Shown in pieces: positions 1 to 64,000 of a stretch of 64,000 nt of DNA. Position 1 is the stretch's first letter. Every line of letters starts with the position of its first letter. Under the pieces are notes generated by a model. It had not been told where the DNA came from and made no database searches. It saw only the letters and a program-made list of their open reading frames with translations. The stretch comes from Rhizobium jaguaris (lineage in GTDB: Bacteria > Pseudomonadota > Alphaproteobacteria > Rhizobiales > Rhizobiaceae): the NCBI RefSeq assembly GCF_003627755.1, contig NZ_CP032695.1:434001-498000 (forward strand), given 5' to 3'. Made by a program: the position numbers and the translations under genes.

Positions 1-84
1 CACACTGCCCGACTGCGCAAATGCATGCAAAATGCCGAGCGACAGTACCGCGGTCGATGCCGCGTACAGCAAAATCCGCTTCAT
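1..84 (-). CDS. N-terminal fragment of a secreted protein (runs off the left edge)
   Basis: Only the first 28 codons are inside the window. They read as a Sec signal peptide: a basic start (MKR), a hydrophobic core (ILLYAASTAVLSLGIL) and an AFA-Q cleavage site. A strong ribosome binding site (GGGAGGACC) precedes the ATG at 84. It is on the same strand as the ABC importer operon upstream and separated from it by about 275 bp, so it could be the last gene of that operon or start its own unit. The mature protein, and therefore the function, cannot be told. Confidence 0.6.
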   Translation of the reverse strand, partial: MKRILLYAASTAVLSLGILHAFAQSGSV

Positions 85-358
85 GATTGGTCCTCCCATG
101 AACCCAAGGGAGGAGAGCCGTTCGAGCGCAATTTATCGAGAGTGGGGCCGAAGGCTTCCTCCCTAACTTGCTAATATTCTGCGCAATTCTGATCCAAGTA
201 AACGGTGAACTCATCGTATTGGCGAATTTGTTCGCCCTGGAAACACCCGATGATCGCTTTTTCGTGACAGTCGCTGGATGACGGCCACGACATCAGGTAA
301 GCGGCGACAATCCTACGAGAGCATTAGCCTACGAGAGAATTGGCGATGGCACGCCCGT

Positions 359-1429
359 CTACGGATTGAAAGCAAGCCGCTTGCCGCTTGCCTTGTCGAA
401 CAGAAGCACGCTGCCCGCATCGATCGCGATACCGACCGTGTCGCCGAAGCGGATGTCGAGCCGCTCGCGGAAGAGGCAGGATATCTGCTCGCCGTCGCAA
501 TCGAGCTTGGCGTAAATCTCCGAACCTGTGCCCTCGACAACCTCGACCCGTCCCGAAATGCTTCCCGCTTCCGCGCGAATATGTTCGGGGCGGATGCCGT
601 AGACCAGCGGGCGTCCGCCATGCTGCGAGACAGGTAGTCCCTCCGGCAGCGGCAGGACGAGGCCTTTGTCGCTGCGAAATACGCCTTCTTCGATTCTGCC
701 GTCGATGAAGTTCATCGCGGGAGAGCCGATGAAACCGGCGACGAAAAGATTGGCCGGGCGATCATAGAGATCGAGCGGCGCGCCGATCTGCTCGATCAGG
801 CCGCCATGCAGAACGACGATCTTATCGGCCATCGTCATGGCTTCGACCTGGTCATGGGTCACGTAGATCGTCGTCGTACCGACGCGCTGATGCATGGATT
901 TGATCTCGGCCCGCATCTGGACGCGAAGCTTCGCGTCGAGGTTGGACAGCGGTTCGTCGAACAGGAAGACTTGCGGATCGCGCACCAGTGCGCGGCCCAT
1001 GGCGACGCGTTGGCGTTGTCCGCCGGAGAGCTGGCGCGGCAGGCGGTCGAGCAGCGTTTCGAGACCGAGAATGGCCGCCGCCTTCTCCACTTTTGCCGAA
1101 ATTTCCGAGGGATTGGCTTTTTTCAGTTTCAGCGCAAAGCCCAGATTTTCGGCGACGGTCATATGCGGATAGAGGGCGTAATTCTGGAACACCATGGCGA
1201 TGTCGCGATCACGCGCTGGCAGGTTGCTGACCTCGCGAGCGCCGATGCGGATCTCGCCGTCGCTGACCTCCTCCAGGCCGGCAATCATGCGCAGCAATGT
1301 GGATTTGCCGCAGCCCGACGGGCCGACGAGGACCACGAACTCACCATCGGCGATGTCGACGCTGATATCATGGATAACCTTGACCTGGCCGAAGCGTTTC
1401 TCGATGTTCTGGATGTTCACGGGTGCCAT
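359..1429 (-). CDS. Sugar ABC transporter ATP-binding protein (UgpC/MalK type)
   Basis: Cytoplasmic ATPase of a CUT1 carbohydrate importer, 356 residues, normal length for the MalK/UgpC family. Walker A GPSGCGKST is at residues 36-44, the LSGGQ signature at 134-138 and Walker B FLFDEP at about 155-160, followed by the SNLDAKLR D-loop. The last ~120 residues form the TOBE-type regulatory region typical of MalK/UgpC proteins. It is the last gene of the operon that carries two permeases and a binding protein upstream (37 bp gap to the permease). In this family the ATPase is sometimes shared by several importers. The substrate is not shown by the sequence. Confidence 0.93.
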   Translation of the reverse strand: MAPVNIQNIEKRFGQVKVIHDISVDIADGEFVVLVGPSGCGKSTLLRMIAGLEEVSDGEIRIGAREVSNLPARDRDIAMVFQNYALYPHMTVAENLGFALKLKKANPSEISAKVEKAAAILGLETLLDRLPRQLSGGQRQRVAMGRALVRDPQVFLFDEPLSNLDAKLRVQMRAEIKSMHQRVGTTTIYVTHDQVEAMTMADKIVVLHGGLIEQIGAPLDLYDRPANLFVAGFIGSPAMNFIDGRIEEGVFRSDKGLVLPLPEGLPVSQHGGRPLVYGIRPEHIRAEAGSISGRVEVVEGTGSEIYAKLDCDGEQISCLFRERLDIRFGDTVGIAIDAGSVLLFDKASGKRLAFNP

Positions 1430-1466
1430 GATTGGATCCTGTTCGAAAGAGGTTGAGGCTTTGCAA

Positions 1467-2288
1467 TCAGCCGCCCTTGACGGCGCCGGCGGTCAGGCCG
1501 GCCACGATCTGCTTCTGGGCAAATATCGTCAGAACCAGCACTGGCAGCGTCACGATCAATGCTGCCGCGGCAAGCGGCCCCCAGCTCACCTGCTCGAAGG
1601 ACAGCATATTGTAGACGGCGACCGGCAGGGTGCGCGTCTCGCGGCTGGCAAGCACGATGCCGAAGACGAAATTGTTCCATGAGAAGATGACCGAAAGAAT
1701 GAAGGCAACGACGATCCCCGGCCTGGCCATCGGCAGGGCCACCAGCCGGAAGACCTGCCACGGTGTTGCGCCGTCGATGCTGGCCGCCTCTTCCAGCTCC
1801 ATCGGTGTCGTCTCGAAGTAGCCGATCATGATCCACACGACGATCGGAACCGTCACGACGAGATGGATGATAATTTGCGGCCAGAGCGTTCCCAGGAGAT
1901 TCAGCCACTGGAAGAGCAGAAACAGCGGGATGAGGAAGGAAAGCCCTGGCGTCATGCGCGCGATCATGATGACGACCGCCGACTTCTCGGCCTTCAGCCG
2001 CGCGATGCCATAGCCGGCCGGAACGCCGATCAGCAGGGCGAGTAAGGTCGCGGATCCCGTCACCAGGATCGAGTTCCAGAAATAGAGGAAGAAATTATTC
2101 TCTTCGAAAACCTTAACGTAATTCGACCAAGCGAAACGCTCTGGGACGAAGATCGGCGGGTAGGCGCCGTTGTCGATCTCGTATTTCAACGACAGCGAGA
2201 TCATCCACAGGAAGAAGAGGATGACCGGCGAAATCATCACCAGCGCCACGAAAAGGAGACCAATGCGATCGAGCGTCTTGCGTTTCAT
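1467..2288 (-). CDS. Sugar ABC transporter permease (MalG type)
   Basis: Inner-membrane permease of about 273 residues with six predicted hydrophobic segments. The cytoplasmic EAA loop that docks on the ATPase is visible as EEAASIDGATPWQVF. I chose the ATG at 2288, which overlaps the stop codon of the upstream permease by one base (TGATG); a GTG one codon earlier is possible. MalG-type permeases pair with a MalF-type partner, here the next gene upstream. The C-terminal end (AGLTAGAVKGG) is the usual end of this family, so the gene is complete. Confidence 0.93.
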   Translation of the reverse strand: MKRKTLDRIGLLFVALVMISPVILFFLWMISLSLKYEIDNGAYPPIFVPERFAWSNYVKVFEENNFFLYFWNSILVTGSATLLALLIGVPAGYGIARLKAEKSAVVIMIARMTPGLSFLIPLFLLFQWLNLLGTLWPQIIIHLVVTVPIVVWIMIGYFETTPMELEEAASIDGATPWQVFRLVALPMARPGIVVAFILSVIFSWNNFVFGIVLASRETRTLPVAVYNMLSFEQVSWGPLAAAALIVTLPVLVLTIFAQKQIVAGLTAGAVKGG

Positions 2289-3226
2289 CACCGTGTCTCC
2301 GTATCCGACCAGTTCGCGCGCTGTCTCGCCATCAGGAGGACGAAGGAGAGCGCGACGATGAGGATGAAGAAGATGACCGCCATGGCCGAGCCGTAGCCGA
2401 TGTCATAGTAGGAAAAGGCGGTGTTGTAGAGATAGATGTTGATCGTCTCGGAGGCCGTTCCCGGCCCGCCCTGCGTCATCGCATAGATGATGTCGAAGCT
2501 CTTGACCGCGTCGATGCTGCGAATGATGACGGCGATCATGAGGAAGGGCGCGATCATCGGCAGGGTGAGATAGCGAAACTTCTGCCAGGCATTGGCGCCA
2601 TCGATCTCGGCACTTTCATAGGGTTCGCGCGGAACGGCGGCCAATCCGCCGAGCACGATCAGCATGACGAGCGGCGTCCATTGCCAGGTTTCGACCAGGA
2701 CCAGCGACGGGATGACGCTGAATTGATTATAAATCCATTCCTGCGGACCGATGCCGACAAAGGACAAGAGATAGTTGAGTACCCCGAGCTGCGGATGGAA
2801 CATCATGGTCCAGACGAGCGCGATGGCGACCGGCGTTGCCATCATCGGCATGACGAAAATGCCGCGCAGGAAGCCACGCAGGGGGAATTGTGCGTCGAAT
2901 ATCAGGGCGGCGAGTGTGCCTAAGAAAACCGGCGCGATGACGGAGAGCCCTGTATAGAGAACCGTGTGCCAAAGAGCCTCCCAAAAGCGGGCGTCAGTCG
3001 CCAGGCGGACGTAGTTGGCAAAGCCTGCAAAGGTTTGGGATTGCCCGAGCGTCCAGCTATTGACGCTCATCCATAAGGTGAAGGCCCACGGAAAAACGAT
3101 AACTGCGGCAATGACCACAAGGGCCGGAATGACGAAGGGCCAATAGTTGGGAGCAAGCCGACTTTTCGGCTTGCTCCCATTCTTGACGCTGCTCGCCGTG
3201 GTATTTTCGATGTGCGCGGACACCAT
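2288..3226 (-). CDS. Sugar ABC transporter permease (MalF type)
   Basis: Second permease of the CUT1 importer, about 312 residues. It has a cytoplasmic N-terminus of ~30 residues, then hydrophobic helices, and the ATPase-docking EAA loop (ESAEIDGANAWQKF). The ATG at 3226 overlaps the TGA of the binding-protein gene (TGATG); the upstream GTG at 3229 is a less likely start. The tight coupling of binding protein, MalF and MalG genes implies one mRNA. It should form a heterodimer with the product of 1467-2288. Confidence 0.93.
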   Translation of the reverse strand: MVSAHIENTTASSVKNGSKPKSRLAPNYWPFVIPALVVIAAVIVFPWAFTLWMSVNSWTLGQSQTFAGFANYVRLATDARFWEALWHTVLYTGLSVIAPVFLGTLAALIFDAQFPLRGFLRGIFVMPMMATPVAIALVWTMMFHPQLGVLNYLLSFVGIGPQEWIYNQFSVIPSLVLVETWQWTPLVMLIVLGGLAAVPREPYESAEIDGANAWQKFRYLTLPMIAPFLMIAVIIRSIDAVKSFDIIYAMTQGGPGTASETINIYLYNTAFSYYDIGYGSAMAVIFFILIVALSFVLLMARQRANWSDTETR

Positions 3227-4557
3227 CACCCCTCGCTTCGGGCCAGCACCGGCTCGAACTGCGCAGTCGCGGTCTTCAGCTCACTTGCGGGGTCCGCACC
3301 GCCGATCATGTTGGTAAGCGCCACGCCGTAGATATCGCGGAACTCGGTGACCGGGATGATGACCGGCAGACCGAGCGCGGAGACCTTGCCGGAGCCGACA
3401 ACGGCGTCGAGCCAGGCGCTCGGCATGGAAACGCCTTCACGCACCTTCTGATCCTCAAGGACCGACTGACGGAATGGCACGCCGGCGCCGGCCTGCAGCA
3501 GCCGCGCACCCATATCATGCGAGACCACCCATTGGCAGAAGAGATAGGCGGCTTCCTTTTTCTGGCTCGCCGCCGTCACGCCGATACCGTCGCCGAAGGT
3601 GGCTGCCGCCTGTCCGGCAGGCCCCTTGGGAATGACGCTATAGCCCACCTGACCGACAACGCGGGATTTTTCCGGGTTTTCGATCGGCGGTGCAAAGCCG
3701 ACGCCATCGAACCACATGCCGATCTTGCCCTGCAGGAACGCGGATTGAGACTCGGCCCAGTTGAAGCCGGAGACGCCCGGAGGTGCGGCCTTGGTCATCA
3801 GACGCTGATAGAGCTTGGCAGCCTCCACCGCTTCCGGCGAGGTGGTGCGCAATTTGCCGTCCGGCGAAAGCGGCGTCGTGCCGTAGCCGAGCATGAAGGC
3901 TGTCCAGACCGGGGTGTTGGCATTCTTGAGGCCGCGGGCGACGAAGCCGTAGGTGTTGGTCGATTTGTCCGTGAGCGCTTCCGCGGCATTCGCCATATCG
4001 TCGAAGGTTTGCGGGAAGGCGAGCCCCTTCTTTTCAAATAGGGCCTTGTTCCAATAGACGATCCAGTAATCGACCGAGAAGGGCAGGGAGCGCAGGACGC
4101 CATTGGAATCCTTGGCGAACTTCAAGCCTGCCTCGGCAAAATCGCTTTCGACCAGCGATGGATCCGTCAAGGAAGGATCTTTCAGGAAACCGCTGATGTC
4201 GGCGAGCCAGCCACCCTTTTCGAACTGCCGCTTCTGCACGTGGTAGCTCAGATGCACGACGTCGAAGCTCGGCTTCCCGGAGCTCAGTTCAATCGTCGTT
4301 TTCTGGCGCTGCTGCTGTTCCGGCGTCGCCTCTGCATTCACCTTGATGCCGGTCAGCGCCTCGAATTCGCTGAGATATTTGAGGATGGTTTCGCTGCGCG
4401 GGCTCTTGACCAGATTGACTTCCAACGTGGTCCCGGCAAACCGTTTCCAATCCACCGACGCGGATGCCGCGCGTATGCCGAGCAGGCTTGCCGCTCCCAT
4501 CGCTGCCGTACCCGCCATGAAGCGCCGGCGTGTGGGATTGATGAATAATGATGCCAT
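3226..4557 (-). CDS. Extracellular sugar-binding protein of the CUT1 importer, Tat-exported
   Basis: Periplasmic substrate-binding protein (SBP family 1), 443 residues. The N-terminus carries a twin-arginine signal: R10-R12 followed by FMAG, a mild hydrophobic stretch (AAMGAASLLGI) and an ASA cleavage site, so it is probably exported folded by Tat. A strong RBS (GGAGGAGGAAC) precedes the ATG. The mature part has the family's alternating lobes, for example LEVNLVKSPRSET near the start. It delivers the sugar to the two permeases downstream. Tat-exported binding proteins are common in rhizobial CUT1 systems. The ligand is unknown; the DapA-family enzyme in the same operon suggests a sugar acid or amino sugar, which is inference. 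Confidence 0.92.
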   Translation of the reverse strand: MASLFINPTRRRFMAGTAAMGAASLLGIRAASASVDWKRFAGTTLEVNLVKSPRSETILKYLSEFEALTGIKVNAEATPEQQQRQKTTIELSSGKPSFDVVHLSYHVQKRQFEKGGWLADISGFLKDPSLTDPSLVESDFAEAGLKFAKDSNGVLRSLPFSVDYWIVYWNKALFEKKGLAFPQTFDDMANAAEALTDKSTNTYGFVARGLKNANTPVWTAFMLGYGTTPLSPDGKLRTTSPEAVEAAKLYQRLMTKAAPPGVSGFNWAESQSAFLQGKIGMWFDGVGFAPPIENPEKSRVVGQVGYSVIPKGPAGQAAATFGDGIGVTAASQKKEAAYLFCQWVVSHDMGARLLQAGAGVPFRQSVLEDQKVREGVSMPSAWLDAVVGSGKVSALGLPVIIPVTEFRDIYGVALTNMIGGADPASELKTATAQFEPVLARSEG

Positions 4558-4608
4558 GCTGTTCCTCCTCCTTTGGCCGGAAATCTCCTCATTTGCGGCC
4601 TGTTGAAT

Positions 4609-5268
4609 TCAAATTTTTAATGCACGATCTCTGGCTCCGTTGATGTGCGAAACGAGAGACGCGACGGCATCTTCCGCAGATCGTCTTTGGATCGCTTCAA
4701 GCACCTGCAGATGTTCGTTCATGACCGGCCCGACATGCCCGTTGATCCGAAATCGATCCTGGCTGATTAGCCGCATCTTGATCGAGTTGACGCGGTAAGC
4801 GTTTGAAATAATGGTGTTGCCGAGCGCGTCGATGAAGGCATCGTGCATGCCCCAATCCACCAATTGCGCGTGGACCTCGAGCTCCGGCGAGGTATCGCCC
4901 ACCTGGATGGCGTCCGCAATATCGCGGTGCTGCTTCAAGAGCTTGGCGATCGTGTCGTCCGAAGCCGAATGCGTGAAAAGGGCAACGGCTTCCTTCTCCA
5001 GAAAGAGACGTAGCTGAAAGGCCTCGCGGATGAGGTTGAGATCGATATGGGCGATCTGGAGACCGCGCTGCGGCACGGTCTTGATCAGGCCCTCGGCTTC
5101 CAGCCGCGGGATTAGCTCGCGGATGGCGCCGAGTGGTAGCCCCGTCAGCTCCACAAGCCTGCGCTGCGAGACGAACTGGCCGGGACGCACATCGCGAGCA
5201 AGCAGATGATGGGTAAAGCTTGCATAGGCTTTTTCCCGCAACGTCGGCTGCTCGTCCATGCCATCCAT
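4609..5268 (-). CDS. GntR-family transcriptional regulator (FadR/FCD subfamily)
   Basis: About 219 residues: a winged-helix DNA-binding domain (roughly residues 10-75, with FVSQRRLVELTGLPLGAIR) and an all-helical FCD ligand-binding domain after it. The start is placed at the ATG at 5268 because the GGAGG at about 5276 is properly spaced for it; the in-frame GTG at 5274 overlaps that RBS. It lies inside the operon between the DapA-family gene and the binding protein, so it probably senses the imported compound or a breakdown product. The palindrome at 6214-6225, in front of the operon, is its likely operator. Confidence 0.9.
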   Translation of the reverse strand: MDGMDEQPTLREKAYASFTHHLLARDVRPGQFVSQRRLVELTGLPLGAIRELIPRLEAEGLIKTVPQRGLQIAHIDLNLIREAFQLRLFLEKEAVALFTHSASDDTIAKLLKQHRDIADAIQVGDTSPELEVHAQLVDWGMHDAFIDALGNTIISNAYRVNSIKMRLISQDRFRINGHVGPVMNEHLQVLEAIQRRSAEDAVASLVSHINGARDRALKI

Positions 5269-5291
5269 TGTCACCTCCTTGTCCTGCTGGT

Positions 5292-6176
5292 CTAAGCCGC
5301 CTTGGACCTGAAAAGCGCATTGAACGCGCTGGTAAGATGATTCCGTCCTTCGCCGGATATTGAAACAAGCGGCGGACGAACCGCAAGCCAGATTTCGTCC
5401 TCTGAGAGTTGTGCCACCATGACTTTGACCGCGGCAGTCACCGGGAATTTCAGCAATTCCGGAACAAAATCCTCGACGCGTGGATCATCCTTTCCTTCTT
5501 CAGCCATCAACCGGATTTCGTGGGGCACGAAATTCGCCATCCCGGAGATCGCCCCCTGTCCGCCCAACCGAACCCCCCTTGCCAGGTGGCGCTCGTCGCC
5601 GATCAGGATGATGAGATCGCGATGCGCCTTCAACAGCGCCTCGGTGAACGGCCAATCGCCGGAGGAGTCCTTGACGCCGGTGACAATGTCGGGAAAGGCG
5701 CTGCGCAGCCTGCCAATCAAGGACACCGAGAGCGGCACCATGGTAACGGAAGGAATATTGTAGACGATGATGTCACGCGCATTGTCGCCCAGTTGCGCGA
5801 ATACGGCCGAGAACCAGCGAAACAGTCCTTCGTCGCTGACGTTTTTGAAATAGAAAGGCGGTGCAAGCAGGATGTTGCGCACGCCTTTGGTCAGCGCGAA
5901 TCCCGCTTGGGCGGCGGCGTCCTCAACGGAATCCGCCATGACACCCACGATGATCTGGTTTGGCGCCACGCCTGCTTCCAGGAAGGCACTGATCACCTCT
6001 CCTCGCTCCTGCGTTCCGATAGAGGATCCCTCGCCAGTGGTGCCGAAAAGCGTGACGCTCGAGCATCCCGACGCAAGGCTTCGTTCGGCCTGGTTGATCA
6101 TTGGGCCAATCGCGATATCGCCGTTGGTATCGAAGGGCGTCGTCAGCGCGACCGATAGACCGAATTTGCGAGACAA
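5292..6176 (-). CDS. DapA/N-acetylneuraminate-lyase family class I aldolase or dehydratase
   Basis: TIM-barrel enzyme of 294 residues that works through a lysine Schiff base with a 2-keto acid. Family landmarks are present: GTTGEG at 45-50, the catalytic Tyr139 in IVYNIP, and the Schiff-base Lys169 in GVKDSSG. It starts with TTG at 6176, eight bases after a good GGAGG. It is the first gene of the GntR/ABC operon. In such a context, family members usually act in catabolism (for example 2-keto-3-deoxy sugar acid cleavage or dehydration) and not in lysine synthesis. The exact substrate cannot be read from the sequence. Confidence 0.88.
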   Translation of the reverse strand: MSRKFGLSVALTTPFDTNGDIAIGPMINQAERSLASGCSSVTLFGTTGEGSSIGTQERGEVISAFLEAGVAPNQIIVGVMADSVEDAAAQAGFALTKGVRNILLAPPFYFKNVSDEGLFRWFSAVFAQLGDNARDIIVYNIPSVTMVPLSVSLIGRLRSAFPDIVTGVKDSSGDWPFTEALLKAHRDLIILIGDERHLARGVRLGGQGAISGMANFVPHEIRLMAEEGKDDPRVEDFVPELLKFPVTAAVKVMVAQLSEDEIWLAVRPPLVSISGEGRNHLTSAFNALFRSKAA

Positions 6177-6213
6177 ATTTCATTCCTCCAAGTGTGCTGT
6201 CAGTACATACAGG

Positions 6214-6225
6214 CTAACATGTTAG
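6214..6225. promoter_or_regulatory. Palindromic operator in front of the DapA-family/GntR/ABC operon
   Basis: CTAACATGTTAG is a perfect 12-base palindrome 38 bases upstream of the TTG start. The flanks extend it imperfectly (ATACA on the left, TGTAT on the right). Position and symmetry fit a dimeric repressor such as the operon's own GntR protein; that assignment is inference. Confidence 0.55.
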
Positions 6226-6416
6226 TTGTATAGCTAGAATCGTACAGTCAGCGTCGATGGGTAAAAAAGTCGGATGGAGCGAGCCGATACGCACTGGCCG
6301 GCTGTCGCTTAAGCGACAATGCAATGATTTGGGCTGTTTCCTTGTGGGGCGCAAGCGGTGCGGATTACACTCCTCATCCGCAAAAGTGGCCCCGACGAAG
6401 GACCCGCGACCATGTT

Positions 6417-6441
6417 GGAACAAACGACAATCGCTGACGTT
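6417..6441 (+). promoter_or_regulatory. EcfG-type (general stress) promoter A
   Basis: GGAAC at 6417-6421 and CGTT at 6438-6441, 16 bases apart, match the alphaproteobacterial sigma-EcfG/RpoE2 promoter consensus GGAAC-N16/17-CGTT. It faces away from the minus-strand operon and leads, after about 85 bases, to a strong terminator, with no sizeable ORF in between. Confidence 0.6.
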
Positions 6442-6447
6442 CATCCC

Positions 6448-6527
6448 TCGGCTGGATGAGCCGGCCAATTTAATGACATTGATGAAAACCCGTCGTTGTC
6501 GCCCCTCACGCCGACGGCGGGTTTTGT
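6448..6527 (+). ncRNA. Candidate general-stress small RNA A
   Basis: Predicted transcript of ~80 nt from the EcfG-type promoter at 6417-6441. It begins with a small hairpin (CGGCT 6449-6453 / AGCCG 6459-6463), has an AU-rich single-stranded linker (about 6465-6484), and ends in a 14-bp terminator stem (AAAACCCG from 6485 paired with CGGGTTTT ending 6525, two G-U pairs). Promoter, 5' hairpin, linker and terminator is the classic layout of a trans-acting sRNA. The terminator shares its stem sequence (CCCGTCGTTG / CGGCGGGTTT) with candidate C. No family name can be assigned by eye. Confidence 0.5.
6485..6527 (+). terminator. Rho-independent terminator of candidate sRNA A
   Basis: A 14-bp stem (6485-6498 with 6512-6525) with a 13-base loop, flanked by AAAA and TTTT, so it could also work on the other strand. 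Confidence 0.65.
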
Positions 6528-6581
6528 TATATCGCGCGAAGGTCGCGGTCGAAGGTCTTTCGCCTTGTGACCTCGGGAATT

Positions 6582-6607
6582 GGAACCAAAAGCTGCGATA
6601 AATCGTT
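6582..6607 (+). promoter_or_regulatory. EcfG-type (general stress) promoter B
   Basis: GGAAC at 6582-6586 and CGTT at 6604-6607 with a 17-base spacer, an exact match to the sigma-EcfG consensus. A start near 6614 would place it directly in front of a hairpin and a terminator. Confidence 0.6.
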
Positions 6608-6613
6608 AGTATT

Positions 6614-6688
6614 TCAGGACTTGTGTATTGCAAGTCACAATATCCGCACTCTCACTTCTAGCCCTGCTTACAACGGGGCTCTTTTTTG
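6614..6688 (+). ncRNA. Candidate general-stress small RNA B
   Basis: Predicted transcript of ~75 nt. It has a 5' hairpin (GACTTG 6618-6623 / CAAGTC 6631-6636), a pyrimidine-rich unpaired stretch (CACTCTCACTTCT, 6647-6659) that could pair with a purine-rich ribosome binding site, and a terminator (AGCCCTG 6660-6666 / CGGGGCT 6674-6680, then six T). The longest ORF inside is only a few codons. An exact EcfG promoter in front and a canonical terminator behind make an independent sRNA the simplest reading. Confidence 0.55.
6660..6688 (+). terminator. Rho-independent terminator of candidate sRNA B
   Basis: A seven-base-pair GC-rich stem (AGCCCTG/CGGGGCT, one T-G pair) with a seven-base loop, followed by CTTTTTT. 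Confidence 0.75.
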
Positions 6689-6799
6689 TCGAAGATCTTT
6701 GAGGCGGGCAAACCCCTAACACTATTGTGTTGGAATTCATTTCAGTTGAAAATGCATTGTTTGCCGCTGTGGCGATGGCGATGGGGCGAAAGAATTGCC

Positions 6800-7009
6800 A
6801 TGATCAAGGAGTATCTCAGCAAGCATGAAATGGCTCTGGATTCAACGGATTTAAACATCTGCCAACGCGCTTTTGATGCCATTTTGATCAAACTCAATGT
6901 TGCGCGCGATACCGAAGAAGCCGAGCAAATTGCGGCAATGGTCATTGAACTCTATCGGCAAGGGGTTCACGACGAAAATCAGCTCGTGACACTTGTCGGC
7001 GTCAAATGA
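6800..7009 (+). CDS. Small protein of unknown function, 69 residues
   Basis: The ORF is open further upstream, but the coherent helical protein begins at the ATG at 6800 (MIKEYLSKHEMALDS). It is acidic, amphipathic and lacks a signal peptide or membrane segment, ending in ENQLVTLVGVK. Its DNA is less GC-rich than the flanking catabolic genes. It sits between the stress-type units B and C, so it may belong to the stress response, but no exact EcfG promoter lies directly in front of it. Soluble helical proteins of this size are common hypothetical genes in rhizobia. I cannot assign a function. Confidence 0.65.
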   Translation: MIKEYLSKHEMALDSTDLNICQRAFDAILIKLNVARDTEEAEQIAAMVIELYRQGVHDENQLVTLVGVK

Positions 7010-7055
7010 CGGCAAGCATTAGCCTCTCCGGGGGGGCGGCAATTTCGCACGCAAT

Positions 7056-7080
7056 GGAACAAATCCCGCCGGTTGCTGTT
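7056..7080 (+). promoter_or_regulatory. EcfG-type promoter C (near consensus)
   Basis: GGAAC at 7056-7060 and TGTT at 7077-7080 with a 16-base spacer. It keeps the full -35 element and the TT of the -10 element (GGAAC-N18-TT) but has T in place of the first C. It precedes a third hairpin-plus-terminator unit. Confidence 0.42.
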
Positions 7081-7085
7081 TGGCC

Positions 7086-7170
7086 ATTGGTTGATAAGCG
7101 GCAGCGCTGAACAACCAGCCGTCACCAAAGCCCGTCGTTGGTCTGGCCCCCTCGCCAGCGGCGGGTTTCC
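7086..7170 (+). ncRNA. Candidate small RNA C, related to A by its terminator
   Basis: Predicted transcript of ~85 nt. The 5' hairpin pairs TGGTTG (7088-7093) with CAACCA (7112-7117) and contains an inner AGCG/CGCT stem. The 3' end is a ~15-bp stem (AAGCCCGTCGTTG from 7128 paired with CAGCGGCGGGTTT). CCCGTCGTTG, the CCCCTC loop and CGGCGGGTTT are shared with candidate A, so A and C look like duplicated copies. The T-run is weak (TTTCCCC). It could alternatively be just the terminator of the 69-residue gene. Confidence 0.42.
7128..7168 (+). terminator. Terminator hairpin after the small gene / candidate sRNA C
   Basis: GC-rich stem of about 15 bp with several G-U pairs between 7128-7142 and 7154-7168. 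It insulates the catabolic operon promoter at 7279 from upstream transcription. Confidence 0.55.
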
Positions 7171-7253
7171 CCGTAGGAATCTCCTGAAGCGGGAGTTGTT
7201 TGCACGGCTGCTTTCTGTCGACGCTTATTTTGGTCAGGCATGAATCCGGCGAA

Positions 7254-7273
7254 ATGTGGAAACGTTACCACAT
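7254..7273. promoter_or_regulatory. LacI-type operator O1 upstream of the sugar operon
   Basis: ATGTGGAAACGTTACCACAT is an almost perfect palindrome around a central CG, the hallmark of LacI/GalR-family sites. It lies just upstream of the -35 box. Together with O2 (centres 55 bp apart) it could support repressor looping or cooperative binding by the LacI protein encoded at 13100-14119. Confidence 0.75.
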
Positions 7274-7278
7274 CGCTC

Positions 7279-7306
7279 TTGACTCAAAATTCCGGTTCCC
7301 TAATGT
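7279..7306 (+). promoter_or_regulatory. Sigma-70-type promoter of the sugar operon
   Basis: TTGACT (7279-7284) and TAATGT (7301-7306) with a 16-base spacer lie exactly between the two LacI-type operators. A start at about 7313 would fall inside operator O2, so bound repressor should block initiation. Confidence 0.6.
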
Positions 7307-7308
7307 GG

Positions 7309-7328
7309 GTGTGGAAACGTTACCGCAT
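7309..7328. promoter_or_regulatory. LacI-type operator O2 overlapping the transcription start
   Basis: GTGTGGAAACGTTACCGCAT repeats O1 with two changes in the outer bases. It covers the expected start point and ends three bases before the RBS of the aldolase gene, a classic repression position. Confidence 0.75.
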
Positions 7329-7341
7329 TGGGAGGAACTTG

Positions 7342-8166
7342 ATGAAGTCCGCGCGGCTTAACCGCCTTTTCGGCGTGTCTGGAAATTGTTTCGACGTCGC
7401 CATCGATCACGGCATGTTCAATGAGCGGACCTTCCTGGCCGGCATTGAGGACATGAAGACTGCGATCAAGGTGATCGCCGATGCGGCGCCCGATGCCATT
7501 CAGCTTCCCCCGGGCACGGCGCCGCTTCTGCAGGCCATCCCCGGCAAGCAACGGCCGGCACTGGTGCTGCGCACGGACATTGCCAACATCTATGGCAATC
7601 CGCTCCCATCTGCGCTGTTTTCGGAAATGATCGACAGGGCAGTAGAGCAGGGCGTTGCGTTGGACGCCGCTTGCGTGGTCGTCAATCTTTTGATGTTGCC
7701 GGATCAGCCGGAAGTCTACCGCGCCTGCGTGCGCAACGTGAATAGCCTGAAGCGGGAATGCGAGATCTACGGCATGCCGCTGATGGTCGAGCCGCTCGTC
7801 ATGCAGGACAATTCCAAGGGCGCCTATATGGTCGATGGCGCGATCGACAAGATCCTGCCGCTCGTGCGCCAGGCGGCCGAACTCGGCGCTGATATCATCA
7901 AGGCGGACCCGTGCGATAACGTTGAGGAATATCACCGCGTCGTCGAAATTGCTCAGGGCCTTCCTGTGCTGGTGCGTGGCGGCGGCCGCGTTTCGGACCA
8001 GGAAATCCTGACGCGCACAAAACAGTTGATGGAGCAGGGCGCGCGCGGCATCGTCTACGGCCGCAACGTCATTCAGCACAACAATCCCGGCGGCATGACG
8101 CGCGCTTTGATGACGATCGTCCATGACAAGGCTTCCGTCGAACAAGCCTCACGGCATCTCGCTTGA
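7342..8166 (+). CDS. Class I aldolase, DhnA/LsrF/FbaB family
   Basis: TIM-barrel aldolase of 274 residues. The start is the ATG at 7342 after GGAGG; the longer frame runs through the operators and is not coding. Family features: FDVAIDHG (D22, H23) near the N-terminus, the likely Schiff-base lysine K187 in DIIKADP, and the phosphate-binding LVRGGGR and GIVYGRN segments near the C-terminus. Members cleave phosphorylated ketoses (fructose 1,6-bisphosphate, sulfofructose 1-phosphate) or act on phosphorylated signals (LsrF). First gene of an operon with an isomerase and a PfkB kinase, so it most likely cleaves the kinase product into two C3/C2-C4 pieces. Substrate unknown. Confidence 0.88.
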   Translation: MKSARLNRLFGVSGNCFDVAIDHGMFNERTFLAGIEDMKTAIKVIADAAPDAIQLPPGTAPLLQAIPGKQRPALVLRTDIANIYGNPLPSALFSEMIDRAVEQGVALDAACVVVNLLMLPDQPEVYRACVRNVNSLKRECEIYGMPLMVEPLVMQDNSKGAYMVDGAIDKILPLVRQAAELGADIIKADPCDNVEEYHRVVEIAQGLPVLVRGGGRVSDQEILTRTKQLMEQGARGIVYGRNVIQHNNPGGMTRALMTIVHDKASVEQASRHLA

Positions 8167-8187
8167 CGCATTTTGGGAGGAGGAGGC

Positions 8188-9342
8188 ATGTCAAAAACAT
8201 TCCGCTTCGGCATCATCGGCTGTGGTTTGATGGGGCGCGAGTTCGCGAGTGCTGCGGCGCGCTGGCTGCATTTGGCCGATATGAAGGCGCGGCCGGAAAT
8301 CGTCGCAGTATGCGATACCAATGCAGCGCTGCTCGACTGGTTCAGGGATCATGTGCCGACCGTGCGGCAGTTCACTGCCGACTATAAGGAGCTTCTGGCC
8401 AATCCTGAGGTCGACGCGGTTTATTGCGCCGTGCCGCATGTGCTTCACCAGCAGTTCTATATCGATATCCTGAAGGCCGGAAAGCATCTGCTCGGCGAAA
8501 AGCCGTTCGGCATGGACGCCGCCCAGAACCACGAGATAATGGCTGAGCTCGCCAAGCATCCCGAACTCCTGGTCCGCTGTTCGTCGGAAATGCCCTTCTT
8601 CCCCGGAGCGCAGAAGGTCATCGCGCTCGCCGAAAGTGGGGAGATGGGAGATATCCTCGAAGTCGAGGCAGGTTTCCTGCATTCCTCGGATATCGACCGG
8701 CAGAAGCCGATCAACTGGAAGCGCATGGCCGATATCAACGGCGAATATGGCTGTATGGGCGATCTCGGCATGCATGTCTTGCACGTGCCGCTGCGCCTTG
8801 GCTGGCGTCCGCAAACTCTGCATGCGCAACTGGTCAAGAAGGTCACCGAACGTCCTGACGGCAAGGGCGGGATGCTGCCCTGCACCACCTGGGACAATGC
8901 CACGATCAGCACGCGCGTACGCACCGTGGATCAGGATTTCCCGATGGTGCTGAAGACCTGGCGCATTGCGCCGGGCGAATCCAACACCTGGTACATCCGC
9001 ATTCTCGGCATGAAGAAGAGCGCATTCTTCAGCACGAAGTCGCCGCGCCAATGGCAGTGGATGGACTATAATGGCGGCGCGCAGGCCTGGAGCACCGAGG
9101 ATCTTGGATACGGCTCGCTGTTTCCGGCGATCACCGGCAAGATTTTCGAATTCGGCTTTGCCGATGCTATCCAGCAGATGTGGGCCGCCTTCGTCGACGA
9201 GCTTGCCGGAGGAAATGCGAACGGTTTTGCCTGCGCGACACCGGCCGAGGCGCAGGCGCATCACGCGGTGCTGACGGCGGCCCTCAAATCTGGCCGTGAG
9301 GATGCCGTGGTGCAGGTCGAGTATGCTGGAGCGTCAGTCTGA
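8188..9342 (+). CDS. Gfo/Idh/MocA-family NAD(P)-dependent oxidoreductase
   Basis: 384 residues. N-terminal Rossmann fold with GCGLMG at 11-16 and the catalytic EKP motif at 104-106, then the family's alpha/beta substrate domain. It probably oxidises a ring hydroxyl or C1 of a sugar or inositol-like compound with NAD(P)+. The start is the ATG at 8188, right after GGGAGGAGGAGG. It is 21 bp downstream of the aldolase gene and its TGA overlaps the ATG of the isomerase gene (TGATG), so these genes are co-translated. Members of this family are too varied to name the sugar. Confidence 0.9.
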   Translation: MSKTFRFGIIGCGLMGREFASAAARWLHLADMKARPEIVAVCDTNAALLDWFRDHVPTVRQFTADYKELLANPEVDAVYCAVPHVLHQQFYIDILKAGKHLLGEKPFGMDAAQNHEIMAELAKHPELLVRCSSEMPFFPGAQKVIALAESGEMGDILEVEAGFLHSSDIDRQKPINWKRMADINGEYGCMGDLGMHVLHVPLRLGWRPQTLHAQLVKKVTERPDGKGGMLPCTTWDNATISTRVRTVDQDFPMVLKTWRIAPGESNTWYIRILGMKKSAFFSTKSPRQWQWMDYNGGAQAWSTEDLGYGSLFPAITGKIFEFGFADAIQQMWAAFVDELAGGNANGFACATPAEAQAHHAVLTAALKSGREDAVVQVEYAGASV

Positions 9343-10013
9343 TGAAGCGCTCCGAGATCAATGAAGCGCTGCGGCGCGCAACGAAGACCCTCGAACATTG
9401 GCAATGGTCGCTGCCGGAATGGGGCTACTGGACTGCGGCGGATTTCGCCGACAATCCGGAAGCGGCGCGCTATCTGCGCGCTCATCAATTGGGGTGGGAT
9501 GTCACAGACTTCGGTTCTGGCCGGTTTGCCAAATGCGGGCTCGTGCTGTTTTGCCTGCGCAACGGCATCGTTGGCATTGAGGGCGAGCGCACCTACGCGG
9601 AGAAGCTGCTCTTCGTCGAGGAAGGGCAGGTGACGCCGACGCATCGCCACGCCGCAAAGATGGAGGACATCATCAACCGGGCCGGCGGCGATCTCGTTAT
9701 CGAATTTGCCGCGACCGACGCCGAAGGCAATGTGTTGCGGGACGATGTGACCGTTCCGGTGGACGGCTTGCCGAGGAAGCTTGCCGCATGGGAGCCGCTG
9801 GTTCTGTCTCCCGGCCAGAGCGTTACGATCCACACCGGGCTCTATCATCGTTTCTACGGCCGAATGGGCGGTGGGCCTGTGTTCGTCGGCGAGGTTAGCC
9901 AGGTCAACGACGACAACAGCGATAATTACTTTCTGGAGCCGATCGGGCGCTTCGCCGCGATCGAGGAGGACGAGCTGCCTCTCAGACCCCTATGGAATGA
10001 GGCAGGTGGCTGA
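9342..10013 (+). CDS. D-lyxose/D-mannose-type ketol isomerase
   Basis: 223-residue cupin-fold sugar isomerase of the D-lyxose isomerase family. The sequence has the family start (MKRSEINEALRRA) and the metal-binding region THRHAAKMED followed by a later YHRF histidine, expected to hold a divalent metal (usually Mn). Known members interconvert D-lyxose and D-xylulose and also D-mannose and D-fructose. Overlaps the genes on both sides by one base. Placed before a PfkB kinase and with a class I aldolase, it should convert an aldose into the ketose that is phosphorylated and split. Confidence 0.88.
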   Translation: MKRSEINEALRRATKTLEHWQWSLPEWGYWTAADFADNPEAARYLRAHQLGWDVTDFGSGRFAKCGLVLFCLRNGIVGIEGERTYAEKLLFVEEGQVTPTHRHAAKMEDIINRAGGDLVIEFAATDAEGNVLRDDVTVPVDGLPRKLAAWEPLVLSPGQSVTIHTGLYHRFYGRMGGGPVFVGEVSQVNDDNSDNYFLEPIGRFAAIEEDELPLRPLWNEAGG

Positions 10014-11071
10014 TGCGAACCGGGGAGGAGGTTCGCAGCGGCGAAAAGAAAGACAAGGGCGGCATCGTCTGCGCGGGAAATTTCATTATCGATCGCGTCC
10101 ACACCCTGTCCTATTGGCCCGAACAGGGCAATCTCGCTTACATCCTGCATCAGGATTTGGGTGTCGGGGGCGGCGCGGCCAATGTCGTCACCGACCTCGC
10201 CTCGCTCGGATTTCCCGAAAAGCTGGCGGTGGCGGGATGCATCGGTGCGGATGCGGATGGAGAGATCGTCAGGGCGCGCCTTGCAGCCGCCGGCATCGAT
10301 ATCGGCGGCCTGGTGGCGCTCACCGATCGGGTGACGGCTCACACGCATGTCATGAACGTGCCAGGCCAGAACCGCACCTTCTTCTATCATGGCGGTGCCA
10401 ACGATGCGCTCACGGATGCGCTCGTCTCGCCTGCGATCTTCGCCAACTCCGGTTATCGGCTCTTCTATCTCGGCTATCTGATGCTGCTGCCCGGGCTCGA
10501 CCAGATTGGCCCAGACGGTCGTTCGGGGGCATCCCGCCTGCTGGAAGCCGCTCGCCGCGCGGGGCTTACGACCTGCGTGGACTTCGTATCGAGCGAAGAT
10601 CCGGAATTCGCCACCAAGGTCGGTGTCGCTCTGCCCTTCTGCGATTTCCTGATCATCAACGAGATGGAGGCGGGCCGGGCCACTGGAGTTGCTGTTCGCA
10701 ATGCGAAGGGAGATCTGATCGAGGCTGGGCTTTTGGAGGCGGGCGAGCGCCTGCTTGCGGCGGGCGTCACCAAAGGGGCAATCATCCATGCACCGGAAAT
10801 CTGTTTCTGGTTTGCGCCCGACGCTTCATCGATCGTGACGCGCTCGCGGCCGGTCGAGCCACATGATATCGTCAGCACGGTTGGCGCGGGAGACGCCTTC
10901 TGTGCCGCCGTACTCTACGGCCTGCATGAAAACTGGCCTGTCGAGCATATCTGTGCGGTGGCCCACGCTGCGGCTGCGCGTTGCCTGGCGGGCGCGACGG
11001 CCACCGATGGCATCCCCAGTATGGCGGTCCTCCTGGAGGATATGAAGGAGATGAATCCGGTATCCGACTAA
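10013..11071 (+). CDS. PfkB-family sugar kinase
   Basis: Ribokinase/PfkB fold, 352 residues. The N-terminal substrate loop reads CAGNFIIDR, the glycine-rich GVGGGAANV follows, and the C-terminal anion-hole/catalytic motif is TVGAGDAF with the catalytic Asp. The N-terminus has ~18 extra charged residues before the fold. Starts by TGATG overlap with the isomerase gene. It should phosphorylate the ketose made by the isomerase, giving the substrate for the aldolase encoded first in the operon. Confidence 0.9.
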   Translation: MRTGEEVRSGEKKDKGGIVCAGNFIIDRVHTLSYWPEQGNLAYILHQDLGVGGGAANVVTDLASLGFPEKLAVAGCIGADADGEIVRARLAAAGIDIGGLVALTDRVTAHTHVMNVPGQNRTFFYHGGANDALTDALVSPAIFANSGYRLFYLGYLMLLPGLDQIGPDGRSGASRLLEAARRAGLTTCVDFVSSEDPEFATKVGVALPFCDFLIINEMEAGRATGVAVRNAKGDLIEAGLLEAGERLLAAGVTKGAIIHAPEICFWFAPDASSIVTRSRPVEPHDIVSTVGAGDAFCAAVLYGLHENWPVEHICAVAHAAAARCLAGATATDGIPSMAVLLEDMKEMNPVSD

Positions 11072-11190
11072 CCAACCTGTTGAACTTGCATCGGGAGAAG
11101 GTGGCACAGTGACGATCCAATCGAGGAAGGACGACATGAAGCCATTCGTAGTAGCGGCCGTGGCGGCACGGTGATCGAGGAGTTGACGTG

Positions 11191-11979
11191 ATGATCTTGG
11201 TGCAGACATCTCGACTGTCCGGAAAAGTGGCATTGGTCACCGGAGGCGCGAGCGGTATCGGAAAGGCTGTTTGCGAACGCTTCGCGGCGGAAGGCGCGAA
11301 GGTCGTCGTGGCGGATCTGGACGGCACACGATGCGCAGAAGTCGCGGAGGCGATCGGCCCAGACACCTGGGGCGTGGCGCTCGACGTGACCAGCCAGGAA
11401 AGCATCGACGCCGCTGTGCGCTTTTCGATAGAGGCCGCTGGTAAGATAGACATACTGGTGAACGCCGCTGGCATTTACGAAGTCCAATCCATCCTGGAGA
11501 TCTCCCGCGAGCGCACTGCCAGGGTCTTCCAGGTCAATATCGAGGGCGTGATTTTCATGACGCAGGCGGTTGCCCGGCATATGGTGGAGAGAGGCGAGGG
11601 TGGACGCATCATCAACTTCTCGTCTCAGGCTGGCCGGCGCGGAGAGGGACCGGCGGTGGCTTACTGCGCCTCCAAAGCGGCCGTCATCAGCATCACCCAA
11701 AGCTGTGCTCAGGAACTGATCCGATACGGGATCAACGTGAACGCCATCGCTCCCGGCGTGGTCGATACGCCGATGTGGGACGTCGTCGATGCGAAACTCG
11801 GGAGTCGCGAAGGTTTGCAGCCTGGCGAGGTGAAGCGCCGCGTGGCCGCCGCCGTCCCCGCCGGACGATTTGGCACGGCCGAAGAACAGGCTGCTATGGC
11901 TGCCTTCCTGGCCGGGCCGGATGCGGCGTACATCGTCGCACAGTGCTACAATGTCGATGGCGGCAACGTCATGAGCTGA
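11191..11979 (+). CDS. Short-chain dehydrogenase/reductase, polyol dehydrogenase type
   Basis: 262 residues, classical SDR: TGGASGIG cofactor motif, NAAG after beta-4, catalytic Ser in NFSSQAG, YCASK for Tyr/Lys, and the usual NVDGGNVMS end. Resembles the sorbitol (L-iditol 2-) dehydrogenase SDRs of rhizobia, which oxidise sugar alcohols to ketoses. I used the ATG at 11191; a GTG at 11188 also fits the GAGGAG. There are 116 bp between it and the kinase gene, containing only a 12-residue leader-like ORF. Likely feeds ketose into the isomerase-kinase-aldolase route. Confidence 0.9.
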   Translation: MILVQTSRLSGKVALVTGGASGIGKAVCERFAAEGAKVVVADLDGTRCAEVAEAIGPDTWGVALDVTSQESIDAAVRFSIEAAGKIDILVNAAGIYEVQSILEISRERTARVFQVNIEGVIFMTQAVARHMVERGEGGRIINFSSQAGRRGEGPAVAYCASKAAVISITQSCAQELIRYGINVNAIAPGVVDTPMWDVVDAKLGSREGLQPGEVKRRVAAAVPAGRFGTAEEQAAMAAFLAGPDAAYIVAQCYNVDGGNVMS

Positions 11980-12059
11980 TCGTTCGAATAGGACCTCCCA
12001 GGCGGATGCCAGGTAGGTTCGTTATTTGTAATGTGAGGCCATCTGCTAGGAGGAGAGGA

Positions 12060-13070
12060 ATGAAGGCTGTCCGTTTGGAGTCGATCGGGTCGATGACGAT
12101 GCGCAGCGTCGAGAAGCCGGTTGCCCGGCAAGGCGAATTGCTTATCCGCGTCCTGGCCGCTGGCATCTGCGGCTCGGATCGCCACATGTACAAGGGCGAA
12201 TATCCGACGGCGATTCCGGTCACGATGGGCCATGAATTCTGCGGCATCGTAGAAGAGGTGGGCGATGAGGTCGCGGGCTTTGCCGGCGGCGAACTCGTAA
12301 CGGTGGACCCCAATATCGCCTGCGGCCGCTGTCATGCCTGCACGCGCGGGCGTGTGAACTTGTGCGAGAGCTTGACCGCCATCGGCGTAACACGAGATGG
12401 CGGCTTTGCCGAATATGCAACGGTGCCGTACCGTCAGGCATTCACGCTGCCTGCCGATCTCAATCCCGCGCATGGCGCTTTTTGCGAGCCGCTTGCCTGC
12501 TGTCTTCATGCCATCGACAAGGCAGAGGTCCGTCCGGGCGACAGCGTCGCCATCCTTGGAGGAGGCGTGATCGGTCTGCTCATGGTGCAATTGGCCCGTA
12601 TGGCTGGGGCAAGCCAGGTGATTTTGATCACGCGGCAGCTCTCAAGACGGCAGACCGCGCTGCAGGTCGGAGCGACGCATGCCTTCGACCCGGCAGCTTC
12701 GGACGCGGTTGCCGCTGTTCGAGACGTCACCCATGGTGGCGCGGATGTCGTCATCGAATGCGCCGGTGTTCCCGACACCCTTCAAGGCGGCCTGAAGATG
12801 GCGCGGCGCGGTGGCATCTTTGTGCTTTTCGGAGTGACGCCCGCGGGTATCGAGGTGCCCGTTCTGCCTTTCGACCTGCTCGTCAGTGAAGTCGATATAA
12901 GGCCGGCCTATCTCAACCCGTTCACCCATTCGCGGGCTGCCGCATTGGTCGCGAGCAGAGCGCTGGAGTTGGATATGCTTGTGACCAAGAGCGTCGGTCT
13001 CGAAGAGGTCGCCGAGGTGGTGGGCAGCGCGCCATTGCCAGGCGAGATCAAGGTCATCGTCCGACCCTAG
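12060..13070 (+). CDS. Zinc-dependent sugar-alcohol dehydrogenase (MDR family)
   Basis: 336 residues. Catalytic-zinc ligands are in GICGSD and GHEF, and the structural zinc is held by four cysteines in CGRCHACTRGRVNLC. The nucleotide site is AILGGGVIG. The frame is open far upstream, but MKAVRLESIG at 12060, after AGGAGAGGA, is the family start. Closest in style to L-threonine/sorbitol dehydrogenases. Last gene of the operon, with the SDR 80 bp upstream; a small hairpin at 13075-13091 separates it from the convergent repressor gene. Confidence 0.9.
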   Translation: MKAVRLESIGSMTMRSVEKPVARQGELLIRVLAAGICGSDRHMYKGEYPTAIPVTMGHEFCGIVEEVGDEVAGFAGGELVTVDPNIACGRCHACTRGRVNLCESLTAIGVTRDGGFAEYATVPYRQAFTLPADLNPAHGAFCEPLACCLHAIDKAEVRPGDSVAILGGGVIGLLMVQLARMAGASQVILITRQLSRRQTALQVGATHAFDPAASDAVAAVRDVTHGGADVVIECAGVPDTLQGGLKMARRGGIFVLFGVTPAGIEVPVLPFDLLVSEVDIRPAYLNPFTHSRAAALVASRALELDMLVTKSVGLEEVAEVVGSAPLPGEIKVIVRP

Positions 13071-13074
13071 CATC

Positions 13075-13091
13075 GGGTCACGCCCTGACCC
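13075..13091. terminator. Short hairpin between convergent operon end and lacI-type gene
   Basis: GGGTCA (13075-13080) and TGACCC (13086-13091) with a five-base loop, located four bases after the dehydrogenase stop codon. No T-run, so its strength is uncertain. Confidence 0.4.
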
Positions 13092-13099
13092 ACTCCTCG

Positions 13100-14119
13100 T
13101 TAAGCACGGACGGGGCCGGTGGAATCTCTCTGGATCAGGGTGACCGGCACTTTTGAGATGGCGCCTGCTTTTGGTTCGTTCCCCGTATGGTGTTCCTCGA
13201 TCAGCGTTTCTAGCCGCCGTGCTGCCAGTTGCCCGACATCGCGGATGGGCTGTGCGACCGTTGTTAGCCGCGGAAAGACGTAGGCTGCCTCGGGCAGATC
13301 GTCAAAACCGATCACCGAATAATCCTTCGGAACGGAGAAACCACGATCAAGAACGGCATGGATTGCCGCAATCGCCGAAATATCGGTCGTGCCGATGATC
13401 GCCGTAATTTCCGGGTGCGCTGCCAGCAGATCCCGCGCCAGCGGGTATGTTGCCGCGAAGCTGTGTTCTTCGGCCATCGTCACGGCGGCAGGCGTAATCC
13501 CGTATGTCGCCATTTCTGCCGAAATACCTCGCAGGCGAAGCTGCACAGGCTGACTGTGGGCCGGCGCGCCGACGATGCCGATCGACCGGTGGCCGAGGTC
13601 GATCAGATGTCGCGCCAACAGTCGGCCGCCTTCCTCATGATCGGCCATGACCGCGTCGTGAGCGATGCCGCTGAGCTCGCGATCGATGGCGATGATCGGG
13701 ATACCTGCGTCCCGCAGTACCTGAAAATGCTCGGTGCTGCCGAAGGCACTTGCCACGATGACGCCATCGACGCGCTGGGCAAGCAGCATGGACATGTAGT
13801 GTGCCTCGTGCTCCATGTTTTCGGCTGTGCTGCAGATCAGCGTCTGATAGCCGTGCCGAAACAGTTCCTGCTCGATGGCATGGGCCAGGATACCGAAGAA
13901 GGGCACGTCGATCGACGGCAACATGAGCCCGATCATCCGGCTTGGCGCACCGCGCAGCATGCGCGCGCCCTTGCTGGGCGTGTAGTTCAGTGTGCGAATG
14001 GCAGCTTCTACCCGGTCCCTGAGCTCGGGAGAAGCGTAACCGCTGTTGTTGAGCACGCGTGAGACCGAAGAGACCGATGTTCCCGCAAGTTTAGCGATAT
14101 GTCTGATACTGGTCGTCAC
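13100..14119 (-). CDS. LacI-family transcriptional repressor of the sugar operon
   Basis: 339 residues. N-terminal HTH (IRHIAKLAGTSVSSVSRVLN) and hinge helix (YTPSKGARMLRG) are standard LacI, followed by a periplasmic-binding-protein-like sensor domain (IGLMLPSIDVPFF). Starts with GTG at 14119 and only a weak RBS. It is convergent with the sugar operon and the only LacI protein in the window, and the operon promoter carries two LacI-type palindromes (7254-7273, 7309-7328). It should release DNA when it binds the sugar or a phosphorylated intermediate. Confidence 0.92.
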   Translation of the reverse strand: MTTSIRHIAKLAGTSVSSVSRVLNNSGYASPELRDRVEAAIRTLNYTPSKGARMLRGAPSRMIGLMLPSIDVPFFGILAHAIEQELFRHGYQTLICSTAENMEHEAHYMSMLLAQRVDGVIVASAFGSTEHFQVLRDAGIPIIAIDRELSGIAHDAVMADHEEGGRLLARHLIDLGHRSIGIVGAPAHSQPVQLRLRGISAEMATYGITPAAVTMAEEHSFAATYPLARDLLAAHPEITAIIGTTDISAIAAIHAVLDRGFSVPKDYSVIGFDDLPEAAYVFPRLTTVAQPIRDVGQLAARRLETLIEEHHTGNEPKAGAISKVPVTLIQRDSTGPVRA

Positions 14120-14199
14120 CTGCGCGTATTTCTTTCTTTAGCGGTCGAACATTTATGAGACGAGCTGCAGAAGTTCACCTCCATTTCGACGCTGACTAA

Positions 14200-14370
14200 A
14201 CCACTGGCAGGACGCGGCATCAAGCGCGATACGAGCAACTCGAAGACCTTTCCGCCGGCCATGAGAGGTCAGCATTGATCCGGATAGAAGATCGCCGCCG
14301 TTTGTGGCGGCGTGTCACGAAAGCGGCCGAGTTTATGGAGTTGGAGGGTGCCGTCGTCGCAGAGAACTAA
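14200..14370 (+). other. Coding-like remnant without a start codon
   Basis: An open frame runs from just after a TAA (14197-14199) to TAA at 14368-14370. Its translation has protein-like composition (for example RIEDRRRLWRRVTKAAEF) but no ATG or RBS near its left end; only an in-frame TTG exists. It may be the decayed 3' end of a lost gene. No family is recognised. The rest of 14120-14200 holds only the upstream region of the repressor gene. Confidence 0.25.
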
Positions 14371-14681
14371 AGGGAAAGTACTCTGAAATACAGGTAGACC
14401 ACGAGGCTGACCGCTGAAAGCGCCACAACAGGCGTCGGGTGGAAAAGGCCTTTGATCATTGCGGCGAGCGCCAGCCCGAGTAGGATGATCGTTCCACCCT
14501 GCCAGGGCCCCTTGTCGGCGATGGACAGCGCGAAAGCGGAAAGGCTGATGGCTGCGGCGACCGCCGTCACCGGCGTCTGGTTTTGAAGCAGCTCAATTCG
14601 GTTTGTAAATGTAAGCAGAAATCTGTTCCAGCTCAGTCCGAGGGAAAAGCTCAAAAGCAAGGAGGGGAAAATATACAACAT
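14367..14681 (-). CDS. Small integral membrane protein of unknown function
   Basis: 104 residues with about four hydrophobic segments (LYIFPSLLLSFSLGL, VTAVAAAISLSAFAL, GTIILLGLALAAMI, VVALSAVSLVVYLYF) separated by short charged loops. RBS-like GAAGAGAT lies upstream of the ATG. It follows the cupredoxin gene on the same strand, but a hairpin at 14882-14906 and 240 bp separate them, so it may have its own promoter. I recognise no family. Confidence 0.6.
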   Translation of the reverse strand: MLYIFPSLLLSFSLGLSWNRFLLTFTNRIELLQNQTPVTAVAAAISLSAFALSIADKGPWQGGTIILLGLALAAMIKGLFHPTPVVALSAVSLVVYLYFRVLSL

Positions 14682-14881
14682 CGAATGTCATCTCTTCAGG
14701 TATCCGAGATACGGACGCAATCCATGTGCCAACGTCCGGAAGCGATAGTCCGTGAGGGCAAGCCGAGGCGAAGAAATGAAACAATGCCGGTTTGACGGGC
14801 GGTCTGCCGTTTTGTTCGGCAATCAGCATTCGATAGTCTCAAATGCGAAAGCAGCCTGCGATAGCGCTTTCTGATGCGGAA

Positions 14882-14906
14882 CCGGCGGACCGCGGTGATC
14901 CGCCGG
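14882..14906 (-). terminator. Hairpin after the cupredoxin gene
   Basis: CCGGCGGA (14882-14889) pairs perfectly with TCCGCCGG (14899-14906), nine-base loop, 18 bases past the cupredoxin stop on the minus strand. It lacks a clear T-run. Confidence 0.45.
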
Positions 14907-14924
14907 AGAAATATTCGGAGATGA

Positions 14925-15245
14925 CTACTCGGCCACTTCCAACCGGCCGCGCATGTTCGGATGAAAACGGCAGTAATAGTCCACCGCACCCGCCTTACTT
15001 ACCGCCGTCGAAGCCGACTGATGCGGCTGAATGACGACATCGAATCTCCCGTCGGCGGTAGCCGTATGCGCCATGATGTCCTTATTGACCCACCTTATCG
15101 TGTCGCCAGCGGTCGCGTTGATCACCGCAGGCTTGAACTCGAGTTTTTCGATGGTGACTTCGATCGTGGCAGCCTCGGTGGGAAGGACGGACAGCAATAG
15201 CCCGAGGCCGACCAACCCCAGCCGGCCCTCACATGCAATTCGCAT
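14925..15245 (-). CDS. Periplasmic cupredoxin (plastocyanin/amicyanin-like copper protein)
   Basis: 106 residues. A signal peptide (LVGLGLLLSVLPTEAA) is followed by a single cupredoxin domain. The type-1 copper ligands are visible: His in DIMAHTATAD and the C-terminal C-x2-H-x2-M cluster in YYCRFHPNMRG. It should carry electrons or copper in the periplasm. It starts 11 bp after the DUF4142 gene, so the two are probably co-transcribed. Such pairs next to an ECF sigma factor are usual in stress- or metal-responsive loci. Confidence 0.9.
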   Translation of the reverse strand: MRIACEGRLGLVGLGLLLSVLPTEAATIEVTIEKLEFKPAVINATAGDTIRWVNKDIMAHTATADGRFDVVIQPHQSASTAVSKAGAVDYYCRFHPNMRGRLEVAE

Positions 15246-15256
15246 GGTTCGCTTCC

Positions 15257-15778
15257 CTATTTCAGCATCGCCGCAACATGCTCGGCGTGCTGTTCGTGGC
15301 CTTGAAACAGCTTGAGGCCTGTCTGCAGCAAATCCTTCAGCTGGGCATTCTGGGCTGAAGGGATCAGCGTGCCCTCGAGTGCGCTATTGACTTGCTTATG
15401 GTAGGCGACTTCATTCTCCACATAAGCCTTGTCGAAGGCAGCACCTTTGAGTTTTGCCAGTTTGGCGCGCTCTTCCGCTGCAGCCTTGGTCAATTGGCGG
15501 CTTGTGTCATTGTCTTCGGGGGTGACCTTCAGCTTCTTCACAAGGTCGAGAGCCTCTTTGTTGACGGCCTCGTGGTCGCGCACCATATCGTTCGCGAAGG
15601 CCGTGACATCCTTGTTCTTGGAGATGCTGAGGGCCTGTTTTGCCGCTTCGATATCGATCACACCGGCCGTATAGGCGATGTGAGCGATCTGCGGATCGGT
15701 CGGCGCGGCGCCGGCGGCGAAAGCGGCGGGGCTGAGAAGGCAGATTGCGGCAACGGCCGCGCTCAATCGGACGAACAT
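15257..15778 (-). CDS. DUF4142 periplasmic protein
   Basis: 173 residues with a signal peptide (AAVAAICLLSPAAFAAGA) and a long helical domain of the DUF4142 family (ferritin-like bundle, for example HIAYTAGVIDIEAAK and VRDHEAVNKEALDLVKKL). Members are widespread in rhizobia and often induced by general stress, with no settled biochemical role. Start ATG at 15778 with AAGAGGAG upstream. In an apparent operon with the cupredoxin gene, downstream of the sigma factor gene. Confidence 0.88.
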   Translation of the reverse strand: MFVRLSAAVAAICLLSPAAFAAGAAPTDPQIAHIAYTAGVIDIEAAKQALSISKNKDVTAFANDMVRDHEAVNKEALDLVKKLKVTPEDNDTSRQLTKAAAEERAKLAKLKGAAFDKAYVENEVAYHKQVNSALEGTLIPSAQNAQLKDLLQTGLKLFQGHEQHAEHVAAMLK

Positions 15779-15870
15779 TCTAGAGCTCCTCTTTCCGGCG
15801 ACGATTTGCGCGCCGGTCTGTTTTGGTGACGCTCATTGGATGCCGCTCGAGGCAGAACGTTCCGAAAAAA

Positions 15871-16575
15871 TTAGTCCTCGATGCCAAGCCGTTTCATCAC
15901 TTTTGTCGTCAGCCGCTCGCAGCGCCATCCGGCAAAGGGAAATGCATTGAGGAGCATCGGGCCGATGCGGTCGTCGATGTGCTTTCGCAGCAGCTCCCTG
16001 GCGCGATGAAGCCTGGATCTTACTGTCGCGTGCTTGATGCCCAAGAGCTCCGCCGTTTCTTCGACGCTCATGCCTTCGATAACTCTGGCAATGAAAACCA
16101 GGCGGAAATCATCCGGCAATTCGTCGGTCGCCTCTTCCACAAGCCGCAATATCTGCCTTTGTGCCATGGTCTTTTCCGGATCGTCTGTGGCTATGCCGTT
16201 TGGAAATGGGACGACGTCAGCGCTTGCCGTATGGGTTGGCAAGGCAACTTCCAGGCGGCGCGAGGCCTTGCGAAGTCGGCCGAGCGCCTCGTTCATGACG
16301 ATCCGGTGCAACCACGTGGACAACGATGAATCGGCCCGAAAACTGCCAAGATGCTCAAAAGCATGCATATAAGCTTCCTGAACAATGTCCTCGGCGACGC
16401 TGTCGTCGCGCACTATGGCGCGCGCAATCCGGAAAAGACGCTGATTATAGCGGCGCATGATCGTTCGAAAGGCCTCCGGATCTCTGCCGGTGGCGCGCTT
16501 GATCAGAACCGCGTCACTCGTGCGATCATCCGGAAGGGGCTGCCCGGCCACGATTACAAGATTTGTTGCCTTCAT
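15871..16575 (-). CDS. ECF-family RNA polymerase sigma factor
   Basis: About 234 residues: an N-terminal extension of ~25 residues, sigma-2 region (EDIVQEAYMHAFEHLGSF, STWLHRIVMNEALGRLR) and sigma-4 region (LPDDFRLVFIARVIEGMSVEETAELL ... ATVRSRLHRAR in order). The ATG at 16575 is preceded by GGAG; a TTG at 16587 is possible. About 35 residues follow the sigma-4 helix-turn-helix, a short tail rather than a SnoaL-like domain. No anti-sigma gene is next to it. It probably directs the DUF4142/cupredoxin genes downstream, but I see no clear matching promoter there. Confidence 0.9.
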   Translation of the reverse strand: MKATNLVIVAGQPLPDDRTSDAVLIKRATGRDPEAFRTIMRRYNQRLFRIARAIVRDDSVAEDIVQEAYMHAFEHLGSFRADSSLSTWLHRIVMNEALGRLRKASRRLEVALPTHTASADVVPFPNGIATDDPEKTMAQRQILRLVEEATDELPDDFRLVFIARVIEGMSVEETAELLGIKHATVRSRLHRARELLRKHIDDRIGPMLLNAFPFAGWRCERLTTKVMKRLGIED

Positions 16576-16657
16576 TTTAATCTCCAATCAGCGATTGGAT
16601 GTCATGCCTTGGAAAATGTTCCCAAGATTCTCAGGGTTTTGAGGTTTGCGCGGGAGT

Positions 16658-17341
16658 TCATCGATATCGCACCCCTGCGTCTGTCACGATCACATCCATC
16701 GGAATGTCGTGGGCAAGGGGGTGAATGGTCTTGATCTTTTGCGATTCGAAGCCAACGCCGATCGCTAGCGGTTTGCGGTCGAGATGAGCGAGAGTCCTGT
16801 CGAAATACCCTCCGCCGTAGCCAAGCCGGAAGCAATTGGTATCGAAGCCGACGAGCGGCGCTATAACGACATCGGGGATAGCCTCGTTGCCGTCTGCCGG
16901 TACAGGAATATTCCAGATGCCGCGTTCCAGCCGCTCTCCCATTTTCCATGATCGGAAGATCAGGGGCGTGCGTTTGGCGACGACGACGGGCAACAGGCAT
17001 ATGGCGCCACGGCTAGTCGCAGCAGCCATCCATCCACGAAGATCGGGCTCTCCCAGAAACGGCCAGTACATGCTGATATGCCTGCCCGCGACGTCGGCAA
17101 TCACGTGATCGAGATAGGTCGCAATCAAGCGGGTAAATTCCTCACGCTGCGCCGACAGCAGGGACTTCCGCTCATCGATCAATCTTTCACGCTCTGTCTT
17201 CCTCCATGCCGGAACGTCTGAGGGGGCAGCCTCGCCGGCGGAATTGCCGTTGTAGGCTGGTTCGATCTCATGCATCAGGCAGGCTGGCGATGCGAATTCG
17301 AGGGGGCCATCGTCCCTATCTCGCTCATCCGACATGGTCAT
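16658..17341 (-). CDS. 5-formyltetrahydrofolate cyclo-ligase family protein
   Basis: About 227 residues. The C-terminal ~180 residues are the cyclo-ligase domain, which makes 5,10-methenyl-THF from 5-formyl-THF with ATP: a basic N-terminal helix (WRKTERERLIDERKSLL), ISMYWPFLGEPD, and the signature LGYGGGYFDRTL. An N-terminal extension of ~45 residues (SDERDRDDG ... CLMHEIEP) is not part of the fold. ATG at 17341 fits the GAGGA; 17347 is too close. Divergent from the LysR gene at 17457. Confidence 0.88.
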   Translation of the reverse strand: MTMSDERDRDDGPLEFASPACLMHEIEPAYNGNSAGEAAPSDVPAWRKTERERLIDERKSLLSAQREEFTRLIATYLDHVIADVAGRHISMYWPFLGEPDLRGWMAAATSRGAICLLPVVVAKRTPLIFRSWKMGERLERGIWNIPVPADGNEAIPDVVIAPLVGFDTNCFRLGYGGGYFDRTLAHLDRKPLAIGVGFESQKIKTIHPLAHDIPMDVIVTDAGVRYR

Positions 17342-17456
17342 CTGCATTCCTCAAATCGCGCTATGCGGTCCGCCATCCGAACTTGCTTGAGCTGAAAAAA
17401 TCGTTTTTGTATAGAGAATTATAGGTGAACTTAGTTCTGGAATCGAGATTTTTCCG

Positions 17457-18383
17457 GTGGACCTTTCGTCGATCGAGATATTCCTCGCGGTTGCCAGCGA
17501 CCGCAGCGTTACAAAGGCCGCCAAGGCGGTCGGACGCGTGCCGTCGAATGTGACGACGCGCATCCAGCAGCTCGAGGAAGACCTTGGTGTTTCCCTTTTC
17601 AGCCGCGACGGCAAGAAGATGACATTGACGCGGGAGGGCGAGACGTTTCTTGCCTATGCCAACCGACTGACGGCGCTTGCGCTTGAAGCGCGCCAGGCCG
17701 TTCGGCCTGTTGCGCCATCGGGAACATTGCGTGTTGGCACGATGGAAAGTACCGCGGCGAGCCGGCTGCCGGCGGCGTTGTCGCAGTTCAACCAGATGTG
17801 GCCGGATGTTTCTCTGTCTCTGACGCTAGGAGCCTCCCGCGACCTCAGTCGGAGTGTTTTGGCCGGTGCCCTGGATTGTGCGCTGATTGCCCGTCCGCCC
17901 AAGGCGATGCTGGACGAAGAGCCGGATTTTGACGCCGAACTCAAGATGCTCGAGATGGAGCCCGTCTTTGTCGAGGACCTGCTGATCGTGCTGCCGTCCG
18001 GCCATCCATCAATCAAGTCCGCTGCCGACCTTCGTGTTGGTTCGCTTGCCGTGTTGGAGCCTGGCTGCATCTATCGCAGGATTGCCGAAAGCTGGGCGCA
18101 AAAATCAAGCGCCCTGCAGACGACCGAGCTGGGCTCCTACCACGCGATCTTGGCGAGCGTTGCGACCGGCAACGCGGCCGGGGTGATGCCGAGATCGGTC
18201 CTTGATCTTATGCATTGGCCGACAAGGGTCCAGACCTACCAACTCGGCCCCGTCGATACGCTTCTTGTCTACCGCAAGAACGATTGTCCAAGCGTTTTCA
18301 ACGCATTCCACGAGGTCCTCATCGCCATGAAGGGCAGAGATACTCGGCTCACGACAAACTGGCCAGCGCCGGCCTTTACCTAA
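17457..18383 (+). CDS. LysR-family transcriptional regulator
   Basis: 308 residues. N-terminal winged HTH (IEIFLAVASDRSVTKAAKAV, VPSNVTTRIQQLEEDLG), then the substrate-binding-like co-inducer domain (GTLRVGTMESTAA). Starts with GTG. Divergent from the 5-formyl-THF cyclo-ligase gene 110 bp away, which is the first candidate target. The style resembles PtxR/AcrR-like LysR activators that govern small neighbouring genes. The inducer is unknown. Confidence 0.9.
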   Translation: MDLSSIEIFLAVASDRSVTKAAKAVGRVPSNVTTRIQQLEEDLGVSLFSRDGKKMTLTREGETFLAYANRLTALALEARQAVRPVAPSGTLRVGTMESTAASRLPAALSQFNQMWPDVSLSLTLGASRDLSRSVLAGALDCALIARPPKAMLDEEPDFDAELKMLEMEPVFVEDLLIVLPSGHPSIKSAADLRVGSLAVLEPGCIYRRIAESWAQKSSALQTTELGSYHAILASVATGNAAGVMPRSVLDLMHWPTRVQTYQLGPVDTLLVYRKNDCPSVFNAFHEVLIAMKGRDTRLTTNWPAPAFT

Positions 18384-18518
18384 GGGAGGACATGAAGCGG
18401 TCACAACGTCGTTCAACAAAGGCCACGCGGCTTTTGACCTTCTTTGTTTATCGTCGATGGCCGCAATGCTGCTGCAATGTTGGCAGTGGAGACAAAGGAG
18501 CGGAAAAGCGGAAAGACG

Positions 18519-19190
18519 ATGAGACTGCTACTGATAGAGGACGAGAAGGAACTGGCGGATGCGCTGTCAGTGGCGCTGAAAAAGCACGGCATCGTCACCG
18601 ACCACACAATGCATCTCGCCGACGCGGTCGAATTGACGCTCCAGAATGTTTATGACGCGATCCTTCTGGACCGCCGCCTGCCCGACGGTGAGGGATTGAC
18701 CTTTATTCCACGGTTGAGGCGGACGGGAACCGACACGCCGATAATCGTTCTGACAGCACGCAATGAACCGCTGGAGCGTGTCGAGGGACTGGATATCGGT
18801 GCGGACGATTATCTCGGCAAGCCGTTTCTTGTGGAAGAACTGATGGCTCGCCTGCGGGCTGTGCTGCGACGACCGCCAAGTCTGGCGGAACTTCAAATCA
18901 GCGTGGGTCGAATGGTGATCGATCCGTTGCATTTGAACGTGACCGTAGAATCCATGCCGTTCGACGTGCCGAGACGCGAACTTCTCGTTCTTGCTGCGCT
19001 GGCCAAGCGGAAGGACAGAACCGTCCTTCGATCGGCTCTCGAGGCGGCGGTTTACAATTACGAAGAGGAAATCCAGTCGAACGCTCTCGATGCGCATATA
19101 TCCAGATTACGCAAGCGACTATCGGATGCGGGCGCCGGCGTCGCGATCCACAACATCCGGGGCGTCGGATATCTCCTGAAGGAGGAATGA
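18519..19190 (+). CDS. OmpR-family response regulator
   Basis: 223 residues. Receiver domain with the acidic pocket E8/D9, the phospho-acceptor D51 in LLDRRLPDG and K101 in LGKPF, then a winged-helix output domain (NALDAHISRLRKRL, RGVGYLL). The frame is open further up, but MRLLLIEDEKE at 18519 is the natural start. Its TGA overlaps the kinase ATG (ATGA), so the pair is translationally coupled. Part of a two-component system with the next gene. Confidence 0.92.
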   Translation: MRLLLIEDEKELADALSVALKKHGIVTDHTMHLADAVELTLQNVYDAILLDRRLPDGEGLTFIPRLRRTGTDTPIIVLTARNEPLERVEGLDIGADDYLGKPFLVEELMARLRAVLRRPPSLAELQISVGRMVIDPLHLNVTVESMPFDVPRRELLVLAALAKRKDRTVLRSALEAAVYNYEEEIQSNALDAHISRLRKRLSDAGAGVAIHNIRGVGYLLKEE

Positions 19191-20527
19191 TGCGCGAGGC
19201 GAAAAGCTTGAACCCATCACTTTGGTGGAAACTGAGCTGGCAGCTCAGTCTTGTCATCGTGGCCGTCGTTGGCGTGGTGATCGTCGGCCTCTGCGTTTAC
19301 GGGGCGACAATCCTTTCGCCGAACGAGTGGATGGAGGACAAGCTGATCGCTGCAGTCGAAGAAGCTGTTACGCAGGATTCGGGAGGTAAGCTTGTTATCG
19401 CCGATAGACCGCGTCTCCGATCATTGGAGGCAGAGAACGAAGGGCTCTGGTTTCTTGTTGCCACGCTTGACGGGAAGACAGCTTCTTATGGTGCAGTTCC
19501 CGCGCCTTATGCAGACCTGGCCAAGTATGTCCACCTGATCAAAGGTGCCGACATACAAGGCTCTCCAGGCACGAGCGAGATCGCGTCCATCGACGTGGCC
19601 GAGACAGCCTTCGGTGAGGCCAGAGTGATGTATGGCGGAAACCCCAGCAGAAGTTCGACGTTTTTGGTGATGCTTGCCAAGACCTATCCCATTTATGTTC
19701 CGCTGCTGATCATCGCTCTGCCGGCCGTCTTTCTCGCTGTCCGCCGCATCGTCGGGCGCGCTTTGGCCGGTGTGAGCGACGTTGCCCGCAAAGCATCGGA
19801 AATCGAACCGCGCCGACATGGAGTACGCCTCCCTGCAGACGGCATTCCCAAGGAAGTCGCTCCCTTGGTGGTCGCCTTCAACGGAACGCTTGAGCGGCTT
19901 GAGAATGAATTTCGAAAACGCCAGCGCTTCCTGATCGATGCGGCGCATGAGCTCAGAACGCCAATCGCCATCATGCAGACGCGGATCGACGGGATGCCCG
20001 AGGGCCTGGAACGTAAGCGACTGTTGGACAGCGTGGCGCGTTTGGCTGATACGGCCGAACAGCTTCTCGATTTCGAGCGCAACGACCAGGCGACGGATCT
20101 CAACGAAACGGTCGATCTCGTTGAAATCGCACGAATGGTCGTCGCCGATCTTGCGCCCGTGGCGATTGCGGCCGGATACCAGATTTCCTTTCAGAGCGAG
20201 GTGGAAAGTCTCGAGCGCAAAGGCAGTCCTTCGGCCTTACCGAGGGCAATCAGCAATCTGGTTCGCAATGCCATCGACCACGGCGGCAATACCGGAATGA
20301 TCACGGTCTCGGTCTCAGTCGGCGGGCAGATCAATGTGGCCGACGAAGGACCCGGTATACCGGCCGAACACCAAGAGCTGGTTTTTGAACCATTCTATCG
20401 CGCGACCCCCAAAAGCAAGGGCGCAGGTCTCGGTCTGAGCCTGGTGAAGCAAGTCGCCGCAAATCACGGCGGAGAGGTCAGCATCAAAAGCGGCCCGACC
20501 GGGACACGGGTGGCGATTCAGCTCTGA
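19187..20527 (+). CDS. Membrane sensor histidine kinase
   Basis: 446 residues. Two transmembrane segments (about 20-43 and 168-187) bracket a ~125-residue periplasmic sensor domain. A HAMP-like linker follows, then the HisKA phospho-acceptor H254 in DAAHELRTPIA, and the ATPase domain with N-box LVRNAIDHGG, G1 DEGPGIP and G2 GAGLGLSL. Cognate partner of the response regulator just upstream. The signal sensed is not evident; the downstream lipoprotein gene is the nearest possible target. Confidence 0.92.
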   Translation: MMREAKSLNPSLWWKLSWQLSLVIVAVVGVVIVGLCVYGATILSPNEWMEDKLIAAVEEAVTQDSGGKLVIADRPRLRSLEAENEGLWFLVATLDGKTASYGAVPAPYADLAKYVHLIKGADIQGSPGTSEIASIDVAETAFGEARVMYGGNPSRSSTFLVMLAKTYPIYVPLLIIALPAVFLAVRRIVGRALAGVSDVARKASEIEPRRHGVRLPADGIPKEVAPLVVAFNGTLERLENEFRKRQRFLIDAAHELRTPIAIMQTRIDGMPEGLERKRLLDSVARLADTAEQLLDFERNDQATDLNETVDLVEIARMVVADLAPVAIAAGYQISFQSEVESLERKGSPSALPRAISNLVRNAIDHGGNTGMITVSVSVGGQINVADEGPGIPAEHQELVFEPFYRATPKSKGAGLGLSLVKQVAANHGGEVSIKSGPTGTRVAIQL

Positions 20528-20722
20528 CGGAGCCTGGCCCCGCCAATCTGGGCGGCAGGTTGCGCCTTGCGCAACGCTGTCCCCGAGACGTCCTCGATCT
20601 ACCTGTGACCGGTCGACCTACCGAACATCCTCTGAAATGATCTGCAAATATCCTGTAATGCTGCAGCAATTCTTCGCTTTCAATGTCCACCTCCGAAACA
20701 CCCGTGACGGAGGCCCGAAAGC

Positions 20723-21610
20723 GTGCGCAGCAATCCATCGATTAAATCATTTTTCCGACTTCCCGGCCTCGCGCCAACCTTTTCCCTAAGACCTCTTTAT
20801 CTTGCTTTACCCCTGACCCTGTCGGTGGCCGGGTGTTCCTCAGTGCCTTTGAAAGAGGGCGGAACGCTCACCTCCTACAACAATCTCGGCGCGCCCAAGG
20901 GAAAGTTGTCCAAGTCGCGTATTTACGTCGATGGACAGCGTCTTGCGGCGGTCAAGACGATCAGAATCGTGCCGACCGCATTTACATTCAGCGCCGCCTC
21001 CCGCGTCAAATCTGAAGCCGACCGCTCGTTGGTGTCAAACGCACTGGACCGCGCACTCTGCGTCGCGCTTAGCGACAAGTATCAAATGGTCTCAGCCGGC
21101 CAGCCGGCGGATATGACGATTCGGTCCGTCGTCACCGATATCGTTCCGACGAACAAGACGATGGCAGGGGTCGCAACCGCCGTATCGGTGGGTTCCGGTT
21201 TTGTCTTGCCCGTCAGTGTGCCGCGCCTGCCCGCCGGTCTCGGCGGACTTGCCGTCGAGGCGGAGGCGGTCGATAGCGGCGGCGCCCAACGCGCCGCGAT
21301 GGTGTGGGCTCGCGGGGCAAATTCGATCCAGAACAATCCCCGCGTTTCCGAGGTCGGGGATGCATACAGTCTCGCTTCGACCTTTGGAAATGACTTTTCC
21401 CGGATGCTGATTGCAGGCAAGGAGCCGAAGGGATTGGACCTCTCTCTTCCTTCGAAACAGCGGATGCAATCCTGGCTCGGCGGAAAACCCAAATACGCAG
21501 CGTGTGAGGAGTTTGGCCGGGCGCCTGGATTGGCAGGCGCGGTGGCCGCGAAGTACGGTGCGCCTCCGCAATGGACAGAGAAGAAACCTAAAACGCTCAC
21601 GACACAGTGA
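20723..21610 (+). CDS. DUF3313 family outer-membrane lipoprotein
   Basis: 295 residues. A long N-terminal signal ends in a lipobox (LSVAGC), so the protein should be lipid-anchored. The rest matches the DUF3313 style: a solvent-exposed domain with SRIYVDGQRLAAVKTIRIVP and VVTDIVPTN. Starts with GTG after GGAGG. It lies 195 bp after the histidine kinase on the same strand. Function is unknown; members are often near envelope-stress or two-component genes. Confidence 0.75.
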   Translation: MRSNPSIKSFFRLPGLAPTFSLRPLYLALPLTLSVAGCSSVPLKEGGTLTSYNNLGAPKGKLSKSRIYVDGQRLAAVKTIRIVPTAFTFSAASRVKSEADRSLVSNALDRALCVALSDKYQMVSAGQPADMTIRSVVTDIVPTNKTMAGVATAVSVGSGFVLPVSVPRLPAGLGGLAVEAEAVDSGGAQRAAMVWARGANSIQNNPRVSEVGDAYSLASTFGNDFSRMLIAGKEPKGLDLSLPSKQRMQSWLGGKPKYAACEEFGRAPGLAGAVAAKYGAPPQWTEKKPKTLTTQ

Positions 21611-22174
21611 CGTGTTCTACACGAGAGCACGCATAGCGTGTCCGGGCCCGCTGCGCTCTTGTTTGTGCAGGAACGGAATCGGCCCCTTCAGCGATCAGCC
21701 CGGTTCCGCCGGCTGATGGACGGACGGAGCAGTCGCGGTCCCCGAGGCGTGCTCCGTTCGTCGACCCTGACCTTGGATTGGTCACCAATCGGCTCCAGCG
21801 ATATCCGTACTGTAGAAGCTCACACCGCTTACGACTCGTCCCCCCCAAAAAAAGCAGCATACAGACCTTACGCGGTTGCGCCGCGCGGACACGTAACCCG
21901 GTCCGGACGACCGGTGCTGCCTTCGCCCCGGCAGAGGCCAAACGCTGCTCCAAAGAAAAGAGACTTGACGAAGTTCTATAAGTGGCTAGTTTAAACGGAG
22001 GCGCCTCCGCTTATGCGGGTGCCTTTCACTTCTTAGTCCCGACGCTTCCAGGATGTCATGCCGAAATCTCATCGGCGCGTCCCTTGGAGAAAATAGTTAG
22101 TCTTCGGTCGCCCATCGACCAGTCCCTTGTAGAAGCCGAAATTTTCATTCTCGTGACGAAGGCAGGAGCTTTTC
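21611..22174. other. Intergenic stretch with no recognised gene
   Basis: 564 bp of GC-rich DNA. The short ORFs here have arginine-rich, protein-unlike translations and no RBS. The only symmetry is a 14-base palindrome, CGGAGGCGCCTCCG, at 21996-22009. The RBS of the next gene (GGCAGGAG) is at the right end. I see no RNA gene or transposon remnant. Confidence 0.5.
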
Positions 22175-22651
22175 ATGACACGAACCATCCATCTCTCGCT
22201 CGATATAAACGGGAGGCGCCACGAACTCGATGTCGAGCCGCGCGTCACCCTGCTCGACGCGCTGCGCGAGCATCTCGCGATGACCGGCACAAAAAAAGGC
22301 TGCGATCAGGGCCAGTGCGGCGCCTGCACCTGTCATGTCGACGGCAAGCGCGTGCTCTCCTGTCTGACGCTTGCTGCTCAAGTCGAAGGCCGACAGGTCA
22401 GCACCATCGAGGGGCTGGCGGGTGAAAACGGCGATCTGCATCCGGTCCAGGCGGCTTTTATCGAAAACGACGCCTTCCAATGCGGTTACTGCACGCCGGG
22501 TCAAATCATGTCGGCGGTCGCCTGCATTCGTGAAGGCCATGCGGGTTCCGATGAAGAAATCCGCGAATACATGTCCGGCAACCTCTGTCGCTGCGGGGCC
22601 TATAACAGCATCGTCGCAGCGGTGCGCGAAGCAGTGGAGACGGCCCGATGA
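22175..22651 (+). CDS. Molybdenum hydroxylase [2Fe-2S] subunit (PaoA/YagT-like, no Tat signal)
   Basis: 158 residues binding two [2Fe-2S] clusters: C43, C48, C51, C63 in the plant-ferredoxin-type domain and C103, C106, C138, C140 in the helical domain. It passes electrons from the Mo subunit to the FAD subunit. The sequence closely follows E. coli PaoA (GTKKGCD-GQCGAC) but begins directly with the ferredoxin domain, so the twin-arginine leader of PaoA is missing and the complex should stay in the cytoplasm. Overlaps the next gene by four bases (ATGA). Confidence 0.93.
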   Translation: MTRTIHLSLDINGRRHELDVEPRVTLLDALREHLAMTGTKKGCDQGQCGACTCHVDGKRVLSCLTLAAQVEGRQVSTIEGLAGENGDLHPVQAAFIENDAFQCGYCTPGQIMSAVACIREGHAGSDEEIREYMSGNLCRCGAYNSIVAAVREAVETAR

Positions 22652-23631
22652 AAGATTTTTCCTATCTCCGCGTCGCCTCGGCTGATGAGGCCCGTAGTGC
22701 TGCGCTTCAGGCTGGTGCCATGTTGCTTGCCGGCGGCACGACGCTCCTCGATCTTGCCAAATGCGGTGTCGTCGAACCCGACGCTGTCATCGATATCACC
22801 CATCTAGCCGGATTCGACGCAATTGCCGTCGATGCCGAGGGGGCCAAGATCGGCGCGCTTGCCCGGATGGGCGAGGTGGCCGACCACAACGATATCCGCG
22901 CGGCCTTCCCGGCGGTTTCGGAATCCCTGTCGCTTGCCGCGTCCGCGCAGCTTCGCAACATGGCCACGATCGGAGGCAATCTCCTGCAGCGAACCCGCTG
23001 TTCCTATTTCCGCGATCCCGGCGCCTTTGTCGCCTGCAACAAGCGCAATCCGGGCTCCGGCTGTTCGGCGATTGGCGGGGTGACCCGCAATCATGCCGTC
23101 CTCGGCACGAGCGATGCCTGTATTGCCTCCTATCCCGGCGACCTTGCCGTCGCTCTGACGGCTTTCGATGCGCTGGTCGATCTCGGCGGCCGGAAGGTAG
23201 CGATCGACGATTTCTTTCTGACGCCCGGCAGCGCGCCGGACAAGGAGACGATCCTCGAACGCGGTGAGATCATCACCGGCATCGTCATCCCGACCTCTGT
23301 CGCCGCAAGAAACTCGACCTATCTCAAGGTCCGCGACCGCCAGTCCTACGAATTCGCGGCCGCCAGCGCGGCGGTCGGTCTCGAGTTCGAGCCGGACGGC
23401 AGGACGGTGCGCGACATCCGTATCGCCCTCGGTGGAATTGCCACCAAGCCCTGGCGGGCACGCGCCGTCGAACAGGCGCTCATTGGCAAGGTTCTCGATG
23501 CCGCAGCGGTCGACAAGGCGAGTCTCCTCGCCATGGACGGAGCCGTCTCGAATGGCGGCAATCACTACAAGATCGAACTCGCGCCACGCGTCGTTAACCG
23601 CGCCATCCTAAAAGTTGGAGGTCTGGCATGA
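22648..23631 (+). CDS. Molybdenum hydroxylase FAD subunit with extra Cys cluster (PaoB/YagS-like)
   Basis: 327 residues of the CO-dehydrogenase flavoprotein family. FAD-binding segments are LLAGGTTLLDL and ATIGGNLLQRTRC. Between them and the C-terminal domain, cysteines C118, C130, C139 and C158 match the region that binds an additional [4Fe-4S] cluster in E. coli PaoB. That places the enzyme in the PaoABC aldehyde-oxidase branch and not with classical xanthine dehydrogenases. Coupled by ATGA overlaps to the genes on both sides. Confidence 0.92.
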   Translation: MKDFSYLRVASADEARSAALQAGAMLLAGGTTLLDLAKCGVVEPDAVIDITHLAGFDAIAVDAEGAKIGALARMGEVADHNDIRAAFPAVSESLSLAASAQLRNMATIGGNLLQRTRCSYFRDPGAFVACNKRNPGSGCSAIGGVTRNHAVLGTSDACIASYPGDLAVALTAFDALVDLGGRKVAIDDFFLTPGSAPDKETILERGEIITGIVIPTSVAARNSTYLKVRDRQSYEFAAASAAVGLEFEPDGRTVRDIRIALGGIATKPWRARAVEQALIGKVLDAAAVDKASLLAMDGAVSNGGNHYKIELAPRVVNRAILKVGGLA

Positions 23632-25916
23632 CCATTATGGAACCCCGCAAACACGGCGACGCCTCCGACGGAATGATCGGCGGCCGCCAGTCCCGCTTCG
23701 AAGGCGGCATGAAGGTCACGGGTTCGGCGACCTATGCCCTGGAATATCCCGTCGAACGGCTCGCCCACGCCGTACTGGTGCAGAGCACCATCCCGGCCGG
23801 CCGGGTCGTCAAGGTCGATACGGCAATGGCGCTTGCAGCACCTGGCGTACTGACGGTGCTGACACCGGAAGACGATCTCGGCCTCATGACCGCTGTCGAC
23901 TGGTACGGCAATCGACCCGAAAACCAGCCCTACTTTCCGCTGCCGCGCGAGGTTCGGTTCAACGGCCAGGCGATCGTGGCCGTCGTCGCCGAAAGCCGCG
24001 AACAGGCCGCTGAAGCTGCCAAGCTGGTCAGCGTCACCTATGAAGAGACGCCGGCGATCGCGAGCATGGATGACCCGAATGCCGGCGCAGGCAAGGTGAT
24101 GGACAACCTCACCGCCGGTTGGGGCGATGCCGAAGCGGCGCTTGCCGCGGCACCCATCAAGGTCGAAGGCGAATATCGCACGCCGCGTGAATATCACGTC
24201 GCGATGGAGCCGCACGGGTTGACCGTAAAATGGGACGGCGATCAATTGACGGTTTGGGAGCCGAGCCAGTGGTCGCATGGCATGGCGCGCACCTATTCCG
24301 AATGGTTCGGTATTCCCTACGAAAATGTCCAGTTGATCTCGCCCTTCATCGGCGGCGGTTTCGGCTCGAAGGGTGGGGCTCTCGCCTATGGTGCGGTGGC
24401 TGCCTTCGCGGCAAGAAAACTTGGGCGACCGGTGAAGCTCGCCGTCACAAGAGCGCAGAACTTCACTAGCTATGGCGGCCGTGCCGCGACGCGCCAGACG
24501 ATCAAGCTCGGGGCCACGGAAGACGGCATCCTGCAGGCGATCGTGCATCGCGGCGTCAGCGAGACCTCCACCTATGCGGACTGGCCGGAGCAGACCGGGG
24601 CCGCCACGCCGATCCTTTACAAAGTGGAGAATTTCTCGTCGCAGCATCGGGTCGTGCCGGTCAACACCGTCACGCCCGGTGCGCTCCGCGGCCCGGGCAA
24701 AAACCCGAGTTCTTTCGGCATCGAAAGCGCGATTGAGGAACTGGCCTACAAGATCGGGATGGACCCGCTTGAAATCCGGCTGAAGAACTATGCCGATCAT
24801 GACTACCAATCGGGAAAGCCCTGGTCGACCCGCCGGCTGCGCGAGGCCCTGATCGAGGGCGCCGAAGCCTTCGGCTGGTCGCGGCGCAGCCACGCGCCGC
24901 GTTCCATGCGAGACGGCCGCCAGCTCATCGGCTGGGGCGTAGGCTGCGGTACGTTCCCGGTCATCCAGGCGCCGAGCGAAGCCCTCATCCGCATCCTCGC
25001 AAATGGCAGGGTCGAAGTCGTCAGCGGCGCGATCGACATGGGGCAGGGAACCTATACCATTCTCGCCCAGACTGCGGCCGACATATTCGGAGTTTCGATC
25101 GATCAGGTGGATGTCCGTCTCGGGGATTCACGCCTGCCGGGTTCGGCGATCGCCGGTGGCTCGATGCTGGCGGGTTCCATTATGGGCGCCGTGCACAAGG
25201 CGGCAACGGCTGCACGCGACGAGCTCATCGGGCTTGCGCTCAACGACGCCAACTCGCCGTTCCGGGACACAGGGGCGAATACGCTGAACTTCAGCGACGG
25301 CCGTGTCTCTGCCCCGCGCGGCGAAGGGCCCTCGCTTACGCTGGCGGAGTTGATGGCCAGGCTCAAGCGCGCGGAGATCGAAATCCGGCGCAATACGTTG
25401 CCGGAAGGGGCAAGCGCACAGGATCATCATCAGGCCTGGACGACCTTGTCGAAGGTTATGGGTCCGACCATGGGCGACTATTCCATGCACAGCTGGTGCG
25501 CCCATTTTGCCGAGGTGCGGGTCGATGAAGATTTCGGCACGGTGCGGGTGTCCCGCATGGTCTCCGCCTTCGATTGCGGCCGGCTCTATAATCCGCGGCT
25601 GGTCGAAAGCCAGTGGCGCGGCGGCATCATCATGGGCATCGGCCAGGCGCTGCTGGAAGAGGGCCTGGTCGACATGCGCAACGGCCGGACGGTCAACAAC
25701 AATATGGGCGACTACCTCGTGCCGACGAACTCGGACATACCGGATATCCAAGTGATCTCGGTCGGCGTGCCGGACTACAATGCCTCGGCATTGGGCGGCA
25801 AGGGCGTCGGCGAGGTCGGCATCGTCGGCGTCGCGCCGGCGATTGCCAACGCGGTATTCCATGCGACCGGCAAACGCATCCGCGATCTGCCTATCACGTT
25901 GGATAAGCTCATATAG
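23628..25916 (+). CDS. Molybdenum hydroxylase large subunit (PaoC/YagR-like aldehyde oxidase)
   Basis: 762 residues, binds the molybdopterin cofactor and oxidises the substrate with water-derived oxygen. Recognisable: FIGGGFGSKGG, RGPGKNPSSFGIE, MGQGTYTILAQ, and the C-terminal catalytic Glu in GGKGVGEVGIVG. Length and motifs fit PaoC-type aldehyde oxidases, which take aromatic and aliphatic aldehydes. No XdhC/PaoD-like Mo-cofactor chaperone gene follows within the window, so maturation must rely on a gene elsewhere. A strong hairpin follows it. Confidence 0.93.
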   Translation: MTIMEPRKHGDASDGMIGGRQSRFEGGMKVTGSATYALEYPVERLAHAVLVQSTIPAGRVVKVDTAMALAAPGVLTVLTPEDDLGLMTAVDWYGNRPENQPYFPLPREVRFNGQAIVAVVAESREQAAEAAKLVSVTYEETPAIASMDDPNAGAGKVMDNLTAGWGDAEAALAAAPIKVEGEYRTPREYHVAMEPHGLTVKWDGDQLTVWEPSQWSHGMARTYSEWFGIPYENVQLISPFIGGGFGSKGGALAYGAVAAFAARKLGRPVKLAVTRAQNFTSYGGRAATRQTIKLGATEDGILQAIVHRGVSETSTYADWPEQTGAATPILYKVENFSSQHRVVPVNTVTPGALRGPGKNPSSFGIESAIEELAYKIGMDPLEIRLKNYADHDYQSGKPWSTRRLREALIEGAEAFGWSRRSHAPRSMRDGRQLIGWGVGCGTFPVIQAPSEALIRILANGRVEVVSGAIDMGQGTYTILAQTAADIFGVSIDQVDVRLGDSRLPGSAIAGGSMLAGSIMGAVHKAATAARDELIGLALNDANSPFRDTGANTLNFSDGRVSAPRGEGPSLTLAELMARLKRAEIEIRRNTLPEGASAQDHHQAWTTLSKVMGPTMGDYSMHSWCAHFAEVRVDEDFGTVRVSRMVSAFDCGRLYNPRLVESQWRGGIIMGIGQALLEEGLVDMRNGRTVNNNMGDYLVPTNSDIPDIQVISVGVPDYNASALGGKGVGEVGIVGVAPAIANAVFHATGKRIRDLPITLDKLI

Positions 25917-25987
25917 CGGCCTGGCCGAGGATGATGGGCCGGTGCTTGAGTTCGATCATCCTTGGCTATTGTCGCCTCTCAGATATT

Positions 25988-26019
25988 CAAATCGGTGCGC
26001 CCAACGGCGCTCCGATTTG
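25988..26019. terminator. Strong hairpin between convergent genes
   Basis: CAAATCGG/CCGATTTG (8 bp) stacked on GCGCC/GGCGC (5 bp) with one T-T mismatch and a CAAC loop. It lies between the convergent molybdenum-hydroxylase and enolase-family genes and probably ends transcription from both sides. Confidence 0.6.
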
Positions 26020-26111
26020 GCAGCGATGGATCACGTCGCAAGCGTCAGCGCGATCGCCAAGGCGGCTTTAGCTAAGCGGCGATCTGTCGGGGGACAGATA
26101 GGTCCAGGGCT

Positions 26112-27245
26112 TCATTCCGAAATGATTTTGCGGGAGACGACATATGGCTCGAGCACGGAGGCATCGAGCTCTATTCCGAGCCCCGGCCCTTCGGGAAGCG
26201 AAACGGTGCCATCGGCATTGACCTTCGGCCTTCCGGCCAATTCCAGCAGCGGGTTCGGCCCGACATCGTATTCCAGATAGGGAAACGGCTGCTGCCCGCC
26301 GGCCCGGTGGCGAGGCAACGTCGAGAGCAGATGGAGCGCTGCATGGAAATTGACGGTGCTTCCCCAGACATGCGGTATGACGGGGCGATTATGCATTTGG
26401 GCCAAAGCGACCACCTGGCCGACACCCGTGAGGCCGCCGCAAATCGCGATATCCGGCTGAAGAATGTCCATGCAGCCATCCGCCAAAAACGGCAGGAAAC
26501 CCGCAGGATTCATGATCGCTTCGCCGCCGGCGATGGCTGTCTCGATTTGGCGTGCTGCCAGCCGGTAGCCCTGCAAGTCGGTCGGGGTCACCGGTTCCTC
26601 GACCCAGAGAAGCCGGGCTTCTTCCATCAAGGCGGCTGTGGAGATCGAACGCGGCGCTGTGCATGACTGATTGAAATCAATCATGAGATCGGCCTCGTTG
26701 CCGATCTGCCGACGCGCGGCAAATGCTGCGGCCACATCGTCTGTTGGGTTGAAGCCGCTTCGCAGCTTCAATGCGCGGAAACCTTCGCTGAGATAACCGT
26801 CGATCTCCCGTTCGAAATCCCGGTACGGGTGGCCGCCGGGCTTGAAGAACGGACCACTCGCATAGGCAAGAACCTTGTCGCGACGGGCGCCGCCGAGAAG
26901 GCTGGAGAGCGGTATCCCATAGGCGCGCGCCGTCAGATCGTGCAGCGCCATGTCTACCGCGGAAATTGCAGTCATGATGCCGTCGCCTTCGTTGGCTTCG
27001 CGCATCGCCTGCCACAGCGCTCGAATATGCGTCGGGTCCTGTCCGATCAAATGGTGGGCGAGCTGCCCTTCGATCATGGCTGCGGCAGTCGCGGGAGCAA
27101 CCCAAGCCTCGCCCCATCCGGAACGCCCGCCAGCCACGATCTCCACCAGAAGCGTTTGCCGATTGGGGAAGAAAATGAGAGCATTTCCAATCGGCTCCTC
27201 CAAGGGAGCCGAGAGATGGTAGAGGCGGATTTCCGATATTTTCAT
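26112..27245 (-). CDS. Enolase-superfamily enzyme (mandelate racemase/muconate lactonizing type)
   Basis: 377 residues. N-terminal capping domain (KISEIRLYHLSAPL) and a barrel with the KxR motif in ALKLRSG, metal ligands in MIDFNQS, WVEEP and GGEA, and a late histidine in PHVWG. These enzymes take a proton next to a carboxylate; in the MR subgroup they usually dehydrate sugar acids. It overlaps the MFS gene by four bases (ATGA), so the transporter and the enzyme handle the same compound. The exact acid is not defined by sequence. Confidence 0.88.
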   Translation of the reverse strand: MKISEIRLYHLSAPLEEPIGNALIFFPNRQTLLVEIVAGGRSGWGEAWVAPATAAAMIEGQLAHHLIGQDPTHIRALWQAMREANEGDGIMTAISAVDMALHDLTARAYGIPLSSLLGGARRDKVLAYASGPFFKPGGHPYRDFEREIDGYLSEGFRALKLRSGFNPTDDVAAAFAARRQIGNEADLMIDFNQSCTAPRSISTAALMEEARLLWVEEPVTPTDLQGYRLAARQIETAIAGGEAIMNPAGFLPFLADGCMDILQPDIAICGGLTGVGQVVALAQMHNRPVIPHVWGSTVNFHAALHLLSTLPRHRAGGQQPFPYLEYDVGPNPLLELAGRPKVNADGTVSLPEGPGLGIELDASVLEPYVVSRKIISE

Positions 27246-28558
27246 GATTGCGTCCTTGCCGAGAGGGCAGCTGAAGCCTTAGGGCGCATCAGGTCCCTCA
27301 TGCTGTAGCCAAGAATGAAGATCGCGGCGGCCGTGACGGCCATGGCCGCCGCCAGAAAGAGCAGCGCGCCCTGGAAGCCGCCGGTCGCGTCACGAACCCA
27401 TCCGATAATCGTCGGCCCAAAGAAGCCGCCCGTGCTGCCAACCGAATTGATCAGCGCAATGCCGGCGGCAGCCGCGGTGCCAGTCAGAAGTGTCGAGGGG
27501 AAAATCCAGATCGTGGGCGAAGCGCCGCCGATGCCGGCCGCTCCGATCGTCAGGCCAATGACACCCACGAACGGGTTGCCGGCGAAGGCGGCGATCACAA
27601 AGCCGATCGCGCTGGCGATGAAAGGCCCGGCCGTATGCCAGACGCGTTCGCCCGTCTTGTCCGAATGACGGCCAACCGTGATCATAGCGACGGCCATGAA
27701 GACGAAGGGGATCGCCGCCACAAGGCTGGTCTGAAGGGTGGAAAGGCCGAACTGCTTGATGAACTGCGGCATCCAGATGGCGATGCCCGTGGTGCCGATG
27801 ACCAAGCCGACGGCGATCAGGCACATCAGCAAAACACGTGGATCGACCAGGGCGCGTCCGACCGAGAAGTGCTCGACCTTCTCCTGGGCTTCACGTTCGC
27901 TGTCCAGGCGTTTCGTCAGCCAGCTACGCTCCTCTTCGTTGAGAAAGGATGCGGAGGCGGGTCTGTCGGGAAGAGCAAAGAAGACGACAAGCCCCATGAT
28001 GATCGCGGGCAGGCCTTCGATCAGGAACATCCATTGCCAGCCCTGAAGGCCTGCCACTCCGTTCAGGTTTTCCAGAATGAGGCCGGATATCGGAGCTCCA
28101 AGCACCGAGGCCAGCGGCACCGCGACATTGAACGACGAGAACATCGAACCCCGATAGGCACGCGGAAACCACAATGTCATGTAGAAGATCATGCCTGGGA
28201 AAAAGCCGGCTTCGGCAGCGCCCAGCAATATACGCACGACATAGAAGCTGGCAGGATTCCAGACGAAGGCTGTCAAGGCCGAGAGAATGCCCCAGGTAAT
28301 GAGGATTCGAGCAATCCAGAGGCGCGCGCCGACACGGGCCAGCATAAGGTTGCTCGGCAGCTCGCACAAAACGTAGCCCAGAAAGAAGATGCCCGCCCCG
28401 AAACCGAAGGCGGAGGCCGAAAAGCCGAGGTCGCCGTTCATCGTCAAAGCGGCAAAGCCGATGTTCACGCGATCGAGAAACGCGGCCAAATAGCAAAGCA
28501 TAAGGATCGGCAGGATCCGCCTTGCGGCCTTGCTGATGATATCTGATCTATCCGTCAT
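27242..28558 (-). CDS. MFS transporter, anion:cation symporter (sugar-acid) type
   Basis: 438 residues with 12 hydrophobic segments. The family marker after helix 2/3 (ELPSNLMLARVGARLWIARI) and FLDRVNIGFAA near the start are typical of the ACS family, which imports hexuronates, galactonate, tartrate or phthalate with protons. The start MTDRSD at 28558 follows GGGAGGAG; the longer frame is not supported. First gene of a two-gene operon with the enolase-family enzyme, divergent from a LysR gene. Confidence 0.92.
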   Translation of the reverse strand: MTDRSDIISKAARRILPILMLCYLAAFLDRVNIGFAALTMNGDLGFSASAFGFGAGIFFLGYVLCELPSNLMLARVGARLWIARILITWGILSALTAFVWNPASFYVVRILLGAAEAGFFPGMIFYMTLWFPRAYRGSMFSSFNVAVPLASVLGAPISGLILENLNGVAGLQGWQWMFLIEGLPAIIMGLVVFFALPDRPASASFLNEEERSWLTKRLDSEREAQEKVEHFSVGRALVDPRVLLMCLIAVGLVIGTTGIAIWMPQFIKQFGLSTLQTSLVAAIPFVFMAVAMITVGRHSDKTGERVWHTAGPFIASAIGFVIAAFAGNPFVGVIGLTIGAAGIGGASPTIWIFPSTLLTGTAAAAGIALINSVGSTGGFFGPTIIGWVRDATGGFQGALLFLAAAMAVTAAAIFILGYSMRDLMRPKASAALSARTQS

Positions 28559-28672
28559 AATTATCTCCTCCCGCAGGCCCACAGTGGCCCGCATCCCTGC
28601 CGCTCCTTTAACCAACATTGACATTTTCAATCAAATGAGTTTTTTAAAGATAGCAATATAGGAAATATTAAT

Positions 28673-29605
28673 GTGCGGATAACGCTTGCTCAGATCGAAG
28701 CTTTCTACTGGACGGTTCAGCTCGGTTCGGCGCAGAAGGCTGCGTATCATCTCAATCTTGCGCAGCCGAGCATTTCCCTGCGTTTGAAGGATCTCGGCGA
28801 GGCCCTGGGTGTTGAGTTGCTGGAGCGGTCAAGTCGCGGTCTCATCATGACGGCCGAAGGGCGCATGCTGTTGCCCCGCGTCAAATCGATAATGGCGGAA
28901 ATACAGAGCATCCAGCAGCGGGATTCCGCTCTTGCCGTTGTCGGGGCCATCCGGGTCGGGCTCGCAGAAGGTTTCGCAGTCAATTGCCTGGCGCCGCTGC
29001 TTGCTGGCCTGTTGGAGGATTATCCTTCCCTGGAGCCCGAATGGGTCGTTGCCACGAGCACGACACTGGAAGCCTCGCTTCTGGATGACAAGATCGACGT
29101 CGCCGTTCTGCTCAATCCGCTCGGTCACGAAAAACTCGCGCTCAAGCCGCTCGGCCCCCAGCCGACACATTGGGTGGCGCCGGCTTCCTGGGACATGGGG
29201 AGTGCCGTCGAACCCAAGGATCTCTGGGACAAGCCCATCATTTCGAATCCGCCGCCGTCGGCCATGTACCGGCAGGTCACGCACTGGTTTGCACTAGCGG
29301 GCATCCAGCCGCAAAAGATCAGTGTCTGCACCAGCGTGGCAGTCATCCCGGAGCTCGTGGCAGCGGGCCTGGGGGCCGGGATCCTGCCGACCGCGATGGC
29401 TCTTCGTTATGTTGCCGAAGGCACGATCCAGATGCTGCCTTCCAGCCCAAAAATCGAAAACGGCCGGCTGTTCCTGGGCTCGCGCGCCGGTGTGGCCGAC
29501 CAGAAGATCATGGCGGTCGAACGGACGACGAGCCGCGTGCTGAAAAAAATGCGCTATCTGGAAATCGACAACAACAACTCGACATTGGACAACCCGATGG
29601 CGTAA
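28673..29605 (+). CDS. LysR-family regulator of the MFS/enolase operon
   Basis: 310 residues, winged HTH (IEAFYWTVQLGSAQKAAYHL, LRLKDLGEALGVELLER) and a co-inducer domain (GAIRVGLAEGFAV). The frame begins with GTG at 28673 in an AT-rich leader. It is divergent from the MFS gene with 114 bp between starts, the standard layout for a LysR activator of its neighbour. The inducer is probably the transported acid. Confidence 0.9.
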   Translation: MRITLAQIEAFYWTVQLGSAQKAAYHLNLAQPSISLRLKDLGEALGVELLERSSRGLIMTAEGRMLLPRVKSIMAEIQSIQQRDSALAVVGAIRVGLAEGFAVNCLAPLLAGLLEDYPSLEPEWVVATSTTLEASLLDDKIDVAVLLNPLGHEKLALKPLGPQPTHWVAPASWDMGSAVEPKDLWDKPIISNPPPSAMYRQVTHWFALAGIQPQKISVCTSVAVIPELVAAGLGAGILPTAMALRYVAEGTIQMLPSSPKIENGRLFLGSRAGVADQKIMAVERTTSRVLKKMRYLEIDNNNSTLDNPMA

Positions 29606-29726
29606 GCCGCTGTCCATCATGCCGAAGCTGCCGCAATGGTGCTCGATGAAACCGGCAGGAAGTCGGTTGTCTTTGTTGCCGCCATGGGCCTATGGTGCCG
29701 CATCTGTTGTCTCAAGGAATTGCGCC

Positions 29727-30716
29727 ATGGAATATCGTCGTCTTGGAAAATCGGGCCTGAAGGTCAGCGAATTCTCGTTCGGATCATGGGTTACCTTCGG
29801 CAGGCAAGTCGAGGGTAGCGATGCCGTCAGTATGATGGCGTACGCCTATGACAACGGCATCAACTTCTTTGACAATGCCGAGGGTTACGAGAGCGGAAAA
29901 TCCGAAATCGTCATGGGCGAAGCGCTGAAAACGCTCGGTTGGAGCCGAGACAGCTTCATCGTTTCCAGCAAGGTGTTCTGGGGTGGCCAGAAACCGACGC
30001 AAAGAGGCCTGTCGCGCAAGCATGTTACCGACGCTGCTCATGCTGCACTGAAGCGCCTGCAGGTGGATTATCTCGACCTTTATTTTTGCCACCGGCCTGA
30101 CATCGATACTCCGATCGAAGAAACCGTCCGTGCCATGCACGACCTCGTCACCCAGGGCAAAATTCTCTACTGGGGCACGTCGGAATGGTCGGCCCAGCAA
30201 TTGACCGAAGCCTATGCGGTGGCCCGTGATCTGCGCATCACGCCTCCGACGATGGAACAGCCGCAATACAACATTTTTGAACGCCAGAAGGTCGAGGGTG
30301 ATTACCTGCCGCTTTACGATCTGATCGGCTTGGGCACGACGATCTGGTCCCCGCTCGCATCGGGCGTTCTGACCGGCAAGTACAACAAGGGCGTGCCCAA
30401 CGACAGCCGCTTGAACTTACCAGGTTATGAATGGCTGAAGGAGAAATGGTCTAGCGAGGCTGGCCGCGCTCAGCTGGCCAAGGTGGCGCAACTGGCTGAT
30501 CTCGCAGACGAGGTCGGCATTTCGATCACTCATCTCGCTTTGCTCTGGTGCCTTTCCAACCGCAATGTGTCGACGGTGATCCTCGGTGCATCGCGCATGA
30601 GCCAGCTAGAGGACAATCTGGCGGCGCTGGCACACAAAGACAAGCTGACCCCTGAGGTGCTGGCTCGCATCGAGGCCATCGTAGGAAACAAGCCGGCTGC
30701 GCCGCAGCGGTTCTGA
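29727..30716 (+). CDS. Aldo/keto reductase, Kv-beta/YghZ-like
   Basis: 329 residues, (alpha/beta)8 NADPH-dependent oxidoreductase. Catalytic tetrad region NFFDNAEGYESGKSE (Asp, Tyr), VSSKVFWG (Lys) and YFCHRPD (His). The C-terminal cofactor segment reads STVILGASRMSQLEDNL. The start is the ATG at 29727 after AAGGAA; the longer upstream frame has no RBS. It lies 120 bp after the LysR gene and converges with the dodecin gene. Reduces small aldehydes or ketones, perhaps for detoxification. Confidence 0.9.
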   Translation: MEYRRLGKSGLKVSEFSFGSWVTFGRQVEGSDAVSMMAYAYDNGINFFDNAEGYESGKSEIVMGEALKTLGWSRDSFIVSSKVFWGGQKPTQRGLSRKHVTDAAHAALKRLQVDYLDLYFCHRPDIDTPIEETVRAMHDLVTQGKILYWGTSEWSAQQLTEAYAVARDLRITPPTMEQPQYNIFERQKVEGDYLPLYDLIGLGTTIWSPLASGVLTGKYNKGVPNDSRLNLPGYEWLKEKWSSEAGRAQLAKVAQLADLADEVGISITHLALLWCLSNRNVSTVILGASRMSQLEDNLAALAHKDKLTPEVLARIEAIVGNKPAAPQRF

Positions 30717-30737
30717 TGGCCGGACCCCATCGCTCGC

Positions 30738-30772
30738 GCCCGTGTCTTCGCCTCGCCGGCGCAGGCACGGGC
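30738..30772. terminator. Hairpin between convergent AKR and dodecin genes
   Basis: GCCCGTG (30738-30744) pairs with CACGGGC (30766-30772), 21-base loop. It lies 21 bp after the aldo/keto reductase stop. The T-run is poor. Confidence 0.4.
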
Positions 30773-30880
30773 GCTTGCCGTTTCTGATTAACTTCGTTGC
30801 GTTCGGCTATTCGGATCCGCGGCTTTTAATATCCCCGAAGAACCGTGTCGTGCGTCCGTAGCATCGGCCAGTAATAGGCA

Positions 30881-31090
30881 TCAATCATCGATGCGAAATC
30901 CGACCTTCACCACCACCTGATAATGCGCCACCTCGCCATCCTTGATGTGCCCTCTGACCTGCTCCACTTCGAACCATTCGAGGTTCCTCATGGTTTTCGA
31001 GGCTCGCGAAATCGCCGTCTCGATCGCCTCGGTCACCGAGGTCTTGGAACTGCCGATAAGTTCCACCTTCTTATAGACATGATCGCTCAC
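30881..31090 (-). CDS. Dodecin (flavin storage/buffer protein)
   Basis: 69 residues, full dodecin length. The typical start (VYKKVELIGSS), the flavin-stacking Trp in LEWFEVEQVRG and the end YQVVVKVGF are all present. Dodecins form hollow 12-mers that bind flavins and limit their photoreactivity; bacterial forms can also bind CoA. It starts with GTG preceded by AGGAGG. Stands alone, convergent with the aldo/keto reductase gene. Confidence 0.95.
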   Translation of the reverse strand: MSDHVYKKVELIGSSKTSVTEAIETAISRASKTMRNLEWFEVEQVRGHIKDGEVAHYQVVVKVGFRIDD

Positions 31091-31259
31091 GTTATCCTCC
31101 TAGGCTGGTTTAGGTTACGTTTGGCTTCGCAGGCTCTCCCGTCCGCATTTCCGTGGTCTGCTCGCAGAACCCCGTTTCTAGGCGCGCAAACGGAATTTCG
31201 GGTTTAATTTCACGATCGGCTCGTCTCCCATAGAGGTTGAAGGTTCCGTTGCGGGCTTC

Positions 31260-32258
31260 CTACTCGCTTTGCCGGAAATTGCGGACTCGATCGAACAGGA
31301 CGGCAAGCACGATCGCGCCGCCGATGAAGGTGCCTTGCCAGAAGGCATTGATGCCGAGCAGGCCGAGACTGTTGCGGATCACTTCGATCAGTGCAGCGCC
31401 GACGAGCGCACCGAAGGCGGTGCCGACGCCACCGGCAAGATTGGCGCCGCCGATGACGGCTGCGGCGATCACCTGCAACTCCATCCCGGCGCCGATATTG
31501 GTGGTGACGGCACCGAGCCAACCGGTTTGAACAATGCCGGCGACGCCGGCCGACAAAGCGGAGAGCATATAAACGGCGACCTTGATTGTTCGCACGGGAA
31601 CGCCGGTGAGCGTCGCGGCATATTCATTACCGCCGATCGCAAAGACGTAGCGGCCAAATCTGGTCCAGCGCAGCACGAAGCCGGTCAGGAGTGCCAGCAC
31701 GATCATGTAGACCACGGGATTTGAAATGCCGAAGAGCCACGCACCGCCGCCGAGTGCAAGAAGCTTGTCGTGATCCGGTCCGAATTGAAAGACGACCGTG
31801 TTGTTGGACGCGACCATCGCCAAGCTGCGGGCAATCGACAGCATTCCGAGCGTGACGACGAACGGTGGAAAGCCGAGATAGGCGATCAGGATGCCATTAA
31901 AGGCCCCAATGACAAGCGCCGTGCCGATCGAAGCGACGATGCCGACCCCGATGCCGTAGCCCGCGTGCATGACAACAGCCAGTATCATGCTGCAAAGGCA
32001 AAGCACCGAGCCCACCGAAAGATCGATGCCTCCGGTGATGATAACCAGCGTCATGCCGAGCGCGATGATCGCGACGAAGGTGACGTTGCGGGTGATATTG
32101 TAGAGGTTGGTCGGCGTCGCGAAGGAACTGGTGGCGAAGGATAGGAAAATGCCGGCGAGGATGACTGCAATCAACACCCAGAATGTCTGGCTGCCGAGTA
32201 GCGCTGTCAGCCAATTCCGCTGCTTCTGTGCGATCGTCTGGTCCAGGGTAATTGCCAT
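31260..32258 (-). CDS. Ribose-type (CUT2) sugar ABC transporter permease
   Basis: About 332 residues with 8-10 hydrophobic segments of the RbsC/AraH family; typical parts are TPTNLYNITRNVTFVAI, GMTLVIITGGIDLSVG and ANLAGGVGTAFGA. I used the second Met (32258), which is better spaced from AGGAAG than 32264. It is 39 bp downstream of the ATPase gene on the same strand. Together with the divergent binding-protein gene at 34302 it makes a complete importer with a single permease gene (probably a homodimer). Confidence 0.93.
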   Translation of the reverse strand: MAITLDQTIAQKQRNWLTALLGSQTFWVLIAVILAGIFLSFATSSFATPTNLYNITRNVTFVAIIALGMTLVIITGGIDLSVGSVLCLCSMILAVVMHAGYGIGVGIVASIGTALVIGAFNGILIAYLGFPPFVVTLGMLSIARSLAMVASNNTVVFQFGPDHDKLLALGGGAWLFGISNPVVYMIVLALLTGFVLRWTRFGRYVFAIGGNEYAATLTGVPVRTIKVAVYMLSALSAGVAGIVQTGWLGAVTTNIGAGMELQVIAAAVIGGANLAGGVGTAFGALVGAALIEVIRNSLGLLGINAFWQGTFIGGAIVLAVLFDRVRNFRQSE

Positions 32259-32297
32259 TGTCATCTTCCTGCTTTCGATGGCGCAGCAGCCTGCTGA

Positions 32298-33038
32298 TCA
32301 TACCTGTTCGATCGCGCCCGTGATGAGCCCCGTGACTTCTTCGGGTGAACTCGTCGCGATCGGCTTGTCGGCAACTTTCCGCCCCCGCCGCATGACAATC
32401 ACCCGATCAGCGACGGAAAAGACATCCGGCATGCGGTGGCTGATCAGGATGACGGCGATACCACGGTCCCGCAATTGGCGGATATGGGCGAGCACTTCAG
32501 CCACCTGCCGAACGGAAATGGCGGCGGTTGGTTCATCCATGAGGACCAGCTTTGCCTCCGCCAGCATCGTGCGGGCGATCGCCACCGCCTGCCGCTGGCC
32601 GCCAGACATCTGCTTGACGAGGTCGCGGGGCCGCGTCTCGGATTTCAGCTCTTTGAAAATTTCGCCGGCGCGCTTGTACATCGCCTTATAGTCGAGGATT
32701 CGCAGGGGGCCGAGACCGAGGCGAAGCTCGCGCCCCAGAAAGACGTTTGCGGCAGCCGTCAGATTGTTGCAGAGAGCGAGGTCCTGATGGACGATTTCGA
32801 TGCCGCGTTGCCGTGCTTCAACCGGCCGATAAAGGGAGAGATCCTCGCCATCGAGGCTCATCGTGCCGTGGCTCGGCCGAAAGTTGCCGGCGATCATCTT
32901 GACGAGCGTCGATTTGCCGGCGCCGTTGTCGCCCATCAGCCCGACAACCTCTCCCGCCTCCAACGAAAACGAAACATCATTGACCGCCTGGATGGCGCCA
33001 AAATGTTTCGAGATGTTGGCAAGCTCAAGAACTGCCAC
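32298..33038 (-). CDS. Ribose-type ABC transporter ATP-binding protein, single-domain
   Basis: About 246 residues, one ABC domain only: Walker A GDNGAGKST, signature MSGGQRQA, Walker B LVLMDEPTAAI, and ISHRMPDV for the switch region. This is the FrcA-like short type, unlike the double RbsA/AraG form. The proposed start is GTG at 33038 (VAVLELANISKHFG), ~11 bases after GGGAGG; the frame is open to 33146. Energises the permease encoded downstream. Confidence 0.92.
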   Translation of the reverse strand: MAVLELANISKHFGAIQAVNDVSFSLEAGEVVGLMGDNGAGKSTLVKMIAGNFRPSHGTMSLDGEDLSLYRPVEARQRGIEIVHQDLALCNNLTAAANVFLGRELRLGLGPLRILDYKAMYKRAGEIFKELKSETRPRDLVKQMSGGQRQAVAIARTMLAEAKLVLMDEPTAAISVRQVAEVLAHIRQLRDRGIAVILISHRMPDVFSVADRVIVMRRGRKVADKPIATSSPEEVTGLITGAIEQV

Positions 33039-33200
33039 CAGCTGTCTAGCCTCCCAAAGCCGCAGGCTCGCCCGTTCCGAATATGTTCGTTTGGATTTGA
33101 GCTGCGCTTCGCCTGCCGGTTTCCTCCCTGCAAGCGTCAGTAACATTTACTCAGAACCGCGCGAAATCGTCAATCAGATGTCACTAATTTACTGTCTTCC

Positions 33201-33220
33201 CTACAATTATTCGTTTGTAG
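33201..33220. promoter_or_regulatory. Inverted repeat in the divergent ABC/epimerase promoter region
   Basis: CTACAA (33201-33206) and TTGTAG (33215-33220) with an eight-base spacer, located between the divergent ATPase and epimerase genes. A regulator bound here could control both halves of the importer. No regulator gene is adjacent. Confidence 0.4.
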
Positions 33221-33276
33221 TACAATTCCGCTGACGCGCGAGGGTATCTGTATATTAGCTGTTGTCGAGGGGGAGC

Positions 33277-34257
33277 ATGTTAATCCTTGTCACCGGCGCA
33301 ACAGGCAAGGTCGGGCAGCACTTCATTGCCCGACTGCTGGACGATTCACGTTTTTCAAAGGCGCGCATCCGTGCGCTTTGCCATAATCGCACTTGCCCTG
33401 AAACAGAGCGGGTAGAGGTAGCACGAGGCTCGATTGCTGATCGAGAAACAGTTGCCGAGGCGCTTACCGGTGTCACCCACGTCGTGCATCTTGCGACATG
33501 CAAGGAAACGCCCGCCGACGTCATGGACGTCACCGTCAAGGGGCTGTTCTGGCTACTCGAGCACTTCCGCACGAGCGCCACCGCGCGCCAGTTCATCCTC
33601 ATCGGCGGTGACGCCGGTATCGGCCATTTCTACTATCGCCACGAAGCGCCCATCACCGAAACCACGCCGCACCAGGCCTATCCAGGATGCTACGCGCTTT
33701 CGAAAGTGCTGGAAGAGCTGATGCTAGCGCAATTCGGTATCCAATATGGCCTCAACGGCTGCTGCCTGCGCGCGCCCTGGATCATGGAAAAGGATGACTT
33801 CAAGTTCACGCTTTCGTTCGGCAACGACGTTTTCGGCGGACCTGACTGGAAGACGCTTGTCCCGCGGGCAGATGCGGAGCGTTATGCCAAGGACAGTACG
33901 GTTCCGCTGCTGCGCGACGCAGACGGACGTCCGTTGAAGCGCAATTTCGTTCATGTCGAAGACCTTGTTTCGGCGATCCTTTCGGCCATCGATAATGCGC
34001 GGACTAAGGGACAGCTTTTCAACGTCTGCATGGATCGACCCGTCGACTATGGCGAAGTCGCAGCCTATCTCGCCCGCACGCGAGGTCTCGGTTCCATCGA
34101 TATAGCCAGCCAGTTCCATTCGAACTGGATGGACAACAGCAAGGCCAAGTACCTGCTGAATTGGAGCCCCGTCTACGATCTGGAAATGCTTATCGACTCG
34201 GCCTGGGAATACGAGCGTTCGGAGGAGGATCCGCGCATCGTCTGGTATCCGGGTTGA
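33277..34257 (+). CDS. NAD-dependent epimerase/dehydratase (extended SDR)
   Basis: 326 residues. Rossmann motif TGATGKVG at the N-terminus, HLATCKETP, a Ser/Thr region (ILIGGDAG) and the YxxxK pair in CYALSK. The C-terminal half is an extended-SDR substrate domain, with NFVHVEDLV. The start ATG at 33277 follows GAGGGGGAG. It is the first gene of a two-gene unit with the sugar-binding protein, 44 bp downstream, so it probably acts on the imported sugar (for example as an aldose or lactone dehydrogenase) and not in nucleotide-sugar synthesis. That is inference. Confidence 0.85.
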   Translation: MLILVTGATGKVGQHFIARLLDDSRFSKARIRALCHNRTCPETERVEVARGSIADRETVAEALTGVTHVVHLATCKETPADVMDVTVKGLFWLLEHFRTSATARQFILIGGDAGIGHFYYRHEAPITETTPHQAYPGCYALSKVLEELMLAQFGIQYGLNGCCLRAPWIMEKDDFKFTLSFGNDVFGGPDWKTLVPRADAERYAKDSTVPLLRDADGRPLKRNFVHVEDLVSAILSAIDNARTKGQLFNVCMDRPVDYGEVAAYLARTRGLGSIDIASQFHSNWMDNSKAKYLLNWSPVYDLEMLIDSAWEYERSEEDPRIVWYPG

Positions 34258-34301
34258 TCACGTGGCGGGCAGTGGCGCCCGCTTTTCAAAGGGAGGAAGC
34301 C

Positions 34302-35291
34302 ATGAGGAAGGCATTGTTGCTTACAGTCGCGGTATTGGCGCTTACGGCCGGACAAACCCTGGCAGCCAAGAAACAGCTTGTCATAGTCGTGAAGGGTTTG
34401 GACAACCCGTTCTTCGAAGCGATCAACCAGGGTTGCCAGAAGTGGAATAAGGAAAACGCGAGCTCCGAATACGAGTGCTTCTACACCGGTCCTGCCTCGA
34501 CCTCTGATGAGGCTGGCGAGGCGCAGATCGTTCAGGACGTGTTGGGCAAGGCGGAAACGGCAGCGATCGCCATATCGCCGTCAAACGCCAAACTCATCGC
34601 CCAGACGCTGAAGACGGCCAATCCGAAGGTTCCGGTGATGACGGTTGACGCTGACCTTGCGGCCGAGGACTCAGCGCTGCGCAAGACCTATCTCGGAACC
34701 GACAATTACCTGATGGGTGCGCGCATCGGTGAGTATATCAAGAAGGCCATGCCGAGCGGCGGCAAGATCTGCACGATTGAAGGCAACCCCGGCGCCGACA
34801 ACATTCTTCGCCGTGCACAGGGGATGCGTGATACGCTGACGGGTAAGAAAGGTCTTACCGAACTAAAGGGCGAGGGCGGCTGGACGGAAGTCGCCGGTTG
34901 CCCGGTGTTCACGAATGACGATGGCGCCAAAGGTGTCCAGGCGATGACGGACATCCTGGCTGCAAATCCAGATCTCGTGGCGTTTGGTATCATGGGTGGC
35001 TGGCCGCTGTTCGGCGCCCCGCAGCCTTATCGTGATCTATTCAAACCGATGGCTGACAAGATTGGCAAGAACCAGTTCGCGATTGGTGCTGCGGACACGA
35101 TCGGCGACGAAGTGGCGATTGCCAAGGAGGGCCTGGTGACGGCACTCGTCGGCCAGCGGCCATTCGAGATGGGCTACAAGGCGCCCTCCGTGATGATGGA
35201 CCTGATCGCCGGCAAGAAGGTCGAGGGTACTCTCTTCACGGGGCTCGATGAATGCACCAAGGACACCGCCGACACTTGCATTCAGAAGTAA
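34302..35291 (+). CDS. Periplasmic sugar-binding protein, ribose type (peripla_BP_4)
   Basis: 329 residues. Signal peptide (ALLLTVAVLALTAGQTLA) then a two-lobe binding fold (QLVIVVKGLDNPFFEAINQG; AIAISPSNAK; ITVDAD-like TVDADL). Good RBS GGGAGGAAG. Four to five cysteines are spread through the mature protein, including pairs near the C-terminus (DECTKDTADTC), which could form disulfides. Works with the permease and ATPase encoded divergently at 31260-33038. Followed by a perfect 12-bp hairpin. Confidence 0.93.
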   Translation: MRKALLLTVAVLALTAGQTLAAKKQLVIVVKGLDNPFFEAINQGCQKWNKENASSEYECFYTGPASTSDEAGEAQIVQDVLGKAETAAIAISPSNAKLIAQTLKTANPKVPVMTVDADLAAEDSALRKTYLGTDNYLMGARIGEYIKKAMPSGGKICTIEGNPGADNILRRAQGMRDTLTGKKGLTELKGEGGWTEVAGCPVFTNDDGAKGVQAMTDILAANPDLVAFGIMGGWPLFGAPQPYRDLFKPMADKIGKNQFAIGAADTIGDEVAIAKEGLVTALVGQRPFEMGYKAPSVMMDLIAGKKVEGTLFTGLDECTKDTADTCIQK

Positions 35292-35298
35292 AAGAGGT

Positions 35299-35330
35299 AA
35301 CCGGAGCATGCCGCTTTCCATGCTCCGGTT
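35299..35330 (+). terminator. Terminator hairpin after the binding-protein gene
   Basis: AACCGGAGCATG (35299-35310) pairs perfectly with CATGCTCCGGTT (35319-35330), eight-base loop, eight bases after the stop codon. No T-run, so it may also protect the mRNA 3' end. The following 250 bp up to 35582 hold nothing recognised. Confidence 0.6.
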
Positions 35331-35582
35331 GACAAATGCCCTGGTGGAAGCCGGCCTAAAAGATTTTTCTGACAGCTAAGTCTCCCGAGACTAAAGTCAG
35401 CGTCGGGATCCGCATCGCATCGTGAATCGGTATCTGGGCATGACCCGCTCGCGACCAAGATTCCAATAGCCTATCATGCCGCGATCGGCCCTGAAGCCTG
35501 GCGTCAGTTCTGCCGCGTTAAACGCCCTGAAATACATCTTGTATTAAAACGCTCACCTGTCGAAGTCTGGGAGTCGTCTGGG

Positions 35583-35921
35583 ATGTTTATTGAAAATAAA
35601 ATTTGTGTTTTCCTGCCATTTGAAACGCTTAAAGGCAGACTCAGAGTAGTACTTGCATCGAAGTTGTTATGGGAAATATTGAAGGCCGCCTTGTTCGTCG
35701 TCGTTTGTGCGGCCGTGCCGACAGAAATGGCAGCCGCACAACCAATCTCGGTAGAGCAGGGCTATCAAAATGCCGCGAAGCCATCTGATGCAAAAAAGAA
35801 GATGACGAAGAGCAAAAACGCGACTTCTACAAATTTTGTAAAGCCAATTTATCTCGGGGCTGCGCCGTATATTTGCACACCAAGCGGATTTGGGCACACT
35901 TCAAAATGCTTTTTAAGATGA
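35583..35921 (+). CDS. Small secreted protein of unknown function
   Basis: 112 residues. A hydrophobic segment near residues 32-46 (LKAALFVVVCAAVP) followed by EMAAAQP looks like a signal peptide with a long n-region, so the true start may be further in. The C-terminus carries two cysteines in APYICTPSGFG and KCFLR; similar short Cys-ending secreted proteins are common hypotheticals in rhizobia. The DNA is AT-richer than the neighbourhood. No function can be assigned. Confidence 0.5.
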   Translation: MFIENKICVFLPFETLKGRLRVVLASKLLWEILKAALFVVVCAAVPTEMAAAQPISVEQGYQNAAKPSDAKKKMTKSKNATSTNFVKPIYLGAAPYICTPSGFGHTSKCFLR

Positions 35922-36068
35922 GCGGCTTTCGGTCTTGAGCGCCGGGTAGGATCCGCGAGGAGTACAGAACGCAGACTGAAAGGGCCGTCTGTTCACAGCC
36001 CTAAAGTGAGCATGTAAGCAATCGGCCCGTCAGACAGCAAAAAAAAGTCCTTGCAGGAATGCTTTGGT

Positions 36069-36581
36069 CTACTTGTGTTGCGACAGCTTTATCCGCATGC
36101 GATTGTATCCAGCGGTTGCATGGTCGCCAGGTCGTACCTTCTGATATTCATCGCCGGCCTTGGCCGGAGTCGTCTTGAATGCATACCAATCTCCGTCCGG
36201 CTCGCGTTTCTGGAATATAACGTTGCCTCTCCTTCGATGACTGAAACAGGTCAATGCCGGGGCGTGTCCTGTCTTCGCGTACCATGTGGCCTTGAAACAG
36301 AGCTTGCCCGGATCGGTTACAAACCAATGCCCAACGCCGTATGAACCCGTTCCTTCACCGGACCACGCCTTAAAGTCGCGCTGTTTTGCCGCAAAATAGC
36401 CTGCGCCGTCTTTCCAGATCCAGGTGCGATTGTAGTAGAGCTGAAACACCTCTTCGGTGGACAGTGGGACTGACTTAGCTGGCGGTTTTGCCATACTGCT
36501 TTGGGCGGCATTTGCAGCAATGGCACCCGTGCTGATCGCACCGAAGATGCACAATAATAGCAGCGTTCGGAATACAGTCAT
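36069..36581 (-). CDS. DUF995-like secreted protein
   Basis: 170 residues. Signal peptide (LLLLCIFGAISTGAIAANA), then a small domain with YYNRTWIWKDGAGYFA, SYGVGHWFVTDPGKLCF and DGDWYAFKTTP. This matches the DUF995 pattern found in rhizobia and relatives; its function is not known. Two cysteines (LCF and TCF) may form a disulfide. RBS AGGAGGAAA is well placed. Stands alone on the minus strand. Confidence 0.75.
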   Translation of the reverse strand: MTVFRTLLLLCIFGAISTGAIAANAAQSSMAKPPAKSVPLSTEEVFQLYYNRTWIWKDGAGYFAAKQRDFKAWSGEGTGSYGVGHWFVTDPGKLCFKATWYAKTGHAPALTCFSHRRRGNVIFQKREPDGDWYAFKTTPAKAGDEYQKVRPGDHATAGYNRMRIKLSQHK

Positions 36582-37083
36582 TGGTTTCCTCCTGTCTGTT
36601 GGATGTCAGCCGGCGATTAATTTCCGACAGATTGGCATTGGAAGAATTGCGATATCTGACCGTCTGTTTGTCGATTTGAGCAGCTTGGGGTTGATCTTGC
36701 AAGCGCCTGGTTTTTTGCAGCCGCGTTTAATCCTTTCTCCAGCATCAGGATCGCGGCGCCGCACCCGTCGGCCTCGGCTGGAGGGCAGAGGTTCTTCTCA
36801 TCGTATCGTTGATAATCGCCTTGCAGATGGTGGCGAGCGGGCCACCCAAGGCGATGGCAGAGGATTGTCGACTTTTTTGGTTCGATGGTCGTTGGCCATT
36901 CTGATGCCAGTCACGAGGCATGCCCCTGGTGCGCAAACATTCTTGGCGACCTGAGGGCACTTTGTTTCGCCGCCTGATTGAATATATATATTCTCAATCA
37001 ATCATAAACAACTTAGTTTTAAAACGTTTGCTTATGAAAACTCAGGGTGGTACAAATAAGCCACTGATTATTGTGAGGAAATT
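36582..37083. other. Intergenic stretch between DUF995 and AraC genes
   Basis: About 500 bp. The left two thirds are GC-rich with no convincing ORF; the right third becomes AT-rich and holds a palindrome (36980-36993) and the leader of the AraC gene. Nothing else is recognised. Confidence 0.5.
36980..36993. promoter_or_regulatory. Perfect AT palindrome upstream of the AraC-family gene
   Basis: GAATATATATATTC, 14 bases, embedded in ATTGA...TCAAT-like flanks, about 90 bp upstream of the TTG start. Possibly an autoregulatory or global-regulator (MucR/Ros-like AT-rich) site. Confidence 0.4.
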
Positions 37084-38271
37084 TTGCCTGACTCGCCACA
37101 GAATGGGCCTTCGCCACCAGTTCCCGTCGAAAGACAAAGTGACGGGCAGGCTAGTGCGCAACCGAATTTGCAGATCGAACGCCGGCGTTGGCCCCGATCG
37201 TCGGACACTGCTCAGGAAGCAAGTGCGCCTTTGCCGCCGGCGCTGGAGCCTCTGCGGTTTTCCACGCGCAGTCTGCCGTTGAGTGATCAATTTGCAGCCT
37301 GGCAGACGTATTTGGCGCCTCTGATGGATATCAGACTGCCGGATGGTGTATCGGAGGAAGCTGGCTTTCCTGCCGATCATACGGCTTGGAACCTTGGCGG
37401 CATGCTCGTCGTCCAGCAATCGGTACCTCCGCATTCTTACGCGCGTTCGGCGGCAAAGCTGCGATCAAATTCGATCGACCATTGGCATGTCGTACTGCTG
37501 CGCAGCGGCCGAAGCTGGACCGAGGTGGATGGCAAGGTCTCTGAGGGTGGGCCGGGGAAGGTGGAGCTAAGGTCCTTGGGCCATCCTTTTCGAGGAAGGG
37601 CGACCGACTCACAAAGTCTCTCCGTTTACCTGCCGCGGGAGCTATTTCTGGACACGGCTGCCGTCAACGACATCAAGAATAATATGGTATTCTCCGATAC
37701 TTATATTAATCTCTTGATCGACTATCTCGGTAGCCTTGAGGCAAAGCTGGCCAGCATGACTGCGCCGGACCTTCCTCGTGTTGTCCAAACAACCCGCGAC
37801 ATGCTGGTTACGTGTCTGTCGTCCCCGGCGGGAAACTCCGGTCCTGAAAAACTACAGAGCAATTTAGCCCTGATGGAGCGCGTGCGTCGTTTTGTTCAGC
37901 AAAATTTGAGTTCGCAGAATCTCACGCCGGATACAATATGCCGGGAACTCGGCATTTCGCGCACCCGGCTTTACCAATTGTTCGAGTCGAGTGGCGGCGT
38001 CCTCCACTATATCCAGAAGCGTCGCCTTTTTTCAGCACATGTTGCGCTCAGCGACACTGTGAACCGACAGCAGATTCTGGAGATTGCCACCGCTGTCGGC
38101 TTTACCTCCGCGGCTCACTTCAGCCGGGCGTTCAGCAAGGAATTTGGTTATACGCCTCGCGAGGCCAGAAACGTTGCAGCGCCGCCCTTTCTTGCTCGGG
38201 CAGTTTCACCCGTGGACATAAAAGACAGCTCAAACCCATTTGGTAACTGGCTTAATTCCCTCGGACATTGA
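37084..38271 (+). CDS. AraC-family transcriptional regulator (possible CuxR-like)
   Basis: 395 residues. The C-terminal third is the double HTH of AraC/XylS proteins (TPDTICRELGISRTRLYQLF and EIATAVGFTSAAHFSRAFSKEFG). The N-terminal part resembles the AraC-binding-like domain 2. The first ~50 residues are polar and Pro-rich and contain an RxxxR motif (R34-R38, in RRRWPR). Starts with TTG, four bases after GAGGAAATT. It is the nearest regulator upstream of the uxs polysaccharide locus. In S. meliloti that locus is governed by CuxR, an AraC-like c-di-GMP receptor; homology to CuxR is not established here. Confidence 0.85.
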   Translation: MPDSPQNGPSPPVPVERQSDGQASAQPNLQIERRRWPRSSDTAQEASAPLPPALEPLRFSTRSLPLSDQFAAWQTYLAPLMDIRLPDGVSEEAGFPADHTAWNLGGMLVVQQSVPPHSYARSAAKLRSNSIDHWHVVLLRSGRSWTEVDGKVSEGGPGKVELRSLGHPFRGRATDSQSLSVYLPRELFLDTAAVNDIKNNMVFSDTYINLLIDYLGSLEAKLASMTAPDLPRVVQTTRDMLVTCLSSPAGNSGPEKLQSNLALMERVRRFVQQNLSSQNLTPDTICRELGISRTRLYQLFESSGGVLHYIQKRRLFSAHVALSDTVNRQQILEIATAVGFTSAAHFSRAFSKEFGYTPREARNVAAPPFLARAVSPVDIKDSSNPFGNWLNSLGH

Positions 38272-38318
38272 TGTAAGCGTATCTCCAGTTATGCTTGGCG
38301 GGGATGTCCCAAGCCGTC

Positions 38319-39674
38319 TCAGAAGGTTGCCACGGCTCTGAGACCAAAAATCGCGGCATTCTGTATCCGTGAATTGGGCTTGCTGGGGTCGGCTGCATTG
38401 CCGCCGGGTCGGATGACATATTGAAAGAAGGGCTGGGCCGACAGCCAAGGCGTTACAGCGGCCTGATAGGTGGTTTCGATCACAGCCTCGGAGCTCGGAA
38501 CGGGCTGTGATGCTCCGGTGAAGGCATTCTGAGCCTTTACCAGATCCGACGTGCCCGAACTCATGCTGGCATAGGCAAAGCTGACACCGGCCGTGTCATC
38601 GTCACGCCCTGGCAGGAGCCCTTTATAGGCAAGACCCATATCAAAATACCAGTTCATGCTATTGCGATCCTGCTGTGGTGCGATCGCTATGCGGACAAAT
38701 CCATTAAGACCATTGTCTGAACTGCCTGGCTCTTGCCAAAGTGTTTGATCGACAACGCCATATAGCGCAAAATTGCCGGAGAGCCGACGCGGGCTCCCGC
38801 TCGACAAAGGATCGGCCAGGGAAACACCGTTCGATGCGGTGGAGAGACTGTCAAACTCCTCCGAATTGTACCAGGCCCCGATCTTATAGGTGCCAGGCAA
38901 ACCCGGATCACCTTTCCCCGGCATATAGGCATAAGCCGCTTCGGCAATCGCGAGCACGCCATCTCCAACCGGAAACCCCAGTCCATTGGCATTGCCGTTC
39001 GGATCTGATCCGGTTGGACTCCCATTGAAGACGGCGGCCTGCAACGTCCAAGCATCGTCAGGCTTGACGATGATCTGGGCGCCCGGAACGGCAAAGGGAT
39101 AGGCCGGTCCTCCTCCCGGAAGATCCGCCGCGAAAATGCCGGGCCATCCGAATGTCGAGTTGACGAAAAGACTGGCGGTATTGCTGATCGCGAAATTCTG
39201 GTCCGCCAGAATTTGCCCGAGCTTCACCGTCACCGCGCCATTCATGAGACTCTGCGAGATATAAAATTCTCCAAGCCTGAAGCCGGGATCTGCCTCAACC
39301 GACGTCACGGTCAGGAGATTGCCTATATTCTTCCCAGACAAGCCCTGGCCCTGAATGGCATAACCGGAAATATGAATGCTGCCGCCGGTCCAGCCTGCCA
39401 ACCGGCCCATGTCGAAGTCGCCCTGCAATTGGAAGACACCGTCATAGGCAGCTCCCCTTCTCAGACCGCCCGATACATTGCCAAGTACATCGCTGGTCTG
39501 CGACATCGTGAAAGTGACACCCTGATCCCGCAACCAGTTGCGATAGCCATGCCAATCGCCGGTGAGCGTCGTTTCGGCGTAGGATGGCGGTGCCGTGTCG
39601 TCCGCCCTGGCACCTGCCGCAAACATTATCATGGCGAGTGTAAGCGGAAGCGCAGCGACGGCTGAATTTCTCAT
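38319..39674 (-). CDS. Carbohydrate-selective porin, OprB family
   Basis: 451 residues. Signal peptide (ALPLTLAMIMFAAGARA), then an outer-membrane beta-barrel with the OprB style: TLTGDWHGYRNWLRDQGVTF near the start, alternating aromatic strands, and a C-terminal aromatic end (GLRAVATF). OprB porins let mono- and disaccharides cross the outer membrane. Converges with the AraC gene and is divergent from the IS remnant and the uxs locus. Which inner-membrane importer it serves is unclear. Confidence 0.9.
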   Translation of the reverse strand: MRNSAVAALPLTLAMIMFAAGARADDTAPPSYAETTLTGDWHGYRNWLRDQGVTFTMSQTSDVLGNVSGGLRRGAAYDGVFQLQGDFDMGRLAGWTGGSIHISGYAIQGQGLSGKNIGNLLTVTSVEADPGFRLGEFYISQSLMNGAVTVKLGQILADQNFAISNTASLFVNSTFGWPGIFAADLPGGGPAYPFAVPGAQIIVKPDDAWTLQAAVFNGSPTGSDPNGNANGLGFPVGDGVLAIAEAAYAYMPGKGDPGLPGTYKIGAWYNSEEFDSLSTASNGVSLADPLSSGSPRRLSGNFALYGVVDQTLWQEPGSSDNGLNGFVRIAIAPQQDRNSMNWYFDMGLAYKGLLPGRDDDTAGVSFAYASMSSGTSDLVKAQNAFTGASQPVPSSEAVIETTYQAAVTPWLSAQPFFQYVIRPGGNAADPSKPNSRIQNAAIFGLRAVATF

Positions 39675-39882
39675 CGGCTTTCCTTTGCCTGAAACATTGA
39701 TCGCATTTCAGTAAGCCTGCGAATGCCGGCCCGTAGACAGTATAACTTCGATGCAGACATGGAAAACCTGTGGGTGAAATAGACAGGTGGCGCGCATCGC
39801 CCTGACGATTGGATCCTTACTCTGGATGTTTGGTGCCGATGTTTGATGGTGCAATCTTCTCGCGATCTCGGAGGAGTTCACC

Positions 39883-40073
39883 GTGGCCATATTCTACATG
39901 GGAGCGCCCGACGACAAGGCAATCCGTCGAGCAATACAAAATAGTGAACGGAGCCTGAGGGCACTTTCGAAGCGGTATGGGATCGGTCAGAAGACCGGCG
40001 CCAGATGAGAGAAGCGGACATCGTTGGCTGATCTGCAGACCGGGCCGAAGGAGCCGCATTCGCCGATCCTCTC
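39883..40073 (+). pseudogene. Decayed IS481-family transposase, N-terminal part only
   Basis: From GTG 39883 the frame reads VAIFYMGAP ... RRAIQNSERSLRALSKRYGI, which is the N-terminal HTH region of IS481-type transposases I know with the continuation KTVAKWKKR. Here that Trp codon is a stop (TGA, 40006-40008). After the stop the frame goes on as EKRTSLADLQTGPKEPHSPIL, still matching the family, then similarity ends near 40073. No catalytic domain or terminal repeats are left. A dead fragment of an old insertion; it sits 200 bp upstream of the polysaccharide genes. Confidence 0.8.
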
Positions 40074-40214
40074 AAAATCGCGATCGGCAAGACATGCTGT
40101 TGCAAATATGGACGCTACGGCAAGTTTCAGGATTCGCGTCTAACGACAGTTAGAATTTTAGAAAGTATAAAAAAACAATCATAACAACGCCGAATACAAC
40201 GCTTTGCTCCGATT

Positions 40215-40235
40215 AGGCACATCACAAGTGTGCCT
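40215..40235. promoter_or_regulatory. Inverted repeat in front of the uxs operon
   Basis: AGGCACA (40215-40221) and TGTGCCT (40229-40235) are perfect arms around a seven-base spacer, ending 39 bp before the uxs start; GATT and AATC extend the symmetry outside. A probable activator or repressor site for the polysaccharide genes. Confidence 0.5.
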
Positions 40236-40274
40236 CCAATCGACAAAGAATAGGCAGACTTTGGGATTAGATCG

Positions 40275-41324
40275 ATGAAAGTCATGCGTCCGATAACCAA
40301 CCGCATTAATACTGACTCGCTCATTAGCGAGATACGTGTTCTCCGCTCGAAACAGCAGGCTCGACATATTCTGGTCGCCGGTGGTGCTGGTTTTCTTGGA
40401 TCGCATCTTTGCGAGCGCCTCCTCAAATTGGGCCACACGGTCATCTGCGTTGACAATTTTTCAACGGGACTGGAACGCAATATCAGCCATCTGCGGGACT
40501 TCAAGCGCTTCAGTGTCATAAGGCATGACGTCGTGGATCCGATCGACATCGAAGTCGATGAGATCTACAACCTTGCCTGCCCGGCATCGCCTCCTCACTA
40601 TCAGGCTGATCCGGTGCATACGATGAAGACGTCCGTTTTCGGTGCACTCAATTTGCTGGAACTTGCTGCATGCACCGGTGCCCGCATCTTCCAGGCCTCC
40701 ACGTCGGAAGTATATGGCGACCCTCTGGTACATCCTCAAGTTGAAAGTTATTGGGGAAACGTGAACCCGTTTGGCCCTCGGTCCTGCTACGACGAGGGCA
40801 AGCGCAGCGCCGAAACGCTATTCTTTGATTTTCATCAGAGACACGATGTCGAGATCAAGGTCGCGCGAATTTTCAATACATATGGCCCCAACATGCGTCC
40901 CGATGACGGCCGTGTTGTATCCAACTTCATCGTTCAAGCGCTGAAGGGTCAGGACATAACGATCTACGGCGACGGCTCACAGACGCGCTCGTTCTGCTTC
41001 GTCGATGATCTCATCGAGGGCTTTCAGCAGCTGATGGCGACCGAGCCGTCGTTCACCGGACCTGTTAATCTTGGGAATCCGGGTGAATTCACCATTCTGG
41101 AACTCGCCGAGCAGGTGATCAAACTGACCGGCTCGCGCTCGAAAATGATCCGTAAGCCGCTGCCGACAGATGATCCGCAGCAGCGCCGTCCCGACATATC
41201 CCTCGCACAGAGCAAACTGGGCTGGCAACCGCTGGTGCCGCTGTCCACCGGCCTGGAAAGGACGATCTGCTATTTCGATCGCCTCCTCACCGTAGAAGCA
41301 CATGAATGGGTGGGGACCGCGTGA
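40275..41324 (+). CDS. uxs: UDP-glucuronate decarboxylase (UDP-xylose synthase)
   Basis: 349 residues, extended SDR. After ~32 variable residues comes the NAD motif GGAGFLGSH; further features are [21 protein letters not shown], the catalytic [11 protein letters not shown] (YxxxK) and RIFNTYGP with NMRPDDGRV, all diagnostic of the UXS subfamily. It turns UDP-glucuronic acid into UDP-xylose. Its TGA overlaps the ATG of the epimerase gene (TGATG). S. meliloti has the same gene order in the locus for an arabinose-containing polysaccharide, where Uxs1 was shown to have this activity. Confidence 0.92.
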
Positions 41325-42310
41325 TGTCGCAACGAAAAGTTCTGGTAGCCGGTGGCGCCGGATATATCGGCAGCCACACGGCAAAGCTCCTTCACTCAAA
41401 CGATATTGAGCCGATTGTCTTTGACAATCTGGTCACGGGACATCGCTCTTCAGTGCGCTGGGGACCATTCGTGCACGGCGACATCCTTGACACAAGCGCC
41501 TTGACACGGACCCTCATGCAATACAAGCCGGATGCGGTCGTGCATTTTGCTGCATCGGCCTATGTCGGAGAATCCGTCGAGGACCCCGCGAAATATTACC
41601 GGAACAATGTCATCGGCACGCTGTCCCTGTTGGACGCCTGCCGTCATGCCGAAATCGACAAGATCATATTCTCGTCAAGCTGCGCGACCTATGGCACGCC
41701 GCAGTTTCTCCCGATAACGGAGACAACGGCGCAGCAGCCGATCAATCCCTACGGCAGGACGAAGCTCATTGCCGAGCAGGTCCTGCGGGATTATGCGACA
41801 GCCTATGATCTGAAATATGTTGCGCTGCGGTATTTCAATGCATGCGGGGCCGATCCTGATGGCGAGCTCGGCGAATGGCATGAGCCGGAGACGCATCTCA
41901 TTCCAAGAGCGTTGCTCGCGGCCAGCGGGGCGATCTCGCATCTCGGCGTTTTCGGCGACGACTACGACACGGAAGATGGAACCTGCGTCCGCGACTACAT
42001 CCACGTGACGGATCTGGCACGCGCCCATGTTCTGGCGCTTGAACACCTCGTCAACGGTGGCCGGAACTTCGCAGTCAATCTCGGAACCGGTCATGGCTTG
42101 TCGATAAGCGAAATCCTGACGGCCATCGCTCGCGTGACCGGTCGCGAAGTACCGGTTGAAATGCATCCAAGACGGGCCGGCGACCCGCCGGCTCTATATG
42201 CTGATTCGACCTTTGCGCGTGAGACGCTGGGCTTCTCGCCGGAATATTCCGACATCGACACCATCATCCGCACAGCGGCTCCCTTTTTTGGCTTGGGGTC
42301 ACGGGCATGA
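41324..42310 (+). CDS. uxe: UDP-sugar 4-epimerase (GalE family, likely UDP-xylose/arabinose epimerase)
   Basis: 328 residues, GalE-type SDR with GGAGYIGSH, SSSCATYGTP and NPYGRTK (YxxxK). The GalE family exchanges the C4 hydroxyl of UDP-sugars. Because it is fused in an operon with a UDP-xylose synthase, its main job is probably UDP-xylose to UDP-arabinopyranose, as shown for the S. meliloti neighbour gene uxe; it may also act on UDP-glucose/galactose. Overlaps the glycosyltransferase gene by four bases. Confidence 0.88.
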   Translation: MSQRKVLVAGGAGYIGSHTAKLLHSNDIEPIVFDNLVTGHRSSVRWGPFVHGDILDTSALTRTLMQYKPDAVVHFAASAYVGESVEDPAKYYRNNVIGTLSLLDACRHAEIDKIIFSSSCATYGTPQFLPITETTAQQPINPYGRTKLIAEQVLRDYATAYDLKYVALRYFNACGADPDGELGEWHEPETHLIPRALLAASGAISHLGVFGDDYDTEDGTCVRDYIHVTDLARAHVLALEHLVNGGRNFAVNLGTGHGLSISEILTAIARVTGREVPVEMHPRRAGDPPALYADSTFARETLGFSPEYSDIDTIIRTAAPFFGLGSRA

Positions 42311-44172
42311 CGGATGTCGCTGACAAAATCACTCTGGATGCGGCTGAACCGGCACAGGTCCCGGTTCTCGAAGGCCGGTACCGCAAGGAATATCTTGTCG
42401 GTGCTGCAATCTGGCTGGCAATGCTTGTTTATTTCTGGGCCTGGTGGCTGAAGCCAGAGCATTATATCGGCTTTTGGCGCTTCGCTCTGGTCACGGCCAT
42501 ATTGGCTTGGGTCACACTTCTGCCGGCCTACTTCATTGCAATATTCCATCGCGCGCGCAAACCCAGCGGACCGCTGCAGCTGCCCGCCGGCAGCCGCGTC
42601 GCCATGGTCGTAACGAAAGCCCCGTCCGAGCCTTTTTCCGTCGTGGCAACGACCTTGCAAGCCATGCTCGATCAAGCATTTCCGCACGACACGTGGCTTG
42701 CCGACGAAGATCCGAGCCCGGAGACGTTGAACTGGTGCCAACAGCGCGGCGTCTTCGTTTCAACGCGCAAGAACAGGCCGGATTATCACCGTACGACCTG
42801 GCCGCGCCGCACGCGCTGCAAGGAGGGCAATCTCGCCTTTTTCTACGATCACTACGGCTATGACCGCTACGATTTCGTCGCGCAGCTCGATGCGGACCAT
42901 GTTCCGGAGCCGGGTTATCTCGTCGAAATGCTGCGCCCCTTTGGCGACCCGGCTGTCGGCTATGTCTCCGCGCCGAGCATCTGCGATCGCAATGCATCGG
43001 AAAGCTGGTCTGCACGTGGGCGGCTTTATGCGGAGGCGAGCATGCATGGCTCGCTCCAGGCTGGCTATAACTACGGGCTCGCTCCTCTTTGCATCGGATC
43101 GCACTATGCGGTGCGCACCGCCGCCCTCAAGGAAATTGGGGGGCTGGGACCGGAGCTTGCGGAAGACCATTCGACGACGTTGATCATGAATGCACATGGC
43201 TGGCGTGGTGTGCATGCGCTTGATGCTATCGCGCATGGCGACGGCCCCCGCACGTTTGCGGATCTCGTCACTCAGGAATTTCAGTGGTCACGCAGCCTTG
43301 TCATGCTGCTGCTGCGATATTCGCCGATTTACCTTTCGCGCTTGCCCCTGAGACTGAAGTGCCAGTTTGTGTTCGCTCAGTTGTGGTATCCGCTTTTTGC
43401 GCTGTTCATGACCCTGATGTTCGTCATGCCAATTCTGGCACTTGCCTGCCATCAGAACTTTGCTGCCGTGGGCTATCCCGAATTTCTCGCGCATTTTGCG
43501 CCGCTCTCTGTCACGCTGACGGTTCTGGCTTATCGTTGGCGGGCCAGCGGTTCATTCCGGCCGTTCGATGCCAAGATTTTGAGCTGGGAGGCCGTGTTTT
43601 TCCTCTTTGCACGCTGGCCATGGGCGGTGGCTGGAACGATCGCTGCCGTCCGGGACTGGATGACCGACTCCTATGTCGACTTTCGCATCACGCCCAAAGG
43701 CGCGTCTGAAGTGGATCCGCTGCCGTGGCGAGTCTTGATGCCTTACGCTGTCCTGTCACTCGCTTCGGTGGCACCGGTTCTGCTTGTGAACAACGCTGGT
43801 GAAACGCGAGGTTTCTATATCTTCGGAATTATCAATTCCGTGCTCTACACCCTTCTGCTGCTGACGATCGTCATCCAGCACGCCCGAGAAAATGTCGTGA
43901 GGATTCGAGCAAACACGTATCGGCCGGTTATGGCCGCGAGCCTCCTCTGCCTCATCGCCGCGCCGGGGTTCGCCACCGTCGAACGCGGAACGGAAGGATT
44001 GGCGTCTCTGACGTGGGGTGCCGGGCAATTGAGGCTTTATGAAACCACCTACGCAGTGGCTGGCGCAGGCTTTGGAAGGCAAGAGCTCCAAAGGTTCACG
44101 TTCAAGCCACATTGGTTGCCCGCCACGTCGAACACTGGGCTTTTGCAAGACGAGCCATCGGATCCGATCTGA
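42307..44172 (+). CDS. Cellulose-synthase-like membrane glycosyltransferase (GT2)
   Basis: 621 residues. Two N-terminal membrane helices, a cytoplasmic GT-A domain, then several helices in the C-terminal half. Catalytic motifs: KEGN at 172-175, DAD at 195-197, LAEDH (the TED-type base), and QEFQW where cellulose synthases have QxxRW, so the Arg is replaced by Gln. No PilZ domain is evident. It should polymerise a UDP-sugar and extrude the chain. Same position as ApsS in the S. meliloti arabinose-polysaccharide locus. Confidence 0.88.
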   Translation: MTDVADKITLDAAEPAQVPVLEGRYRKEYLVGAAIWLAMLVYFWAWWLKPEHYIGFWRFALVTAILAWVTLLPAYFIAIFHRARKPSGPLQLPAGSRVAMVVTKAPSEPFSVVATTLQAMLDQAFPHDTWLADEDPSPETLNWCQQRGVFVSTRKNRPDYHRTTWPRRTRCKEGNLAFFYDHYGYDRYDFVAQLDADHVPEPGYLVEMLRPFGDPAVGYVSAPSICDRNASESWSARGRLYAEASMHGSLQAGYNYGLAPLCIGSHYAVRTAALKEIGGLGPELAEDHSTTLIMNAHGWRGVHALDAIAHGDGPRTFADLVTQEFQWSRSLVMLLLRYSPIYLSRLPLRLKCQFVFAQLWYPLFALFMTLMFVMPILALACHQNFAAVGYPEFLAHFAPLSVTLTVLAYRWRASGSFRPFDAKILSWEAVFFLFARWPWAVAGTIAAVRDWMTDSYVDFRITPKGASEVDPLPWRVLMPYAVLSLASVAPVLLVNNAGETRGFYIFGIINSVLYTLLLLTIVIQHARENVVRIRANTYRPVMAASLLCLIAAPGFATVERGTEGLASLTWGAGQLRLYETTYAVAGAGFGRQELQRFTFKPHWLPATSNTGLLQDEPSDPI

Positions 44173-44228
44173 GGCCGGAAACGACTAGGCAAACGACATC
44201 AATGTTTTGTTGACAGGAGGAAAACCCA

Positions 44229-45188
44229 ATGAGCAACAAGAAAACCAAGGCAGTAACAGTCGCCTTATTTGTAACTTTGGCGACGACGGGAACAATCTTG
44301 GCGGCAAGTATACCCCGCGGAATCCCGGCTGGCGCGGCGGTTCAGAACGACCAGATAACTGACAAACGTCCGAAAATCGGTCCGGACTCCGTTACCTTCG
44401 GCGCATATGATCCTCACGGTGATTTCACCAACGACCCGAACTCAAAGATCGAGCATATTTTCCTTCCTTGGGAAGATGTCGATCTTTCAACGCTGACGCT
44501 CGCCGATGAGTACGCGCAGAAGCGGGGACGGAAGCTTCTGATTACGGTGGAGCCGTGGTCCTGGTCGACAGATTGGCGTTCGACACCCGAGAAACTGCTC
44601 GAAGGCATTCTGGCTGGCAGGTATGACAGCAACATGGCTGCCGTCTGCTCGACTGCAGCCACGCTGAAGAGTGATGTCACCATCCGTTGGGCGCAGGAGA
44701 TGGACGAAACCGAAAACCGGTTCACTTGGTCGCACTGGCAACCCAGCAGTTACGTCGCTGCCTATCGGCGAATGGTAGACGTTTGCCGCAAGCATGACAA
44801 ATCGGCGAAATATATGTGGTCGCCCAAGGGGGAGCCCGGCCTTGCCGCATTCTATCCCGGGAATGACGTCGTCGACGTCATCGGCCTGTCAGTCTTCGGC
44901 CTGCAACAGTTCGACAAGGATCATTTCGGTACAGATCGGACGTTTGCTCAGTTGCTGGCACCCAAATATCGGCTGGTCCAGGGCTTTGCCAAGCCCGTCA
45001 TGGTGGCCGAGCTGGGCTATGAAGGGGACTCCACATATGTTGGCAACTGGGCTGCGAACGCTGCCAAGCGATATGCCGAATTTCCGAATCTGACGGCCAT
45101 TGTCTACTTCAATGACAAGGAGCTCTATCCTTGGCCCAAGCCCTATGGTCTCCCCAACTGGCGCGTTGTCAGGGAGGCCACAAATTAA
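44229..45188 (+). CDS. Secreted GH26-like glycoside hydrolase
   Basis: 319 residues with a signal peptide (VTVALFVTLATTGTILAAS). The TIM-barrel domain shows the expected acid/base Glu in VTIRWAQEMDE and the nucleophile Glu in KPVMVAELGYEG, both in GH26-like positions, with many exposed Trp (EPWSWSTDW). Strong RBS (GGAGGAAAA). It follows the glycosyltransferase by 56 bp. Hydrolases in such loci trim or release the polymer being made; the S. meliloti locus has two putative hydrolases, and I see only one here. Confidence 0.82.
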   Translation: MSNKKTKAVTVALFVTLATTGTILAASIPRGIPAGAAVQNDQITDKRPKIGPDSVTFGAYDPHGDFTNDPNSKIEHIFLPWEDVDLSTLTLADEYAQKRGRKLLITVEPWSWSTDWRSTPEKLLEGILAGRYDSNMAAVCSTAATLKSDVTIRWAQEMDETENRFTWSHWQPSSYVAAYRRMVDVCRKHDKSAKYMWSPKGEPGLAAFYPGNDVVDVIGLSVFGLQQFDKDHFGTDRTFAQLLAPKYRLVQGFAKPVMVAELGYEGDSTYVGNWAANAAKRYAEFPNLTAIVYFNDKELYPWPKPYGLPNWRVVREATN

Positions 45189-45299
45189 ACGGGATACAGC
45201 AAACGGCGTCTTCACAAAGTATGACCACGCCGCTGTGACGCGCATGATCCCAGCTTCCGCGACGAGCAGCGATAAGCTGAGCAACCAAGATAGCGGAGG

Positions 45300-46307
45300 C
45301 TACCAGTTGAGCCGGATGGCGACTTTGCCGATGGGACCGCTGGATTGGGCGCGATAGGTCTCGGCGATATCGCCGAGGCCGAATATGTTTGCGAGCACCG
45401 GCTCGATCCGCGCCGCATGGATTGCCCGCATCGCGTTGCCGAAATCTTCGACCGATCCGGTGTTGTTACCTTGTATTCGCAAGGCTTTGACGATGACGGG
45501 CATCAGATCGAGTTGCAAACTCGTGCCGGTGATGAAGCCAATCGTGAAGATGACGCCGCCATAGCGAGTGGCGGCAATTGATCGGCCAAATGTAGCCGAT
45601 CCGACTGTATCGAGCACCAGGTCGGCGCCAAGGCCATTCGTCAGACGTAGGACCTCGGCATCCCAGTCCGGTGATGTGCTGTAATTGATCGTTTCGTCTG
45701 CCCCAAGCTCTCGCGCCAAAGCAAGTTTGACGTCGGATGAGGAGGTAACGATCACGCGGGCGCCGCGTGCCTTGGCGAGTTGCAGAGCGAAAACGGAAAC
45801 GCCACCCGTTCCCAGCAATACGATCGTCGAGCCGGGACCGACGTCGGCGCAAACAAGCGCGTTCCAGGCCGTTGTCGCGGCAATCGGCAGTGTCGCGGCC
45901 GCTTCGTAGGAGAGATGGTCGGCAAGCTTGACGGCAGAGGCTGCATCGACGGTTGCTATTTCGATCAGAGAACCTGGCAACGAAACGCCGCGGGTCGTAG
46001 CGGCTTTTTCCATCGTGCCGCGTCCTGCAAACCATATCGCCTTTGGATGCACGGCGACCCGGTCTCCAACCGCGAGGCCGGTAACGCCGTCCCCGATGGA
46101 AATCACTTCGCCGGCACCGTCGGCAACGGGAATGAGCGGATAGTTGATGCCGGGATATTGTCCAAAGACAACCGCCAAATCGATGAAGTTGAGACTTGCG
46201 GCCCGCATGCGCACAAGGATTTGCCCGTGACCGGGAGGCAGGGGGTCGGGGACCTCAACTCTCGCGAGATGATCCAGGGAAGGTCCGGTTAGTGAAATCG
46301 CGTGCAT
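45300..46307 (-). CDS. Quinone-oxidoreductase-like zinc-less MDR dehydrogenase
   Basis: 335 residues. Medium-chain dehydrogenase fold of the QOR type: no catalytic-zinc or structural-zinc cysteines, NADPH site LLGTGGVSVFALQLAKARGA, and ATTAWNALV before it. Start at 46307 (MHAISLTG) with AAAGGAAAA upstream. Divergent from a LysR gene with 93 bp between, which holds a perfect dyad at 46381-46395. Likely reduces quinones or enones; the substrate is open. Confidence 0.88.
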   Translation of the reverse strand: MHAISLTGPSLDHLARVEVPDPLPPGHGQILVRMRAASLNFIDLAVVFGQYPGINYPLIPVADGAGEVISIGDGVTGLAVGDRVAVHPKAIWFAGRGTMEKAATTRGVSLPGSLIEIATVDAASAVKLADHLSYEAAATLPIAATTAWNALVCADVGPGSTIVLLGTGGVSVFALQLAKARGARVIVTSSSDVKLALARELGADETINYSTSPDWDAEVLRLTNGLGADLVLDTVGSATFGRSIAATRYGGVIFTIGFITGTSLQLDLMPVIVKALRIQGNNTGSVEDFGNAMRAIHAARIEPVLANIFGLGDIAETYRAQSSGPIGKVAIRLNW

Positions 46308-46380
46308 CAGTTTTCCTTTCGCGAACTCCAATGCCTGCGACTATGATCCCTGCGTCCAGATCATTGAATAACGCGCTATC

Positions 46381-46395
46381 GCAGTTTATAACTGC
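46381..46395. promoter_or_regulatory. LysR-type dyad between the dehydrogenase and its regulator
   Basis: GCAGTT-TAT-AACTGC, a perfect 6-bp inverted repeat, five bases before the LysR start codon. Position suits autorepression and control of the divergent dehydrogenase gene. Confidence 0.5.
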
Positions 46396-46400
46396 AATTT

Positions 46401-47333
46401 ATGCAGCAATTGAACCAGCTACCGGATATCGACGCTTTGATGGCCTTTATCGCCGTTGCCGAGGAGGGATCCTTCAGTGCGGCCTGCCATCGCGTGAACC
46501 GCGATGCGACCGTTGTTTCGCGACGCATCCAGAACCTGGAGCAGAGTCTCGGGGTTCGGCTTCTGGAGCGTTCCACGCGCAAGGTTGTCGTTACGGAAGC
46601 TGGAGAAGCCTATCTTCAGCGAATTCGTCCTCTGCTGCGGGAGCTGTTGGCGGCGGGCCAGGAAACCGAGCGCTTCTCGGATGGAGAGCCGCAAGGACGG
46701 CTGCGTCTTGCCCTGCCGGGAAGCTTCGGGCGCATGTGGCTGATGCCGCTGCTTGTCGAGTTTCTCGATACTCATCCGGGAGTGACGCTCGACGTCGCCT
46801 TTTCAAACCGTTTCGTCGACCTGATCGGAGAAGGTTTCGATCTGGCGATACGGCTCGGCGTCCTGCCGGATTCGCGACTGGTGAGCCGTAAGCTGGCGGA
46901 GAGAAAGCGCATGATCGTCGCATCCCCCGATTATCTTCGGCGACATGCCCCGCCGACGACACCGCAAGATCTCGCCAGACATGATTGCCTGATTTTCTCC
47001 GGGAAGGCGAACCCTTACCTTTGGGAGTTCATGATGCCAGGGGCGGGGCAGCTTTCGGTGCCGATAGCCGGTCCGTTCATCTCGGACGATGCGGAAGCAC
47101 TGGTCCTTGCGGCAATTGCTGGGCACGGATTGCTCTACGCAACCGATTGGCTTGTTGGCCGCGAACTCGCCGACGGACGCCTCGTTCGCGTCCTTGGCGA
47201 CTATCCGGTTCCGGACGAAGGCGGCGTCTACGTCGTGCATCCGTCCAAGCAGCACGTTCCCAACAAGACACGCGCCTTTGCCGATTGGATTATCGAACAA
47301 TTCTCGCGCGGTTTGCCCTGGTCAGAGCGTTAA
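46401..47333 (+). CDS. LysR-family transcriptional regulator
   Basis: 310 residues. HTH in the first 65 residues (ALMAFIAVAEEGSFSAACHRVN, RIQNLEQSLGVRLLER) and a co-inducer domain (GRLRLALPGSFGR). Belongs to the large CrgA/DmlR-like group that usually controls a divergent oxidoreductase gene, here the QOR-like dehydrogenase at 45300-46307. The ATG at 46401 follows directly after the dyad. Confidence 0.92.
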   Translation: MQQLNQLPDIDALMAFIAVAEEGSFSAACHRVNRDATVVSRRIQNLEQSLGVRLLERSTRKVVVTEAGEAYLQRIRPLLRELLAAGQETERFSDGEPQGRLRLALPGSFGRMWLMPLLVEFLDTHPGVTLDVAFSNRFVDLIGEGFDLAIRLGVLPDSRLVSRKLAERKRMIVASPDYLRRHAPPTTPQDLARHDCLIFSGKANPYLWEFMMPGAGQLSVPIAGPFISDDAEALVLAAIAGHGLLYATDWLVGRELADGRLVRVLGDYPVPDEGGVYVVHPSKQHVPNKTRAFADWIIEQFSRGLPWSER

Positions 47334-47427
47334 CCATCCGACAATCCGGGGCAATGTACGTGCCGTGCTGCAGGACAGGCGGCGAGAGATCGTAGGCGGT
47401 TATCGCTATCTAAAATAAATAGTATTG

Positions 47428-47441
47428 ACTAATTGATTAGT
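47428..47441. promoter_or_regulatory. ArsR-type operator
   Basis: ACTAAT-TG-ATTAGT, a perfect inverted repeat 18 bases before the start codon of the ArsR gene, within an AT-rich promoter. Typical placement for ArsR autorepression. Confidence 0.6.
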
Positions 47442-47459
47442 GCGGACTATCGTATCTTC

Positions 47460-47789
47460 ATGATCGAACCAGCCTCCATTACCAATGTCATGCGTGCACT
47501 TGCCGATCCGACGCGGCGAGCGGTCTACGAACGGATCGCAAGTTCGGATGAAATAACCGTGGTCGAACTGACCCGGGGGAGCGGCGTGACGCAGGGCGCC
47601 ATCTCCCAGCACCTCAAATCGCTGAAACAAGCCGGTCTGGTCGCCGAGCGGCCCGAAGGCAGGAATGTCTATTATCGCGCTGAACCGGAAGGTTTGACGC
47701 CTCTTGTGGACTGGATGAGCCACTATGGCGTCTTCTGGCGCGAGCGCTTCACCAATCTCAGAACCCTCCTGAAGGAGATCGACCCATGA
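47460..47789 (+). CDS. ArsR-family HTH regulator (SRPBCC-linked type)
   Basis: 109 residues. Winged HTH with MRALADPTRRAVYERI, VTQGAISQHLKSLKQAGLV and RNVYYRAEPEGL. No cysteine metal site is present. I placed the start at 47460, downstream of the operator palindrome; an ATG at 47433 lies inside it. Overlaps the SRPBCC gene by ATGA. In this very common pair the repressor controls its own operon, but the ligand is unknown. Confidence 0.9.
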   Translation: MIEPASITNVMRALADPTRRAVYERIASSDEITVVELTRGSGVTQGAISQHLKSLKQAGLVAERPEGRNVYYRAEPEGLTPLVDWMSHYGVFWRERFTNLRTLLKEIDP

Positions 47790-48262
47790 ACCAAGCCGTC
47801 AATCCGAACACGCAGGCCATCGTGGCCGAAGAAGTCTTCCCGCACGCGCCGGCGGTGGTCTGGAGAGTCTTGACCAGCGGCGAGCTGATCGGCCGTTGGT
47901 TGATGGCACCGAAGGGCTTCGAGCCTGTGGCTGGCTGCCGTTTTACCTATCAAACCACGCCGGCAGGCGAATGGGACGGTACCATTCACTGCGAGGTGCT
48001 GGAGGTCGTGCCGAATGAGCGGCTAGCCTATGCGTGGAAGGGCGGCCATGAGAGCAATGACGGCTATGGCTCAAAACTGGAGACGGTGGTCACCTTCACT
48101 CTCTCCAAGACCGAGGCAGGCACGCGCCTGCGCCTCGTCCATTCCGGCTTCGTGCTTCCGAAGAACGACATCGCCTACCGCAATATGGGCGAAGGCTGGA
48201 AAAAGGTGGTCAAGAACCTCGACATAGTGATCGCCGAAGAGGCGTCTTCGCAAAAGCATTGA
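47786..48262 (+). CDS. SRPBCC/AHSA1-domain protein
   Basis: 158 residues of the START-like Aha1 family: VFPHAPAVVWRVLTSGELIGRWLM near the start and EGWKKVVKNLD near the end. These proteins form a hydrophobic cavity for a small ligand. Coupled with the ArsR gene by a four-base overlap, and followed after 17 bp by a GFA-family gene. The function is not established; the set looks like a small response to an organic or electrophilic compound. Confidence 0.88.
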   Translation: MNQAVNPNTQAIVAEEVFPHAPAVVWRVLTSGELIGRWLMAPKGFEPVAGCRFTYQTTPAGEWDGTIHCEVLEVVPNERLAYAWKGGHESNDGYGSKLETVVTFTLSKTEAGTRLRLVHSGFVLPKNDIAYRNMGEGWKKVVKNLDIVIAEEASSQKH

Positions 48263-48279
48263 AGCAACAGGAGAACGAT

Positions 48280-48693
48280 ATGAACAATCTGTATACAGGT
48301 GGCTGCGCCTGCGGCGCGATTCATTATGAGATTGCGGGCGAGCCGGCCGTCATGGTTGACTGCCAGTGTCGGCAATGTCAGCGCGACAGCGGCACCGGAC
48401 ATCAATCGCACCTGACTTTTGTTGCGTCGGAGGTAAAGGTCGAGGGAGAAGCATCGCACTGGCAGACCGTCGGTGACGGCGGAACCGTGAAGCGGCGTGG
48501 CTTCTGCCCAACATGCGGTTCTTCCGTCTACATGACATTTCCCGACATGCCGGATGTGTTCATCGTCACGCCGGCAAGCCTCGACGACCCAAGCCGCTAT
48601 AAGCCGCAACTGGTGTCCTGGACCGCAGCCGGGCATGCCTGGGATCATCTCGATCCAGCACTGCCGAAATTCGACAAGATGCCGACGACTTGA
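48280..48693 (+). CDS. GFA-family zinc protein (Gfa-like, CENP-V type)
   Basis: 137 residues. Zinc-binding cysteines are in GGCACGAIHYE, CQCRQCQRDSG and FCPTCGSSVY, the complete set of the GFA (glutathione-dependent formaldehyde-activating) fold. Some members speed up the addition of formaldehyde to glutathione; most are of unknown role. The start is the ATG at 48280 after AGGAGA. Third gene of the ArsR-SRPBCC group. Confidence 0.9.
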   Translation: MNNLYTGGCACGAIHYEIAGEPAVMVDCQCRQCQRDSGTGHQSHLTFVASEVKVEGEASHWQTVGDGGTVKRRGFCPTCGSSVYMTFPDMPDVFIVTPASLDDPSRYKPQLVSWTAAGHAWDHLDPALPKFDKMPTT

Positions 48694-48770
48694 AATAGGG
48701 CGTTCCCCTGAGTCGATTCCCGTCAATTTTGTTACTCTACGGTTCGTTTCACAGCGATTAGGATGAACCG

Positions 48771-49403
48771 ATGAAACAGTCTAAAGCCGAAATTCTTCGT
48801 GAGTATGGGCCCTTTCCGGCGGGCAGTCGTGTGAACGGCATCACCTATGACGGCGAGCATGTCTGGTTCGCGTCCGGAGACAAGCTCAGCGCTTTGGACC
48901 CGACAACCGGCGAGGTCGTGGACTCGATCGATGTCGCTTCACATGCCGGAACGGCCTTCGACGGCCGGTATCTCTTCCAGATCGCCGAGGATCGCATCCA
49001 GAAGATCGATCCGAAGACCGGCGAGGTGCTCTCGATGATCCCGGCCCCGGGTAACGGCGGCGACTCCGGATTGGCCTGGGCTGAGGGAACGCTCTGGGTG
49101 GGGCAGTATCAGGCCCGCAAGATCCATCAGATCGATCCCGAAACGGGGACGATTCTTCGCACCATCGAATCCAGCCGCTTTGTCACCGGCGTCACCTGGG
49201 TCGACGGCGAACTCTGGCACGCCAGCTGGGACGGCGAGGAGAGTGATGTGCGGCGGGTGGATCCCGAAACGGAAAAGATCTTGGAGCGTGTCACCATGCC
49301 GGCCGGCTTCTTCGTATCCGGGCTTGAGTCCGATGGTGGAGATCAGTTTTTTTGCGGCGGCGGAAACAGCGGCAAGATCCGGGCCATTCGTCGGCCGAAA
49401 TAA
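48771..49403 (+). CDS. Beta-propeller protein (glutamine-cyclotransferase/Vgb-like)
   Basis: 210 residues made of repeated strands: ITYDGEHVWFASGDKLSALDP, IDPKTGEVLSMI, IDPETGTILRTIE and VDPETEKILERV, one per propeller blade (the D-P-x-T-G turn repeats four times). No signal peptide, so it is probably cytoplasmic. It may be the last member of the ArsR operon (78 bp after the GFA gene) or independent. Too short for a full seven-blade propeller. Function unknown. Confidence 0.75.
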   Translation: MKQSKAEILREYGPFPAGSRVNGITYDGEHVWFASGDKLSALDPTTGEVVDSIDVASHAGTAFDGRYLFQIAEDRIQKIDPKTGEVLSMIPAPGNGGDSGLAWAEGTLWVGQYQARKIHQIDPETGTILRTIESSRFVTGVTWVDGELWHASWDGEESDVRRVDPETEKILERVTMPAGFFVSGLESDGGDQFFCGGGNSGKIRAIRRPK

Positions 49404-49510
49404 ACGCCTTCCGGTGCAAGTCTATGATGATCGGCGTCGCGCAATGCAACGCCGATCATTTGCTCGCGGCCTTGATCAGGCCAAGTTCAATGTGATGCCG
49501 TATTCGTTAC

Positions 49511-50203
49511 CTATGAGGGCAACGGCTCGCCGGCTTGTTCCCGGACCATGTACTTGGCGTACCAGTCCGGCCAGTTCTCATCGTATTGACCACCGTTCCG
49601 CTTTTCGTGCTCACCATGCGCGGCCGCCGCGCGGCGGAGCGCGCTTGCGAGGTCGCCGGCCGAGGTGAATGTGGTTTCGTTCGCATCTACGCGTCCGGGC
49701 AATCGCGTGGTGATCTCCTGGAATAGCCAGCCATTGCCGTCCGGATCGCTGAACGAGGCGAACGAGCGATAGCTGCGTTGCTCGGAATCGGGGCCGCTGA
49801 CGCGACGCCGTCCAAAGAGGTAGGGTTCGTCCGCGCCCGTATACACGCCGTCGGTGGGATGAAACACCTCGCTGACCGCAATGTCGCGACTAAGCAACTC
49901 GTCACGAGCAGCCTTTATATCGGAGACGATCAGGTACAATCCCTGGGCGGAGCCGGGTGCGGCCGCGGTGACGTTCTTGCCGAATATGACCGAGCATCCG
50001 GAACCCGGCGGCGTGAACTGGATCACGCGGTAGTCGTCACCCTCGCCGAAGTCGGCGTCGAGCCTCCAGCCCATGTCAGCGTAAAAGCGCTTGGCGCGAT
50101 CGACGTCCGAGACGGGGATCACGATGACCTCCAGTTTCGTATCGACTGCCTGCGGCCTCGGTATTTCAATTGCTGCTTCGCTGTGCACTTGAGTATTGCT
50201 CAT
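49511..50203 (-). CDS. VOC-superfamily (glyoxalase/dioxygenase-like) protein
   Basis: 230 residues. A single VOC domain spans about residues 22-165 (LEVIVIPVSDVDRAKRFYADMGW ... FASFSDPDGNGWLFQEI, quoted in parts), followed by a tail of ~60 residues with a conserved-looking NWPDWYAKYMVREQAG, seen in other rhizobial VOC proteins. Acts on small electrophiles or as a resistance or ring-cleaving enzyme in known relatives; the role here is open. GAGGAG RBS precedes the ATG. Confidence 0.85.
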   Translation of the reverse strand: MSNTQVHSEAAIEIPRPQAVDTKLEVIVIPVSDVDRAKRFYADMGWRLDADFGEGDDYRVIQFTPPGSGCSVIFGKNVTAAAPGSAQGLYLIVSDIKAARDELLSRDIAVSEVFHPTDGVYTGADEPYLFGRRRVSGPDSEQRSYRSFASFSDPDGNGWLFQEITTRLPGRVDANETTFTSAGDLASALRRAAAAHGEHEKRNGGQYDENWPDWYAKYMVREQAGEPLPS

Positions 50204-50633
50204 TTTTAGCTCCTCAGGTTGGTTGCCTTTATGAGGTCATGTGCGGCGGCCGGGTTCGGATGTCCGGGTCCAGGAAGGAGAACGAGGCGGCAAGCCGCCG
50301 TAGATGTGGGCTTCAAATCTCCTGGCGTAGCGGCCGGAACGCGATGCGCAGTTCCGCGCAGAAGAGCTTGCGCTGCTCCCACGCGGCGAGATGGCTATCC
50401 TTGTCGAGTTACATGGCGTCTGAATATACTCCTCGGGAAGCAGAATCGCCCATTATTCGTTGTGAGTACCTGTCGGCCACCGCAGTGCGCCCGCTTTTCT
50501 GAACAAATTCAGTGTGCTGGGCAGCAAACCAGGGTCCCTCGCCGCGCGACAAAAGCAGGCCTCATGGTCTCTCACTTGCGGATAGTCTTGGATGAGACTA
50601 TATTTAGCCTCAAGTGGACCGAAGGAGATGAAG
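50204..50633. other. Intergenic stretch with a possible gene fragment
   Basis: 430 bp. On the minus strand, 50313-50408 is open after a stop and reads like a real protein C-terminus (HLAAWEQRKLFCAELRI, then FRPLRQEI and TGA), without any start codon. The remainder, up to the RBS of the antitoxin gene, shows nothing recognised. Confidence 0.35.
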
Positions 50634-51065
50634 ATGCTGGCGTTCGAAAATGTTGCCGATGTGCTTGGCCTGCCTGCCAAGGAGACATCAGCTCGTTCGC
50701 CGTTCGGGCTAATGTCTCGAATAGAGGGCGGGTTGCCTATCTCTGCCTTGGAGCATGTGTCGAACCTGCTTGCGCCGAATGATAGCCAGTTCAAATACCG
50801 CTTTGTTCCGAAAGCGACCTATGAGCGGCGTAAGAGTTCGCATCGCCTGTCGTCGGATGAAGGAATGCGGGTCGCGCGGGTGGCGCGCGTCTGGAATCTC
50901 GCCGTTGATGTCTGGCAGACGGCTGATGCTGCACGAGATTTTCTGTTTCGCGCTCATCCGATGCTCGAGGACAGAAGGCCGATTGATGTGGTTATCCAGA
51001 ATGAGATCGGTGCGGAATTGGTGCTCGATATTCTTGCCAGCCTCAAATACGGCAGCGCTGCGTGA
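50634..51065 (+). CDS. Xre/ParS-type antitoxin of a RES-Xre system
   Basis: 143 residues of the MbcA/ParS/Xre family (DUF2384). N-terminal Xre-like helical part (SRIEGGLPISALEHVSNLL, YRFVPKATYERRKSS) and the C-terminal toxin-binding region (RVARVWNLAVDVWQTADAARDFL). The ATG at 50634 is six bases after AGGAG; the ATG at 50628 is too close to it. Its TGA overlaps the toxin's GTG by four bases (GTGA). It neutralises the RES toxin and should repress the operon. Confidence 0.92.
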   Translation: MLAFENVADVLGLPAKETSARSPFGLMSRIEGGLPISALEHVSNLLAPNDSQFKYRFVPKATYERRKSSHRLSSDEGMRVARVARVWNLAVDVWQTADAARDFLFRAHPMLEDRRPIDVVIQNEIGAELVLDILASLKYGSAA

Positions 51066-51541
51066 CGGCTCAGATTCTTGATCGCACGCTTTCGTCCTTC
51101 AGGATCGGTGATCCGACAGGAACATTTCCGATCTTCGATGCTACAGGTTCGACTATCGCGCCGGGACGATGGAACACACCGGGAAGTCCAGTCATTTACA
51201 GCAGCGAACATTATTCGACCGCCCTGCTGGAGAAGCTGGTCCATGGCAGTGGCCAGCTGCCTCCGAACCAGCACTATGTGGAAATCACGATTCCACGGGG
51301 ATTGACCTATGAGGTCTTTTCCCAACCGGCGCTTCCAGGTTGGGATGTCATGCCCGCGACGGTCAGCAAGAGATTCGGCGAGCAATGGTGCCTGGAGAAA
51401 CGAAGCGCGATCTTGATCGTGCCCAGTGTGATAGCGCGTCTCGACAACAATGTTATCATCAATCCGGCTCACCCCGAATTCCGGGCTATCTCTGCCAGCC
51501 TGCATCACCCGGTTTATTGGGACAGGCGATTATTTGGGTAA
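51062..51541 (+). CDS. RES-domain toxin (NAD+-consuming)
   Basis: 159 residues. The RES fold signature is visible: Arg in APGRWNTPG, Ser/Glu in YSSEHYSTALLEKLVH, then PRGLTYEVF and the C-terminal HPEFRAISA. RES toxins degrade NAD+ and stop growth. GTG start translationally coupled to the antitoxin gene. Complete in length, so the module is probably active. Type II TA pairs of this kind are typical of rhizobial plasmids and islands. Confidence 0.92.
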   Translation: MTAQILDRTLSSFRIGDPTGTFPIFDATGSTIAPGRWNTPGSPVIYSSEHYSTALLEKLVHGSGQLPPNQHYVEITIPRGLTYEVFSQPALPGWDVMPATVSKRFGEQWCLEKRSAILIVPSVIARLDNNVIINPAHPEFRAISASLHHPVYWDRRLFG

Positions 51542-51686
51542 AGAGCAACTTACGCTTGATCGGCAATGACAAGGCGCCGGTCGGTCGATGTCAATCTCTG
51601 TCGACCGCCGCGCGGCATCACCACCGTTTTGCTACGCCTCGCTACAACACATCCGCTGCCAACTGACGTAAAGGTCGAACTGTTGC

Positions 51687-51866
51687 TCAGCCGATCCGAC
51701 CAAGGCGGTGATAGAGGTTCGAATATTTGACTGCTTCACGCTTGCCTTCGACCTCTTGCAGATAGTGTGCGATCGCCACCCGTATGAGCTCAAAATCTTC
51801 CTGCGAAAAAACGGCACGCGATCGCTGCGGCTGGTTGGGCACTGTTGCCTCATGATATTCGGACAT
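51687..51866 (-). CDS. 59-residue protein downstream of isocitrate lyase
   Basis: A short frame with a good RBS (GGGAGA, seven bases before the ATG). The protein is helical and charged: MSEYHEATVPNQPQRSR at the start, then EDFELIRVAIAHYLQEVEG and a basic end (YSNLYHRLGRIG). It begins 71 bp after the isocitrate lyase stop on the same strand, so it is probably in the same mRNA. I know no function; the coupling to aceA suggests a role in glyoxylate metabolism or its control. Confidence 0.72.
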   Translation of the reverse strand: MSEYHEATVPNQPQRSRAVFSQEDFELIRVAIAHYLQEVEGKREAVKYSNLYHRLGRIG

Positions 51867-51937
51867 TTTTTTCTCCCATCTTAGAGGTGAGCGGGACGCT
51901 ATCGCCCGCCCATGTGCTTGTAGTGTGTGGCCGCTTC

Positions 51938-53530
51938 TTATGCGGCGAACTGATTCATCGTGTTGTGTTTGCCGCCCGCTTTCAGTGCGGCCTCGCCGGA
52001 GAAATATTCCTTGTGGTCATCTCCGATATCGGAGCCGGCCATATTCTGGTGCCTTACACAAGCGATACCCTGACGAATCTCCTTGCGCTGGACGTTGGCG
52101 ACGTAACCGAGCATGCCCTGGTCGCCAAAATAGTCCTTGGCGAGATTGTCGGTCGAAAGAGCCGCGGTGTGATAGGTCGGCAAGGTGATAAGATGGTGGA
52201 AGATACCGGCACGCAACGAGGCGTCGCGCTGGAATGTCCGGATGTTCTCATCCGCCTCTATCGCCAGTCGTGTGCCATCATACTCTTCGCTCATGAGCTT
52301 CGACCGATCGTAGCCGGAAACGTCCTTGCCGTCGTGCTTCCAGGCATCGAACACCTGCTGGCGGAAGTTCAGTGTCCAGTTGAACGAAGGAGAGTTGTTG
52401 TAAACAAGCTTGGCATTCGGGATAACCTGGCGAACGCGGTCGACCATGCCGGCAATCTGCTCGATATGGGGCTTTTCCGTTTCGATCCACAAAAGGTCGG
52501 CGCCATTCTGTAGGGCAGTGATGCAATCCAGGACACAGCGGTCGCTGCCCGTGCCCTCGCGGAACTGATAGAGGTTCGAACGCAACCGCTTCGGCCGAAG
52601 AACCTTTGAGCCTCTTGTGATCAGAACTTCGCCGTTCTGGTGCTGACTATCGGCGATTTCCTCGCAATCCAGGAATGAATTGTACTGATCGCCGATATCG
52701 CCTTCCCGGGCGCTGAAAGCGATCTGTTTCGTCAAACCGGCACCAAGGGAGTCGGTGCGCGCGACGATGATGCCGTCGTCAATGCCGAGTTCGAGAAATG
52801 CATAACGACAAGCGCGGATCTTGGCGACGAAGTCTTCATGCGGAACCGTGACCTTACCGTCTTGATGGCCGCACTGCTTTTCATCGGAGACCTGGTTTTC
52901 GATCTGCAGAGCACAAGCGCCTGCCTCGATCATCTTTTTTGCGAGCAGATAGGTCGCCTCAGCGTTCCCGAAGCCGGCGTCAATGTCGGCTATGATCGGA
53001 ATAACATGCGTCTGATAGTTGTCGACCGCCTGTTGCAACTGACGATGACGAACGCTGTCGCCCGTTTCGCGAGCCCGGTCGATATCCCGGAACAACATGC
53101 CGAGCTCACGTGCGTCGGCCTGGCGAAGGAAGGTGTAAAGTTCCTCGATCAGAGCCGGAACACTGGTTTTTTCATGCATCGACTGATCGGGAAGCGGCCC
53201 GAAGTCCGAGCGGAGAGCTGCAATCATCCAACCCGAGAGGTAGAGATAGCGCCGCTCGGTGGAACCGAAATGCTTCTTCAGCGAAATAACCTTCTGCTGC
53301 CCGACAAAGCCATGCCAGCAACCGAGCGACTGCGTATATTTGCTTGGATCCTGATCATAGGCGGCCATATCCCGCCGCATGATCGCTGAAGTATCCCTGG
53401 CAATATCCAAGCCAGTGCGAAAACGGTTCTGCAGGCGCATACGGGCGACGGCCTCGGGGGTAATGCCCGTCCACATTTCGTTTGTTTGAATGAGCTTGTC
53501 GGCGTCTTCGACTAAGGTCTGATAAGACAT
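51938..53530 (-). CDS. aceA: Isocitrate lyase, long (pseudomonad-type) form
   Basis: 530 residues. Splits isocitrate into glyoxylate and succinate, the first step of the glyoxylate shunt, needed for growth on acetate or fatty acids. The catalytic loop is DEKQCGHQDGK (Cys-Gly-His kept; E. coli has KKCGH), plus DIDAGFGNAEATY for Mg and WIETEKPH. The length fits the ~530-residue subfamily, longer than the ~430-residue enzyme of many bacteria. The start MSYQTLVED at 53530 follows TGGAGGAACA. Divergent from an ScfR-type regulator. Confidence 0.95.
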   Translation of the reverse strand: MSYQTLVEDADKLIQTNEMWTGITPEAVARMRLQNRFRTGLDIARDTSAIMRRDMAAYDQDPSKYTQSLGCWHGFVGQQKVISLKKHFGSTERRYLYLSGWMIAALRSDFGPLPDQSMHEKTSVPALIEELYTFLRQADARELGMLFRDIDRARETGDSVRHRQLQQAVDNYQTHVIPIIADIDAGFGNAEATYLLAKKMIEAGACALQIENQVSDEKQCGHQDGKVTVPHEDFVAKIRACRYAFLELGIDDGIIVARTDSLGAGLTKQIAFSAREGDIGDQYNSFLDCEEIADSQHQNGEVLITRGSKVLRPKRLRSNLYQFREGTGSDRCVLDCITALQNGADLLWIETEKPHIEQIAGMVDRVRQVIPNAKLVYNNSPSFNWTLNFRQQVFDAWKHDGKDVSGYDRSKLMSEEYDGTRLAIEADENIRTFQRDASLRAGIFHHLITLPTYHTAALSTDNLAKDYFGDQGMLGYVANVQRKEIRQGIACVRHQNMAGSDIGDDHKEYFSGEAALKAGGKHNTMNQFAA

Positions 53531-53623
53531 TGTTCCTCCACAGGTCATGATGCTGCGACTGCGAAGAGAGCGTAAGCCAATCGGTTCGCGAGGGAAGGCA
53601 TCGCGGTGTCATGTTGTCAAACT

Positions 53624-53650
53624 TTACAAGCTGGCTTTGTAATGTTGTAA
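53624..53650. promoter_or_regulatory. TTACAA/TTGTAA repeats between aceA and its regulator
   Basis: TTACAA (53624-53629) and TTGTAA (53637-53642) form an inverted repeat, and a second TTGTAA (53645-53650) repeats it eight bases later. Located 90-120 bp upstream of aceA and just before the ScfR gene. Likely binding sites of that regulator; RamB, a relative in actinobacteria, controls glyoxylate-shunt genes. Confidence 0.5.
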
Positions 53651-53658
53651 TATTGGAC

Positions 53659-55062
53659 ATGGACAAGCACGGCGTTTACCTCGGACCACGTCTGCGGCGG
53701 CTACGCCGCGATCTCGGACTCACGCAGGCCGATATGGCGGCGGACCTCGAGATTTCCCCTTCGTACATCGCCCTGATGGAGCGCAATCAGCGGCCGGTGA
53801 CGGCGGAAACACTGCTGCGCTTGGCAAAAGCTTACAAAGTCGATTTCTCCGATTTCGCGGAACAGACGGGGCCTGACCTGATCGCGCGACTTCAAACAGT
53901 CATGCGTGATCCGATCTTTGCGGATATTGACCTGGTGCCCTTGGAAATTGGCGATGTCGTGCATAGTTTTCCTGGCGTTGCCGAAGCCATGCTGCGCCTC
54001 TACACCGCTTACAAGGAGGAGCAGTTCGCTCTCGCCGATCGAAGGCAGGAAGGTTTTCGCGAGGGTGTCGGGGCTTCGGGAGACCCGGTCGCCGCCGTGC
54101 GCAACTTCCTGTCGGCGCGGCACAATTGTTTTCCAATCTTGGATGTCGCCGCGGAAAAGCTGTCGACGAAGATCGCGGAGGCCGGAGGGCTTCCGGACTA
54201 TTTCAAGCAGCGTCATCAGCTTCGAGTAAGGCGATTGCCGTCAGAGGTGATGGCCGGCTCTCTCAGGCGGTTGGACTGGCATCGAAAGGACCTATTGCTC
54301 GATGAGACGCTGGATGCCGCAAGCCAGAATTTTCAGCTTGCGCAACAGCTCGCCTATCTCGAATTCGACCAGGAGATCGGAACTGCCACGCAGGAGGGCA
54401 ATTTCGAAACCGAGAGCGCGCGCAGGCTCGCGCATCGGGCCCTTGCGGCCTATTGTGGCGCCGCCATCATCATGCCCTATGCGGCTTTTGCGAAGGCGGT
54501 CGAGACGCGCCGCTATGACATCGAGGCGCTGTCGCGTCAGTTCGGCACGAGCTTCGAGCAGACTGCCCATAGGCTGACGACGCTCCAGAAGCCGGGGCAT
54601 GAGCGAATTCCGTTCTTTTTTATCCGCGTGGATGTCGCCGGCAATGTTTCCAAGAGGCTCAACAGCGGCAACTTCCCGTTTGCCCGCCACGGGGGCGGCT
54701 GCCCCCTCTGGAGCGTCCATCAGGTTTTCGCGACGCCTCGCAAGGTCGTAACCCAATGGCTGGAATTGCCGGACGGCCAGCGCTTCTTCTCGATTGCACG
54801 CACTGTCAGTTCCGGCGGGGGTGCCTTTGGGGCGCCGCGCGTTGAGCGTGCCGTCGCCCTCGTTTGCGAAGCGCATCACGCCGAACGCCTGATTTACGGC
54901 CGCAATCATCCCCAGGCTGGCGCACCCACGCCTATCGGAATCGCCTGCCGGCTCTGCCAGCGCACGACGTGCACTTCGCGCTCCGAGCCGCCCATTGGCC
55001 GCCAAATCCTGCCGGACGACTATCGTCGCACTGAGGCACCGTTTGGTTTTTCTGACTCGTAA
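53659..55062 (+). CDS. ScfR/RamB-type XRE regulator of short-chain acyl metabolism
   Basis: About 467 residues: XRE HTH (LGLTQADMAADLEISPSYIALMER), a middle ImmA/IrrE-like region and the C-terminal short-chain-fatty-acyl-regulator domain. The end carries a Cys cluster (ACRLCQRTTC) like that used by the actinobacterial relative PrpR for an Fe-S site. I start it at 53659 (MDKHGVYLG); the open frame from 53611 would run through the operator repeats. Divergent from aceA, which it probably controls in response to acetyl- or propionyl-CoA. Confidence 0.88.
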   Translation: MDKHGVYLGPRLRRLRRDLGLTQADMAADLEISPSYIALMERNQRPVTAETLLRLAKAYKVDFSDFAEQTGPDLIARLQTVMRDPIFADIDLVPLEIGDVVHSFPGVAEAMLRLYTAYKEEQFALADRRQEGFREGVGASGDPVAAVRNFLSARHNCFPILDVAAEKLSTKIAEAGGLPDYFKQRHQLRVRRLPSEVMAGSLRRLDWHRKDLLLDETLDAASQNFQLAQQLAYLEFDQEIGTATQEGNFETESARRLAHRALAAYCGAAIIMPYAAFAKAVETRRYDIEALSRQFGTSFEQTAHRLTTLQKPGHERIPFFFIRVDVAGNVSKRLNSGNFPFARHGGGCPLWSVHQVFATPRKVVTQWLELPDGQRFFSIARTVSSGGGAFGAPRVERAVALVCEAHHAERLIYGRNHPQAGAPTPIGIACRLCQRTTCTSRSEPPIGRQILPDDYRRTEAPFGFSDS

Positions 55063-55079
55063 GGCAGATGAACCCTGCC

Positions 55080-56111
55080 TCAGGAGAAGACGATTTGTGC
55101 CTTCATGGCCCGGCTGCGGTCCGAAGCGATCTCGAAAGCGCCGATCGCGTCGGCAAGCGGCACGGAATGGGTGATCAACAGCCTGACATCGATCAGGCGC
55201 TTGCGCATCAATTCGACAGCGGTGCCGAATTCCTCGTGGAAACGGAACGAGCCGCGCAGGTCCAGTTCCTTCGCGGTGATCGCAAGCATCGGCAGCGTCA
55301 TGTCGCCCCCGATACCCAGTTGCACGATGGTGCCGCGTGGCCTGAGCGCGCCGATCCCGCTGGTAAGCGCCGCGACGGCACCCGAGCATTCATAGAGAAT
55401 ATCGAAAGTTCCTTTGTCGGCCGAATAGGCGGCGAGCGCCTCCGGCTCTTCCTTGGTATTGATGACCCTGTCGGCGCCGGCTTGCTTGGCGACCGAAAGG
55501 GTGAAATTCGTCAGATCGGTCGCCACGATTTCCGCGGCGCCGGCACGGCGAGCGGCGAGGGTGGACAAGACGCCGATCGGTCCGCAGCCGGTGACAAGGA
55601 CCCGTTTGCCCAGCAACTCGCCGGCGCGCCTCGTAGCATGCAGCGTAACGGCAAGCGGTTCAGCCATGGCCGCTTCGCCGGCTGTCAGGCCGTCTGCCGC
55701 AACACATTGAATGGCGTCGGCGACGAGCGTTTCTCGGAATGCGCCTTGAATATGCGGGAAGGGCATGGCGCTACCATAGAAGCGCATGTTCAGGCACTGA
55801 TTGTGCAAGCCCTGCTGGCAGTAACGACACGACCGGCACGGACGGGACGGTGAAACGGCAACGAGTTGGCCGAGCTCAAGCCCTTGAACGCCGGGGCCGA
55901 GCGCCGCAACCGTGGCGCTGACTTCGTGGCCCAGGATCATTGGCTGCTGCAATCGGACGGCACCGAAGCCGCCGTGGTTGTAGTAATGAAGATCGCTGCC
56001 GCAGATTCCGCCGGTGGCGAGTCTGAGCTTGACCTCTCCCGCACCCGGTTCCTCGTCCGGATAGTCCTCGATCCGCAAGTCCTTGGCGTCGTGAGCGACA
56101 ATGGCCTTCAT
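55080..56111 (-). CDS. idnD: L-idonate 5-dehydrogenase
   Basis: 343 residues, zinc MDR. Catalytic zinc ligands in GICGSDLHYY and GHEVS, structural zinc CRSCRYCQQGLHNQC, and nucleotide site TGCGPIGVL. The sequence follows L-idonate 5-dehydrogenases, which oxidise L-idonate to 5-ketogluconate with NAD(P)+. The start MKAIVAHD at 56111 follows GAGGAGA; the frame is open further but in a region covered by another small gene. Works with the gluconate 5-dehydrogenase encoded divergently at 56341, which reduces 5-ketogluconate to gluconate. Confidence 0.88.
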   Translation of the reverse strand: MKAIVAHDAKDLRIEDYPDEEPGAGEVKLRLATGGICGSDLHYYNHGGFGAVRLQQPMILGHEVSATVAALGPGVQGLELGQLVAVSPSRPCRSCRYCQQGLHNQCLNMRFYGSAMPFPHIQGAFRETLVADAIQCVAADGLTAGEAAMAEPLAVTLHATRRAGELLGKRVLVTGCGPIGVLSTLAARRAGAAEIVATDLTNFTLSVAKQAGADRVINTKEEPEALAAYSADKGTFDILYECSGAVAALTSGIGALRPRGTIVQLGIGGDMTLPMLAITAKELDLRGSFRFHEEFGTAVELMRKRLIDVRLLITHSVPLADAIGAFEIASDRSRAMKAQIVFS

Positions 56112-56121
56112 GTCTTTCTCC

Positions 56122-56262
56122 TCAAAGAACAGGCGTCTCTGCCGGTTTCGCCGGATCAGAGATGAATTCCATGTCGGTCGCCCGAGCTTTCGCCTCGATT
56201 TCGGAACAGGCGATCTGCATGTCGAAGCCCATCCCGATCTCGACGACCGCTGGCCTTTGCAT
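56122..56262 (-). CDS. Possible 46-residue protein upstream of idnD
   Basis: ATG at 56262 with an excellent RBS (AGGGAGG, six bases ahead). The product (MQRPAVVEIGMGFDMQIAC ..., ending PAKPAETPVL) is acidic and soluble with a single Cys. Its TGA lies inside the RBS of idnD, ten bases before that gene's start, so the two would be translationally coupled. It reads in a different frame from the extended idnD ORF. It may be a small protein or just a leader ORF. Confidence 0.45.
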   Translation of the reverse strand: MQRPAVVEIGMGFDMQIACSEIEAKARATDMEFISDPAKPAETPVL

Positions 56263-56285
56263 GGATGCCTCCCTTGACATCGAAT

Positions 56286-56297
56286 GTTATCGATAAC
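56286..56297. promoter_or_regulatory. Palindrome 1 in the idn divergent promoter
   Basis: GTTATCGATAAC, a perfect 12-base palindrome resembling the TGTTA(C)C-GATAACA operators of LacI-family gluconate regulators (GntR/IdnR). Lies between the divergent idnO and idnD units. Confidence 0.6.
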
Positions 56298-56301
56298 TAA
56301 G

Positions 56302-56317
56302 CAAATACCGGTATTTG
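56302..56317. promoter_or_regulatory. Palindrome 2 in the idn divergent promoter
   Basis: CAAATACCGGTATTTG, a perfect 16-base palindrome with a TACCGGTA core, 18 bp centre to centre from palindrome 1. The pair probably binds a gluconate/idonate-responsive repressor that is not encoded next to it. Confidence 0.6.
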
Positions 56318-56340
56318 TCGAGCTGAAAACGGAGGAAACG

Positions 56341-57099
56341 GTGTCTCTTGACCTCTTCGATCTCAAAGGGCGGCGCGCGCTTGTGACTGGTTCGTCCCAA
56401 GGCATCGGTTTCGCTCTTGCGCAAGGACTGGCGGGCGCCGGTGCGGAGCTGGTTCTCAACGGGCGCGATGCCGAAAAGCTTGCCACGGCTGCGGCTAAGC
56501 TCGACGGCACGGTTCACGTTCTGCCCTTCGACGTGACGGATCATCAAGCGTCTCGCAACGCCATAGATAAATTCGAAGCCGAGACCGGTGCCATCGACAT
56601 TCTGGTCAACAACGCCGGGATGCAGTTTCGCACGCCTTTGGAAGATTTCCCTGCCGATGCGTTCGAGCGGCTTCTTCGAACCAATATATCCAGCGTCTTC
56701 AACGTCGGCCAGGCTGTGGCACGTCACATGATCAAGCGCGGTGCCGGCAAGATCATCAACATCGCGAGCGTTCAGACAGCGCTGGCGCGGCCCTCGATAG
56801 CGCCCTACACGGCAACCAAAGGCGCGGTCGGCAATCTCACCAAGGGCATGGCGACGGACTGGGCGAAATACGGGCTGCAATGCAATGCCATCGCGCCGGG
56901 CTATTTCGACACGCCATTGAACGCGGCGCTGGTCGCCGATGCCGATTTCTCGGCATGGCTGGAAAAGCGCACGCCAGCCGGGCGGTGGGGACGCGTTGAA
57001 GAACTGATCGGAGCCTGCGTCTTCCTGGCTTCCGACGCATCCTCTTTCGTCAACGGGCATGTGCTCTATGTCGACGGCGGCATCACGGCGTCGCTCTGA
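56341..57099 (+). CDS. idnO: Gluconate 5-dehydrogenase (SDR)
   Basis: 252 residues. SDR with TGSSQGIG, NNAGMQ, YTATKGA (YxxxK) and the end YVDGGITASL. The start DLFDLKGRRALVTG, followed by TGSSQGIGFALA, matches gluconate 5-dehydrogenase (Ga5DH), which interconverts 5-ketogluconate and gluconate. GTG start at 56341 right after GGAGGAAACG; the frame is open to 56284 but would cover the palindromes. Divergent partner of idnD. A GC-rich hairpin follows. Confidence 0.88.
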   Translation: MSLDLFDLKGRRALVTGSSQGIGFALAQGLAGAGAELVLNGRDAEKLATAAAKLDGTVHVLPFDVTDHQASRNAIDKFEAETGAIDILVNNAGMQFRTPLEDFPADAFERLLRTNISSVFNVGQAVARHMIKRGAGKIINIASVQTALARPSIAPYTATKGAVGNLTKGMATDWAKYGLQCNAIAPGYFDTPLNAALVADADFSAWLEKRTPAGRWGRVEELIGACVFLASDASSFVNGHVLYVDGGITASL

Positions 57100-57104
57100 A
57101 GCGA

Positions 57105-57134
57105 GGCAGCCGTGACGGTAAGGTGTCGGCTGCC
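57105..57134 (+). terminator. Hairpin after idnO
   Basis: GGCAGCCG (57105-57112) pairs perfectly with CGGCTGCC (57127-57134), 14-base loop, five bases after the stop codon, followed by ATCTTTGA. Lies between the convergent idnO and TadG-like genes. Confidence 0.5.
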
Positions 57135-57208
57135 ATCTTTGACACCTCCATCGCACGCATGCAGATATTCGCAAGCAAGAGGCCTAGCGCCGGCACCCCT
57201 TGCGACGC

Positions 57209-58537
57209 TTAGCCCGTGAGCCGTGGCGAGCGAATGACCTTGAGAAACAGCGCATTCATCGCATCGACAATACCCTGCGTCGGACTTACCTCAAAATATA
57301 GGCCGGGAGAGGCGCAGCTTTGGAGACGCGTGGAAATCTGCGACTGAAATGGCGCTATCCACATATTGTACCAGCCGTTTTTCGGCAGCGGCAGATAAGT
57401 CGTGTAGAGAATGGCGATCTTTATGTTTTGGTTCTTCAGGGGTTGGCAGAAAGATGTGTCGATCGGTTCTTGGCAGCGGCCGCCGCTTGTCGTTGTCTCC
57501 GTGCACGTGCTTGGCTTGTGGCTGTCGCCAACCCCATCGGTCACGAAGAAAAGCACTTTTGAGCGATCGGTATTGGTCGTGCCGCCGCCGCCCGTGCCCA
57601 TCACCGTCTTCAGTTGCGACAGCATCGTGTCGAAGCTCGTCAGCTGGTCGTTAAAGTAATTTTGGTAGGGAGTGGTCATCAGGTCCACCGAACTGGTGGA
57701 ATTTCTCACTTGCGTCATGTCGGCCGATAGATCGGATACCGTTGTTAGCCCTGCCTTTTCGGCCTGGCTTCCAAAGGTGTAAACGGCCATGCGATATTGG
57801 TCGGGACTCGAGCGGTTGGTGGTGGCAGTTTCTGTCAGCTTCTGGGTGGCCTGACGCACGACGTCGATGCGCATGTTTACGCCGAGCTTCTTTGCCAAGT
57901 TGTAGTAGTTGTTCGTCGTATCCAGATTGTGGCATGCAAACGCGCAGCTATCGCTCGTATTGTTTTCCATGGTCGTGATGTCGGTCGAAGTGGCTCCGAC
58001 CCCCATGGAAGGCGAATTGTCGAGAAGCATATAAAAATCGATGAAATTTGCCGTCTGGTACTGCGCGGTGGCGGAGCCGGCGACCGGTATGGACGTCTTC
58101 CCCAAAATTTGCAGAAGCGAGGTCGGTACCGTGGCGTTGAAAGTCACCTTGGACGTAACCACGTTCGCGGCTTTCGTTACCGCGACGTTGACGTTGACCG
58201 GCATGGTTCGAAGGTCCGCGGATGCCTGGCCGAAGAACAGTTTTCGCGCGTCATCCTGACCAACGGTAACGGTCCCGTCACCGGACATGGCCATAGCCGC
58301 GGCAACCGCGGGCGAGGAATTTGCGACTGCTCCGATCGCTGCGGCATCGGCTGCGTTGTAAAGCTCTGTCCTGACCAACAGCGCATTTGTAACATCCAGT
58401 GCCAGACCGGCCGTTGCCACGAGAGGAACGGCAAGCAAGACCGTGATCCCGCCAAAATTTCCCGATCTATCGACGATCAGTCGCCGGGAAATTTCGTATA
58501 ATTTGCTGAACGGCTGTCTGCGGATTTTCTTCGTCAT
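57209..58537 (-). CDS. TadG-like pilus-assembly protein with VWA domain
   Basis: 442 residues. The N-terminal ~50 residues hold the TadE/TadG membrane anchor (RSGNFGGITVLLAVPLVATAG, with LYNAADAAAIGA after it). A von Willebrand A domain follows, with the MIDAS motif DNSPSMG and FVTDGVGD. Such proteins are minor components of Flp/Tad pili at the inner membrane. No other tad gene is nearby, so it is an orphan. Convergent with idnO. Cysteines in SCAFACHN could form a disulfide outside the cell. Confidence 0.85.
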   Translation of the reverse strand: MTKKIRRQPFSKLYEISRRLIVDRSGNFGGITVLLAVPLVATAGLALDVTNALLVRTELYNAADAAAIGAVANSSPAVAAAMAMSGDGTVTVGQDDARKLFFGQASADLRTMPVNVNVAVTKAANVVTSKVTFNATVPTSLLQILGKTSIPVAGSATAQYQTANFIDFYMLLDNSPSMGVGATSTDITTMENNTSDSCAFACHNLDTTNNYYNLAKKLGVNMRIDVVRQATQKLTETATTNRSSPDQYRMAVYTFGSQAEKAGLTTVSDLSADMTQVRNSTSSVDLMTTPYQNYFNDQLTSFDTMLSQLKTVMGTGGGGTTNTDRSKVLFFVTDGVGDSHKPSTCTETTTSGGRCQEPIDTSFCQPLKNQNIKIAILYTTYLPLPKNGWYNMWIAPFQSQISTRLQSCASPGLYFEVSPTQGIVDAMNALFLKVIRSPRLTG

Positions 58538-58925
58538 GCGGCGCTTTCACCGTAAAAGTTTGCCCCCTCGCGCATCACCTGAAGCGCGGGTGTGGGCCTG
58601 TAAAACTTTGGCAACAGAAATCGCTAGGAGAGCATCAAGAAATCTCTATAAGTATATATACTGTAGTTTGCGAAGTTGTGCTTTGCTTGAAAGCTCTATC
58701 TTAGATTGTTGTCTTCAAAATTACGTTTATTTTGGTGTTTCATTGATAATAATTACTTAAAGCATAACCAGGTGATCCGGATTTGCGAATTAATACTCGC
58801 AAAACGGATATGGAATACGCTTTTTGGATAGAAATGGACTTCGAGTGGTGATTTGCGGTCTGCCTCTCATGTGGTTTGGGTGACCCTTGAGAGCGTTCTG
58901 GGGGACTGCCTGTTTGGGGAAATTG
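58538..58925. other. Intergenic stretch between TadG-like and AraC genes
   Basis: About 390 bp, AT-richer than its surroundings (for example AAGTATATATACT near 58650). It should contain both divergent promoters. No RNA hairpin-terminator unit or small gene is visible. Confidence 0.4.
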
Positions 58926-59912
58926 ATGAAGTACGCCGGTCTTTCCGTTTTCAAGATCATGAATGCCGATGCCGATGAAATGACGGAGCACTATGCGAAG
59001 ACCTTATCGCCGGTGAAGGTGGAGCCCCTTCAGCGACGCTCTCTGATTTCGGTGGAAGACCGGCATTATGCCGTTGAACGCTGCGGCGTCTGGAATGGAA
59101 GATGCCATTCGGGGATGAGGGTCACGCTCTCGGGCGGGCCAGATGCCTATGCTCTCTACCTTCCGTCCTCAGGCGTGATGGCAATAGAGACGGGTCGAAA
59201 ACAACTCGTATCGGAGCCGGCAGTTGGCCTCTTGGGTGATATGTCGTGCTTCGATAAGCTGGTTCTTCATGAGGACCGCAGCCACATCGGCATCGCGTTC
59301 GAAAAATCCGCGATGATCCGGCAATTAAGTGAACTGCTGGATGCGCCTGTTGCTGATGGTATCGAGTTTGCTGACACGGTTAATCTGGGAACTGTAAAAG
59401 GTTCGCGGATAGCGGCACTCGGAAATCTTATCTGGAGTTGCCTGGATGTTGATGAGGTGCATCAGGCCTCTTCGGCGTTTATCGAACGCCTGTTGCAGGC
59501 GATGATGACCCTGCTGCTGGAAACCGTGCCAAATAATTATTCGGCGCGGCTGACAAAACCGATTTCTCCGGCGATACCAAAGCGCTTGAAGAGAGCAATC
59601 GAATATATGCATGCCAATGTTTCGTCTCCGATGGGTATCGCTGATATCGCTGAGGCGGCTGGCACAAGCGTGCGGGCATTGCAGGCAGCTTTTCAGCAAT
59701 TCAAGGACACCACGCCTCTAAATTATCTGCGGGCAATCCGCTTGGAAGGTGTGCGCAAAGCGCTGACAGATCCTGCCACCTCCCTGTCGGTTTCCGAGGT
59801 CGCGCGGAGTTGGGGGTTCTCCCATATGGGACGTTTTGCAGCGCTCTATCACCAATCCTTTGGTGAAATGCCATCCAACGCAGCGAAACTGCGCCGGGGC
59901 GGGGGCAAGTAA
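58926..59912 (+). CDS. AraC-family transcriptional regulator
   Basis: About 328 residues. The C-terminal double HTH is clear (MGIADIAEAAGTSVRALQAAF and SVSEVARSWGFSHMGRFAALY), the latter with the SFGEMPS end. The N-terminal part is an AraC-binding-like domain 2 (SGGPDAYALYLPSSGVM). I chose the ATG at 58926; a TTG at 58887 is in frame. The neighbour upstream is the divergent TadG-like gene. No cognate catabolic operon is adjacent, so the target is open. Confidence 0.88.
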   Translation: MKYAGLSVFKIMNADADEMTEHYAKTLSPVKVEPLQRRSLISVEDRHYAVERCGVWNGRCHSGMRVTLSGGPDAYALYLPSSGVMAIETGRKQLVSEPAVGLLGDMSCFDKLVLHEDRSHIGIAFEKSAMIRQLSELLDAPVADGIEFADTVNLGTVKGSRIAALGNLIWSCLDVDEVHQASSAFIERLLQAMMTLLLETVPNNYSARLTKPISPAIPKRLKRAIEYMHANVSSPMGIADIAEAAGTSVRALQAAFQQFKDTTPLNYLRAIRLEGVRKALTDPATSLSVSEVARSWGFSHMGRFAALYHQSFGEMPSNAAKLRRGGGK

Positions 59913-60053
59913 AACTTCGACGGTAACATTGCTGACGGCACTCTCTGAACAAGTGAACGATACCATCACAGCTAGCAAGCGGTCATCGAAAAGGTCGGCA
60001 AAACTCAAGGACACCAGAAGTCGTCCGCCGTTGCCTGTCGGGTAACGAGGAAT

Positions 60054-60070
60054 GTTCGCATAGCGCGAAC
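60054..60070. promoter_or_regulatory. Inverted repeat GTTCGC/GCGAAC
   Basis: GTTCGC (60054-60059) and GCGAAC (60065-60070) with a five-base spacer. It lies upstream of the structured RNA region and the XRE gene; XRE-family regulators often bind such sites, so it may be an autoregulatory operator. Confidence 0.4.
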
Positions 60071-60099
60071 GTTATCCCGAATACGCAGGAAAACGGAGC

Positions 60100-60247
60100 G
60101 CCCGCTCATGGTGTGCTTCAATCTCATTGAAGTGCGACACGCAGCACGGCACTCATGGGCAGTGGGACCTGCAGCCATGACGTAAGCAGGTCCCGGAGCA
60201 GGCCCAATCCCCGTCCATCGAGTCCCCAGGTTCGATGGACGGTTTTT
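60100..60247 (+). ncRNA. Structured leader or small RNA ahead of the XRE gene
   Basis: A stretch without any good ORF that folds strongly. It has a perfect 9-bp hairpin (GGGACCTGC 60164-60172 / GCAGGTCCC 60186-60194, 13-base loop), a smaller GTGC/GCAC stem before it, and a perfect 11-bp terminator. The 5' end is not defined by sequence. It could be an independent sRNA or an attenuator in the 5' leader of the XRE gene that begins 48 bp after the terminator. I cannot match it to a named family. Confidence 0.5.
60211..60247 (+). terminator. Rho-independent terminator before the XRE gene
   Basis: CCGTCCATCGA (60211-60221) pairs perfectly with TCGATGGACGG (60232-60242), ten-base loop, then TTTTT. 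One of the clearest terminators in the window, yet no protein gene ends before it (the AraC stop is 300 bp upstream). Confidence 0.8.
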
Positions 60248-60294
60248 GTGTCCATTCAGGGCACCAAGACACTGTCAGGCAGAACGAGGGAATC

Positions 60295-60714
60295 GTGCAA
60301 AAGGGAACAAGTAAGAAGGACCCGAGCCCGATAGATATCGAGGTCGGGCGACGCATTCGAATACGGCGTCGCATATTGGGCATGAGTCAAACGAGGCTCG
60401 CAGAAGGCCTGAATGTTACGTTTCAGCAAGTACAGAAATATGAAAAAGGTACAAACCGGGTCGGAGCCAGCCGGCTGCAACGCGTTGCAAACTGTCTCGA
60501 CGTGCCGGTTTCATTTTTCTTCGAGGGCGTCTCTGCGGCGCCGGAGAATAGTGGGGAAGAAATTTTCGCTGCCGGGAATGGCCTAGCCGGCTTCCTCGCC
60601 TCAGGGGAGGGCGTCGAACTAAATCGCGCGTTCGCCAAGATCAAAGACACGCGGACGCGGCTTAAGATCATAAGTCTGGTTAAGTCGCTGGTACCGATTG
60701 AAGAGCGGGGCTAG
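60295..60714 (+). CDS. XRE-family HTH regulator, rhizobial small type
   Basis: 139 residues. HTH domain over residues ~15-75 (VGRRIRIRRRILGMSQTRLA, TFQQVQKYEKGTNRVGASRL), then a short tail with LKIISLVKSLVPIE. GTG start after GAGGG. Many rhizobia carry several copies of this type (PhrR-like family), some induced by low pH or stress. It is preceded by a strong terminator 48 bp away, so either it has a promoter in that gap or its expression depends on read-through. Confidence 0.9.
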   Translation: MQKGTSKKDPSPIDIEVGRRIRIRRRILGMSQTRLAEGLNVTFQQVQKYEKGTNRVGASRLQRVANCLDVPVSFFFEGVSAAPENSGEEIFAAGNGLAGFLASGEGVELNRAFAKIKDTRTRLKIISLVKSLVPIEERG

Positions 60715-60827
60715 TCAACGGTACCAAAGACCAAGACGAAATATGGCAAGCCGCCAGGCGATTGAGCTCGTCCGCTATCTTTGCGGGCGAGCCTCGGCAG
60801 GGGAGAGCAGGGCAGGCGCTTTCAGCT

Positions 60828-61724
60828 TCAGCTGTCGAAGCCGCGCAACTGATTGAGATCGGCGATCAAACTGGGTCCCACCGGTTCCCACCCAAGCTTC
60901 CTCCGCGTTTGCTCGCTGGAAGCGGGCATGTCGTGCCCGGCAAACATTGCGAGCCAACCGAAATAAGCCTGGGTCTCTTCCGGGCCGATGGATTTGACCG
61001 GCAGCTTCAAGCGTCCAGCAATGGCTTGCGCAATATCACGCACCGGCACACCTTCTTCCTCGACCGCGTGATATTTTGCGTTCGGCTCAGCCTTTTCGAT
61101 GGCCAACCGGTAGAGGCGGGCTACATCCAGAACGTACGCCGCCGGCCAGCGATTGAGTCCGTCTCCAACATAGGCACACACGCCCTTCTCGCGATACATC
61201 TCGATCAAGGGGGTGATCAGACCTTGCTTGACCGGGTCGTGAACCTGCGGAAGTCGCACCACCGAGACATTGACCCCGCTTGCGGCGACAGATGCGGCCT
61301 CCTCCTCAGAGGCCGCGCGAGGATGTACGTCGGAACCGACGGTCGCGTTGCCTTCCTTGGCCGGCTGACCGGGTACGGTGTTGGCTATCGGGGTCCCGGA
61401 CGTAATGATCAGTGGCCGGTCGGAGCCCGCGAGAACCGAGCCGATTGCCTTGATCACACGGCGATCGTCCTCGCAGTTCGCCACGAATCTCGAGAAGTCG
61501 TGGTTGAAGGCCAGATGGATGACGCCGTCCGCGCGAGCAGCTCCCTCCTTAAGGCTGTCCAGGTCCTCCAGCGATCCGTGAAGAACCTCGGCACCAGCGG
61601 CAGCAAGGGCCGCCGCTTTCTCGTGTGAGCGCGTAAGGCCGAGCACCTGATGGCCGGCCAAAATCAGGTCTTTTACGACGGCCGAGCCGATGAAACCGGT
61701 CGCGCCGGTGACAAATACACGCAT
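60828..61724 (-). CDS. NAD(P)-binding extended SDR (epimerase-like)
   Basis: 298 residues. Rossmann TGATGFIG at the start, then GVIHLAFNHD and PLIITSGTPIA. The usual YxxxK pair is not evident, so it belongs to the atypical SDR group that often reduces aldehydes or ketones (dihydroflavonol-reductase-like). The ATG at 61724 has AGGAGAC upstream. Divergent from the HTH gene at 61808, a very common regulator-oxidoreductase pair. Confidence 0.88.
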   Translation of the reverse strand: MRVFVTGATGFIGSAVVKDLILAGHQVLGLTRSHEKAAALAAAGAEVLHGSLEDLDSLKEGAARADGVIHLAFNHDFSRFVANCEDDRRVIKAIGSVLAGSDRPLIITSGTPIANTVPGQPAKEGNATVGSDVHPRAASEEEAASVAASGVNVSVVRLPQVHDPVKQGLITPLIEMYREKGVCAYVGDGLNRWPAAYVLDVARLYRLAIEKAEPNAKYHAVEEEGVPVRDIAQAIAGRLKLPVKSIGPEETQAYFGWLAMFAGHDMPASSEQTRRKLGWEPVGPSLIADLNQLRGFDS

Positions 61725-61807
61725 CAATATAGTCTCCTGTGGTTTCGTTGGAGACAGATGTGTACCGATGCGCTATCCTGGTAAAGTAGTGAGTTTATCG
61801 TAGTATA

Positions 61808-62644
61808 ATGGCTAACAGGATGGACAAACACGTCACGAGCGAGAATCTGCTTGGCATTTATCTGAGGGACCGGCGCGGAAAGCTTGATCCGGCTGCCTTC
61901 GGCTTTTCTCCGGCGCGGCGCCGCACCGCTGGCCTGCGCCGCGAGGAGGTGGCGCAACGCGCCAATATCAGTCCGACCTGGTACACATGGCTTGAGCAGG
62001 GGCGCGGCGGGGCGCCTTCGGCCGATGTGCTCGACCGGATCGCGCGTGCCCTCATGCTGACGGATATCGAGCGCGAGCATCTCTTCCTGCTTGGCCTCGG
62101 TCATCCACCTGAGGTGCGCTACAGGAAAGATGATGGCGTCACGCCGCGGTTGCAGCGCGTGCTCGATGCCTTGGAGCCGACCCCCGCCCTCATCAGGACG
62201 GCGATATGGGACGTTGTCGCCTGGAATCGCGCCGTGGCCGTGATGTCGATGGACTATGGATCGCTACCGCCGGAACAGCGCAACATCCTGCGCTTCATCT
62301 TCCTCGATCCGCGCGCCCGCGCAGCGCAATATGACTGGGAAAGCGTGGCGCGCTTCGTCGTGGGCGCGTTCAAGATAGATGCGGCGCGTGCAGGGGCCGC
62401 GGCGGAAGTGGAGCCGCTCGTCGCTCAACTCTGCCAATTGAGCCCTGAGTTCAAAGTGATGTGGCGCGACAACGACATCCGCAGCCATGGCGAGACCGTC
62501 AAGCACATTAAGCATCCGGTTCTAGGCCCGCTCGCGTTTGAATATTCAGCGTTTGCGGTCGATGGCCGCCCCGATCTCAGCATGGTGATCTACAATCCGG
62601 TGACGTCAGCGGATCTCGACAGGATCAGATCTCTCATTGAGTGA
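61808..62644 (+). CDS. HTH regulator with MmyB-like ligand domain
   Basis: 278 residues. N-terminal XRE HTH (RTAGLRREEVAQRANISPTW, WLEQGRGGAPSADVLDRIA) and a C-terminal PAS-like MmyB domain (WDVVAWNRAVAVMS; LDPRARAAQYDWESVARF), which in relatives binds a hydrophobic ligand. Divergent from the SDR gene, 83 bp between starts, so it probably represses that gene. Confidence 0.92.
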   Translation: MANRMDKHVTSENLLGIYLRDRRGKLDPAAFGFSPARRRTAGLRREEVAQRANISPTWYTWLEQGRGGAPSADVLDRIARALMLTDIEREHLFLLGLGHPPEVRYRKDDGVTPRLQRVLDALEPTPALIRTAIWDVVAWNRAVAVMSMDYGSLPPEQRNILRFIFLDPRARAAQYDWESVARFVVGAFKIDAARAGAAAEVEPLVAQLCQLSPEFKVMWRDNDIRSHGETVKHIKHPVLGPLAFEYSAFAVDGRPDLSMVIYNPVTSADLDRIRSLIE

Positions 62645-62678
62645 TGATTTTCGGAAGACCCGGCGTAGCGTGCGTTGA

Positions 62679-62726
62679 GCGCCCAGCTGCCCCCAAAAGA
62701 GCAAGGCTTCGGTTGCGTCTGGGCGC
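62679..62726. terminator. Branched hairpin between convergent genes
   Basis: GCGCCCAG (62679-62686) pairs perfectly with CTGGGCGC (62719-62726); the loop contains a small GCAA/TTGC stem. Between the HTH gene and the OmpA-like gene, which converge. No long T-run. Confidence 0.45.
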
Positions 62727-62761
62727 GATCCTCACGACCGGCACACAAGGCCTTTCGGATT

Positions 62762-63346
62762 TCACTTTTTTTGAGTGAAGACGCCGAGATTGACGAGTTG
62801 CACGCGCCTGTTGGCTGCGGCTTCTGTGTTGGAGCCTGGGATCGGGAAGGCCTCGCCGACACCGACGGCATAGAGCCGTTGCGGATCGACGGCGAAGGTG
62901 GTTCCCAGCGCTTCCTTGATGGCTGCGGCACGCTGATCGCTGAGCTCGAGATTGTGTTTCGCGTCGCCGGTCGAGCTGGAATGGCCGATCACCAGAAACT
63001 TGTAGGCCCAAAGGTTGGGATGGTGCAGGGCGTCGGCGATCAATCCGAGGGTGCGATAGGATTCCGGCTCGATGGCGACCGAGTCATTTTCGAAATTGAT
63101 CTCGACGACCATCTGCGGCAGCTGGCCGATCCTGCTCCAATTGGGCAGCGCCGACATCGGCTGGCCCGCCCCTTTCATCGCCTCCTGGCGCAACAGTTCG
63201 ACATCGACGGCTTGGGCGTTCGCCTTGAGTTTGCCCAGCCCCGAAATGATCCGTTGTTGCGATACCTGCTGGGCGAAGGCGAGGCTTGCCGGCACCATGG
63301 AGACGGCAAGGAGAACTGCGAGTGTCTTGAAGGAACGCGCGATCAT
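62762..63346 (-). CDS. OmpA-family C-terminal domain protein
   Basis: 194 residues. Signal peptide (TLAVLLAVSMVPASLAFA), a linker of ~60 residues, then an OmpA/MotB peptidoglycan-binding domain (INFENDSVAIEPESYRTLG, IGHSSSTGDAKHNLELSDQRA, GVGEAFPIPG). It has no beta-barrel, so it is a periplasmic or lipoprotein-like peptidoglycan binder. It starts just after the cysteine-rich gene's stop on the same strand; GGAGG RBS. The two are probably one operon. Confidence 0.9.
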   Translation of the reverse strand: MIARSFKTLAVLLAVSMVPASLAFAQQVSQQRIISGLGKLKANAQAVDVELLRQEAMKGAGQPMSALPNWSRIGQLPQMVVEINFENDSVAIEPESYRTLGLIADALHHPNLWAYKFLVIGHSSSTGDAKHNLELSDQRAAAIKEALGTTFAVDPQRLYAVGVGEAFPIPGSNTEAAANRRVQLVNLGVFTQKK

Positions 63347-63350
63347 GGTC

Positions 63351-63770
63351 TTACCTCCAGCCTGCATCGGTGATTGCCTGGCTGCACTTGTCGGTGGTCA
63401 GCTTGTTCTTGACGAGGCAGGCGAGAATATTGCCGTCGCCCTTGATGCCTCTGCAGCGCTGGGCAATGTCGAACCTGCAGACGTCGCTATAGGCCGCCTG
63501 CGCCTGCTCGCGCAGGCTGATCGACTGGACGACGCTGGCGACCGAGGCCTTGCAGGTCGGCGACACCTTCGCGGCGTTCTGCTGGAGACAGTCGGCGATG
63601 CGGCCGCCACCGAGGTTCAGACCCCTGCAGAATTTGTGGATGTCGGAACCGCAGTCGCCCGCCAGTTTCGTGATCGCATCCGCATAGCTCATGGTCTGGG
63701 CCTGCACGAGCCCGCCATGCACAATGCAGGCAAGCGCAACCGCCGCGAAAAGAGTGCTTCTCCTCGACAT
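63351..63770 (-). CDS. Secreted cysteine-rich-repeat protein
   Basis: 139 residues. Signal peptide (LFAAVALACIVHGGLVQAQ) then two copies of a Cys-rich repeat (CGSDIHKFCRGLNLGGGRIADCL ... C, and CRFDIAQRCRGIKGDGNILACL ... C) spaced ~55 residues, like the GLG1-type cysteine-rich repeat found in bacterial periplasmic proteins. Eight cysteines suggest four disulfides. First gene of a pair with the OmpA-like gene, five bases apart. Function unknown. Start MSRRSTLF at 63770 after a GGGGGACA. Confidence 0.8.
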   Translation of the reverse strand: MSRRSTLFAAVALACIVHGGLVQAQTMSYADAITKLAGDCGSDIHKFCRGLNLGGGRIADCLQQNAAKVSPTCKASVASVVQSISLREQAQAAYSDVCRFDIAQRCRGIKGDGNILACLVKNKLTTDKCSQAITDAGWR

Positions 63771-63887
63771 TCTTGTCCCCCATGGAGATTTCAACGCCGG
63801 GATCGGCGTGCCGGCAAAACCTGCCCGAAAGCTAACGCACACGGAAGTATGTTACGGTAATGCCGGCCGAGCTGCCGTAAGATACGC

Positions 63888-64000
63888 ATGACCATCGATG
63901 CACCAGGATGCGGCAACGGGGCAAACCTGCAGCCTTCTGCACATTCGAGACAAGCGCGGTTGGGAAGGCCGGGGGGTATCGGTGCGGCAGTCGTCGCAAA
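63888..64000 (+). CDS. Possible start of a gene running off the right edge
   Basis: ATG at 63888 opens a frame that stays open to the window end (37 codons; starts MTIDAPGCGNGANLQ). RBS evidence is weak, and the composition is only moderately protein-like. No family is recognisable. Divergent from the cysteine-rich gene. Confidence 0.3.
   Translation, partial: MTIDAPGCGNGANLQPSAHSRQARLGRPGGIGAAVVA

Follow-up and report, generated by a model that had tools for sequence, protein, structure and literature searches.

An intergenic stretch on the chromid of Rhizobium jaguaris CCGE525 contains a short element, here called unit B, which is probably the gene for a discrete small RNA (sRNA) of about 73 nt that would depend on the general-stress sigma factor EcfG and act in trans. 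Computed for this element are its anatomy, its conservation in three species, an RNA-type covariation, the co-occurrence of ecfG, nepR and phyR in this genome, and a number of diverged relatives which carry the promoter as well. The window, that is, the whole 64-kb stretch of DNA analysed, corresponds to bases 434001-498000 of the chromid.

Location and anatomy of unit B

The genome of R. jaguaris CCGE525, a species listed in the current NCBI taxonomy as Martinezella jaguaris, comprises 8,025,568 bases, including a chromosome (C1) of 4,575,315 and a chromid (C2) of 2,584,926 bases, both covered by the published genome paper (PMC6395872). Unit B is flanked by a gene of the dihydrodipicolinate synthase family (minus strand) on one side and a DeoC/LacD-family aldolase gene on the other, and the same intergenic stretch also houses a second promoter unit (unit A) and an ORF of 69 aa (Table 1). 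This ORF is probably a gene separate from unit B. No Pfam or NCBIfam matches were obtained for it, and its family is matched in 139 of 148 genomes of the genus, with 1 to 13 matches in each, which makes it a widespread unnamed small protein.

Genes for an ecfG-type sigma factor, NepR, PhyR and an HWE kinase are clustered on the chromosome near position 3,231,000; EcfG, NepR and PhyR are co-resident with unit B in one genome, as is expected of an EcfG-dependent sRNA, and unit B, being located on the chromid, does not lie beside the ecfG-phyR locus.

Table 1. Features of unit B and the neighbouring ORF (window coordinates)
Feature	Position	Strand	Basis or remarks
EcfG-type promoter GGAAC-N17-CGTT	6582..6607	+	exact match; invariant in 26/26 columns, three species
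Predicted sRNA B, ~73 nt	6615..6687	+	fold and conservation; 5' end placed from the promoter
5' hairpin, 7 bp, 5-nt loop	6618..6636 (6618-6624 with 6630-6636)	+	fold, covariation
Unpaired 23-nt linker, candidate seed CCGCACUCUCACUUC	6637..6659	+	core 6646-6658 invariant in three species
Intrinsic terminator	6660..6687	+	7-bp stem 6660-6680, six T 6682-6687
69-aa ORF	6800..7009	+	3' of unit B, syntenic in three species

The exact promoter, the 5' hairpin and the terminator had all been read from the letters in an earlier note on this DNA, and each of them was confirmed. Given the position of the promoter, the RNA would be expected to start at approximately 6614-6615, and the near-consensus promoter stands at the right distance from a short, terminated and non-coding unit, as is typical of the EcfG-sRNA class. 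Its spacer is one base longer than that of the R. etli EcfG1 motif, which has N16 (PMC3892343), and the two spacings are about equally common among terminator-bearing units in the 148 genus genomes (24 with N17 and 25 with N16).

The predicted fold of 6615-6687 has a free energy of -18.9 kcal/mol (z -2.67; equalled by 2 of 200 shuffles) and ends in a U-rich tail, and similar folds are predicted for the orthologues in R. mayense and R. calliandrae (z -4.16 and -3.50, respectively). Mean pairing in the linker core of the 73-nt RNA is predicted to be 0.006 in R. jaguaris, 0.004 in R. mayense and 0.205 in R. calliandrae, which means that the core is open in the first two and mostly open in the third; the 3' arm of the terminator is paired with a value of 0.975. 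In a longer transcript covering 6615-6800, predicted pairing of the linker core rises to 0.550.

Conservation in close orthologues

Using blastn, unit B was found in three of the 148 genus genomes, namely R. jaguaris, R. mayense CCGE526 (G036) and R. calliandrae CCGE524 (G024), and the column counts that follow therefore describe a small sample consisting of close orthologues only. The promoter is unchanged across the three species even in the letters of its spacer, and so are all 13 columns of the linker core; over the RNA stretch as a whole (6611-6688), 64 of 79 columns are invariant. The corresponding values are 27 of 89 columns (30%) for the spacer between units A and B and 185 of 210 for the 69-aa ORF.

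Unit A (6417-6526), with its promoter GGAAC-N16-CGTT, short hairpin and long terminator, is arranged in tandem with unit B and represents another sRNA candidate; its fold at 6447-6529 has a z of -3.56, and 21 of 25 promoter columns and 74 of 86 body columns are conserved in the three species. A further unit, C (7057-7175), in which GGAAC-N16-TGTT is followed by an inverted repeat resembling the terminator of unit A (CCCGTCGTTGG...), is less conserved than both A and B (19 of 25 promoter and 65 of 100 body columns).

Searches of reference collections added no further copies: in a plasmid collection, from which the records of the strain itself and of near relatives may have been left out, 8 records match the downstream ORF stretch and none matches unit B, and no part of the window reaches the gathering score of an Rfam family, with three sub-threshold matches over 6350-7250, none of them convincing. 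A pattern composed of the promoter and CTCTCACTTC was found in 43 stretches of the named genomes, two of which are the units of R. mayense and R. calliandrae; the other 41 were taken as chance occurrences, there being no terminator directly after the match (T-run cases and a stretch from Aquibium were inspected).

Chance expectation for single elements and for the complete unit

What exceeds chance is the complete unit B together with its conservation, not the promoter or the terminator alone. The bare promoter motif occurs twice in the window, as compared with 1.06 times in shuffles, 32 out of 100 of which contain at least two, and genome-wide it is found 113 times versus 178 for the reversed control, hence no excess. 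Terminator-like sites taken alone are equally unremarkable (5 between 4000 and 9000, versus 5.9 in shuffles). The promoter followed by CCCYG 30-60 bases further on occurs once in the window, compared with 0.10 in shuffled windows. Once the pattern is extended to the promoter, 30-60 bases and a GC-rich terminator with a T run, unit B becomes its sole match in the 8-Mb genome of R. jaguaris; the R. mayense orthologue misses this pattern by one base in the T run, and unit A falls outside it, its terminator being too long to fit.

Diverged relatives and covariation

With the promoter excluded, a covariance model (R1) was built from the RNA bodies of the three orthologues and searched against the 148 genus genomes, scoring at most 32 candidates in each. 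At E<=0.1, 22 matches were obtained among these best candidates, three of them belonging to the training set and 19 to other loci. An exact GGAAC-N16-CGTT stands directly upstream of all five best non-training matches (in genomes G013, G133, G027, G151 and G065; E from 5.9e-6 to 0.0045) and of these only; the other 14 have no exact promoter, although in three of them (G123, G016 and G086) a single letter of the -10 element differs. Since R1 was built without the promoter, its presence above the five best matches constitutes an independent test, the chance that 31 bases contain the exact string being about 0.0002 per match. The proposal of the earlier note, that this is a discrete sRNA unit with an EcfG promoter at its head and a terminator at its end, thus finds support in these promoter-bearing relatives and in the single full-pattern match in the genome.

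A second model (R2), built from six members, adds one locus in G132 and a second one in G133, both with exact promoters. Among its 37 non-training matches, an exact promoter is found in 5 when positions -45 to +20 are considered and in 7 when the range is widened to -60 to +45, these seven being G065 and G151 (also found by R1), G091, which is a TGTTCCTC unit of the kind described below, the members in G132 and G133, and G001 and G159. As only 7 of 37 carry the exact promoter, the limits of the family are not sharp, and it may be that the loci in G151 and G065 are EcfG sRNAs not related to unit B. On contig C9 of G133 (stretch L197, 1501-1620), a promoter, a hairpin and CCGCACT are followed by no terminator hairpin, and this locus is possibly a decaying copy.

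In the alignment of eight members, 6 of the 7 base pairs that form the 5' hairpin show two-sided changes, all scored cells are paired, and the covariation score was reached by none of 500 shuffles. This supports a structured RNA without deciding the matter, because the structure was used to fit the alignment and the hairpin is gapped in some of the members.

Beyond the genus, R1 was applied to 394 genomes from 109 genera of the family, with at most 12 candidates scored per genome. It yielded 9 matches at E<=0.02; no exact promoter accompanies any of these, and a variant differing by one letter is present in one case. Absence outside the genus is only weakly supported by this search because so few candidates per genome were scored.

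The conserved linker motif and possible targets

CCGCAC is located shortly 5' of the terminator in six of the eight aligned members, replaced by CTGCAC in R. calliandrae and by CCGAAC in G013, a count to be read bearing in mind that the models include this stretch and their matches are biased towards keeping it. The letters of the hairpin vary widely among the same eight members. Taken together, this points to the linker, and not the hairpin, as the putative working part of the RNA. As a bare pattern, the promoter combined with YCCGCACT is not enriched in the 148 genomes (15 occurrences versus 24 in the reversed control), for which reason CCGCAC can serve as a signature only among loci that share the structure of the family.

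The earlier note had also proposed that CACTCTCACTTCT is suited to pairing with ribosome binding sites, a guess for which no support was obtained. The linker contains no CCUCC anti-Shine-Dalgarno run, and the part conserved among the relatives is CCGCAC, which lies somewhat 5' of CACTCTCACTTCT. A complement of the invariant 13-mer, allowing for G-U pairs, occurs at 8 sites in the three species, 3 of which are the sRNA itself, while the contexts of the remaining 5, as judged by eye, differ from site to site. When the best duplexes of the linker with up to 132 mechanically defined ORF starts (from the window and the general-stress locus) were calculated, 135 of 200 shuffled linkers performed as well. 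Neither the complement search in the three genomes nor the duplex scan revealed a conserved or better-than-chance target.

Other EcfG-type units in the genus

A promoter followed by 30-60 bases and a GC-rich terminator was found at 25 places with the N16 spacer (in 22 of 148 genomes) and at 24 with N17 (in 23 of 148). These 49 units, many of which are mutual orthologues, compare with approximately 11 expected by chance, given how often the terminator pattern occurs in rhizobial DNA; this estimate was used in place of a reversed-pattern control, which gave 0 matches but is too lenient since the terminator is reversed as well.

Twenty-five of the 49 units have TGTTCCTC, allowing for one mismatch, within a conserved hairpin, in some genomes twice (e.g., G062 and G142), and look like one large family of EcfG sRNAs with an anti-Shine-Dalgarno-like loop. 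They resemble unit B in their EcfG-type promoter, their length of about 75-90 nt and their GC-rich terminator, but differ from it in the hairpin and in the placement of the pyrimidine-rich stretch, which in these units belongs to the hairpin region and in unit B to the linker before the terminator. CCGCAC or CCGAACT is present in four of the 49, namely unit B and the units of G133, G027 and G013.

Alternative explanations

The best rival reading, on account of synteny, is that the 69-aa ORF at 6800 is preceded by an attenuator-bearing 5' leader, namely unit B, with the promoter serving the ORF through conditional read-through, an arrangement that we consider unlikely. The two are adjacent in all three species bearing unit B, and the 111-base stretch that separates them shows fair conservation (87 of 112 columns), which an sRNA on its own would not require. 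However, among 30 inspected ORF loci (retained from the search that matched 139 of 148 genomes), an EcfG-type promoter is present at most 500 nt upstream only in the three orthologues, and the 27 other loci have none where about 1.6 would be expected from a background of 5.8%. The terminator is moreover predicted to form within the longer transcript as well (0.991 for pairing of its 3' arm), and in the one other promoter-bearing member inspected the ORF is not adjacent, the nearest one in G133 being located about 1.8 kb away.

That an EcfG-like string merely happens to precede an unrelated terminator, the stretch not being transcribed as a unit, appears more doubtful still: promoter and terminator are each common when taken alone, and the promoter and CCCYG pair is reached in 10 of 100 shuffled windows, but the joint pattern with the T run is unique in the genome, the promoter and linker core have remained unchanged in three species, and the promoter was found independently above the five best further R1 matches. 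A tiny mRNA, or a dual-function RNA coding for a short peptide, is the most improbable of the readings considered, as the GTG-started frame of 12 aa with a stop that lies inside the R. jaguaris unit lacks its start codon in R. mayense and its stop codon in R. calliandrae, and no other closed frame is present across the three species. An sRNA gene hence remains the preferred reading of unit B.

Proposed function and comparison with known sRNAs

We infer the following course of events for such an sRNA, each step of which is conditional. Under general stress, PhyR would release EcfG from NepR, and EcfG would then transcribe unit B from its promoter as far as the terminator; the ends of the resulting RNA would be shielded by the 5' hairpin and the terminator, and the open linker CCGCACUCUCACUUC would pair in trans with putative target mRNAs, most likely with the help of Hfq.

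A wider proposal, which we hold tentatively and with somewhat less than even confidence, is that unit B belongs to an undescribed and fast-evolving family of EcfG-driven 'CCGCAC' sRNAs of the genus, in which the hairpin would be freely rewritten while the promoter, linker seed and terminator are kept, and of which the genomes of some species would contain several loci. Accessory replicons might in this way possess a general-stress RNA arm of their own, whose target sites in mRNAs would be complements of CCGCACU.

EcfG-dependent sRNAs have been described in a few model strains. The orthologues in two named species, the defined promoter and the short invariant linker make stress control and targets of unit B directly testable, and the combined promoter and terminator pattern offers a simple way of listing candidate EcfG sRNAs across Rhizobium. 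Among the open-access papers listed in literature searches, none points in its title or opening abstract lines to an sRNA from R. jaguaris, R. mayense or R. calliandrae. The best reading is that of a new sRNA family of a known kind, represented by ReC64, GsrN and the RpoE2 sRNAs.

ReC64 of R. etli is an ncRNA of 88 nt whose control by EcfG was established experimentally and which adjoins phyR-tcrY (PMC3892343). By description, and not by sequence, it is similar to unit B as a short Rhizobium RNA with a promoter of the GGAAC-N16-CGTT type, and differs in lying beside phyR-tcrY, whereas unit B is on the chromid. R. jaguaris itself has, adjoining its ecfG-nepR-phyR-kinase locus, another unit headed by a promoter (L165, 7350-7512, minus strand), which contains a C-rich stretch, CACGCCCCC, as well as a terminator. 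It lies past the 3' end of the kinase gene and on the opposite strand, at the place that ReC64 occupies in R. etli, and its putative identity with ReC64 is positional only.

GsrN of Caulobacter is described as a sigma-T/EcfG-dependent sRNA with proposed relatives, located in C. crescentus away from the GSR locus (PMC5869019). According to that description it shares with unit B a general-stress sigma promoter, a 5' hairpin part, an exposed pairing region and a terminator, the difference being that GsrN exposes a C-rich loop and unit B would expose a CU-rich linker between two hairpins. In S. meliloti, 23 sRNAs with RpoE2 (sigma-E2) promoter motifs have been predicted (PMC3616915), and these are likened to unit B, again by description, in that orthologous sigma factors would drive both.
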